32,739 nucleotides of DNA from Solirubrobacteraceae bacterium (lineage in GTDB: Bacteria; Actinomycetota; Thermoleophilia; Solirubrobacterales; Solirubrobacteraceae). The DNA is taken from NCBI GenBank assembly GCA_017882445.1, contig JADGPK010000024.1, forward strand, positions 1 to 32,739, read 5' to 3'. Below the pieces are notes generated by a model. It did no database searches. It saw only the letters and a list, made by a program, of their open reading frames with translations, and was not told the DNA's origin. Below, in pieces: positions 1-32,739 of the stretch. Both the position numbers and the translations under genes were made by a program. Numbering within the stretch: position 1 is the first letter of the stretch; each line of letters opens with the position of its first letter.

Positions 1-935
1 GCGAAGAATGGCGTCGTTGTGTGCAGGGCGTTGACGGCGCCCGCCACCGCGGCGGCGACGTTGTCGAGCGCCGTGCTGTACGTGGTGAGCGCGCCGGTTG
101 GACTCGTCAGGCCGAGCAGAGCTCCGAGCCGACCGCCGGCGGCCGAGGTGAGCGTCTGCGGCCAGTTGACCGCCGTCCCTTCGACCAGAGGTTTCGCGGC
201 GTCGCCGAAGCTCACCGTGTCGGTGCCGTCGGGCTGCTTGGTGACCGCCACCTGCGCCAGGGACGAAAGTTTGTCGAGCAGCAGATCGCGTCGATCGAGC
301 ATGTCGTTGGGCTGCTGACCGGATTCTTCGGCCAGCTTGATCTGGCCGTTGAGCTGCGCGATCTGGCTGGCGTAGTCCGCTACCTGGCCCGTCGGGCCGG
401 CGAGCGCCGCGTACTGTTCGCCCGCCTGGTTGGAGATCGTGGCGAGCTGCCCGCTCAGCTGGTTGAAGGCGGTCGCCAGCTGCTGGGCGGCGGCCACCAC
501 TCCCTGTTTGGCGGCTTCGCTGGTCGGCGAGTTCGCGAGACTGCTCCAGGCACTCCAGAAGGCCGACAGCTGGTTTGAGATGCCCGAGCTGGAAGGCTCG
601 TTGAATGCGCTCTGCGCCTGCGCGAGCTCTTCGGATTGCGTGGTGGCCGCGCTCAGCGAGCTGTTCTGCATGCGGTACTGCGCGTCCAAGAACGCGTCGC
701 GAATGCGCGTGTAGGTCGCGACGTCGACACCGGTGCCGAGCTGTGCGCCCTGCCCGGTCCTGGTCGATATCGCCGGGATCGGGATCGGCTGGTTGGGCTG
801 CAGGACGGCTGTCTCGCGCGAGTAGCCTTCGGTGTTCGCGTTGGCGATGTTGTGCCCGGCGATGTCCAGCGCCTGCTGCTCGGCGAGCAGGCCGCTCAGC
901 GCCGTCTGGAGTCCTTGGAGCGTGGGGACCGACAT
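1..935 (-). CDS. flgK: Flagellar hook-filament junction protein FlgK (C-terminus beyond window)
   Basis: FlgK (HAP1) is secreted through the flagellar export channel and joins the hook to the filament. About 311 residues from the N-terminus are visible. The start reads MSVPTLQGLQTALSGL and carries the axial-protein signature GHNIANANTEGYSRE near residues 27-41. A long coiled-coil region rich in Ala, Gln and Ser follows, as expected for the FlgK D0/D1 part. The reading frame is open to the left edge, so the C-terminal half is missing only because the window ends. The ATG lies 4 bases after the flgN stop, making it the last visible gene of a flgG-flgJ-flgN-flgK operon. FlgN is the known chaperone of FlgK, which supports both calls. 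Confidence 0.95.
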   Translation of the reverse strand, partial: MSVPTLQGLQTALSGLLAEQQALDIAGHNIANANTEGYSRETAVLQPNQPIPIPAISTRTGQGAQLGTGVDVATYTRIRDAFLDAQYRMQNSSLSAATTQSEELAQAQSAFNEPSSSGISNQLSAFWSAWSSLANSPTSEAAKQGVVAAAQQLATAFNQLSGQLATISNQAGEQYAALAGPTGQVADYASQIAQLNGQIKLAEESGQQPNDMLDRRDLLLDKLSSLAQVAVTKQPDGTDTVSFGDAAKPLVEGTAVNWPQTLTSAAGGRLGALLGLTSPTGALTTYSTALDNVAAAVAGAVNALHTTTPFF

Positions 936-939
936 GTCG

Positions 940-1491
940 CTAGGCGCGCAGGTCGAGGACGTGCAGCCCGCCGTGCGGGCGCGGTCGCGTGATGGACGTG
1001 GACGAACCCCGCGTGTCGTAGCCGTTGACGCCGTCGATTGCGAGCATCCCCATCAGGTGGTCGAGGAAGCCCAGCTCGAGCTGCATCAGCGTTCGATTGC
1101 ACGAATGCTCGCGCTGCAGCTCGTGGAGCAGACCCTTCAGCTCGCCGCTGCGAGCGCTTGCGCGCTCGCCGTCTGCGCGGTCCATGAGCGTGGCCAGCAG
1201 GGCCAGCGTGACCGCCTCGGCCGGGACGCCCAACCGCTCGCCGCTGCGCGCGAGCAGGCGCGAGCGATCCTCCTCGAGCAGCTGCCGTCGACCCATCTCG
1301 CCGCGCAGGATGCCGGCAAGGCGCACCACCGTGTGCACGTCGCGGGCACGGATGGCCGCCCCCTGCTCGAGGACGACCGCGAGCAGGCTCCGCGCCGACT
1401 CGATCTGCGCGTCCAGGTGAGCGAGCACGTCCGCCGCGAGGCCGCGATCCTGGGTGGGTCCCGCCTGCGCCAGCAGCGTCGCCGGGCTCAT
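940..1491 (-). CDS. flgN: FlgN-like flagellar export chaperone
   Basis: The 183-residue protein is mostly helical by composition. Many Leu, Glu and Arg residues are spaced for coiled coils, for example in the stretch ending LLHELQREHSCNRTLMQLEL, followed by LGFLDHLMGMLAIDG. This fits FlgN, the cytoplasmic chaperone that guards FlgK and FlgL and hands them to the export gate. Sequence conservation in this family is weak, so the call leans on position: it sits between the rod-binding gene and flgK, the usual site. Its ATG overlaps the upstream stop (ATGA), indicating translational coupling. It is somewhat longer than typical FlgN (about 140-160 residues). The C-terminal 20 residues (RGSSTSITRPRPHGG and following) look disordered. 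Confidence 0.8.
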   Translation of the reverse strand: MSPATLLAQAGPTQDRGLAADVLAHLDAQIESARSLLAVVLEQGAAIRARDVHTVVRLAGILRGEMGRRQLLEEDRSRLLARSGERLGVPAEAVTLALLATLMDRADGERASARSGELKGLLHELQREHSCNRTLMQLELGFLDHLMGMLAIDGVNGYDTRGSSTSITRPRPHGGLHVLDLRA

Positions 1492-1874
1492 GCGGCCGTT
1501 CCGCCTGTCGCCTCGGCATGGCCCGCGCTGTGAACGCCCTCGAGCTCGCGCGTCATCTGCGCCGCGAGGCCCAGACCGCCGGAGCTCATCACCCCGCTCG
1601 AGAGCGCCTGGGGAAGCATCGAGGCCAACTGGCCGCCGGCTGCGTCTGAGGGCGATGATCCGCCGCCTTCGGCGGGCGTTTCTCCTTCTTCGCCGGATCC
1701 TCCCGCCAATCCGCTCGTCGCCGTGAGCGAACCGGCGAGCTGCTGGACGAGCATCTCTTCGAAGCCGAGCGCCGTCGCGTAGGCCTTCTGCGTGCTCGCC
1801 GAGCCCTGGCGGACCCACGCGGGCTCGAGCGCCTGGTTGACCACCGGCAGGCCGGCGGAGGCCTGGATGCTCAT
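1488..1874 (-). CDS. flgJ: Rod-binding protein, FlgJ N-terminal domain type
   Basis: This 128-residue protein has the FlgJ N-domain pattern: an early ALGFEEMLVQQLAGSL helix (near residues 34-50), a low-complexity Gly/Glu/Ser linker, and a C-terminal helix with SSGGLGLAAQM, equivalent to the usual GGLGLA signature. FlgJ N-domains act as the rod cap or scaffold during assembly of FlgB/C/F/G. The muramidase domain found in enterobacterial FlgJ is absent. A separate lytic transglycosylase gene in the cluster (15880-16554) probably supplies that activity. It overlaps flgG upstream and flgN downstream by 4 bases each, so it belongs to the same operon. Confidence 0.85.
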   Translation of the reverse strand: MSIQASAGLPVVNQALEPAWVRQGSASTQKAYATALGFEEMLVQQLAGSLTATSGLAGGSGEEGETPAEGGGSSPSDAAGGQLASMLPQALSSGVMSSGGLGLAAQMTRELEGVHSAGHAEATGGTAA

Positions 1875-2602
1875 GCCCGCAGCTGGTTGGCGATGGACAT
1901 CATCTGGCTCTCGGTCTGGATCGCGCTGCTGGTCAGCTGGTAGCTGCGCTGGGTGCTCACCATCAACGCCATCTCCTTCGCCACGTCGACGTTCGACTCC
2001 TCCAGCGCTCCCTGGTGGATCTTCGCCGCGCCGGCCGCCTGCGGTTCGCCGCTTTCAGCCGTCGGCGTGAGCTCGCTGCCGCCGTCGGAGAGCAGGTGAT
2101 CCGGGGAGGGGACCGTCACGAGCTTGATCTGCCCGAGCGTGCGCTTGCCCACGGTGACGGTGCCGTCGCTTGCGATCCTCACTTCGCTGCCCGTCACGCC
2201 CGCGGGCAGCTTGATCGCGGGCGCCAGGCGGTTGCCTTCGGCGTTGGTGATCACGCCTTCGCCGTCGACGCCGAAGGCGCCGTTGCGCGTGAGCGCCACT
2301 CCTCCGTTGGGGCGGGTCACCTGGAAGTAGCCGTCGCCTTCGATCGCCAGGTCCAGCGGCGCGCCCGTCAGCTTGATCGGGCCCTGCGTGTGGCTGTGGC
2401 CGATGAACTGCGCGCTCGCACCGGCGCCGGTGGTCGTCACGGTGCCGGCCTGTTCGACCTTGTTGTAGAGCAGATCGCTGAAGGCGACGCGCTCGGACTT
2501 GTAGCCCTCGGTCGACACGTTCGCAAGGTCGTTGCTGATCGCGGCGAGCTGTTGCTGCTGCGCTGCCATGCCTGCTGCTGCGGAATAGAGACCTTCGAGC
2601 AT
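1871..2602 (-). CDS. flgG: Flagellar distal rod protein FlgG
   Basis: The 243-residue protein matches FlgG along its whole length. The N-terminus is MLEGLYSAAAGMAAQQ, then SNDLANVSTEGYKSE (the axial-family motif), then SDLLYNKV and QGPIKLTGAPLDLAIEGDGY. The C-terminus has the paired signature EESNVDVAKEMALMV and SYQLTSSAIQTESQMM. FlgG forms the distal rod that passes through the envelope. The length is close to the family's usual 260. It heads the minus-strand operon flgG-flgJ-flgN-flgK, and a sigma-28-type promoter lies about 80 bases upstream. The distinction from the neighbouring FlgF paralogue rests on the N-terminal LLYNKV and QGPIKLTG segments, which are FlgG-like. Confidence 0.93.
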   Translation of the reverse strand: MLEGLYSAAAGMAAQQQQLAAISNDLANVSTEGYKSERVAFSDLLYNKVEQAGTVTTTGAGASAQFIGHSHTQGPIKLTGAPLDLAIEGDGYFQVTRPNGGVALTRNGAFGVDGEGVITNAEGNRLAPAIKLPAGVTGSEVRIASDGTVTVGKRTLGQIKLVTVPSPDHLLSDGGSELTPTAESGEPQAAGAAKIHQGALEESNVDVAKEMALMVSTQRSYQLTSSAIQTESQMMSIANQLRA

Positions 2603-2689
2603 CAGCCCGTCCCGTGTTGGTAGTCGTCGGCGAGCCGGGCTTTCCGCATGGCGGTCCAGCCGAGCGGCTCGATGCTTTCCTCGCCCAGG

Positions 2690-2716
2690 TGATCGGCCGT
2701 CCGCGGACGGACTTGA
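2690..2716 (-). promoter_or_regulatory. Sigma-28/WhiG-type promoter of the flgG-flgJ-flgN-flgK operon
   Basis: Read on the minus strand: TCAAGTCC, 11 bases, GCCGATCA. Against the FliA consensus boxes (TAAAGTTT and GCCGATAA) this is 5/8 and 7/8 with the exact spacing. It lies about 90 bases upstream of the flgG ATG, in the 124-base gap after flgF. The leader would be about 80 bases. Confidence 0.75.
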
Positions 2717-2726
2717 GCCGTCGCGC

Positions 2727-3416
2727 TCAGCCGCCGTTTAGCGAGCCGACCTGCGTGGCGGCCGTCTGCAGCGTGTGGTCGATCGCCTGGATGGCCTGCT
2801 GGCCCGACTGGAAGGTCCGCAGGGAGGTGATCATGTCGACCATCACCCTGGCCGCGTCGACGCCCGAGCCCTCGAGCGCTCCCTGGCGCACGGTGCCGCT
2901 CGCCTTGCCCGCGGCGGTCCCGGTGTAGAGGTTTTCACCCTGCTTGCTCGCGCCGGGCACTTCGAAGGTTCCCAATGCGCTCGCGCTGACGCTGCCGTTC
3001 GCACCGACCTTGACCTGCGCTCCGCTCTGGCTGAGCACCGGGTCGCCGTTCACGTCCGTCACAACGCCCTGCGCGGTGCTCGTGAACTGCCCGTCGCGGG
3101 TGTAGCGGATGCCCTGAGCGGTGCTAACCGCGAAGAAGCCGCTTCCCCGGATCGCGAAGTCGAGCGGTTCGCCCGTTTCCTGAATCGAGGCGGGTGACAG
3201 GTCCGTGTAGGTCTTCCCCAGCGCCACGCCAGTGTTGAGCGAGCCCGCCGGCCCGCCCTGAGTGCTGGCCACCAGCATTTCTCCGAAGCTGTGCTGCGGG
3301 GACTGATCGGCCTTGTATCCGGGAGTCGACGCGTTGGCGAGATCGTTTGAGAGCTGGCCCTGGCGGACCTGCTCGGCGACCATTCCCGAGGCGGCGATTT
3401 CGAGACCGAGATCCAT
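2727..3416 (-). CDS. flgF: Flagellar proximal rod protein FlgF
   Basis: This 229-residue axial protein is a paralogue of FlgG. The N-terminus is MDLGLEIAASGMVAEQ followed by SNDLANASTPGYKAD. A central segment, GEPLDFAIRGSGFFAV, corresponds to the LDLAIxGxGFF motif. The C-terminus has EGSGVDAARVMVDMI and FQSGQQAIQAIDHTL. It most resembles FlgF, a proximal rod subunit, because the N-terminal D1 region is shorter than in FlgG and lacks the DLLY-type segment. It lies between the sigma gene and flgG. A promoter-like site ends only 11 bases before the ATG, so the transcript may have almost no leader. Assignment to FlgF rather than a second FlgG is probable, not certain. Confidence 0.85.
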   Translation of the reverse strand: MDLGLEIAASGMVAEQVRQGQLSNDLANASTPGYKADQSPQHSFGEMLVASTQGGPAGSLNTGVALGKTYTDLSPASIQETGEPLDFAIRGSGFFAVSTAQGIRYTRDGQFTSTAQGVVTDVNGDPVLSQSGAQVKVGANGSVSASALGTFEVPGASKQGENLYTGTAAGKASGTVRQGALEGSGVDAARVMVDMITSLRTFQSGQQAIQAIDHTLQTAATQVGSLNGG

Positions 3417-3427
3417 GTCGCTCGGGT

Positions 3428-3454
3428 TGTTCGACCGCGAGGACGGATTCTTTA
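3428..3454 (-). promoter_or_regulatory. Candidate sigma-28/WhiG-type promoter upstream of flgF
   Basis: Read on the minus strand: TAAAGAAT, 11 bases, GTCGAACA (6/8 and 5/8 against the FliA boxes). The second box is the weakest of the seven sites in this window, but the spacing is exact and the site fills the 61-base gap between the sigma gene and flgF. The expected transcript start is only a few bases from the flgF ATG. Confidence 0.5.
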
Positions 3455-3477
3455 GAGCCCGGCGCGCCGAGCGTCTG

Positions 3478-4290
3478 TCAGCCGACCGACGAAAACAGAG
3501 TCAGCTCGCCCGAGAGCTGTTCGTAGAGGCGCCGGCGGAGCTGGCTGTGGATCTGCGAGACGCGGCTCTCGGAGACGCCGAGCCTGTTGCCGATGTCGCG
3601 CAGCGTCCAATCCTCCACATACAGCAGGACCGCCACCTCGCGCTCCTGCTTGCTCAGGCGCGCGAACGCCGTGCGAAAGCGCTCCTTGGCTTCCCCACGC
3701 TCGGCGCTGACGATCGGGTCTGAGTCCACGTCGGAGCTCTCCAGCGTGTCGATCCGCTCGATCGTGGCGCTCTCGTCCGAGCGCACGATCCGATTGAGCG
3801 AGCCGACCTCCGCGAGCACGATCTGGTCGAGGCGCTCGGTGAGTGCGATCGGCGTCATGCCCACCTTGGCGGCGAGCTCCTCGCGGCTTGGCTGGCGCTC
3901 GTGGGCGGAGATGAAGCTCTCGCGCGCGTTGTTGATCGCACGCTCGTCGCGACGCAGGGAGCGCGGCGCCCAGTCGTGGCGGCGCAGCTCGTCGAGCACC
4001 GCGCCGTGTATCCGGGTCCACGCGTACTGCTCGAGTGTCGCGCCCTTCTCCGGGTCGTAGCGGTCGATCGAGCGGATCAGCGCCTCCAGGCCGCAGGACA
4101 GGAAGTCCTCGACGTCGCACTGGGCGGGGACCTCGCGGACCTTGCGATACACGATGTACCTGACCATCGGCATGAACATGAAGATCAGCCGGTCGCGGGG
4201 CTCACGCTCGCCGGTGCGCCGATACTCCTCCCAGGTCGCGAGCACCTCAGCCGCCGGCGTCCGGACTGCGCGCTTTCCGATTATTTCCAT
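3478..4290 (-). CDS. fliA: Flagellar sigma factor, FliA/WhiG (sigma-28) family
   Basis: The 270-residue protein lacks the sigma-70 region 1.1 and has the FliA/WhiG order. Region 2 comes first (RDRLIFMFMPMVRYIVYRKV, then DVEDFLSCGLEALIRSIDRY and QYAWTRIHGAVLDELRRHD). Region 3 is around ERQPSREELAAKVGM. Region 4 is a helix-turn-helix (LSKQEREVAVLLYVEDWTL, then DIGNRLGVSESRVSQIHSQL). It should direct RNA polymerase to TAAAG-N14-GCCGATAA type promoters, and seven such sites occur in this window. I chose the ATG at 4290 over one 19 codons upstream because GGAGCAGGAGA precedes it directly and the extra residues look non-coding. The gene lies upstream of flgF on the same strand. Whether an anti-sigma FlgM exists cannot be seen here. 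WhiG is an equally good name. Confidence 0.93.
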   Translation of the reverse strand: MEIIGKRAVRTPAAEVLATWEEYRRTGEREPRDRLIFMFMPMVRYIVYRKVREVPAQCDVEDFLSCGLEALIRSIDRYDPEKGATLEQYAWTRIHGAVLDELRRHDWAPRSLRRDERAINNARESFISAHERQPSREELAAKVGMTPIALTERLDQIVLAEVGSLNRIVRSDESATIERIDTLESSDVDSDPIVSAERGEAKERFRTAFARLSKQEREVAVLLYVEDWTLRDIGNRLGVSESRVSQIHSQLRRRLYEQLSGELTLFSSVG

Positions 4291-4573
4291 TCTCCTGCTC
4301 CGATATCGAGGGAACTGGCAAGGGGGATGGCCCGCCTGCTGTGGCACTGTGCTCGCGTCCGAGCGTGGATTTGCAGCGGTTTAACCGGCAGATGGTTTCG
4401 CGACGGCGACGATATCCCCTGCTTCGGTCGTAATTGGAACGTGCAGAGGCCCGTGGGCTCGCGCGAACTGCGGTCGTGCCGCCGGGCTGCGCTCGTGCCG
4501 CCGGGCTGGGCGGCGTTCCCGCACGCACGCCGCTCAGCGATCGCCGTCGCCGGTCGATGACTCAGACCAGGAA
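4291..4573. other. Divergent intergenic region between sigma factor and glycosyltransferase genes
   Basis: No convincing gene. It must hold the start signals of both divergent genes. I see an 11-base palindrome CGGTTTAACCG near 4375-4385, and a 16-base direct repeat TCGTGCCGCCGGGCTG at 4474 and 4493. No sigma-28-type site was found on either strand, so the sigma gene is probably read by another sigma factor. Confidence 0.5.
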
Positions 4574-6523
4574 ATGGCCCTTCGCTTCTCAGGATCGGCT
4601 GCCGAGGACAGCATGGCGCTGGCGACCGACCTGCCGCTGCGTGCGCAGCGGCTGCTGGCCGCCGGTGACTCCGACGGCTACCGCGAGCTGTTCGGTCTGC
4701 TCGAGGCCGTCGAGGACCCGCACCGCCGCTACTGGGCGAGCGCGAGTCTGATCGAGTGGGGGCTCGCGGCGGGCGCGAGCACCTCGCCGACGCGCCTGCC
4801 GCAACTGTTGGCCGTGCTGGCCGAGGGCGCCGTCGAGTCGCTCGAGCGCGAGCCGTGCGAGCCCAGGCTGCTCAACTACGGCGGGGTCATCCTCTACGAG
4901 CTGTGGAGCCTCGAAGCCGCCCAGGCGATGTTCGAGGCCGCCAGGCGCCTGGACCCGCAGCTGGAGGAGATCGAGCGCAACCTCACGGCGGTCGCGATGC
5001 GCAGGCGTGCGATCGGCGGCTCGGGACGCCGCCCGCCGCTCCACCGGGCGCTTCCCGATCTGGAACGACGCGCAAGCGAGGCGGCCGCGCGCGCGCAGCC
5101 CGCTGAGGGGCTGAAGCTGAGCCTGTGCATGATCGTGCGCGACGAGGAGGAGATGCTTCCCCGCTGCCTGGAGGCCGTCTCAGACGCCGTCGATGAGGTC
5201 GTGATCGTCGACACGGGCTCGACCGACGCCACGGTCGAGATCGCGCGATCGTTTGGCGCGCGCGTGATCTCCCACCCATGGACGGGGTCCTTCGCGGAGG
5301 CTCGCAACGTCTCCTTCGACGCCGCGGGCGGAGACTGGCTCATGTACCTGGACGCCGACGAGGTGCTCGTGCGCGAGGACGCGGCGCTGCTGCGTTCGCT
5401 GACGGGACGCACCTGGCGCGAGGCGTTCTACCTCGCGGAGACCAACTACACGGGCGAGCGCGACGACGGCACCGCGGTCACCCACAACGCCATGCGGATC
5501 TTCCGCAACAGGCCCGAGTACCGCTTCGAGGGACGTGTGCACGAGCAGATCGCCGACCGTCTGCCCGCCTTCCTGCCCGAGCGGCTGGAGACCACGGGCG
5601 TGCGCATCGAGCACTACGGCTATCTCGGGGCCGTGCGCGACAGGCGGGAGAAGTCGCGGCGCAACATCGAGCTGCTGCGCCTGCAGCAGGCCGAAGGCCC
5701 CGCCACCGCGTTCCTGCACTACAACCTCGGCTCGGAGTACGCGGCCGTCGAGGACGCTCCGGCCGCGCTAGCCGAGTTCGAACGCTCCTGGGCGCTGCTG
5801 GACACGCTCCCCGACCGGGACGGCGTCGAGTTCGTGCCGGCGTTGATCAGGCGTCTCGTGAAGGCGCTGCGGGTCTGCGGTCGTCCCGCCGAGGCGATCG
5901 CGCGTGCCGAGGAGGGGCTCGAGCGCTTCCCCGGGTTCACCGACCTCGTGCTCGAGCAGGCGCTCGCCAACATCGCGCTCTCGGAGGGCGACCGCGCGAT
6001 CGAACTGTTCGAGCGCTGCATCGAGATGGGTGACGCGCCGCGCCGCTACAGCGCGACGGTCGGTTCCGGCACGCGCCTGCCGAGGGTCTTCCTCGCCGAA
6101 ACGCTGCTCGCGCAGGGGCGCCACACGGAGGCCGCCGCTGTGGCGGCCGAGCTCTCGAGTGATGACCCGCTCGCCGTGGGGCTGCTGGCGGGCGTGCTGG
6201 AGGCTCTGCTGCGCGTCCAGAGCTTCGCGGTGTTCGAGGGCCTCGTCGGCCTGCTGGAGCGCACGCCACTGCCCACCCGCGAGCGGCGAGAGCTGCTGGC
6301 CGGCATGTACCTGCGCTGTGGATACGCCGCTTCAGCGGCGGAAGAGTGGATGGCGGTCTGCCGCGAGGAGCCCGACGCGCGGGCGCTCGTGGGCCTCGCG
6401 CGTGTGGCCGCCTCCCGGGGCATGCCCGGCGAGGCGGGCGAGTTCGCCGCCGCCGCGCTCTCGCATGACCCCGACAACGGTGCCGCCGCGAGCCTGCTCT
6501 CAGAAGCCCAGGCGGCTGCGTAG
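4574..6523 (+). CDS. TPR-containing GT2 family glycosyltransferase, candidate flagellin glycosyltransferase
   Basis: The 649-residue protein has three parts. Residues 1-170 are an Ala/Leu-rich helical, TPR-like segment. Residues about 178-300 are a family 2 glycosyltransferase core that starts LSLCMIVRDEEEMLPRCLEA, continues EVVIVDTGSTDATVEIA, and has the metal and nucleotide-sugar site LMYLDADEVL. The C-terminal half has further TPR-like helices (TAFLHYNLGSEYAAVEDAPA). This layout is that of SunS-like and flagellin-modifying transferases in Gram-positive bacteria, which transfer sugars to protein side chains. Its place between the flagellar sigma factor and flaG-fliD suggests flagellin or another filament protein as substrate. 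That is inference, because flagellin is outside the window. AGGA precedes the chosen ATG; an in-frame ATG 13 codons later is also possible. Confidence 0.85.
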   Translation: MALRFSGSAAEDSMALATDLPLRAQRLLAAGDSDGYRELFGLLEAVEDPHRRYWASASLIEWGLAAGASTSPTRLPQLLAVLAEGAVESLEREPCEPRLLNYGGVILYELWSLEAAQAMFEAARRLDPQLEEIERNLTAVAMRRRAIGGSGRRPPLHRALPDLERRASEAAARAQPAEGLKLSLCMIVRDEEEMLPRCLEAVSDAVDEVVIVDTGSTDATVEIARSFGARVISHPWTGSFAEARNVSFDAAGGDWLMYLDADEVLVREDAALLRSLTGRTWREAFYLAETNYTGERDDGTAVTHNAMRIFRNRPEYRFEGRVHEQIADRLPAFLPERLETTGVRIEHYGYLGAVRDRREKSRRNIELLRLQQAEGPATAFLHYNLGSEYAAVEDAPAALAEFERSWALLDTLPDRDGVEFVPALIRRLVKALRVCGRPAEAIARAEEGLERFPGFTDLVLEQALANIALSEGDRAIELFERCIEMGDAPRRYSATVGSGTRLPRVFLAETLLAQGRHTEAAAVAAELSSDDPLAVGLLAGVLEALLRVQSFAVFEGLVGLLERTPLPTRERRELLAGMYLRCGYAASAAEEWMAVCREEPDARALVGLARVAASRGMPGEAGEFAAAALSHDPDNGAAASLLSEAQAAA

Positions 6524-6531
6524 CCGCCTGG
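6508..6531 (+). terminator. Hairpin overlapping the glycosyltransferase stop codon
   Basis: A perfect 10-base stem (CCAGGCGGCT / AGCCGCCTGG) with a GCGT loop. The TAG stop sits at the loop and 3' arm. No T-run follows, as is usual for high-GC actinobacterial terminators. It would end the glycosyltransferase transcript ahead of the flaG promoter. Confidence 0.55.
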
Positions 6532-6722
6532 AGCACGGCCCGTCACCGACATGGCGGGTCTTGCGCGGTCGAGGGAATGCGAAAAGGGAATCCGGGGTAG
6601 TCAGCTCGCGAGTGCAGAAGGGGAGAGTAGGGCAGTCACATCCCACCATCGGCGGATAGGCGCCACCACCTGCGCAGGTCCGTGAGCTAAGGCCGCAACA
6701 TGTGTCTCAGCGTGAGTGATTC

Positions 6723-6749
6723 TAAAGTTTTTTTGGAGGACGTCGATCA
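6723..6749 (+). promoter_or_regulatory. Sigma-28/WhiG-type promoter of flaG-fliD-fliS
   Basis: TAAAGTTT (8/8 to the FliA -35 box), 11 bases, then GTCGATCA (6/8 to the -10 box). Transcription would begin near 6756, past an ATG at 6752. That argues that the true flaG start is the later ATG at 6827. The 190 bases upstream hold no gene, only a 12-base palindrome ACCTGCGCAGGT at 6668-6679. Confidence 0.8.
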
Positions 6750-6826
6750 CCATGACCGAACACCATCATGCGCGAGGCGGCCCATGGACCGGACCGCGTC
6801 ACACGTTTTCAGGGAGAAAACGCTCT

Positions 6827-7180
6827 ATGAGCTCGCCGATCTTGCCAATATCGGGCCCCTCTGGGCCATTTGCCGCCAGCCCGTCAACGAGGGCGGGCGC
6901 CGCCGAGGCCTCCGCGTTCATGTCTGAGCTCGACGCCAGCAGACATGGGCTGTCGATCGAAGCCGCCCGCGGGGGACCGCCCGCAGAGGTGCTCGACCAG
7001 ATCGCAAGCGCGGGCAGGATACATGAGCAGCTGCACCGCGCCGGAGAAGAGCTGGCCTTCGTGGCGGGAGCCCCCGGCGAGCCCGTCAGGATCGAGGTTC
7101 GAGATCGACAGGGGAACACCCTGCGCACGCTGTCGGTCGCCGAGGCCATGGAGATCGCCGCCGGGAAGCCTGTGGACTAG
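6827..7180 (+). CDS. flaG: FlaG family protein
   Basis: The 117-residue protein has a low-complexity N-terminal half and a C-terminal FlaG-like fold. The recognisable part is LHRAGEELAFVAGAPGEPVR followed by IEVRDRQGNTLRTLSV and AEAMEIAAGKPVD. This matches the FlaG pattern of a strand, 'V.D..TG..IR.IP', and a final 'EE...A' helix. FlaG influences filament length in several bacteria; its mechanism is poorly known. The start at 6827 is chosen because AGGGAG lies 10 bases upstream and the sigma-28 promoter would start the message after the earlier ATG at 6752. fliD follows after 12 bases, the common flaG-fliD-fliS order. Confidence 0.75.
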   Translation: MSSPILPISGPSGPFAASPSTRAGAAEASAFMSELDASRHGLSIEAARGGPPAEVLDQIASAGRIHEQLHRAGEELAFVAGAPGEPVRIEVRDRQGNTLRTLSVAEAMEIAAGKPVD

Positions 7181-7192
7181 CGAGGGCGCGTC

Positions 7193-8581
7193 ATGTCCAG
7201 CCTGTCAGTCAACGCCACGGGCGGTTCGCCCATCTCATTCTCAGGCCTGGCCTCGGGCCTGAACACGAGCCAGATCATCTCCGCGCTGCTCGCTGTCGAG
7301 CGCCAGCCGATCACGCGCCTGACCACCCAGCAGGAAGCGCTGCAAGGCCAGCAGACGCTGCTCCAGGGGCTGCAGAGCAAAGTCCAGCAGCTCGAGTTCG
7401 CCGTCTCGGAATTCAGCCTGCCGTCGGCGTTCGAAACCTCACAGACAGTGACCTCGAGCGAACCGCTCAGAGTCAGCGCCGCGACGACAGCCGGCGCCGG
7501 CGTCGGCGGCTATGAGGTCGAAGTGACACAGCTCGCGAACTCCGCCCAGCGGACCTATGCCTTCACCAGCCCCGCCGCCGAAGAAGTGATCACGATCGGC
7601 GGTCGCGCATACACCCTCAAGGCGGGCGCGAACGCCAAGGAACTCGCCGGCAAGATCAACTCGGACAGCAGCGCCACCGTCTACGCGGCGGTGACCGAAG
7701 GCGAAACCCTGGTTCTCTCCAGCCGGGCGACCGGAGCGACGAGCGGGGAATCGATAACCGTCAGCGACCCCGGCGGAGCGCTCAGCGAAAAGGCGGGCAC
7801 CGCCAAGGAAGGCAAGAACGCCGAATTCAAGGTCGACGGCGTCGCGGGCACCGCCACATCCAACACCGTCACCAACGCGATCGCGGGGGTCACGCTCACC
7901 CTCGGCGGGGTCACGGCCACGGGTCCGGTGACGATCGACGTGCAGCCCCCCGGTCTCGGCGTCAGTTCGGTGGAAGCCAAGCTGCAGTCCTTCGTGAGCC
8001 TCTACAACTCGACGGTCGAAGAAATCCACAAGCAGCTGACGACCAAGCCCGCCGCGTCGCAGAACGGCGTCGCCGCGGGCGTATCGCTGTTCGGAGACCG
8101 TGAGCTTTCGAGCCTGCTCAACAGCATGCGTCAGACGATGTACGAACCGATCGTGGGACTCGCCCCCGAAATGGCGAGCCCGTTCGATATCGGCCTCAGC
8201 ACAGGAGGCGCCACGGGTGGGGTCTCCACGCGATCCTCGATCGAAGCCCAGCTGAAGCTCGATCCGACCAAGCTCGCCAGCACCCTCCAGGCCAACCCGG
8301 CGGGCGCCAAGCTGATGCTGGAGCAGTGGTCCAAGAACCTCCAGGGCATCCTCAACCGGGCCGCTGAACCTGGTGGGACGATCGACTCGAGGATCACGGG
8401 CGACGGCACGCAGATCGGTCAGCTGAAAACCCGCATCAACACGATGAACGAAATGCTCGCGGTGCGCCAGAAGGCGCTACAGGCCACCTACTCCCAGCTC
8501 GAAGGTGTCCTTTCGAAGAACAGTGCGCAGAGCTCGTGGCTCACCAGTCAGTCCGAACAGCTGACCAAATTCGGCCCGTAG
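7193..8581 (+). CDS. fliD: Flagellar filament cap protein FliD
   Basis: The 462-residue protein shows the FliD layout. The N-terminal D0 segment has ISFSGLASGLNTSQIISALL and the recurrent VERQPITRLTTQQ. A central variable region rich in Gly, Ala and Thr follows. The C-terminal D0/D1 coiled coil ends LNEMLAVRQKALQATYSQLE with LTSQSEQLTKFGP. FliD (HAP2) is exported and forms the cap that inserts flagellin at the filament tip. The length is within the family range. It lies in the flaG-fliD-fliS unit under the promoter at 6723, consistent with late (filament-stage) expression. Confidence 0.95.
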   Translation: MSSLSVNATGGSPISFSGLASGLNTSQIISALLAVERQPITRLTTQQEALQGQQTLLQGLQSKVQQLEFAVSEFSLPSAFETSQTVTSSEPLRVSAATTAGAGVGGYEVEVTQLANSAQRTYAFTSPAAEEVITIGGRAYTLKAGANAKELAGKINSDSSATVYAAVTEGETLVLSSRATGATSGESITVSDPGGALSEKAGTAKEGKNAEFKVDGVAGTATSNTVTNAIAGVTLTLGGVTATGPVTIDVQPPGLGVSSVEAKLQSFVSLYNSTVEEIHKQLTTKPAASQNGVAAGVSLFGDRELSSLLNSMRQTMYEPIVGLAPEMASPFDIGLSTGGATGGVSTRSSIEAQLKLDPTKLASTLQANPAGAKLMLEQWSKNLQGILNRAAEPGGTIDSRITGDGTQIGQLKTRINTMNEMLAVRQKALQATYSQLEGVLSKNSAQSSWLTSQSEQLTKFGP

Positions 8582-8632
8582 CGGACGCCGGATCTCAACT
8601 TTCGCCCGACCGCGCCGATCACGCAGGGGGAG

Positions 8633-9016
8633 ATGAGCAACCTGGCCGCAACCCCGCAGGCCTACCGCCAGGGCGCGGTGCTGGCCGCATCCCGCGAGCA
8701 GCTCGTCGTCATGCTCTACGACGGCGTTCGACGCTTCCTGCGCCAGGCCGCCGCCTCGATGCGCGCCGGTGAGATCGAGCGAATGCACAACACCCTGCGC
8801 CGCGCAGAGATGATCATCGGCTACCTCGACGGGACTCTGGACCTCGAGCAGGGCGAGGTGGCCGAGCGCCTGCATGCGATCTACGCCTTCTGCCTCGCGC
8901 ACCTGAACAGCGCTCGCCTGAGCCAGGACGCAGACAAGGTGGAGGAGGTCTCAGAGCTCCTCGGCGAGCTGCGCGACGCTTGGGCGCAGATCGCAGCGCA
9001 GGGCGCGGGCGTGTGA
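8633..9016 (+). CDS. fliS: Flagellin export chaperone FliS
   Basis: The 127-residue four-helix protein begins with a Y-containing segment (TPQAYRQGAVLAAS). It then has REQLVVMLYDGVRRFLRQA, the family hallmark 'P.eLi.mLYdGalrfl..A'. It continues with IERMHNTLRRAEMIIGYLDG and a final helix with LLGELRDAWAQIA. FliS binds the flagellin C-terminus in the cytoplasm and prevents early polymerisation. AGGGGGAG directly precedes the ATG. Its stop overlaps the GTG start of the next small gene. Confidence 0.95.
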   Translation: MSNLAATPQAYRQGAVLAASREQLVVMLYDGVRRFLRQAAASMRAGEIERMHNTLRRAEMIIGYLDGTLDLEQGEVAERLHAIYAFCLAHLNSARLSQDADKVEEVSELLGELRDAWAQIAAQGAGV

Positions 9017-9366
9017 GTGCCCCGGAGCTCGGCCACGGCGTGGAGGCCCCGCTGGGCCGCTACGCGGCGTTGCTCGAGCATGCAGAGCTCGAACTCGAGC
9101 TCGCCGGCAGGGGGGAAATCGACGCGCTCGCCGCCCTCGCCGAGCAATGGGACGAGCTCACCGTCGGTCTGCCCGCCCGTCCACCAGCCGAGGCTGCCTC
9201 GTTGCTCGAGCGGGCGCAGCTGATTCACGAACGCACGCGTATCGAGCTGATCCGACTGCGCGAAGCCGTGCTGGCGGATTTCGCCACCTCCACCCGCGCG
9301 AAGCGGACAGCCGACGGCTACGCCGGGCAGCTCCCCCGCCGGCCGCGTCTGGATTGCAGCGCCTGA
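9013..9366 (+). CDS. Small FliT-like flagellar protein
   Basis: The 117-residue, highly helical, Leu/Glu/Ala-rich protein has no catalytic motif. It is read from a GTG that overlaps the fliS stop (GTGA), so translation is coupled. Middle residues run LLERAQLIHERTRIELIRL. The tail has RAKRTADGYAGQLP, similar to the 'K..kaY' tail of FliT/FlgN-type chaperones. Position after fliD-fliS is the usual place for fliT, the FliD chaperone. The assignment rests on position, size and helical composition; sequence identity alone would not prove it. It ends just before the flgB promoter. Confidence 0.6.
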   Translation: MSAPELGHGVEAPLGRYAALLEHAELELELAGRGEIDALAALAEQWDELTVGLPARPPAEAASLLERAQLIHERTRIELIRLREAVLADFATSTRAKRTADGYAGQLPRRPRLDCSA

Positions 9367-9370
9367 CGCC

Positions 9371-9397
9371 TAAAGGTCTGGGTCCGGCGGCCGATCA
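9371..9397 (+). promoter_or_regulatory. Sigma-28/WhiG-type promoter of the flgB-flgC-fliE-fliF operon
   Basis: TAAAGGTC, 11 bases, GCCGATCA (6/8 and 7/8 to the FliA boxes). This is among the best of the seven sites. The transcript would start near 9404, giving about 90 bases of leader before flgB. Rod and basal-body genes are usually early genes, so their control by the flagellar sigma is noteworthy. Confidence 0.8.
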
Positions 9398-9493
9398 CGG
9401 GGGCGGCCCTCGATGGCCGGAAGTCAGCGACCTCATGGAGAGCGTCGGTTTCAGCCCAGGGAGGGCGGAACACGGAAAGGCAACCTCTTCGAC

Positions 9494-9844
9494 ATGGCCC
9501 TCGTGGATTCGACCCAGCAGCTGCTCGAGGCCGCGATGCGCGGCTCTTGGCAGCGGCAGATCGCGCTGACGAACAACGTCGCCAACGCCGACACGCCCGG
9601 CTTCAAGCGCGCCGACGTCAACTTCGCGTCCGCTCTGCAGAGCGCGGTGCAGGGTGGCGTGTCGCCGAGCCAGATGGAATTCCAGGCCGAACCGCAGCCG
9701 GCCGAACCGGGTCCCAACGGCAGCGGTGTGAGCGTCGATCAGGAATCCGCGCGTCTGGCTGAAAACGGCCTCGACTACCAGGCGCTCACGCAGGTGCTGG
9801 CCGCTCGCAACGGCATCATGCGCTCGGCGATCGGGATCCTCTGA
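9494..9844 (+). CDS. flgB: Flagellar proximal rod protein FlgB
   Basis: The 116-residue protein begins MALVDSTQQLLEAAMRGSWQ. It then has TNNVANADTPGFKRA, the FlgB version of the axial motif. The C-terminus NGLDYQALTQVLAARNGIMR corresponds to the conserved 'n..dY......l..r...lk.AI' ending. FlgB is the most proximal rod subunit, sitting at the export gate and MS ring with FliE. The ATG is preceded by GGAAAGG at a rather long distance (about 13 bases). The stop overlaps the flgC ATG by one base. Confidence 0.95.
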   Translation: MALVDSTQQLLEAAMRGSWQRQIALTNNVANADTPGFKRADVNFASALQSAVQGGVSPSQMEFQAEPQPAEPGPNGSGVSVDQESARLAENGLDYQALTQVLAARNGIMRSAIGIL

Positions 9845-10290
9845 TGGGGCTCTTCGACGCGATCGGCATCGCCGGCACGGGCCTGACCGCCGAGCGCGTC
9901 CGCATGGACGTGACGGCCGAGAACCTCGCCAACGCCGACACGACGAAGGCGGCCAACGGCCAGCCGTACAAACGCCAGGACGTCGTGCTCGCGCAGATCG
10001 GATCCGGCGGCTTCGGCGGGGCGCTCTCGGGCGCGATCCAGGCCAGCGGCGCGCAGCCGTCCGCCGGCGTGGAGGTCGCGGGCATCGTCAGCGACCCCAC
10101 CCCCGATCAGCAGGTCTACAACCCGAGCAGCCCCGAAGCCGACGCGCACGGCTACGTGAAGATGCCGAACGTCAGCACCGTCACCGAAATGACCAACCTG
10201 ATCTCCGAGCAGCAGTCCTACCAGTCCGATGTGACCGCCATGCAGACGGCCAAGTCGATGTTCACCTCGACCATCGGGCTGCTCAAGTGA
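9844..10290 (+). CDS. flgC: Flagellar proximal rod protein FlgC
   Basis: The 148-residue protein starts MGLFDAIGIAGTGLTAERV and carries AENLANADTTKAANGQPYKR, the characteristic FlgC motif with its insertion before PY(K/R)R. It then has the family segment DAHGYVKMPNVSTVTEM and ends LISEQQSYQSDVTAMQTAK. FlgC builds the proximal rod with FlgB and FlgF. The order flgB-flgC-fliE is the standard one. The end overlaps the GTG start of fliE. Confidence 0.96.
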   Translation: MGLFDAIGIAGTGLTAERVRMDVTAENLANADTTKAANGQPYKRQDVVLAQIGSGGFGGALSGAIQASGAQPSAGVEVAGIVSDPTPDQQVYNPSSPEADAHGYVKMPNVSTVTEMTNLISEQQSYQSDVTAMQTAKSMFTSTIGLLK

Positions 10291-10640
10291 TCGTCCCACC
10301 GGTCGCCGGACTGGCCAGCGAACTCTCGATCGGCCAGGCCGGGCCGGCCCAGGCCGCCGAACCGACGGCCGGCGCCACGGCCGCGGGAGGCGAAGGCCTC
10401 GGCACCGCCGCCGCCGGCGGCGAAGGCTTCGGCAGCGAGCTCTCGGAAGCCATCTCCTCGTTGGAGAAGACCCAGCAGAGCGCCGACGCCGCCTCGCAGG
10501 CGCTCGCGACCGGGACGGCCAAGGATCCGGCGAGCGCCGTGGTGACGGTCGAGGATGCGCAGATGGCGATGCAGCTCGCCGCTCAGATCCGCACCAAGGC
10601 GACCGAAGCGGCCCAGAGCATCTTTCAAACACAGGTCTGA
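10287..10640 (+). CDS. fliE: MS ring-rod junction protein FliE
   Basis: FliE adapts the MS ring and export gate to the rod. The 117-residue protein has a low-complexity Gly/Ala N-terminal part and a conserved C-terminal half. That half holds FGSELSEAISSLEKTQQSAD, then DPASAVVTVEDAQMAMQL and the final IRTKATEAAQSIFQTQV, close to the usual 'V..i..A..a...t..vRnK.l.AYqeImrmqv'. The start is a GTG overlapping the flgC stop (GTGA). fliF begins 3 bases after the stop. Confidence 0.92.
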   Translation: MIVPPVAGLASELSIGQAGPAQAAEPTAGATAAGGEGLGTAAAGGEGFGSELSEAISSLEKTQQSADAASQALATGTAKDPASAVVTVEDAQMAMQLAAQIRTKATEAAQSIFQTQV

Positions 10641-10643
10641 TCC

Positions 10644-12191
10644 GTGCCCGTCGCCCAGCTCGCATCGAGGCTCACACCCCGCGGATGGCTGATAGCCGGC
10701 GGCTTCGCCGTGGGCGCGATCCTGTTCATCTACATCTTCCTGCACACGGTCTCCCAGCCGAGCTACTCGACGCTCGCCAGCGGCCTGGACCCGTCCCAGA
10801 CTGGCAAGATGACGAACACCCTCAGCTCGCACGGGGTCAGCTACGAGCTCCAGAACAACGGGACCGCGCTGGCGGTCCAGTCCAACCAGACCGCCGAGGC
10901 CCGGGTCGCCCTGGCGGGTGCCGGCCTGCTCGGCAACACACAGCCGGACTTCTCGCTGTTTGAAAAACAGAGCCTCGGCGAAAGCAACTTCCAGCAGCAG
11001 GTCACCTACCAGCGGGCGCTGCAGGGTCAGCTGGCGGAGACGATCGACAGCGTCCAGGGCGTCTCCGGCGCGCAGGTCGAGCTCGTGCTGCCCAGCTCCC
11101 AGAGCCAGGTCTTCGGCGAAGGCGCGGGCGTGGCCTCCGCGGCGGTCCTGCTGTCGGGGACCACGTCGATCGACCCCGCCTCGGTGCGCGGGATCGCACA
11201 GCTGGTGTCCTCCAGCGTCCCCGGCCTGCAGCTGAGCAAAGTGACGATCACCGACGCGACCGGCCAGCTGCTCTGGCCGCAGGCATCGGGCGGCACGGGC
11301 GGCTCGGGCGCGAGCGTGCAGGAAGCCGAGCAGCACTACGACCAGAACACGGCCGCGAGCCTCGACGCGATGCTCGCGCAGACCCTCGGCCAGGGCAAGG
11401 CGCAGGTCCTCGTCTACGCCAACATGAACGTCAACCAGACGACCCAGGAATCTCTCAGCTACAGCAAGACAGGCGTTCCCCTCCACCAGAGCAAGGAGCT
11501 CGAGACGCTCACCGGCACCGGCACCGGAGCCGGAGGCGCCACGGGGACGGCGAACCTCACCGCCGCCGCGGGGGCCGCCGGCGGCAAGTCCAACTACAAG
11601 CGCGAAACGACCGACTCGTCGCTGGGCGTCAGCAAGGTTGTGACCCACTCGACGATCGCGCCGGGTGCGGTTGAAAGCCAGCACGTCTCGGTGCTGCTCG
11701 ACCACTCCGTGCCCGCGGCCTCGTTGCCGGCGATCCGCGAAGCGGTCACCAACGCCGCGGGAATCCAGGCCAAGCGCGGGGACACGATCTCGATCGGGCA
11801 GGTCGCCTTCGCCAAGCCCGCTGGCGTCGCCGCAAGCCCGACGGGCGGCATGATGAGCTACGCCAAGTACGCGCTGCTCGCGATCGCAGCGTTCGTCTTC
11901 CTGTTCCTCACTACCAAATCGCTGCGCCGCAGAGAACAGGAGCCGATCAGCGAGCCCGTCTGGCTGCGCGAGCTGCAGACCCCGATGCGCCTGTCTGAGC
12001 TCGAACGCGAGAACTCGATGCGTCCGGCCCCTTCGATGGCCGGCGTCGCGTCATCGGGTTCGAACGGCAGCGCGAACGGCCACAATGGCAACGGCAGCGC
12101 CGACCCGATCCGCCGGCAGGTCGAGCAGATGGCCGACAGCGACCCTGATGTGGTCGCCCAGCAGCTCCGCAACTGGATGCAGGAGGGTTAG
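10644..12191 (+). CDS. fliF: Flagellar MS-ring protein FliF
   Basis: FliF forms the membrane-embedded ring that anchors rod, export gate and C ring. The 515-residue protein has an N-terminal membrane helix (about residues 14-35). Periplasmic ring-building domains follow, recognisable from FEKQSLGESNFQQQVTYQRA and GVSGAQVELVLPSSQ. A Gly/Thr/Ala-rich loop lies near residues 285-315, and a second membrane helix (about 403-425) is followed by RRREQEP. The C-terminus DPIRRQVEQMADSDPDVVAQ, then LRNWMQEG, is the FliG-binding tail. GTG is the start. The spacing to fliG is 6 bases. Confidence 0.96.
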   Translation: MPVAQLASRLTPRGWLIAGGFAVGAILFIYIFLHTVSQPSYSTLASGLDPSQTGKMTNTLSSHGVSYELQNNGTALAVQSNQTAEARVALAGAGLLGNTQPDFSLFEKQSLGESNFQQQVTYQRALQGQLAETIDSVQGVSGAQVELVLPSSQSQVFGEGAGVASAAVLLSGTTSIDPASVRGIAQLVSSSVPGLQLSKVTITDATGQLLWPQASGGTGGSGASVQEAEQHYDQNTAASLDAMLAQTLGQGKAQVLVYANMNVNQTTQESLSYSKTGVPLHQSKELETLTGTGTGAGGATGTANLTAAAGAAGGKSNYKRETTDSSLGVSKVVTHSTIAPGAVESQHVSVLLDHSVPAASLPAIREAVTNAAGIQAKRGDTISIGQVAFAKPAGVAASPTGGMMSYAKYALLAIAAFVFLFLTTKSLRRREQEPISEPVWLRELQTPMRLSELERENSMRPAPSMAGVASSGSNGSANGHNGNGSADPIRRQVEQMADSDPDVVAQQLRNWMQEG

Positions 12192-12197
12192 GCTCCG

Positions 12198-13277
12198 ATG
12201 GCCGGCGAACTCCCGCCAGGAACGGCCGCGCCGCTCTCGTCCGCCCCCGGAGAACTCCTCCCGGCGGCGCCCGCGCGCATGCCCGGCACCCGCAAGGCCG
12301 CCGTCCTGATGGCCGCGCTCGGATCCGAGCGCGCGGCCAACGTCATGCAGCTGATGCGCGATGAGGACGTCGAGAGCCTGTCGCTGGAGATGGCCGTACT
12401 CAGCACGGTCGGCGCGGAGACGACCGATTCGATCTTCAACGAGCTCACGTCGGTCGCCAACGGAGGAGCAACGAGCGTGTCCGGCGGCGTGGACTACGCG
12501 CGCGAGGTGATCGAGCGCGCGCTTGGTCCCGAGCGTGCAGCGGAGCTCCTCGGCCGGCTCTCGAGCGGCGCGGGGACGCGGCCGTTCGAGTTCCTGCGCC
12601 GCATCCCGCCCGAGCGGATCGCGCTCCTCATGAGCAGCGAGTCGCCGCAGACCGTCGCGCTGGTCCTCGCCAGCCTGCACAAGACCCTCGCGGCCGCGGT
12701 CCTCGCCCGCCTGCCCGAGCTTGAGCAGTCCGAAATCGCGTTGCGGATCGCGCGCATGGGTGAGACGAGCGCGCATGTCGTCCGCCAGGTCGAAGAGGTC
12801 CTGCGCCACAAATTGAGCGCGGCCACGGAGCACAGGCACGCGGCGGCCGGAGGCGCCAAGGCCCTGGCCGAGATACTCAACCACGCCGACCGCTCAACCG
12901 AGCGCAACGTGCTCGAGAGCCTCGCCTCGACGGACAAGGGCCTCGCCGAGGAGGTGCGCGGCATGCTGTTCGTGTTCGAGGACATCGTCAAGCTCGACGG
13001 GCGCGCCATTCAGCAGGTTCTACGCGAGGTCGACCAGAAGGATCTCGTGCTCGCGCTGCGCGGCGCACAGGAGGACCTCAAGGAGATCGTGCTCGCGAAC
13101 ATGTCCGAGCGCGGAGCGGCGATGCTCAAGGAGGAGATGGAGATCCAGCAGCCGCAGCGTAAGCGCGACATCGATGAGGCTCAGAGCCGCGTCGTGATGG
13201 TCGTGCGCAAGCTCGAGGAGGCCGGCACGATCGTGATCGTGGGCGACGAGGACGAGGAGAGCGACGCCGTTGTCTGA
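12198..13277 (+). CDS. fliG: Flagellar motor switch protein FliG
   Basis: The 359-residue protein is typical of FliG, the C-ring component that contacts FliF and MotA. The N-terminal domain begins RKAAVLMAALGSERAANVMQ. The middle domain has ESPQTVALVLASLHKTLAAA, equivalent to 'EhPQtiAliLayl', and the armadillo-like helices follow. The C-terminal motor domain includes FEDIVKLDGRAIQQVLREVD and NMSERGAAMLKEEMEI, whose charged residues face MotA. About 25 N-terminal residues rich in Ala and Pro precede the family start. The last residues overlap the fliH start by 8 bases. Confidence 0.96.
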   Translation: MAGELPPGTAAPLSSAPGELLPAAPARMPGTRKAAVLMAALGSERAANVMQLMRDEDVESLSLEMAVLSTVGAETTDSIFNELTSVANGGATSVSGGVDYAREVIERALGPERAAELLGRLSSGAGTRPFEFLRRIPPERIALLMSSESPQTVALVLASLHKTLAAAVLARLPELEQSEIALRIARMGETSAHVVRQVEEVLRHKLSAATEHRHAAAGGAKALAEILNHADRSTERNVLESLASTDKGLAEEVRGMLFVFEDIVKLDGRAIQQVLREVDQKDLVLALRGAQEDLKEIVLANMSERGAAMLKEEMEIQQPQRKRDIDEAQSRVVMVVRKLEEAGTIVIVGDEDEESDAVV

Positions 13278-13896
13278 GGGCGCTGTCAGCTACGCCTTCG
13301 AGCAGCTCGAGCCCTCCGATCCTCCGCCCCGCGACGAGCCCGCGCGACTGCTTGCAGAGGCCTCCGCCGAGGCAGAGGCCATGCGCGAGGTGGCCCGCGT
13401 GGAGGGGTATGCCGACGGGCGCGCCGCCGGCCACGAGGACGGCATCGCCGAGATCGCGGCCGCCGCAGGCGCCCTCGCCGAGGCGCTCAGAGGTGTCGAG
13501 TCGCTGCGCGCCGCGGCCGTCGAGGCGGTCGAGCAGGACGCGATCGAGCTGGCGCTGGCCCTCGCCGAGAAGATCCTCGCCGGCGCCATCCAGGCGCGCC
13601 CCGAGCTCGTGGTCGACGTGGCCCAGGGCGCCCTGCGGCGCGTCAGCGACAGGCGCCGGATCACCGTCCTTGTCAATCCTGGCGACCTGGAGACGGTGAA
13701 GGCTGCGATCGGCACGCTGCAGAGCCAGGCCAACGGCATCGAGCTCGGCGACCTGCAGGGCGATCAGCGCGTCGGCGTCGGCGGCGCGATCGTGCGGACA
13801 GCCGAGGGCGAGGTGGATGCGGGCGTGCAGACGCAGCTCGAGCGGGCCCGCGAGGTCGTGCTGGCGGAGCTCGCGACCGGTCAGCGGGCCGCATGA
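13270..13896 (+). CDS. fliH: Flagellar export stator protein FliH
   Basis: This 208-residue protein fits FliH, the peripheral stalk and negative regulator of the FliI ATPase. The N-terminal half has repeated ARVEGYADGRAAGHEDGIAE, the small-residue GxxxG-type pattern typical of FliH. The C-terminal half shows DAIELALALAEKILAGAI and then a V-rich domain with RRITVLVNPGDLETV and RVGVGGAIVRTAEGEVDA, matching the family's conserved 'C.ieT..G.ida' end. Start is a TTG overlapping the end of fliG, since no ATG fits. The stop overlaps the fliI ATG (ATGA). Confidence 0.9.
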   Translation: MSEGAVSYAFEQLEPSDPPPRDEPARLLAEASAEAEAMREVARVEGYADGRAAGHEDGIAEIAAAAGALAEALRGVESLRAAAVEAVEQDAIELALALAEKILAGAIQARPELVVDVAQGALRRVSDRRRITVLVNPGDLETVKAAIGTLQSQANGIELGDLQGDQRVGVGGAIVRTAEGEVDAGVQTQLERAREVVLAELATGQRAA

Positions 13897-15362
13897 GCGA
13901 CGCCCCGGCGCCGGGTGCGCTGCTGGCGAGGGCCTCGCAGGCCGTTCGCGAAGCCGATCTCGCGCGGCGCCATGGCTTCGTCAGCAACCTCATCGGACTG
14001 ATCATCGAGGCGACCGGCCTGCAGGCCGAGGTCGGAGAGGTGTGCCTCGTGGGCACCGACCGCACCCGCGCGGCCGTGTCCGCCGAGGTGGTCGGCTTCA
14101 GGGAAGGCCGCACGCTGCTGATGCCGCTCGGCGAGCTCCACGGCATCGGTCCCGGCACGAGGGTCCTGGCGACCGGCGCGCCGTTTCGCATCGCCGTCGG
14201 CGCCGGCCTGCTCGGTCGGATCCTCGACGGGCTCGGCACCCCTGACGACGGCCGGCCGGCGCCCGGCGGGATCGCGCGTTCGACGATCGCGGCGCCCCCC
14301 GGCGCCCTGTCCAGACCCCGCATCACCGAGCGCGTCGCGCTGGGCGTGCGTACGCTCGACGGCCTCGTGCCCTGCGGCCGCGGCCAGCGCTTGGGCATAT
14401 TCTCCGGATCCGGCGTGGGCAAGTCCTCGCTGCTGGGAATGATCGCCCGATCCAGCAGCGCCTCGATCAACGTGATCGCGCTCGTCGGCGAGCGCGGCCG
14501 GGAGGTGCGCGAGTTCATCGAGCGCGACCTCGGCGACGCCCTGGAGCGCTCCGTGGTCGTCGTGGCCACATCTGATCAGCCCGCGCTCGTGCGCATCAAG
14601 GCCGCCTTCACGGCCACCACGATCGCCGAGTACTTCCGCGACCAGGGCCACGACGTGATGCTGATGATGGACTCGGTCACGCGCTTCGCGATGGCGCAGC
14701 GGGAGGTCGGCCTCGCGATCGGCGAGCCGCCGGCCACCCGCGGCTACACGCCGAGCGTCTTCGCGCTGCTCCCCCGCCTGCTCGAGCGCGCGGGGACCAG
14801 CGCCAGGGGGTCCATCACCGCCCTGTACACCGTGCTGGTCGACGGCGACGACATGAACGAGCCGATCGCCGACGCCGTGCGCTCGATCCTCGACGGGCAC
14901 GTGGTGCTCACGCGCGCGCTGGCCCACGCCGGGCACTACCCGGCGGTCGACGTGCTGCAGAGCGTCTCGCGCCTGGTCGGCGAAATCGTCTCACCGCAGG
15001 TCGCCGAGGCAGGCCAGCGGCTGCGCGGCGCTCTCGCGGTGCTGCGCGAGAAGGAAGACCTGGTCGCGATCGGCGCCTACCAGCCCGGCAGCGACCCGCA
15101 GCTCGACACCGCCCTCGCACACAGGGCGCGGATCGAGGATTTCCTGCGCCAGCCGGTCAACGACCGCAGCGATCCCGCCGACACCGACGCCCGGCTCGTG
15201 GAGCTGGCCGATTCGCTCGCGTGCGAGCAGGGGATCGTCAGCGGCGATGTTGCCCTGGACGCCGAGGAGGTGGTCTCTCAGCAGATCGACGACCGATCCG
15301 CTCAGCGCATCCTCGGCATGAGCGACGCTCCGGCGATCCCCGCGCTCGGTCTGAACATCTGA
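13893..15362 (+). CDS. fliI: Flagellum-specific export ATPase FliI
   Basis: FliI is the hexameric ATPase of the flagellar type III export apparatus and is related to F1 beta. The 489-residue protein has the Walker A motif GSGVGKSSLLG near residue 171. It also has ALVGERGREVREFIE, the Walker B region VMLMMDSVTRFAMAQREVGL, and EPPATRGYTPSVFALLPRLL, the family signature. It is about 40 residues longer than usual, with an extra acidic C-terminal stretch ending LGMSDAPAIPALGLNI. The ATG overlaps the fliH stop. A 62-base gap holding a promoter separates it from fliJ. Confidence 0.97.
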   Translation: MSDAPAPGALLARASQAVREADLARRHGFVSNLIGLIIEATGLQAEVGEVCLVGTDRTRAAVSAEVVGFREGRTLLMPLGELHGIGPGTRVLATGAPFRIAVGAGLLGRILDGLGTPDDGRPAPGGIARSTIAAPPGALSRPRITERVALGVRTLDGLVPCGRGQRLGIFSGSGVGKSSLLGMIARSSSASINVIALVGERGREVREFIERDLGDALERSVVVVATSDQPALVRIKAAFTATTIAEYFRDQGHDVMLMMDSVTRFAMAQREVGLAIGEPPATRGYTPSVFALLPRLLERAGTSARGSITALYTVLVDGDDMNEPIADAVRSILDGHVVLTRALAHAGHYPAVDVLQSVSRLVGEIVSPQVAEAGQRLRGALAVLREKEDLVAIGAYQPGSDPQLDTALAHRARIEDFLRQPVNDRSDPADTDARLVELADSLACEQGIVSGDVALDAEEVVSQQIDDRSAQRILGMSDAPAIPALGLNI

Positions 15363-15390
15363 AGGCGAGCCACCCGCGTCCTCCCGCCGC

Positions 15391-15417
15391 TAAAGAACCC
15401 GACGCGCCGTCCGATAA
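15391..15417 (+). promoter_or_regulatory. Sigma-28/WhiG-type promoter upstream of fliJ
   Basis: TAAAGAAC, 11 bases, TCCGATAA (5/8 and 7/8 to the FliA boxes). It lies in the fliI-fliJ gap. The predicted transcript start falls at or next to the fliJ GTG (15425), so fliJ would be leaderless from this promoter. The downstream unit is fliJ, transglycosylase, fliK, flgD and flgE. Confidence 0.7.
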
Positions 15418-15424
15418 ACGGGCG

Positions 15425-15883
15425 GTGAGCGGCCCGACCTTTCGATTCCGCCTGGAGCGCATCCGCGCCGTTCGGGAGCGCACGGAGAAGCTCGCCAAGC
15501 AGGAGCTCGCAAAGGCGATGTCGCGCCGGTCAAGCACCGAGGCGGAGCTCCGCAGCACGGACGCGCACCTCGAGCGGGCGCACAGCGAACAGCGAACAAT
15601 CGCGGCGGAGTCCCCGACGACGAGCGCCAACGAGCTGCTCGCGCGCCAGGTATTCCACGAGCGCATCGAGGAAGAGCGTGGACAGCATGAGCGCGAGCTG
15701 CGCCAGCGCGACGCCGAGGTCGCCGAGCGCGACGCCGACCTCATCACCGCGGCCAGCGAGCACGAGATGCTCAACCGCCTGAGGGAGCGCCACCGCGGCG
15801 AGCACGACCGCGAGGCAGCCCGGCGAGAGGGCAACGTCCTCGATGAGATCGCCACGACGCGCTTTCGCCGGAGCACGGCATGA
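15425..15883 (+). CDS. fliJ: Flagellar export protein FliJ
   Basis: The 152-residue protein is almost wholly coiled coil. It starts with the FliJ signature FRFRLERIRAVRERTEKLAK and continues with heptad-like runs such as FHERIEEERGQHERELRQRD. FliJ is the central stalk of the FliH-FliI complex and links it to FlhA, by analogy with F1 gamma. I chose GTG at 15425 because it starts right before the FliJ consensus. The frame is open further upstream into fliI, but those residues are out of context. No clear ribosome site precedes it, which fits a leaderless message. Its stop overlaps the next ATG (ATGA). Confidence 0.88.
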   Translation: MSGPTFRFRLERIRAVRERTEKLAKQELAKAMSRRSSTEAELRSTDAHLERAHSEQRTIAAESPTTSANELLARQVFHERIEEERGQHERELRQRDAEVAERDADLITAASEHEMLNRLRERHRGEHDREAARREGNVLDEIATTRFRRSTA

Positions 15884-16554
15884 GCACGGAATCCGTCGCC
15901 GCTGCAGCCGGAGTGCCCGCGGGCGAGCTCGCGATCTCCCAGCGCGTGCAGCAGCTGCAGGCGCTGATCGAACAGACCAGCCAGGCGGCGCTCGCGGGCT
16001 CTCCCGCCGCCGTCTCGGGCGCCTACTCCTCCTCGCCGGGAGGCTTCGCCTCAGCGCTGCAGGCCGCCGGCACCGCTGTTGGGACGCCCGTCGCTTACCA
16101 AAGCTCCGCAACGGGCGCGGGCGGCGGCTCGGAATCGACGCCCTACGACGCGCTGATCAGCAACGCAGCCCAGCGCTACGGCGTCGATCCGGCTGTCCTG
16201 CACGGCCTCATCCAGCAGGAGTCGGGCTTCAACCCAAACGCCCAGAGCAGCGCCGGCGCGAGCGGCCTGACCCAGCTGATGCCCGGCACAGCGTCCTCGC
16301 TGGGGGTAGCCAACCCGCTCGATCCAACAGAATCGATCGAAGGCGGCGCGCGCTACCTCAGCCAGATGATGGGCCAGTTCGGCGGCAACACGGCCGATGC
16401 GCTCGCCGCCTACAACGCCGGCCCTGGCGCCGTCCAGAAGTACGGCGGCGTGCCGCCCTACGCCGAAACCCAGAGCTATGTCAGCAAAGTGCTCGGGTAC
16501 GCCGAAGCTTTTCGCCAGAGCCACCCCATGACGAGCGTCGGAGGCGTTGCATGA
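15880..16554 (+). CDS. Flagellar lytic transglycosylase (SLT domain)
   Basis: The 224-residue protein has a helical N-terminal region of about 80 residues, a Gly/Ser linker, and a C-terminal lysozyme-like SLT domain. The catalytic glutamate is in GLIQQESGFNPNAQSS, followed by AGASGLTQLMPGTASSLGV and the typical ending DALAAYNAGPGAVQKYGG. Such enzymes cleave the glycan strand without water, opening peptidoglycan for the rod. It probably replaces the muramidase domain missing from the FlgJ-type protein at 1488-1874. No classic signal peptide is seen, so it may leave through the flagellar export path. It overlaps fliJ and fliK by 4 bases each. Confidence 0.9.
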   Translation: MSTESVAAAAGVPAGELAISQRVQQLQALIEQTSQAALAGSPAAVSGAYSSSPGGFASALQAAGTAVGTPVAYQSSATGAGGGSESTPYDALISNAAQRYGVDPAVLHGLIQQESGFNPNAQSSAGASGLTQLMPGTASSLGVANPLDPTESIEGGARYLSQMMGQFGGNTADALAAYNAGPGAVQKYGGVPPYAETQSYVSKVLGYAEAFRQSHPMTSVGGVA

Positions 16555-18353
16555 CCGTCATGGCTGCCCTCGCGCCGCCGCCGAGCACCGCGCCACCGCC
16601 TTCCGGCGCAGCCCCACCGGGGGTTCCACCGGGCGCGCCGCCTTTCCACAGCGCGCTCGCCGAACACTGGGCCCGGACCGCAAACGCGGAAGGCCATCCG
16701 AAGAGCAGCGTCGCAGCGAGCGACAGCAGAGCGCCCTGCGCGCATCGGCGTGGGGGCACGAGCCGCTCGGACACGCCCTCGGGTGCCTCCGACGCCGCCT
16801 CGTCCGCGACGCCGGCCGCTTCAACCACGCTCGCCGACGCGCCGGCCCCAGCGCCCACCGGCGCGAGAGCGGCCACCAGCTCGAGCACAGTGGTGCAGGG
16901 CGCGCCGGAGACGCCGGCTCCCGCCGTCCCGGCCGCCGTCCCAGCCGTCCCAGCCGTCCCGGCCGTCCCGGCAGCCCCGGCCGCCGTCCCAGCCGTCCCA
17001 GCAGCCGTCCCAGCCGTCCCGGCCGTCCCGGCAGCCCCGGCCGCCGTCCCAGCCGTCCCAGCAGCCGTCCCAGCCGTCCCAGCAGCCGTCCCGGCCGCCG
17101 TCCCAGCCGTCCCGGCAGCCGCCCCAGCCGCCGTCCCAGCCGCCGCCCCGGCCGTCCATTCCAGCGCAGGAGGAACCGCCCGTGAAGGGAGCGCGACCAC
17201 GGGAGCGCCGACTGTGCCCGTCGAGGTGGGCTCGAAGGCCACTCAGGCGGGCAACTCAGGGATCGCGCCCCAGGTCGCAGACACCCCGGCGATCCGGTCC
17301 TCCTCCGGGTTCTCGGCGGCACCCGGCGCCCCACCATCCGCAGGACCCTTCGTGGTGCCCGGCTCGAAAGCGGGCGGGGTGGAAGCTCTGCACACCACCG
17401 GCACGTCCCCATCGCCGGTCGCCGCCACTCCCAAGCAGGCACAGCCGGCTGCTGGCACCGCCGCGGTGCCTGTGGGAAGCGCACAGCCAGCCCCCCCGTC
17501 CAGCCGGGTCGCGGTTACGCAGATGCAGAGTTCCACGACCACGACCCTTCCCGGGCAGGGACGCGACGCGCAGGGTTCCCAGGGCCGCTCAGGGGCCACG
17601 CCTTCCATGGGTCTGGGCGCCGAGGTCCGGGTCCTGGCGCACGCGCATTCCGCGGGCTTGGGCGCCGAAGTGCGCGCCCTGGCGACCGCGCAGCACGGGG
17701 GCAAGGCGCAGGACGGCGCATCGGACGGCGCCCGCTCCGGGCGGGAACGACCGGGCGCCGCGGGCGCCGCGCCCGCGGCGCGCGGGCTGAGCGCCCCTCA
17801 GCCGAGCGCCGACGTGGTGGCCGGCCAAGCGTCCGCCGCCGTCTCGGTGAGCACCGCGTCGGGCGGGCCGGGCGCGGGCCCCCTGCTCGGCTCGGGCGTG
17901 GGCATGCAGGAGATGATCGACGCGATCCGCGGCACGATCGATCTCGCCGCGCGGCAGGGTCTGACCCAGGCGCGCATCGCGCTCCAGCCCGCAGAGCTAG
18001 GTCAGATACGCATCCACCTCAGCCAGACCGCAGACGGCCTGCTTGCACGGGTGACGGCTGACACTCCCGCGGCCGCGCAGGCGCTCGCGCAGGGGCGCTC
18101 CGAGCTGCACCAGTCGCTGAGCTCGCTCGGTCTGCCCCTGCTGCGCCTGGACATCGGCTCCTTCGGGCATTCCCAAACGAGCGATCGCGAAGACCGCTTC
18201 ACCGGGGGCTCAGACGGATCGGGTGGGCCGGGCGCCGCTGCCGCATCAGCCGTCTCCGAAGACGCCGAAAGCGCCGCGAGCACTGGGGAGCCTGACGTCG
18301 TGGCAGGGCTCACCGGCCTTGCGAGCGGCGGGCTCGTGGATGTTCTCGCGTGA
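16551..18353 (+). CDS. fliK: Flagellar hook-length control protein FliK
   Basis: The 600-residue protein has a long, disordered, Pro/Ala/Ser-rich N-terminal part. It contains a V-P-A repeat tract (about residues 124-202) and the conserved FliK C-terminal domain. The latter reads ARIALQPAELGQIRIHLSQT, then LLARVTADTPAAAQALAQGR and LHQSLSSLGLPLLRLDIG. FliK is an exported ruler that measures hook length and switches FlhB from rod/hook to filament substrates. The start is the ATG overlapping the transglycosylase stop (ATGA). An upstream extension of the frame lies inside that gene and is not used. The conserved domain ends around residue 545, followed by a Gly/Ser/Asp-rich tail. Confidence 0.92.
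   Translation: MTVMAALAPPPSTAPPPSGAAPPGVPPGAPPFHSALAEHWARTANAEGHPKSSVAASDSRAPCAHRRGGTSRSDTPSGASDAASSATPAASTTLADAPAPAPTGARAATSSSTVVQGAPETPAPAVPAAVPAVPAVPAVPAAPAAVPAVPAAVPAVPAVPAAPAAVPAVPAAVPAVPAAVPAAVPAVPAAAPAAVPAAAPAVHSSAGGTAREGSATTGAPTVPVEVGSKATQAGNSGIAPQVADTPAIRSSSGFSAAPGAPPSAGPFVVPGSKAGGVEALHTTGTSPSPVAATPKQAQPAAGTAAVPVGSAQPAPPSSRVAVTQMQSSTTTTLPGQGRDAQGSQGRSGATPSMGLGAEVRVLAHAHSAGLGAEVRALATAQHGGKAQDGASDGARSGRERPGAAGAAPAARGLSAPQPSADVVAGQASAAVSVSTASGGPGAGPLLGSGVGMQEMIDAIRGTIDLAARQGLTQARIALQPAELGQIRIHLSQTADGLLARVTADTPAAAQALAQGRSELHQSLSSLGLPLLRLDIGSFGHSQTSDREDRFTGGSDGSGGPGAAAASAVSEDAESAASTGEPDVVAGLTGLASGGLVDVLA
16921..17157 (+). repeat. Tandem repeat inside fliK encoding Val-Pro-Ala units
   Basis: A minisatellite built on a 9-base unit, GCCGTCCCA or GCCGTCCCG (Ala-Val-Pro). 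A higher-order 60-base period is visible: the 51 bases from 16971 recur exactly from 17031. It stays in frame with fliK. It is prone to slippage, and unit number may vary between isolates. Confidence 0.9.
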
Positions 18354-18375
18354 ACACTGGAAAGGACCGACCGTC

Positions 18376-18786
18376 ATGACCACCAACGCACTCACAATCG
18401 CTCAGGCCGCCTCCGTGTCTGGCGCGTCGGGCACGCCCGCCGCCGCGGCTCCCACCAACCCGAGCAGCATTCTCGGACAGAACGACTTCCTCAAACTGAT
18501 GATCGCCCAGCTGCAGGCGCAGGACCCGCTACAGCCGGCCAACACCAACGAATACGTCAGCGAGCTCGCACAGTTCACCCAGGTCGAGCAGACGACCAAC
18601 CTGGCGAACGCGAGCGAGCTCTCGGGCGCCGTCCAGCTGATCGGGCGGACGGTTTCGTTCATCGCCCCCTCGGGTGCGACCTCGACGGGGATCGTCCAGA
18701 GCGTCCAGTCGACCTCCTCGGGCACCACGGTCACGGTGGAAGGCATTCCTGCAATCAAGCTCTCGAGCATCACGGAAGTCAATTGA
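18376..18786 (+). CDS. flgD: Flagellar hook cap / assembly scaffold FlgD (short form)
   Basis: FlgD caps the growing hook. The 136-residue protein contains the diagnostic N-terminal segment LGQNDFLKLMIAQLQAQDPL followed by QPANTNEYVSELAQFTQVEQ. The rest is a short beta-rich region (LIGRTVSFIAPSG) instead of the full Ig/TUDOR-like C-domain. At 136 residues it is far shorter than the enterobacterial protein (about 230), but similar short forms exist in Gram-positive bacteria. AAAGGA lies shortly before the ATG. The stop overlaps the TTG start of the next gene. Confidence 0.93.
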   Translation: MTTNALTIAQAASVSGASGTPAAAAPTNPSSILGQNDFLKLMIAQLQAQDPLQPANTNEYVSELAQFTQVEQTTNLANASELSGAVQLIGRTVSFIAPSGATSTGIVQSVQSTSSGTTVTVEGIPAIKLSSITEVN

Positions 18787-19214
18787 GCGCCATCTCAAAC
18801 CCCGCGCTGATACCGCCCGGAGGACTCGGGCGCCCCGCCGCGCCTGCCGTGCCCGCCGGGGCTCCGGGAGGCGCAGAGGGCGGCGCACGCACGACACAGG
18901 CCATCCCGGCTGGCGGCCCGTCGTTCGCGCAGGTCCTCAAGGAGGCCGGCGGATCCCAGCAGCCGCTGCAGTTCTCCCGCCACGCGCTCGCCCGCGTGCA
19001 GCGCCGCGGGATCGAGCTCGATCCCGCCACGCTCGGAAGGCTCTCAGAGGGCGTCGGCCGCGCGGCGAGCAAGGGCTCGCGCGACTCCCTGGTTCTTGTC
19101 GACGGCACCGCGTTCGTGGTGTCCGTCAGCAACCGCACCGTGATAACGGCTGTGGGATCGGAACACATGAAGGACAACGTGTTCACCAATATCGACAGTG
19201 CCGTGATCGCTTGA
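18783..19214 (+). CDS. Conserved flagellar operon protein (TIGR02530-like)
   Basis: The 143-residue protein has a Pro/Gly/Ala-rich, variable N-terminal half. The C-terminal half is strongly conserved: LQFSRHALARVQRRGIELD, then SKGSRDSLVLVDGTAFVVSV and NRTVITAVGSEHMKDNVFTN. That is the pattern of the small protein family found between flgD and flgE in Gram-positive and related flagellar operons. Its function is not established. Position and co-translation with flgD (TTG start overlapping the flgD stop) suggest a role in hook assembly. No membrane segment or signal is visible. Confidence 0.85.
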   Translation: MSAISNPALIPPGGLGRPAAPAVPAGAPGGAEGGARTTQAIPAGGPSFAQVLKEAGGSQQPLQFSRHALARVQRRGIELDPATLGRLSEGVGRAASKGSRDSLVLVDGTAFVVSVSNRTVITAVGSEHMKDNVFTNIDSAVIA

Positions 19215-19281
19215 CAAGAGCGAGCGGATACGACTACGGCCGGACCTCATCGAGGAGGCCGCGAAAGGAAGGGCAGTCACG

Positions 19282-20178
19282 ATGATGGCTGGAATGTATG
19301 CCGCTATCAGCGGCCTCGACGCGAACCAGGCGATGCTCAACGACAGCGCGAGCGATCTCGCGAACGTGAACACGGTGGGCTACAAGGCCTCGAGCGTCAC
19401 GTTCGCCGATTCGCTCACACAGGTGATACGAGGAGCCGCCGGCCCCACGAGCACGAACGGAGGCTCAAACCCGGTGCAGATCGGGCTTGGAGTGCAGGTC
19501 AATGCGACCCACAACGAAATGGGCGAGGGCTCGTTCCAGTCCACCAACAACCCGCTCGACATCGGGATCGAGGGTGCCGGATTCCTGCGCGTCGGCTCGG
19601 GCACGCCGCCGGCCAAAGAACCGTATACGAGCGGCGTGCCGACCAGTTTTCAATATGCGCGCGCGGGGGACCTGTCGACCAACACGGAGGGCTTCCTCAC
19701 CACCCAGGCCGGCGAATACGTGATCGGCCGCAACGCCGTGCCGACGGTGACCGAAGCGGGAACCACCTACGCACCGGGCAAAGAAGACAGCTACCTGAGG
19801 ATCCCGCCCGGATCCTCCAACGTGTCGATCGGCTCGGACGGATCGATCAGCTACACCGACAACAACCCCGAATCGAAAACCTACCAGCACCGCGTCACCG
19901 CCGGCTACCTGTCGCTTGCGACCTTCGCCAACGAACCCGGGCTCGAACGTCTGGGCGGCTCGCTATGGGCGCAGACCCCCAACTCGGGCACGCCGATCGT
20001 CGGCACTCCGAACACCCCGGGCTTCGGCGCGACGATCGGTGGTGTCCTGGAGATGTCAAACGTCGATCTCGCGACTGAGATGACCAACATGATCACCGCC
20101 GAGCGTGGCTACCAGGCGAACTCGCGCGTGATCACGACCGCCGACCAGATGCTGCAGACGCTCGTGACGATGCAGTAG
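19282..20178 (+). CDS. flgE: Flagellar hook protein FlgE (short)
   Basis: The 298-residue axial protein starts MMAGMYAAISGLDANQAMLN and then has ASDLANVNTVGYKASSVTFA. The FlgE-like STNNPLDIGIEGAGFLRVG is present. The conserved C-terminus is VLEMSNVDLATEMTNMITAE followed by YQANSRVITTADQMLQTLV. It would form the hook, the universal joint. It is shorter than the usual 400 residues, suggesting that the outer D2 domain is reduced; even shorter hook proteins are known in other phyla. AAAGGAAGG precedes the double ATG by about 10 bases. Position after flgD supports FlgE over FlgG. Confidence 0.9.
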   Translation: MMAGMYAAISGLDANQAMLNDSASDLANVNTVGYKASSVTFADSLTQVIRGAAGPTSTNGGSNPVQIGLGVQVNATHNEMGEGSFQSTNNPLDIGIEGAGFLRVGSGTPPAKEPYTSGVPTSFQYARAGDLSTNTEGFLTTQAGEYVIGRNAVPTVTEAGTTYAPGKEDSYLRIPPGSSNVSIGSDGSISYTDNNPESKTYQHRVTAGYLSLATFANEPGLERLGGSLWAQTPNSGTPIVGTPNTPGFGATIGGVLEMSNVDLATEMTNMITAERGYQANSRVITTADQMLQTLVTMQ

Positions 20179-20269
20179 GTCCTTCAGGGGCGCGCACCCG
20201 GCGGCGAGTACTGCGGATAACCCGCAAAGGAGGTTGCAGATACAGACAGGACAGCTCCGAGGAGCCCGC

Positions 20270-20298
20270 GGTGGGGCGGTGCACGGCACCGTCCCACC
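20270..20298 (+). terminator. Strong hairpin after flgE
   Basis: Thirteen-base arms (GGTGGGGCGGTGC / GCACCGTCCCACC, one G-T pair) around an ACG loop, with no T-run. It is the likely end or attenuation point of the flgB-flgE transcript, about 90 bases after the flgE stop and 36 bases before flbD. Confidence 0.65.
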
Positions 20299-20334
20299 CC
20301 GAGGCTAAGCTTGAACAATCAGGGGAGTGTGGCG

Positions 20335-20631
20335 ATGATCACGCTGAACCGGCTCGGTCAGAGCGACGAGCCGTTCCAACTGAATCCGGACATGATCGTG
20401 ACGGTCGAGTCGACCCCCGACACGGTGATCGCGCTGGCGACCGGAGCGAAGGTGGTGGTGGCGGAGTCGCCCGAGGAGGTCATGGCGGCCGTTCACGCCT
20501 ACCGGGCAGCGGTGCTGAGCGACGCGCTCAGGCGCCGCGCCCCGCAGCGCCAGACCACGCCCCCGCCGGCGCCGGCGCCGGCGCGAGGCGATCCGCCGCG
20601 CCTCTCGGCGGTCGAGGACGAGCCCACATAG
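20335..20631 (+). CDS. flbD: FlbD family flagellar protein
   Basis: The 98-residue protein starts MITLNRLGQSDEPFQLNPDM and continues IVTVESTPDTVIALATGAKV and VVAESPEEVMAAVHAYRA. This is the FlbD family of small proteins found next to flgE and motA in Gram-positive and spirochaete clusters. It is not the Caulobacter transcription factor of the same name. Function is uncertain; it has been linked to motor or hook assembly by position. About 35 disordered Pro/Ala/Arg residues extend the C-terminus beyond the usual 60-70. The ATG is preceded by AGGGGAG. A TTG 8 codons earlier is possible but less likely. Confidence 0.88.
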   Translation: MITLNRLGQSDEPFQLNPDMIVTVESTPDTVIALATGAKVVVAESPEEVMAAVHAYRAAVLSDALRRRAPQRQTTPPPAPAPARGDPPRLSAVEDEPT

Positions 20632-20656
20632 GCGTCCGTCGAGCCGAGCCTGTCCG

Positions 20657-20683
20657 CGATCGGTCCGCCGGGCGGATCGATCG
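20657..20683 (+). terminator. Inverted repeat after flbD
   Basis: Thirteen-base arms CGATCGGTCCGCC and GGCGGATCGATCG with one central base. As a hairpin this gives a stem of about 11 pairs with a 5-base loop. It lies between the flbD stop and the motA promoter, where a terminator would be expected. No T-run is present. Confidence 0.5.
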
Positions 20684-20708
20684 TTCGTGCAGGACGACTC
20701 GGCAAAAC

Positions 20709-20735
20709 TGAAGGATTATCCGCGCCAGCCGATGA
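20709..20735 (+). promoter_or_regulatory. Sigma-28/WhiG-type promoter of motA-motB-fliL-fliN-fliM
   Basis: TGAAGGAT, 11 bases, GCCGATGA (5/8 and 7/8 to the FliA boxes). It lies directly after the flbD hairpin. The transcript start would be at about 20742, immediately before the motA ATG (20745), so the leader would be very short, although GGGAGCA is present. Confidence 0.6.
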
Positions 20736-20744
20736 ACGGGAGCA

Positions 20745-21548
20745 ATGAAGGCTGCGACGGCCATTGGAATCGGGTTGGCCTTTGGCTCCCTGCTCATGAG
20801 CTCGATGATGGACGGGACGAGTCCCGCTTCCTTCATCAACATCCCCGCGCTCATGATCATCATCGGGGGCACCGCGGGCGTCACGCTCGCGAGCGTCGGC
20901 ATGGAACCGATGAAGCGGGTTCCGAGCCTCTACAAGCTCGTCTTCTCGGCCGAACCGCCGGATATGCGCGGGCAGCTGGACCGGCTCGTCTCCCTCGCCG
21001 ACAAGGCACGGCGCGAGGGCCTCTTGGCCCTCGACGCGCTGCTGGGAGAGATCAGCGACGGCTTCACGCGCAACGCCCTGCAGCTCGTCGTCGACGGGAC
21101 CGACCCGGAGATGGTGCACGCGATCCTCGAGGCCGAGGTCGACGGGATGGTCTCCCGCCACGAGGCCTCCGCCGCCCCGTTTGAGAAGGCGGGCGGCTTC
21201 GCGCCGACGATGGGGATCATCGGCACCGTGCTGGGCCTCGTGCACGTGCTCCAGAACCTCGCCGCCCCGGCGACGCTCGGGCCTTCGATCTCCGCAGCGT
21301 TCATCGCGACCCTGATGGGCGTCGGCGCCGCGAACGTGATCTTCCTGCCGATCGCCAACCGGCTGAAGGCGATCTCGGCCGAAGAGGTCGAGCTGCGCAT
21401 GATGACGCTCGAGGGGATCCTCTCGATCCAGGCTGGCGACAACCCGCGCCTGGTCTCGGAAAAGCTGATGTCCTACCTGCCGCCCGCCGAGCGGAACTCC
21501 GGTGGGGACAACGTCACGCCGCTCGACCTCCAAGCCAAGGCGGCCTGA
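20745..21548 (+). CDS. motA: Flagellar stator protein MotA
   Basis: The 267-residue membrane protein matches MotA, the stator ring that presses on FliG. Two N-terminal membrane helices (about 1-20 and 33-52, the latter with IIIGGTAGVTLAS) precede a cytoplasmic domain. That domain carries KARREGLLALDALL, the conserved 'r.eGlLaLe' region. Two more helices follow; the third contains GGFAPTMGIIGTVLGLVHVL, with the conserved functional proline at 154. A C-terminal cytoplasmic helix contains EEVELRMMTLEGILSIQAGD. Ion type cannot be fixed from sequence alone. motB follows after 2 bases. Confidence 0.96.
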   Translation: MKAATAIGIGLAFGSLLMSSMMDGTSPASFINIPALMIIIGGTAGVTLASVGMEPMKRVPSLYKLVFSAEPPDMRGQLDRLVSLADKARREGLLALDALLGEISDGFTRNALQLVVDGTDPEMVHAILEAEVDGMVSRHEASAAPFEKAGGFAPTMGIIGTVLGLVHVLQNLAAPATLGPSISAAFIATLMGVGAANVIFLPIANRLKAISAEEVELRMMTLEGILSIQAGDNPRLVSEKLMSYLPPAERNSGGDNVTPLDLQAKAA

Positions 21549-21550
21549 AC

Positions 21551-22420
21551 ATGGCCCGCGGGCACAGCCGCGGCCGTCGTCGCGGCGGCCACAACGCGGA
21601 GGTGGGAAGCAACGAGCGCTGGCTGTTGACCTATGCCGACATGATCACGCTGCTGATGGCGCTGTTCATGGTGCTCTTCTCGATCTCCTCGGTCAACATC
21701 TCCAAGTACCAGACCCTGCAGCAGTCGCTGAAGGCGGCCTTCTCGGGCAACATCCTCCCCGGGGGCAAGGCGATCGCCAAACCGGGGGCGAGCGCGAGCT
21801 CCAGTCGCGCGCCGACCAGCGTCGACCTGCAGGCGGTGGTGCCCGTGACCGCCCAGACCGCGAGCAGCCTGCAGAACAGCAGCACGCACGGCTCCGCCAG
21901 CGGCGCCGCCGCCGAACAGCTGCAGGCTGCCGCCCAGCACGAGTCCATTGTGTTCACGCACATCAAGCAGCAGCTCGACGCCTATGCGGCCCGCCACGGC
22001 TTCTCAAAGAGCGTCCAGACCGCGATCGAAGCGCGAGGCCTGGTGATCCGCGTGCTCACCGACGATCTCCTCTTCTCCTCCGGCCAGGCGACGCTGGATC
22101 GCAAGTCGCACGCGCTGCTGGGTGAGATCGCACAGCTCCTGAACATCGACGAGACGCACCCGATCGACGTCGAGGGCAACACCGACAACGTGCCGATCCA
22201 CGGCAGTGTCTACCCGAGCAACTGGGAGCTCTCGACCGCGCGCGCCAGCACCGTCGTGCGCTTCCTGGTCGAACGGGCCGTCGGCGCCCGCAGGCTGACA
22301 GCGTCCGGCTACGCCGACCAGCGCCCGATCGCGAGTGACGCGACAGCCGCGGGCCGCACGCGAAACCGGCGTGTGGAGATAGTCGTAAAGCGGATCTACA
22401 GATCCGAAAGCGAACCATAG
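21551..22420 (+). CDS. motB: Flagellar stator protein MotB
   Basis: MotB forms the core of the stator and anchors it to peptidoglycan. The 289-residue protein has a basic N-terminus and a single membrane helix with the ion-binding aspartate at residue 30 (LLTYADMITLLMALFMVLFS). A plug/linker region rich in Ser and Ala follows. The C-terminal OmpA-like domain has VEGNTDNVPIHGSVYPSNWE, then LSTARASTVVRFLVE and RTRNRRVEIVVKR, the peptidoglycan-binding pattern. Length is slightly above average because of the linker. fliL starts 12 bases after the stop. Confidence 0.96.
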   Translation: MARGHSRGRRRGGHNAEVGSNERWLLTYADMITLLMALFMVLFSISSVNISKYQTLQQSLKAAFSGNILPGGKAIAKPGASASSSRAPTSVDLQAVVPVTAQTASSLQNSSTHGSASGAAAEQLQAAAQHESIVFTHIKQQLDAYAARHGFSKSVQTAIEARGLVIRVLTDDLLFSSGQATLDRKSHALLGEIAQLLNIDETHPIDVEGNTDNVPIHGSVYPSNWELSTARASTVVRFLVERAVGARRLTASGYADQRPIASDATAAGRTRNRRVEIVVKRIYRSESEP

Positions 22421-22432
22421 TCAAGGAAGACC

Positions 22433-22870
22433 ATGTTCAAGAACAAGAAGATAATGCTCGCCGCCGCGCTCCCGATCCTGCTGCTCGGCGGCTACACGAT
22501 GACCAAGCCCAAGCCGGTGATCAAGCAGAAGATCAAGGGGAGCATCTACGTGATGCCGCAGGCGTTCCTGCTGAACCTCAGCGACGGGCGCTACGTGAAG
22601 CTGACGGTGGCGCTCGAGCTCGCGCCGGGGCAGAGCGACGGCGCCGTCGCCGGAGCGGCCGCATCGAGCGCGGAAGGCTCCGCCGGGACCCTTCCGGAGG
22701 AACCTCTCGTGCGCGAAATCGTGACGAACACCGTGACGAACCAGAACGGCGAAGAGCTCGTCGCCCCGCAGAGCAGACGCACGATCAGACGGCAGATCCT
22801 GGCGGCGATCGAGAAGCAGACAGACGTCAAAGTCCAGGAAGTGCTGTTCCCAGATCTCACCGTCCAATAG
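22433..22870 (+). CDS. fliL: Flagellar basal-body associated protein FliL
   Basis: The 145-residue single-pass protein has a short basic N-terminus and a membrane helix (about 6-22). A periplasmic SPFH-like domain with MPQAFLLNLSDGRYVKLTVA, 'LEL', and the ending RQILAAIEKQTDVKVQEVLF matches FliL. FliL surrounds the stator and supports torque under load. An Ala/Gly/Ser-rich insertion (GAVAGAAASSAEGSAG) interrupts the domain near residues 67-83. AAGGAAG lies a few bases before the ATG. It stands between motB and fliN, as in many Gram-positive clusters. Confidence 0.9.
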   Translation: MFKNKKIMLAAALPILLLGGYTMTKPKPVIKQKIKGSIYVMPQAFLLNLSDGRYVKLTVALELAPGQSDGAVAGAAASSAEGSAGTLPEEPLVREIVTNTVTNQNGEELVAPQSRRTIRRQILAAIEKQTDVKVQEVLFPDLTVQ

Positions 22871-22878
22871 GAGAGAGC

Positions 22879-23286
22879 GTGACCGAGACAATCGAGTACG
22901 AGCAGTTCGACCAGACCACGCAGGCGACCACAGGCGCCGTTCCTGAAGCCGACCTCAGCCGTCTCAGCGACATCCCGATGGAGCTGAGCGTGGAGATCGG
23001 ACGCACGCATATGACCGTCGGAGAGACGCTCGACCTTCGTGCCGGCTCGGTCGTGAGCCTCGATCGCCAGGCCGGCGAGGCCGCCGACCTCCGGGTCAAC
23101 GGCACAGTGATCGCGCGCGGCGAGGTGATCGTCATCGACGAGCAGTACGGTCTGCGCATCACCGAGATCCTCGATGGCCGCGAGGAGGCGGAGCTCTCCA
23201 GAGCACCGGACGGAGGCGCGAGCACCGACGCGTCAGCCGAAAGGGCTCCCGTCCCCGCGGACGGCTCGTCCCTGACGGAAGGCTGA
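22879..23286 (+). CDS. fliN: Flagellar motor switch protein FliN
   Basis: The 135-residue protein carries one SpoA (FliN C-terminal) domain at about residues 27-100. It reads LSDIPMELSVEIGRTHMTVG, then LDLRAGSVVSLDRQAGEAAD and RGEVIVIDEQYGLRITEIL. FliN forms the base of the C ring and binds the export ATPase complex through FliH. A disordered tail of about 30 residues follows the domain, unlike typical FliN, which ends at the domain. Start is GTG with AGGAGAGA in front. The next gene carries two further SpoA domains. Confidence 0.93.
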   Translation: MTETIEYEQFDQTTQATTGAVPEADLSRLSDIPMELSVEIGRTHMTVGETLDLRAGSVVSLDRQAGEAADLRVNGTVIARGEVIVIDEQYGLRITEILDGREEAELSRAPDGGASTDASAERAPVPADGSSLTEG

Positions 23287-23293
23287 TCTGAAC

Positions 23294-24598
23294 ATGGCCG
23301 TGAGCGAGAGCAGCAAGCAGGGCAAGGAGCCTCAGGCCAGGAAGTCAAAGGCAAAGAAGGCCGAGGCCTCCCCCGAGACCCCACCCGAGGCCGACTACGT
23401 GAGTCAGCCCGCCGACAGCGGGCGCACGCTCGACTTCTCCCAGCCGGCCAAGTTCACCACCGAGATCCGCAACCGCATCGCGGGTGTGCTGGGCCCGTTC
23501 TGCGACGCGCTCTCGGCATTGTTGACGAGCGAGCTGAAAGCCGAGGTCACGGTCACGGCCGCGGACGTTGCCCAGCACACGTGGGCGGCGGCCAAGGCAC
23601 AGCTTCCCGCGGACTCGATCGCGGTCGCCGTGGAGGAGCCGGCGATCGGGCGCCACATGCTGCTCAGCGTCGAGCTGCCGCTCGTGCTGCAGGCGCTCGA
23701 ATGCCTGCTCGGAGGCGAGGCGGCGCAGGCCCCGTCCGAGCGCCACATGACGGACGTCGACTGGGTGCTGGCCACGGGATTGCTCGACGCCATCGTCGGA
23801 AGGCTCTCGCTGGCGTGGAACGACCTCGGCGGCCCCGCGCTGGGGCGCGGCGAGATCGACCTGGAGGGCGACGCCGGGGTGCTCACGCCGGTCGGCGAAC
23901 CCACGCTCGCGGTCACGTTTCAGAACAGCATCGACGGTGTCTCGTCGGGGATGTCCCTGCTCATCCCGTGGGCCGCCGTGGAGCCGATAGCCGAGAGCAT
24001 CCGCACGGCACGCTTACAGCCGCGCGATGGGGGCTCACCCGCCCATGAGGCCCTCCGTCACGGGCTAGCCGGCGCTCAGGTGCTGCTGCGCGCGGAGGTC
24101 GGCGCGGTGCAGATGCCGATAGAGCGGATGCTCGAGCTGAACCCGGGCGCGCTGGTGGCGCTCGAGCAGCGCGCCGAGGACGGCGTGCGCCTCTACGCCG
24201 AGGGCGTCTCGCTCGGCCGCGGGCGTCCCGGACGCAGCGGTACGCGCCGCGCGATCAAGCTCGAGTCCACCAGCGAACCCGCGAGCCGCGCCGCGACCTA
24301 CGCCACGCTCGGAAGGGCGGAGCTCGAACGGGCGCGCTCGCACGCCGCGGACACCGACGAAACCGCCGAGGGCGGGGCGATCCTGCGCAGCATCTTCGTC
24401 CGCGTGTGGGCTGAGCTCGGCAGGACGCACCTCCCGCTCGGCCGTGCGCTGGAGCTGACGCCGGGCGTCGTGGTCGAGCTCGATCAGGACGCCCAGGCGC
24501 CGGTCGAGCTGTTCGCCAACGGCCTGTGCTTCGCCAGCGGCAGCCTCGTCGTCACCGGCGAGGGCGAGTGGGGCGTGCAGCTCGACAAGCTCGTCTGA
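23294..24598 (+). CDS. fliM: Flagellar motor switch protein FliM with tandem SpoA domains
   Basis: The 434-residue protein has a Lys/Pro-rich N-terminus and the FliM core (DFSQPAKFTTEIRNRIAG, about residues 48-245). The core includes LECLLGGEA and GMSLLIPWAAVEPIAESI. Instead of one C-terminal SpoA domain there are two. The first is at about 257-320 (LLRAEVGAVQMPIERMLELN). The second is at about 362-434 (RSIFVRVWAELGRTHLPLGR, then ELTPGVVVELDQDAQAPVEL). It looks like a FliM carrying an extra FliN-type domain. The usual N-terminal CheY-binding motif (LSQxEIDALL) is not visible. It would form the C ring with FliG and FliN. The order fliN-fliM is the reverse of many clusters. Confidence 0.88.
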   Translation: MAVSESSKQGKEPQARKSKAKKAEASPETPPEADYVSQPADSGRTLDFSQPAKFTTEIRNRIAGVLGPFCDALSALLTSELKAEVTVTAADVAQHTWAAAKAQLPADSIAVAVEEPAIGRHMLLSVELPLVLQALECLLGGEAAQAPSERHMTDVDWVLATGLLDAIVGRLSLAWNDLGGPALGRGEIDLEGDAGVLTPVGEPTLAVTFQNSIDGVSSGMSLLIPWAAVEPIAESIRTARLQPRDGGSPAHEALRHGLAGAQVLLRAEVGAVQMPIERMLELNPGALVALEQRAEDGVRLYAEGVSLGRGRPGRSGTRRAIKLESTSEPASRAATYATLGRAELERARSHAADTDETAEGGAILRSIFVRVWAELGRTHLPLGRALELTPGVVVELDQDAQAPVELFANGLCFASGSLVVTGEGEWGVQLDKLV

Positions 24599-24620
24599 CC
24601 CGGCGCGCGCGCCCCCCGCC

Positions 24621-24647
24621 TCAAGACCTCCGCCCGAGGGCCGATAA
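24621..24647 (+). promoter_or_regulatory. Sigma-28/WhiG-type promoter of fliO-fliP-fliQ-fliR-flhB-flhA
   Basis: TCAAGACC, 11 bases, GCCGATAA: the -10 box is a perfect match and the -35 box is 4/8. The -35 box resembles the TCAAGTCC of the flgG promoter. It lies in the 81-base gap between fliM and fliO, and the leader would be about 26 bases. Confidence 0.7.
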
Positions 24648-24679
24648 CCGAGACGACTCTTCCTCGGAGTCGTCCCTCG

Positions 24680-25279
24680 ATGATGAAGATTATCCCGCTC
24701 TCCCGTGCGGCCGCGCAGGTGGTCGCGGTGCTTGGCGCCTGCCTGCTCGCGGTTGCCTGCCCGGTCGCGGCGCTGGCGCAGTCGAGCGCCAAGGCGAGCG
24801 GCGAAAACACACCTCTGAACCTCAGCCCCTCCTCGACCGTGCCGCACACGACCTCGGGTGGGGCGAGCATCGTGCGCACGATCGTCGGGCTGGCGATCGT
24901 GATCGCGGTCATCTGGGGGCTCTCCTGGATCCTGCGGCAGGTCAAGACCGGGCGCGACCCGCACGCCTCGACCGAGGGCCTGGCCAGCGTCGCCGCGCTG
25001 ACGCTCGGCTCCGGGCGCTCCGTGCACCTCGTGCGCGCGGGCAGCGACTACGTGCTGATCGGCAGCGCCGAGCACGGTCTCGTGCCGATCCACCGCTACA
25101 CCGAGGGGCAGGCGCGCGAGGCTGGCCTACCCCTTCTGGATGAGCCCCCGGCACGCCCGCGTCGGTCGCTTCTGGGCGCTCCGGCGACATCCGAGCCCCG
25201 CCGGGCGGACCCCATGCGCATGCCCTCGCCGTCCGCCGGGCTGATCGAGCGCGTACGCGAATGGACGGTGCGCCGTTGA
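24680..25279 (+). CDS. fliO: Flagellar export apparatus protein FliO
   Basis: FliO helps assemble the FliP core of the export gate. The 199-residue protein starts with a hydrophobic signal-like stretch (AAAQVVAVLGACLLAVAC, about 10-34). A Ser/Thr-rich external segment follows, then a membrane helix (VRTIVGLAIVIAVIWGLSWI, about 66-85). The small cytoplasmic domain has VAALTLGSGRSVHLVRAG and YVLIGSAEHGLVPIHRY, the FliO pattern. The C-terminus is disordered and Pro/Arg-rich. The last 19 bases overlap fliP, so the two are co-translated. GGAG lies 12 bases before the ATG pair. Confidence 0.88.
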   Translation: MMKIIPLSRAAAQVVAVLGACLLAVACPVAALAQSSAKASGENTPLNLSPSSTVPHTTSGGASIVRTIVGLAIVIAVIWGLSWILRQVKTGRDPHASTEGLASVAALTLGSGRSVHLVRAGSDYVLIGSAEHGLVPIHRYTEGQAREAGLPLLDEPPARPRRSLLGAPATSEPRRADPMRMPSPSAGLIERVREWTVRR

Positions 25280-25911
25280 ACCTCAACTCCAGCAACGCCG
25301 TCCAGGTCCTGCTGCTGATCGGCGGCCTGACGCTGGTGCCCGCGGTGCTGTTCACGGTGACCGGCTTCAGCCGGATCCTGATCGTGCTCGGCTTCATCCG
25401 CACCGCCGTGGGCACCGCCAGCGCCCCGCCCAACCAGGTCCTGGTCGGCATCGCCCTGTTCCTGACCATCTTCGTCATGGCGCCCACGATCAACGCGATC
25501 AAGAAGGACGCGATCGAACCACTGACCCACCACGCGATCAGCACCACCACGGCGATCAAACGCGCCGAAGAGCCGCTGCGCGAATTCATGTTCCGCCAGA
25601 CGCGGACGCAGGACATCTCGCTGTTCGTGAGCCTCGCCCACGACAAGACCCCTCACAAGCGCGTCGAAGTCCCCACCCAGGTGCTGATCCCGGCCTTCAT
25701 CGTCTCCGAGCTCAAGACCGCCTTTCAGATCGGCTTTCTGATCTTCCTGCCGTTCCTGATCATCGACCTGATCGTCTCCTCGACGCTGATGAGCATGGGC
25801 ATGATCATGCTGCCGCCGACGTTCATCTCGCTGCCGTTCAAGATCCTGCTGTTCGTCCTGGTCGACGGTTGGGACCTGGTCATCAAAGCGCTCGTGCAGA
25901 GCTTCCATTAG
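25261..25911 (+). CDS. fliP: Flagellar export gate protein FliP
   Basis: The 216-residue membrane protein is a clear FliP. Conserved segments are VLFTVTGFSRILIVLGFIRT, APPNQVLVGIALFLTIFVM, REFMFRQTRTQDISLF, and the C-terminal pair VLIPAFIVSELKTAFQIGF and IDLIVSSTLMSMGMIMLPP. FliP forms the core of the export gate with FliQ and FliR. The short N-terminus indicates no cleaved signal peptide, unlike some FliP proteins. The chosen ATG lies inside fliO; a TTG 5 codons later is an alternative. Confidence 0.97.
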   Translation: MDGAPLNLNSSNAVQVLLLIGGLTLVPAVLFTVTGFSRILIVLGFIRTAVGTASAPPNQVLVGIALFLTIFVMAPTINAIKKDAIEPLTHHAISTTTAIKRAEEPLREFMFRQTRTQDISLFVSLAHDKTPHKRVEVPTQVLIPAFIVSELKTAFQIGFLIFLPFLIIDLIVSSTLMSMGMIMLPPTFISLPFKILLFVLVDGWDLVIKALVQSFH

Positions 25912-25923
25912 AGGGGTGAGAGC

Positions 25924-26196
25924 GTGAACCAGGACACCGTCGTCAGCCTCGCATCCCACGCCATGACCCTGGCGCTGAAGATCGCCGGGCCGCTGTTGCT
26001 GGTCGGCCTGGGCGTCGGCCTGGTGATCAGCGTCTTTCAGGCGGTCACCCAGATCCAGGAGCAGAGCCTCACGCTGATCCCGAAGATCGTCGGCATCGCC
26101 GTCGTCGTGGTCCTGATGGGCCCGTGGATGCTCGGGCAGCTCGTCTCATACACGAGCGCGCTGTACACCTCGATCCCGACGATGGTCGGCTCGTGA
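25924..26196 (+). CDS. fliQ: Flagellar export gate protein FliQ
   Basis: The 90-residue protein has two membrane helices. Conserved text includes VVSLASHAMTLALKIAGPLL, GLVISVFQAVTQIQEQSLTL and IPKIVGIAVVVVLMGPWML, matching FliQ throughout. It stacks around FliP-FliR in the export gate. GTG is the start, with GAGGGGTGAGA in front. The end overlaps the GTG start of fliR. Length is exactly typical. Confidence 0.97.
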   Translation: MNQDTVVSLASHAMTLALKIAGPLLLVGLGVGLVISVFQAVTQIQEQSLTLIPKIVGIAVVVVLMGPWMLGQLVSYTSALYTSIPTMVGS

Positions 26197-26972
26197 GCCA
26201 ACTCCTGAGCAGGCTCGCGGGCAACGAGCTCGGCGGATTCATCCTCGTGCTCGCGCGCGTCACACCGCTCTTTCTCATCGCGCCGCTGTTCTCCTCGAGG
26301 ATGATCCCGCCGCGGGTGCGCGGGATAGTCGCGGTGGCGATCGCCATCGGGCTCACGCCGATCGCCATGCACGGCCAGCACGTGCCCACCGACCCGCTCG
26401 CGCTGGCCGGCCTGGTGATCGAGGGCCTGCTCGTCGGCCTTGGCTTCGCATTCACGCTGGCCGTGCTGCTGGCGGCGATCGAATCGGCCGGCTCGATGAT
26501 CGACGTGATCTCGGGCTTCTCCTACGGCAATCTGATCAACCCGATGAACGGCGAGCAGACCGCCGTCATCTCCCGCTTGTACTCGCTCCTCGGGACGCTC
26601 ATCTTCCTGATCATCGGCGGCGACGGCTGGACCCTGCGCGGACTGGGTCGCACCTTCGAAGTGGTGCCGTTGACGCGCGGACCGCGGCTCGCCTCGCTGG
26701 TGGGTGGCGCCGAGCACGTCTTCAGCGGCGTGTTCACCGCCGCCGTGGAGATAGCCGCACCGGTCCTGGTGGCTCTGCTGATCACAGACGTGGCCTTCGG
26801 GGTCGTCTCGCGCGTGGTGCCACAGCTGAGCGTGTTCGCGGTCGGCTTTCCCATGAAGGTCTGGGTGACCCTGGTGGCGGTCGCCGCCTCGCTGCCCTTC
26901 TTCTCCAACTGGATCTCCGAGCAGCTGTCGGTGAGCGTGGGCGCCGCCCTCGGCGCGCTGCAGGTGGCGTGA
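26193..26972 (+). CDS. fliR: Flagellar export gate protein FliR
   Basis: The 259-residue protein has about six membrane segments. It carries FliR markers: LARVTPLFLIAPLFSSRMIP near the N-terminus, IESAGSMIDVISGFSYGNLI with the 'NP' that follows, and FAVGFPMKVWVTLVAVA. FliR closes the FliP5-FliQ4-FliR1 gate. Start is the GTG overlapping the fliQ stop (GTGA). A longer frame upstream runs inside fliQ and is not used. flhB begins 3 bases after the stop. Confidence 0.95.
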   Translation: MSQLLSRLAGNELGGFILVLARVTPLFLIAPLFSSRMIPPRVRGIVAVAIAIGLTPIAMHGQHVPTDPLALAGLVIEGLLVGLGFAFTLAVLLAAIESAGSMIDVISGFSYGNLINPMNGEQTAVISRLYSLLGTLIFLIIGGDGWTLRGLGRTFEVVPLTRGPRLASLVGGAEHVFSGVFTAAVEIAAPVLVALLITDVAFGVVSRVVPQLSVFAVGFPMKVWVTLVAVAASLPFFSNWISEQLSVSVGAALGALQVA

Positions 26973-26975
26973 GAC

Positions 26976-28046
26976 ATGGCACGCGACGACCGCACAGAGA
27001 AGGCGACACCCAAACACCGCCGGCGCGCGCGCGAGAAGGGGCAGGTGGCGCGCAGCACAGATCTCGGCGGCGCGTTCGTGCTGATCGCCAGCCTGCTGGC
27101 GATCAGCGTGATGGGTCCGCGAATCGTCGGATCCGGCGCCGCGAGCTTCCGGGAGATCCTTGCCAAGATCGCGCATCCGGGCCGCGCCACGACCGCCGCG
27201 GGGCTCAATGGACTCATGCACTCGGGGCTCTCCACGATCGTCCTCGCCGTCGCCCCGATCGCCGCCGCGTGCATGGCGGCGGCCCTCATCGCCGGGGTAG
27301 CCCAGGTCGGCTTCAGGCCCTCCGCGCACGCGCTCAAACCCGACTTCCGTCGCATCAACCCCGTGTCCGGCCTGCGCAACCTGCTCGGCCCCAACCTCGT
27401 CTTCGAAGTCCTGAAGGTGACCGCCAAGGTCGGCGTCGTCGGCCTCGTGGCCGGACTCGGGATCTTCGGGGGCATGGCCGACCTGGCGTCCAAGGTCGGG
27501 ATGCAGCCCATCGCGCTCGGCGGGCTGCTCGGGCAGCGGGCGCTGGGGATCGCCCAGCGCGCGGCCTTCGCCTACCTGGGCATCGGGCTGCTCGACTACG
27601 GATGGAAGCGGTTCCGCCACGAGCGGCAACTGAAGATGACCAAGCAGCAGGTCAAGGACGAGACGCGCCAGTACGGGATCTCCGCCGAGGTCAAAGCCGC
27701 GCTCAGGCGGCGCCAGATGCAGGTCGCTCGCGCCCGCATGATGGCCGCCGTCCCCGATGCCGACGTGGTCGTGACCAACCCGACCCACTTCGCCGTCGCG
27801 TTGCGCTACGACGGCTCCCGCACGGCCCCCGAGGTCATCGCCAAGGGCAAGGATCTGATCGCGGCGCAGATCAGGCGGGTGGCCGAGGAGAACGACGTCC
27901 CGGTCGTCGCCGATCCTCCGCTCGCGCGCGCCCTGCACCAGTCGGTCGAGATCGGCCAGGTGATCCCCGAGGAGCTCTATGCGGCCGTCGCGCGGGTGCT
28001 CGCGTTCGTCTACCGCCTCGCCGGGCGTAGGAGGCTCGCGGCGTGA
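26976..28046 (+). CDS. flhB: Flagellar export switch protein FlhB
   Basis: FlhB selects export substrates and is cleaved by itself when the hook is complete. The 356-residue protein has a basic start (DRTEKATPKHRRRAREKGQV, the family signature) and four membrane helices. The cytoplasmic domain has the autocleavage site NPTH at residues 268-271 within VVTNPTHFAVALRYDG, then EENDVPVVADPPLARALHQS. All key residues appear intact. FliK in the same cluster is its expected partner for substrate switching. The end overlaps the flhA GTG (GTGA). Confidence 0.97.
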   Translation: MARDDRTEKATPKHRRRAREKGQVARSTDLGGAFVLIASLLAISVMGPRIVGSGAASFREILAKIAHPGRATTAAGLNGLMHSGLSTIVLAVAPIAAACMAAALIAGVAQVGFRPSAHALKPDFRRINPVSGLRNLLGPNLVFEVLKVTAKVGVVGLVAGLGIFGGMADLASKVGMQPIALGGLLGQRALGIAQRAAFAYLGIGLLDYGWKRFRHERQLKMTKQQVKDETRQYGISAEVKAALRRRQMQVARARMMAAVPDADVVVTNPTHFAVALRYDGSRTAPEVIAKGKDLIAAQIRRVAEENDVPVVADPPLARALHQSVEIGQVIPEELYAAVARVLAFVYRLAGRRRLAA

Positions 28047-29734
28047 GCGCCTCCATGCGCAGGCTGATGCCCCACGCCGACATGCTCGCGGCGGTCGCGG
28101 TCGTGATGGTCGTGACGATGCTGGTCGTGCCGCTGCCGGCGGCGCTGCTGAGCCTGATGATCACCGTCAACATCGCCACGGCGCTCACGGTGGTCGCGGC
28201 CACGATGTATCTCGGCAGGGCGCTGGACTTCGCGTCGTTCCCGAGCCTCCTGCTGCTGACCACGATGTTCCGCCTGGCGATCAACGTGTCGGTGACGCGC
28301 CTGATCCTCACCACCGGCGACGCCGGCAGCGTCGTGAAGTCCTTCGGCGAGTTCGTCGTCGGTGGCAACGTGGTCGTCGGCCTGGTCATCTTCCTGATCC
28401 TCGTCGTGATCCAGTTCGTGGTCGTCACCAACGGCGCCGGGCGCGTCGCCGAGGTCGGCGCCCGCTTCACCCTGGACGCGATGCCCGGCAAGCAGATGGC
28501 GATCGACGCCGACCTGAACGCCGGTCTGATCACCGACGATCAGGCGCGCACACGTCGTTCTGAGGTCGCCCGTGAGGCCGACTTCTACGGCGCGATGGAT
28601 GGAGCGTCGAAGTTCGTCAAGGGCGACGCCATGGCCGCGCTGATAATCACCGCGATCAACCTGATCGGCGGGATCATCGTCGGCATGCTCCAGCACCACC
28701 TCGGCTTCGGCGAAGCGACCCAGCAGTACTCGCTGCTGACCGTCGGTGACGGGCTCGCCGCCCAGATCCCGGCGCTGCTGATCTCGGTGGCCACCGGCAT
28801 CATCGTCACCCGCGCCGCGTCCGACCGGGATCTCGGCAGCGACATCGCCCACCAGATCCTCGGCCAGCGCAAGGCGCCGCTCGTCGCCGCCGGTGCGATC
28901 GGCATGTTCGCCCTGATCCCCGGCCTTCCCAAGCTGCCCTTCCTGTTCATCGCCGCGATCTTCGGCGCGGTCGGCTGGGCCGTGCGGGACGGGCTGCCGA
29001 GCGTCAAGGCCGCCGCCGCCGACGCCGCCGCGAGCACCGCCGCCGCCCTGCCGGCCCCCGGCGAGGAGTCCCTCGGCGAGGTCGGCGTCGACGCGCTCGA
29101 GCTGGCGATCGGCTTCGGGCTGGTGCCGCTCGTGGACGGGGGCTCGGGCGGGTCGGGCAGTTCCCTGTTGCGGCGGGTGAGCATGATCCGCCGCCAGATA
29201 GCAGGGGACCTCGGCCTGGTGATCCCGCCCGTGCGCATCCACGACGAGCTCGGCATGGAATCGCACGAGTACGTCCTGAAGGTTCGTGGCTCGGAGGTCA
29301 CGCGCGGGCGGATCATGCCCGGGCACCTGCTCGCGATGGATCCCGGTGACGCCAGCGGCACCCTGCAGGGGATCCCCACGCGCGAGCCCGCCTTCGGCCT
29401 GGCGGCCGTGTGGGTACACGAATCCGCAAGGGCGGAGGCCGAGTCGCTCGGCTACACGGTCGTCGACGCCGAGTCGGTGATCGTCACCCACCTCACCGAG
29501 ATGATCCGCTCGCACGCTGCCGAGCTGCCTTTGCCTCCCAGTCCTTCTGGGCATCCTCGTGCCATTGGGAGATCGGAACGCGCGGGCAGTGTTCGTTGTA
29601 GCCGCATGAACAGGACCACCATCGATCGACGCGATCGTGACCGGCCTCGTACTTGTCCTCTACGGCTAGTAGTTTGCCGCACTTCGGGCACTTGCCGGAG
29701 AGATGTGCCGCAAGAATTACCTTCGCTTGCTTGA
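28043..29734 (+). CDS. flhA: Flagellar export protein FlhA, C-terminally truncated and fused to foreign sequence
   Basis: FlhA is the nonameric export gate that docks chaperone-substrate complexes. The frame begins at a GTG overlapping flhB. Hydrophobic segments are clear to about residue 320 (TTMFRLAINVSVTRLILTTG; ARFTLDAMPGKQMAIDADLN of the FHIPEP region). An Ala-rich linker leads into the cytoplasmic domain. It reads normally to VIVTHLTEMIRSHAAEL (codon 495, base 29527). From there the remaining about 68 codons are unrelated, Arg-rich text that comes from the opposite-strand neighbour. FlhA is normally about 690 residues, so roughly 190 C-terminal residues, including most of the chaperone-docking region, are missing. 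The gene is probably non-functional as written, unless the junction is an assembly error. Confidence 0.9.
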   Translation: MSASMRRLMPHADMLAAVAVVMVVTMLVVPLPAALLSLMITVNIATALTVVAATMYLGRALDFASFPSLLLLTTMFRLAINVSVTRLILTTGDAGSVVKSFGEFVVGGNVVVGLVIFLILVVIQFVVVTNGAGRVAEVGARFTLDAMPGKQMAIDADLNAGLITDDQARTRRSEVAREADFYGAMDGASKFVKGDAMAALIITAINLIGGIIVGMLQHHLGFGEATQQYSLLTVGDGLAAQIPALLISVATGIIVTRAASDRDLGSDIAHQILGQRKAPLVAAGAIGMFALIPGLPKLPFLFIAAIFGAVGWAVRDGLPSVKAAAADAAASTAAALPAPGEESLGEVGVDALELAIGFGLVPLVDGGSGGSGSSLLRRVSMIRRQIAGDLGLVIPPVRIHDELGMESHEYVLKVRGSEVTRGRIMPGHLLAMDPGDASGTLQGIPTREPAFGLAAVWVHESARAEAESLGYTVVDAESVIVTHLTEMIRSHAAELPLPPSPSGHPRAIGRSERAGSVRCSRMNRTTIDRRDRDRPRTCPLRLVVCRTSGTCRRDVPQELPSLA

Positions 29735-30374
29735 GCGCTGCGAGCACGTCGTCGGGGTCAATCTTTGCGGGAATGTCGGCCGCGTTCACCGTTGGTCGTT
29801 GAGCGGCTCCGCGCACGATGTTGTTAGGAAGCGGAAGCTCCCTCTCAAGCTCGGCTAGCGTCCCTGCGCAGCGAATGCCTTTGGGTTTGAGCGTATAGAT
29901 GTTCCCGACCTGCCTCTCGACCATGTCGCTAGCTTCGAGGTGCTTGAGGGATTGCTCGCACTCGTCAAGAGAGAGTCCCGTGGCGAGTAGCTCGGGTGCT
30001 CTCGGAGATATGCGCAGCCGCATGCCGTTCGCGAAGTAGATGTCGCGCAGGGTGTGAATGACTGCCCGCGCACGACCATTCGGGTGGCACGCTTCGGACG
30101 CGCCGAGTGCCTCCGCACGTTCTCGTCCGGCTGGCTTGAGTTCCACGTGTCCAAACGTGAACGGAACCGTGGCATCGTTGCGTCCCGCCTCGACATCGCC
30201 TTCGGTGTCGAGCGCGTCCACGGCGTCGTTCAGGGGCTCTGGTTGGATGTCTAGCTCCTTTTGAAGTTCGACCGCGCTGGGGCAGTAGCGCCCCCGCATC
30301 GCGTCGCCTTCGCCGTAGCCGTGGCGATAGAGCGCAAACAAGACGATCTTCTTCGTGACCGCGACGCCGTTCAT
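29493..30374 (-). CDS. Unknown protein with winged-helix-like regions and a C-terminal zinc ribbon (3' end in flhA)
   Basis: I do not recognise the family. The 293-residue frame has two segments that look like winged-helix folds: YCPSAVELQKELDIQPEPLN onward to VELKPAGRERAEAL, and LSLDECEQSLKHLEASDMVE leading to IYTLKPKGIRC. A C-terminal zinc ribbon has KCPKCGKLLAVEDKYEAGHD then WWSCSCGYNEHCP. This suggests nucleic-acid binding. I chose the ATG at 30374, with GGAGGG upstream, because 57 extra residues in the open frame above it come from palindrome and transposon-end DNA. The last 11 or so residues are antisense flhA, so its own 3' end may be lost at the same junction. Confidence 0.6.
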   Translation of the reverse strand: MNGVAVTKKIVLFALYRHGYGEGDAMRGRYCPSAVELQKELDIQPEPLNDAVDALDTEGDVEAGRNDATVPFTFGHVELKPAGRERAEALGASEACHPNGRARAVIHTLRDIYFANGMRLRISPRAPELLATGLSLDECEQSLKHLEASDMVERQVGNIYTLKPKGIRCAGTLAELERELPLPNNIVRGAAQRPTVNAADIPAKIDPDDVLAALKQAKVILAAHLSGKCPKCGKLLAVEDKYEAGHDRVDRWWSCSCGYNEHCPRVPISQWHEDAQKDWEAKAARQRASGSSR

Positions 30375-30425
30375 TTGGGGAGACCGCCCTCCAGTCGTGC
30401 GAGGGTACACGCTGTTGGCGGCCTT

Positions 30426-30467
30426 GTGTTCGCGCGCACAACCTCTTGCCCTTGCGCCGACAAACAC
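30426..30467. repeat. 42-base palindrome, left copy
   Basis: Two 17-base arms (left arm GTGTTCGCGCGCACAAC; right arm inverse of GTGTTTGTCGGCGCAAG) separated by an 8-base centre CTCTTGCC. It matches the copy at 30728 at 32 of 42 positions. The arm-8-arm layout resembles tyrosine-recombinase sites, but it could also be an operator. Confidence 0.7.
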
Positions 30468-30499
30468 GGAGGCGGGTAGGGGACCGCAGGCCGTGTTTG

Positions 30500-30727
30500 T
30501 GCGCATTCCGCCGCGCGTGACCACCCATTCCGCGAGCGTGACCACTTATCCACAGGCGGCGGCCTTGCGGTCGCGCCTCTTCCCACTCGTCGGCCTCTTT
30601 GCCTTCATTTGCAGCTCTTTCGCGCGATCACGCCGATGGACACGGTTCGCGAAACAGGTGGTCACGGTGGCGAAATCGATGGACACGGCACGGCGAAACG
30701 GGTGGTCACGGAAGCGCGAGATTCGCA
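30500..30727. mobile_element. IS21-like miniature inverted-repeat element (228 bp, non-autonomous)
   Basis: The ends are TG...CA, as in the IS21 family. The left end has two and the right end four tandem units of 21-22 bases, built on CGTGACCACCCRTTYCG and CGTGTCCATCGATTTCG variants, in inverted orientation. The outer 19-base ends align (TGCGCATTCCG... and TGCGAATCTCG...). The flanks are GTGTTTG at 30493-30499 and again at 30728-30734, a 7-base target duplication. No transposase is encoded. Removing it rejoins the right palindrome intact. Family assignment is from end structure only. Confidence 0.7.
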
Positions 30728-30769
30728 GTGTTTGTAGCCACAACCTTCTGCAGTTGTGCCGACAAACAC
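30728..30769. repeat. 42-base palindrome, right copy
   Basis: Arms GTGTTTGTAGCCACAAC and its near-perfect inverse (15 of 17 paired) flank an 8-base centre CTTCTGCA. Before the miniature element inserted at its left edge, it would have stood 25 bases from the left copy. The next 220 bases (30770-30990) hold no gene I can support. Confidence 0.75.
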
Positions 30770-30990
30770 AACGCGCGAAAGCCCGGCATTCTGGCGGTTC
30801 TCGCCGACGGCAGAAGGGGACGAGGGAACGTTGCTCCGCCGTCCCTCCGTTGACAAGTCCGCTCGCGCCGACGGTCGGCGCCGCCGCGGCCACCTGGCGC
30901 ATCAACACGGCCTCCAGCTCCAGCCGCACCGGGTGCGTTGCCGTGACGCGTCGAGGCGATCCGCGTAGAGATGCCGTCGCGGTCGGTGCT

Positions 30991-31260
30991 ATGTGCCCTG
31001 CCATGTGTTGCTCTACTCCGACCGGCCTCTACCCGTTCCAAGGCGACTTCTGCCGATGCTGTGGTGAACGGCTGGATCGTCGTGCAGGAACGCCCTACTG
31101 CAACCGAACGCAAATCGGGCCGTGTCCCCACTGCAAACGTGAGAGCTGCGGTCCGCACTTCTGCCCCGGCTCGGGAAAGACGCCGTTGCGTTTCCACTGC
31201 GAGCATTGCGGGCAGGCTTGTGCGAACGGCACGTGCCCGCAGGGGCACGGCTGCACGTAG
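30991..31260 (+). CDS. Small cysteine-rich, zinc-ribbon-like protein
   Basis: The 89-residue frame has many cysteines in CxxC-like pairs: CRCCGERLD, PCPHCKRESCGPHFCPGSG, and FHCEHCGQACANGTCPQGHG. This suggests two or three zinc-binding knuckles. The frame is open far upstream, but that part runs through palindrome and transposon-end DNA and is not credible, so the start is placed at the ATG just before the cysteine region (a second ATG follows 4 codons later). No strong ribosome site is seen. The opposite strand is also Cys-rich by chance mirror coding, which lowers confidence. Function unknown. Confidence 0.45.
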   Translation: MCPAMCCSTPTGLYPFQGDFCRCCGERLDRRAGTPYCNRTQIGPCPHCKRESCGPHFCPGSGKTPLRFHCEHCGQACANGTCPQGHGCT

Positions 31261-31660
31261 AGGCAAAATTCGCGTCCCCGCGTCATACCGAACTCGGCCG
31301 CGCTCGCCGTCATGGGCTTCGACCAGACCACGTCGTGGAGCTACTCTCGGGTGAAGCGGACCGTCTTCTCGCTCGGGCCAGCGAGGCTACCCTCGGCGGA
31401 TGTCGTCCCCTCGCGAACGAGCCGCGAAGAAGGACGAGAGAGCGAAACGTGGCGAACTCGGACTGAAGCGATAGCTTGCGCATCTTGCCCGCTCCCGACA
31501 CGTGCCGCCCCAAGGCACGTCCCGTCCTGGTCTCCCACCATGCGGCTCGACGTGCGGCGCGTCATCCAGGTGAAGATCAGGGACGAGATCATCGAGGGCG
31601 CACGCGCGTCAAGGTCGTCAAGAACGAGTAATTGGCAACGAATCGTCTACGTTCTTCGGC
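31261..31660. other. 400-base stretch without a supportable gene
   Basis: Several short frames exist on both strands, but none shows a recognisable motif, a ribosome site or consistent codon use. A fragment reading VRRVIQVKIRDEIIEGA just before 31620 looks like a remnant, followed in another frame by VKVVKNE and a stop. This hints at a decayed, frameshifted gene. No hairpin of note was seen. Confidence 0.4.
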
Positions 31661-32452
31661 TCAGCTCGGCGGCACGGAGACAGGAGGCTCCGGCATTTCT
31701 GGAACTGAGTCGGCGTCGCTCGTCTTTGGTTTGAATGCACCGAAGTACTTGATCGATTGCTCGACGGCTTCGAGGTGCTCATCCAGACGATCCTCGTCCA
31801 GCATGTGAGCCGCGAAGTGCCGCTTCTCATCAGGTGCGATGACCGCGATGTTGATGGGGAGGGCGACGCCGCCGACCGATGCGTCGATGCTCCGCTTCAT
31901 GACCCACACGGCGGCGAACTCCGCCTGCTCGAGTGTGGGTTGCTTCCCATCCCAGAACGCGTCGCGCACCAGCGCGAGGTAGGCGTCGGCGAGACGCTGG
32001 CCAGAGCCCATCGAAACGAACCACGCCTTCGGTGACTTGAGCTCGGGCTGGAAGTCCTTCACGGCGAACTCGCAAAGCGAAGGCCCATTCTTGTCTCCGT
32101 ACGCGACAAGAGCGCCAAATTGGCTCGTCTGCACGTTCGTGCTCACGAAGTCCTGGAGGCCAAGTGCGCAGAGCCTGCGGTACAGATCGGTTTGCGTCGC
32201 CGAATCGCTGAATGGTGACACGCGAGTGTCCTTGAGCTTGGCGGTTCCCGCGTACGCCGCCCGCACAGTGTCGTGCCATCGCTGTCCGAGGCCGACCTGT
32301 CCGGTGCCGGCGACGATGACCCTCTCGCTAATGATGTCGATCTTGCACGCCTTGTGCACGATGGTGGTTTGCTGTCCGTCGCCGAAGCTCATCGCTTGGT
32401 CGGCAGCGATCACAACGCCGTCCGTGCACAAGATTCCGACGAGGAGGGTCAT
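31661..32452 (-). CDS. Proteasome-like Ntn hydrolase, stand-alone
   Basis: The 263-residue protein begins [19 protein letters not shown], which is the N-terminal strand pattern of a 20S proteasome beta subunit without a propeptide. Removing Met exposes Thr1. Asp falls at mature position 17 and lysines at 33 and 36 (K36-I fits the alignment better), matching the Thr1/Asp17/Lys33 site. Further on are [18 protein letters not shown] (GSG at 148-150) and SIDASVGG, in the places of the conserved Ser129 and Asp166 regions. The last 35 residues are Pro/Ser-rich. It differs from HslV and from actinobacterial PrcB, which has a propeptide and sits next to prcA. No ATPase or Pup gene is nearby. The ATG overlaps the stop of the small upstream frame (ATGA). 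Confidence 0.75.
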
Positions 32453-32739
32453 GGCTCGCGGAAGACGGAGCGCTCGCGCATCTCGGGGAACTCACGGTAC
32501 ACCGACGACACGAGCTGCTGGAACGTCATCGACCGCACGTAGTTCGATACCTTGGCGAGGTAGTCGCGCATCGGTTCGCTGACTTCGGAGAGCACCCTCG
32601 TACCGGCGGTGCGCCCCGCCTCCTCGTACAGGTCGCGACGTGCCGTGTGGGTCGCGAGCGTCGACCCGTTGCCGGGCAGGGCCAGGCCGAGGGCCTCGAC
32701 GAGACAGTTCATCGAGTTGGCGGTGAACATGCCCGAGCA
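32449..32739 (-). CDS. ilvD: IlvD internal fragment fused in frame to a short unknown segment
   Basis: The frame enters from the right edge with [20 protein letters not shown] followed by [20 protein letters not shown]. This is unmistakable dihydroxy-acid dehydratase of the E. coli type, including the cluster-ligand cysteine of [10 protein letters not shown]. Similarity ends after YEEAGR (about 32611). The remaining 54 residues ([20 protein letters not shown] and [17 protein letters not shown]) are not IlvD, and about two thirds of the enzyme is missing downstream. The tail may be the end of a small gene that normally precedes the proteasome-like gene, since its stop overlaps that ATG; a 40-residue version could start at 32571. 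The 5' end lies outside the window. Confidence 0.75.

What the first reader, a model, noticed from the sequence alone, without database searches (positions are those of the whole stretch)
28043..32739. flhA and ilvD are both cut, with a 3.1 kb unrelated block between them
FlhA reads normally to HAAEL (base 29527), then turns into unrelated sequence. At about 32610 the unrelated sequence turns, in frame, into the middle of IlvD. The genes inside the block are affected too: the left one reads its stop codon from antisense flhA, and the right one has lost its 5' end into ilvD. Genes broken on both sides of both joints do not fit a clean insertion. Either an illegitimate rearrangement has disabled the export gate, or the contig is chimeric. 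If real, the strain should be non-motile or use a second flhA.
Basis: partly seen in the sequence, partly recalled or inferred. Interest (0 to 1): 0.75.

Follow-up and report, generated by a model that had tools for sequence, protein, structure and literature searches.

The report
Chimeric contig end within flhA
The broken flagellar gene is most likely an assembly error: the rest of the gene sits at the very end of another contig of the same draft genome, and the DNA fused to the break looks foreign.

Summary
In detail: FlhA homology stops at 29527/29528, and an IlvD scrap begins at about 32603-32607 and runs off the contig. The window is all of contig C168 in a 234-contig draft genome. The lost part of flhA starts one base from the end of contig C84 and reads to a natural stop. 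In same-genus genome G002 both parts lie on one contig, 37 bases apart; 7 of 7 relatives aligned have exactly 13 residues between them. So C168 and C84 are neighbours with a small gap, and C168 carries a 3.2 kb wrong tail. No long match to the block appeared in 23 other genomes of the genus (12 candidates scored per genome). It is a composition outlier against large contigs. The IlvD type is unmatched in 6 of 6 other same-genus genomes sampled, and no more of it was found in this genome. Best reading: a chimeric contig end; neither lost motility nor a second flhA is implied. A real insertion with loss of about 38 bases is not excluded, because no reads could be mapped. Interest is low.

The parts
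28043..29527 (+). flhA, 5' part (495 codons), genuine to this genome
   Evidence: PF00771 positions 1-472, E about 1e-198; 90% identical to FlhA of same-genus G002; collinear with G002 up to 29528
29527..29528 (.). left joint: end of true chromosome sequence (base 29528 is still shared with relatives)
   Evidence: alignments of five same-genus genomes stop at 29527-29528; the remaining flhA begins one base from the end of contig C84
29529..30374 (-). truncated block gene (282 codons in the block, zinc-ribbon-like near its C-terminal end), stop taken from antisense flhA at 29493
   Evidence: only family matches below cut-off, among them Cas12f1-like_TNB at E 0.017 and RepL at 0.2; no close relative in 299 class genomes, phages, plasmids or viral contigs
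30426..30769 (.). stretch with repeated GCGAAACxGGTGGTCACG motifs and two 42-nt copies ending CCGACAAACAC
   Evidence: direct repeats D1, D2 and inverted repeats I1-I3; reminiscent of insertion-sequence ends (recalled, not tested)
31540..31628 (+). scrap resembling recA (about 30 codons, with a one-base shift of frame)
   Evidence: 93-97% identity over 30-31 nt to recA-like genes in L141, L143, L144, and 92% over 25 nt to the genome's own recA (L145, PF00154), with weaker flanking similarity at matching spacing; no Pfam or NCBIfam hit
31661..32452 (-). small gene, 263 aa, open from start to stop, proteasome/HslV-like Ntn hydrolase
   Evidence: PF00227 E 4.4e-8, above cut-off; no close relative found
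32449..32604 (-). 3' part of an upstream block gene whose stop overlaps the Ntn hydrolase start; its 5' end is lost at the right joint
32603..32607 (.). right joint
   Evidence: IlvD homology fades here against 11 relatives, by eye, and ends at 32605
32605..32739 (-). ilvD scrap (middle of a PRK12448-type dihydroxy-acid dehydratase), cut by the contig end

Best explanation
This is an assembly chimera at the end of contig C168 of a draft genome. The true chromosome continues from 29527/29528 across about 37 unassembled bases into the end of contig C84, which carries the last 180 codons of flhA and the genes after it. The 3.2 kb after the joint is foreign DNA joined by the assembler or by a chimeric library molecule: about 3.08 kb of a lower-GC stretch, plus about 135 bases of an ilvD, probably from other members of the sampled community. 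Shown here: the two parts of flhA on two contig ends, their adjacency in G002, and no long match to the block in relatives. Inferred: that the false join arose in assembly or library preparation, and that the source was another organism.
For: The window is all of contig C168, so its right edge is a contig end. FlhA profile positions 486-656 lie at C84:88970-89479, and C84 is 89480 long. The two parts match the same G002 protein at 90% and 96%. On G002 contig C3 the window ends at L032:5937 and C84 begins at L032:5899; the C84 match runs 5.35 kb from its end, flhA tail included, at 77%. Seven of seven relatives aligned (four of the genus, three of the order) have exactly 13 residues between the parts. 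Five of 23 other genus genomes match the flhA side over long range; none of the 23 gave a block match longer than 39 bases. The block was found once in the genome. Its tetranucleotide distance exceeds 24 of 24 segments from large contigs, and its GC is 63% against a segment mean of 69%. The IlvD scrap is 91-93% identical to the best relatives of its own type in other genera of the family but 33% to the genome's own IlvD on C54. None of 6 other same-genus genomes matched it. No other piece of that type was found in the genome. Genes cut on both sides of both joints fit random fragment ends.
Against: No reads are available, so no split coverage was seen. C84 shows no foreign tail of its own. Two joints within 3.2 kb need two false joins or one composite molecule. 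GUNC's authors call misassemblies 'relatively rare' in MAGs (passage read, PMC8201837). The source organism of the block was not found. The DNA searches scored only part of their candidates (40 of 85, 12 per genome, 2 per genome). The composition average was built from the same large contigs it was tested on; 1 of 44 segments of the bin (contig C40) is as far as the block, and C200 and C10 come close. Third-position GC of the Ntn hydrolase (0.79) is no lower than that of the C84 flhA tail (0.80).
Confidence: 0.9

Rival explanations
1. A real insertion of foreign DNA (mobile element or illegitimate recombination) in flhA, with loss of about 38 bases of target. C168 shows one end, and the far end with C84's continuation was not assembled.
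For: The block has small genes without close relatives, repeat motifs and a recA-like scrap, as in a decayed mobile region. Weak matches below cut-off touch mobile-element families: Cas12f1-like_TNB (E 0.017) and RepL (E 0.2) in the left gene. Lower GC fits acquired DNA.
Against: C84 ends inside flhA without any block or element sequence. No integrase, transposase or replication gene passed a cut-off in the block ORFs scanned. Both block ends cut genes. The right end runs into the middle of an ilvD type not otherwise found in the genome. No long match to the block in 23 other genus genomes.
Confidence: 0.06
2. A population mixture: most cells have intact flhA and a minority carry a rearranged copy, and the assembler followed the minority path at a low-coverage spot.
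For: Would explain why nearly all of the gene is recoverable across two contigs while a junction sequence exists.
Against: No second version of flhA was found in the genome, and the ilvD scrap is not of the genome's own type.
Confidence: 0.04

Closest known systems
Chimeric contigs and misassembled contig ends in metagenome assemblies (GUNC, PMC8201837; Jorg, PMC8172020)
   Same: Fragments from different sources joined into one contig. The Jorg paper notes issues at the ends of SPAdes contigs (passages seen).
   Different: The assembler and the reads of this genome are unknown here, so the cause of the join is inferred.
flhB-flhA-flhF flagellar export operon
   Same: The order continues from the window into C84, where the next gene starts just after flhA and similarity to G002 carries on. 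The flhB and flhF labels and the operon order are recalled, not searched.
   Different: Over the stretch compared, the contig break, the gap and the tail are what sets it apart from G002.
Dihydroxy-acid dehydratase IlvD, PRK12448 type
   Same: 43 residues at up to 93% and 45 at 91% to family relatives; PRK12448 is the best NCBIfam match.
   Different: Only a scrap; the genome's full-length copy is of another kind, on C54.

Membership tests
Chimeric contig (assembly artefact) | the true continuation of the broken gene exists elsewhere at a contig edge | tested here: met
   C84:88970-89479 of 89480
Chimeric contig (assembly artefact) | relatives have the two parts contiguous without the block | tested here: met
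   G002; seven of seven FlhA proteins aligned are whole
Chimeric contig (assembly artefact) | composition and affinity of the tail differ from the host | tested here: met
   outlier against 24 of 24 large-contig segments, though 1 of 44 segments of the bin is as far; IlvD type unmatched in 6 of 6 other same-genus genomes
Chimeric contig (assembly artefact) | reads break or depth changes at the joint | not testable with these tools
   no reads held
Mobile element insertion | element-borne recombinase or transposase | tested here: inconclusive
   nothing above cut-off in the block ORFs scanned; a zinc-ribbon stretch gives Cas12f1-like_TNB at E 0.017, below cut-off; the 3.1 kb may be only part of an element
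Mobile element insertion | the other element end joined to the other half of the target gene | tested here: not met
   C84 ends within flhA with no foreign bases
Loss of flhA by truncation | missing part of the gene absent from the genome | tested here: not met
   present on C84 except 13 codons in the contig gap

The most novel reading that the evidence does not exclude
The block is a true insertion, in this lineage, of an undescribed element carrying a proteasome-like Ntn hydrolase coupled to a short upstream gene. It would have disrupted flhA, with a small deletion at the target.
Probability: 0.06. Interest if true: 0.35.

Novelty: not a real feature. Interest (0 to 1): 0.06.

Why it matters
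It removes a false claim of a disabled flagellar export gate, and shows how a contig-end chimera in a draft genome can pass as a double gene fusion. Claims of flhA loss, ilvD duplication or horizontal transfer should not be drawn from this contig end.

Tried and rejected
Source of the block: sought by protein in 299 class genomes (right gene, one search left gene), phages and plasmids, viral contigs and genome contigs (right gene only), and by DNA in 396 phylum genomes with 2 candidates scored per genome. Other than the window itself, only weak or short matches were found: 28-42% identity for proteins, and DNA pieces under 90 bases. No source was identified.

Naming the host: a genome-contig scan with window FlhA kept the best 80 of 590 relatives; the best of these is Patulibacter minatonensis at 67%. 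The window's own genus was not named, and near records may be left out of that tool.

A closed-circle reading (both cut block genes are on the minus strand, so they could be two halves of one gene on a circular molecule) was considered by arithmetic on coordinates only. The uncertain right joint allows an in-frame fit, which chance would often give, and nothing supports it.

RNA families: none at gathering score in 28000-32739. PADLOC: none for three block proteins. A survey of all contig ends for other false tails was not done.

Full report
What was claimed. The finding says that flhA is cut at 29527, that about 3.1 kb of unrelated sequence follows, and that this turns into the middle of ilvD at about 32610. 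The sequence bears this out. FlhA matches PF00771 positions 1-472 over 28109-29527. DNA similarity to five same-genus genomes stops at 29527-29528. The last 135 bases, on the minus strand, are IlvD of the PRK12448 type, and homology fades at about 32603-32607. The left block gene reads its stop from antisense flhA, and the right one has an open frame into ilvD.

Where the rest of flhA is. The window is contig C168 in full, one of 234 contigs in a 3.27 Mb draft genome scored 94.9% complete and 3.5% contaminated. A search of that genome for PF00771 gave two matches only: the window's, and positions 486-656 at C84:88970-89479 on the minus strand. C84 is 89480 bases long, so the second part begins one base from the end of that contig. 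It reads 180 codons to a stop codon.

The two parts are one gene. Against FlhA of same-genus G002, the window part is 90% and the C84 part 96% identical. In an alignment with seven intact relatives (four of the genus, three of the order), all seven have exactly 13 residues between the end of the window part and the start of the C84 part. In DNA, G002 contig C3 aligns with the window down to L032:5937 and with C84 from L032:5899 on, 37 bases apart; the C84 match runs 5.35 kb from the contig end. C168 and C84 are therefore most simply neighbours on the chromosome, with a gap of about 37 bases.

The tail looks foreign. In 24 genus genomes (own included), 5 of the 23 others match the flhA side over long range. 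None of the 23 has a long match to the block; four show pieces of 39 bases or less within it (12 candidates scored per genome). The block was found once in the genome (40 of 85 candidates scored). In 396 phylum genomes, matches other than its own are under 90 bases (2 candidates scored per genome). Its GC is 63%, against a mean of 69% for 44 three-kb segments of the genome. Its tetranucleotide distance exceeds all 24 segments from five large-contig pieces, and 43 of 44 segments overall. Contig C40 is as far, C200 and C10 come close, and the average was built from the same large contigs. Two fetched all-N contigs were dropped. The IlvD scrap is 33% identical to the genome's own IlvD on C54 but up to 93% identical to other genera of the family. 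In a sample of 299 class genomes, none of the 6 other same-genus genomes matched it at E 0.001. A full-length relative of that type found, besides the scrap, only the C54 gene at 37-45%.

Reading. A gene whose two parts lie on two contig ends that abut in a close relative, with an odd tail on one of them, is the mark of a broken assembly with a false extension. That both joints cut genes on both sides fits random fragment ends. The inferred cause is a low-coverage or difficult spot in flhA followed by a wrong join. Published accounts describe chimeric contigs as a known error in metagenome assemblies, and issues at contig ends (passages seen in PMC8201837 and PMC8172020); the first also calls misassembly relatively rare. 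That this genome is metagenome-derived is inferred from its fragmentation; the tools do not say so.

What remains open. No reads could be mapped, so a true insertion with loss of about 38 bases, or a minority variant, is not strictly excluded. Against insertion: C84 carries no foreign bases at its end, and no recombinase or transposase passed a cut-off in the block ORFs scanned. For it: the left gene has weak matches below cut-off to Cas12f1-like_TNB and RepL. The source of the block was not found.

Verdict. There is no evidence here that motility is lost or that a second flhA is needed.

Noticed in passing
window 31661-32452 (-): A 263-aa proteasome/HslV-like Ntn hydrolase with no close relative in the collections searched; its start overlaps the stop of a short upstream gene.
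   Followed up: partly
window 31540-31628 (+): A recA-like scrap of about 30 codons with a one-base frame shift, just past the end of the Ntn hydrolase gene; up to 97% identical over 31 nt to recA-like genes of same-phylum genomes and 92% over 25 nt to the genome's own recA.
   Followed up: partly
window 30426-30769: Repeated GCGAAACxGGTGGTCACG and CCGACAAACAC motifs in direct and inverted copies, like insertion-sequence end relics (likeness recalled, not tested).
   Followed up: no
genus of G000: flhA is patchy in the genus: 4 of 18 other same-genus genomes have PF00771, and 5 of 23 match the locus by DNA. Four of the 18 that are over 90% complete (G003, G008, G012, G016) gave no PF00771 match.
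   Followed up: no
G000 contigs C10, C40, C200 (L036, L039, L049): Small contigs of the same bin with GC 0.64-0.66 and outlying tetranucleotide composition; possibly binning contaminants or mobile DNA.
   Followed up: no
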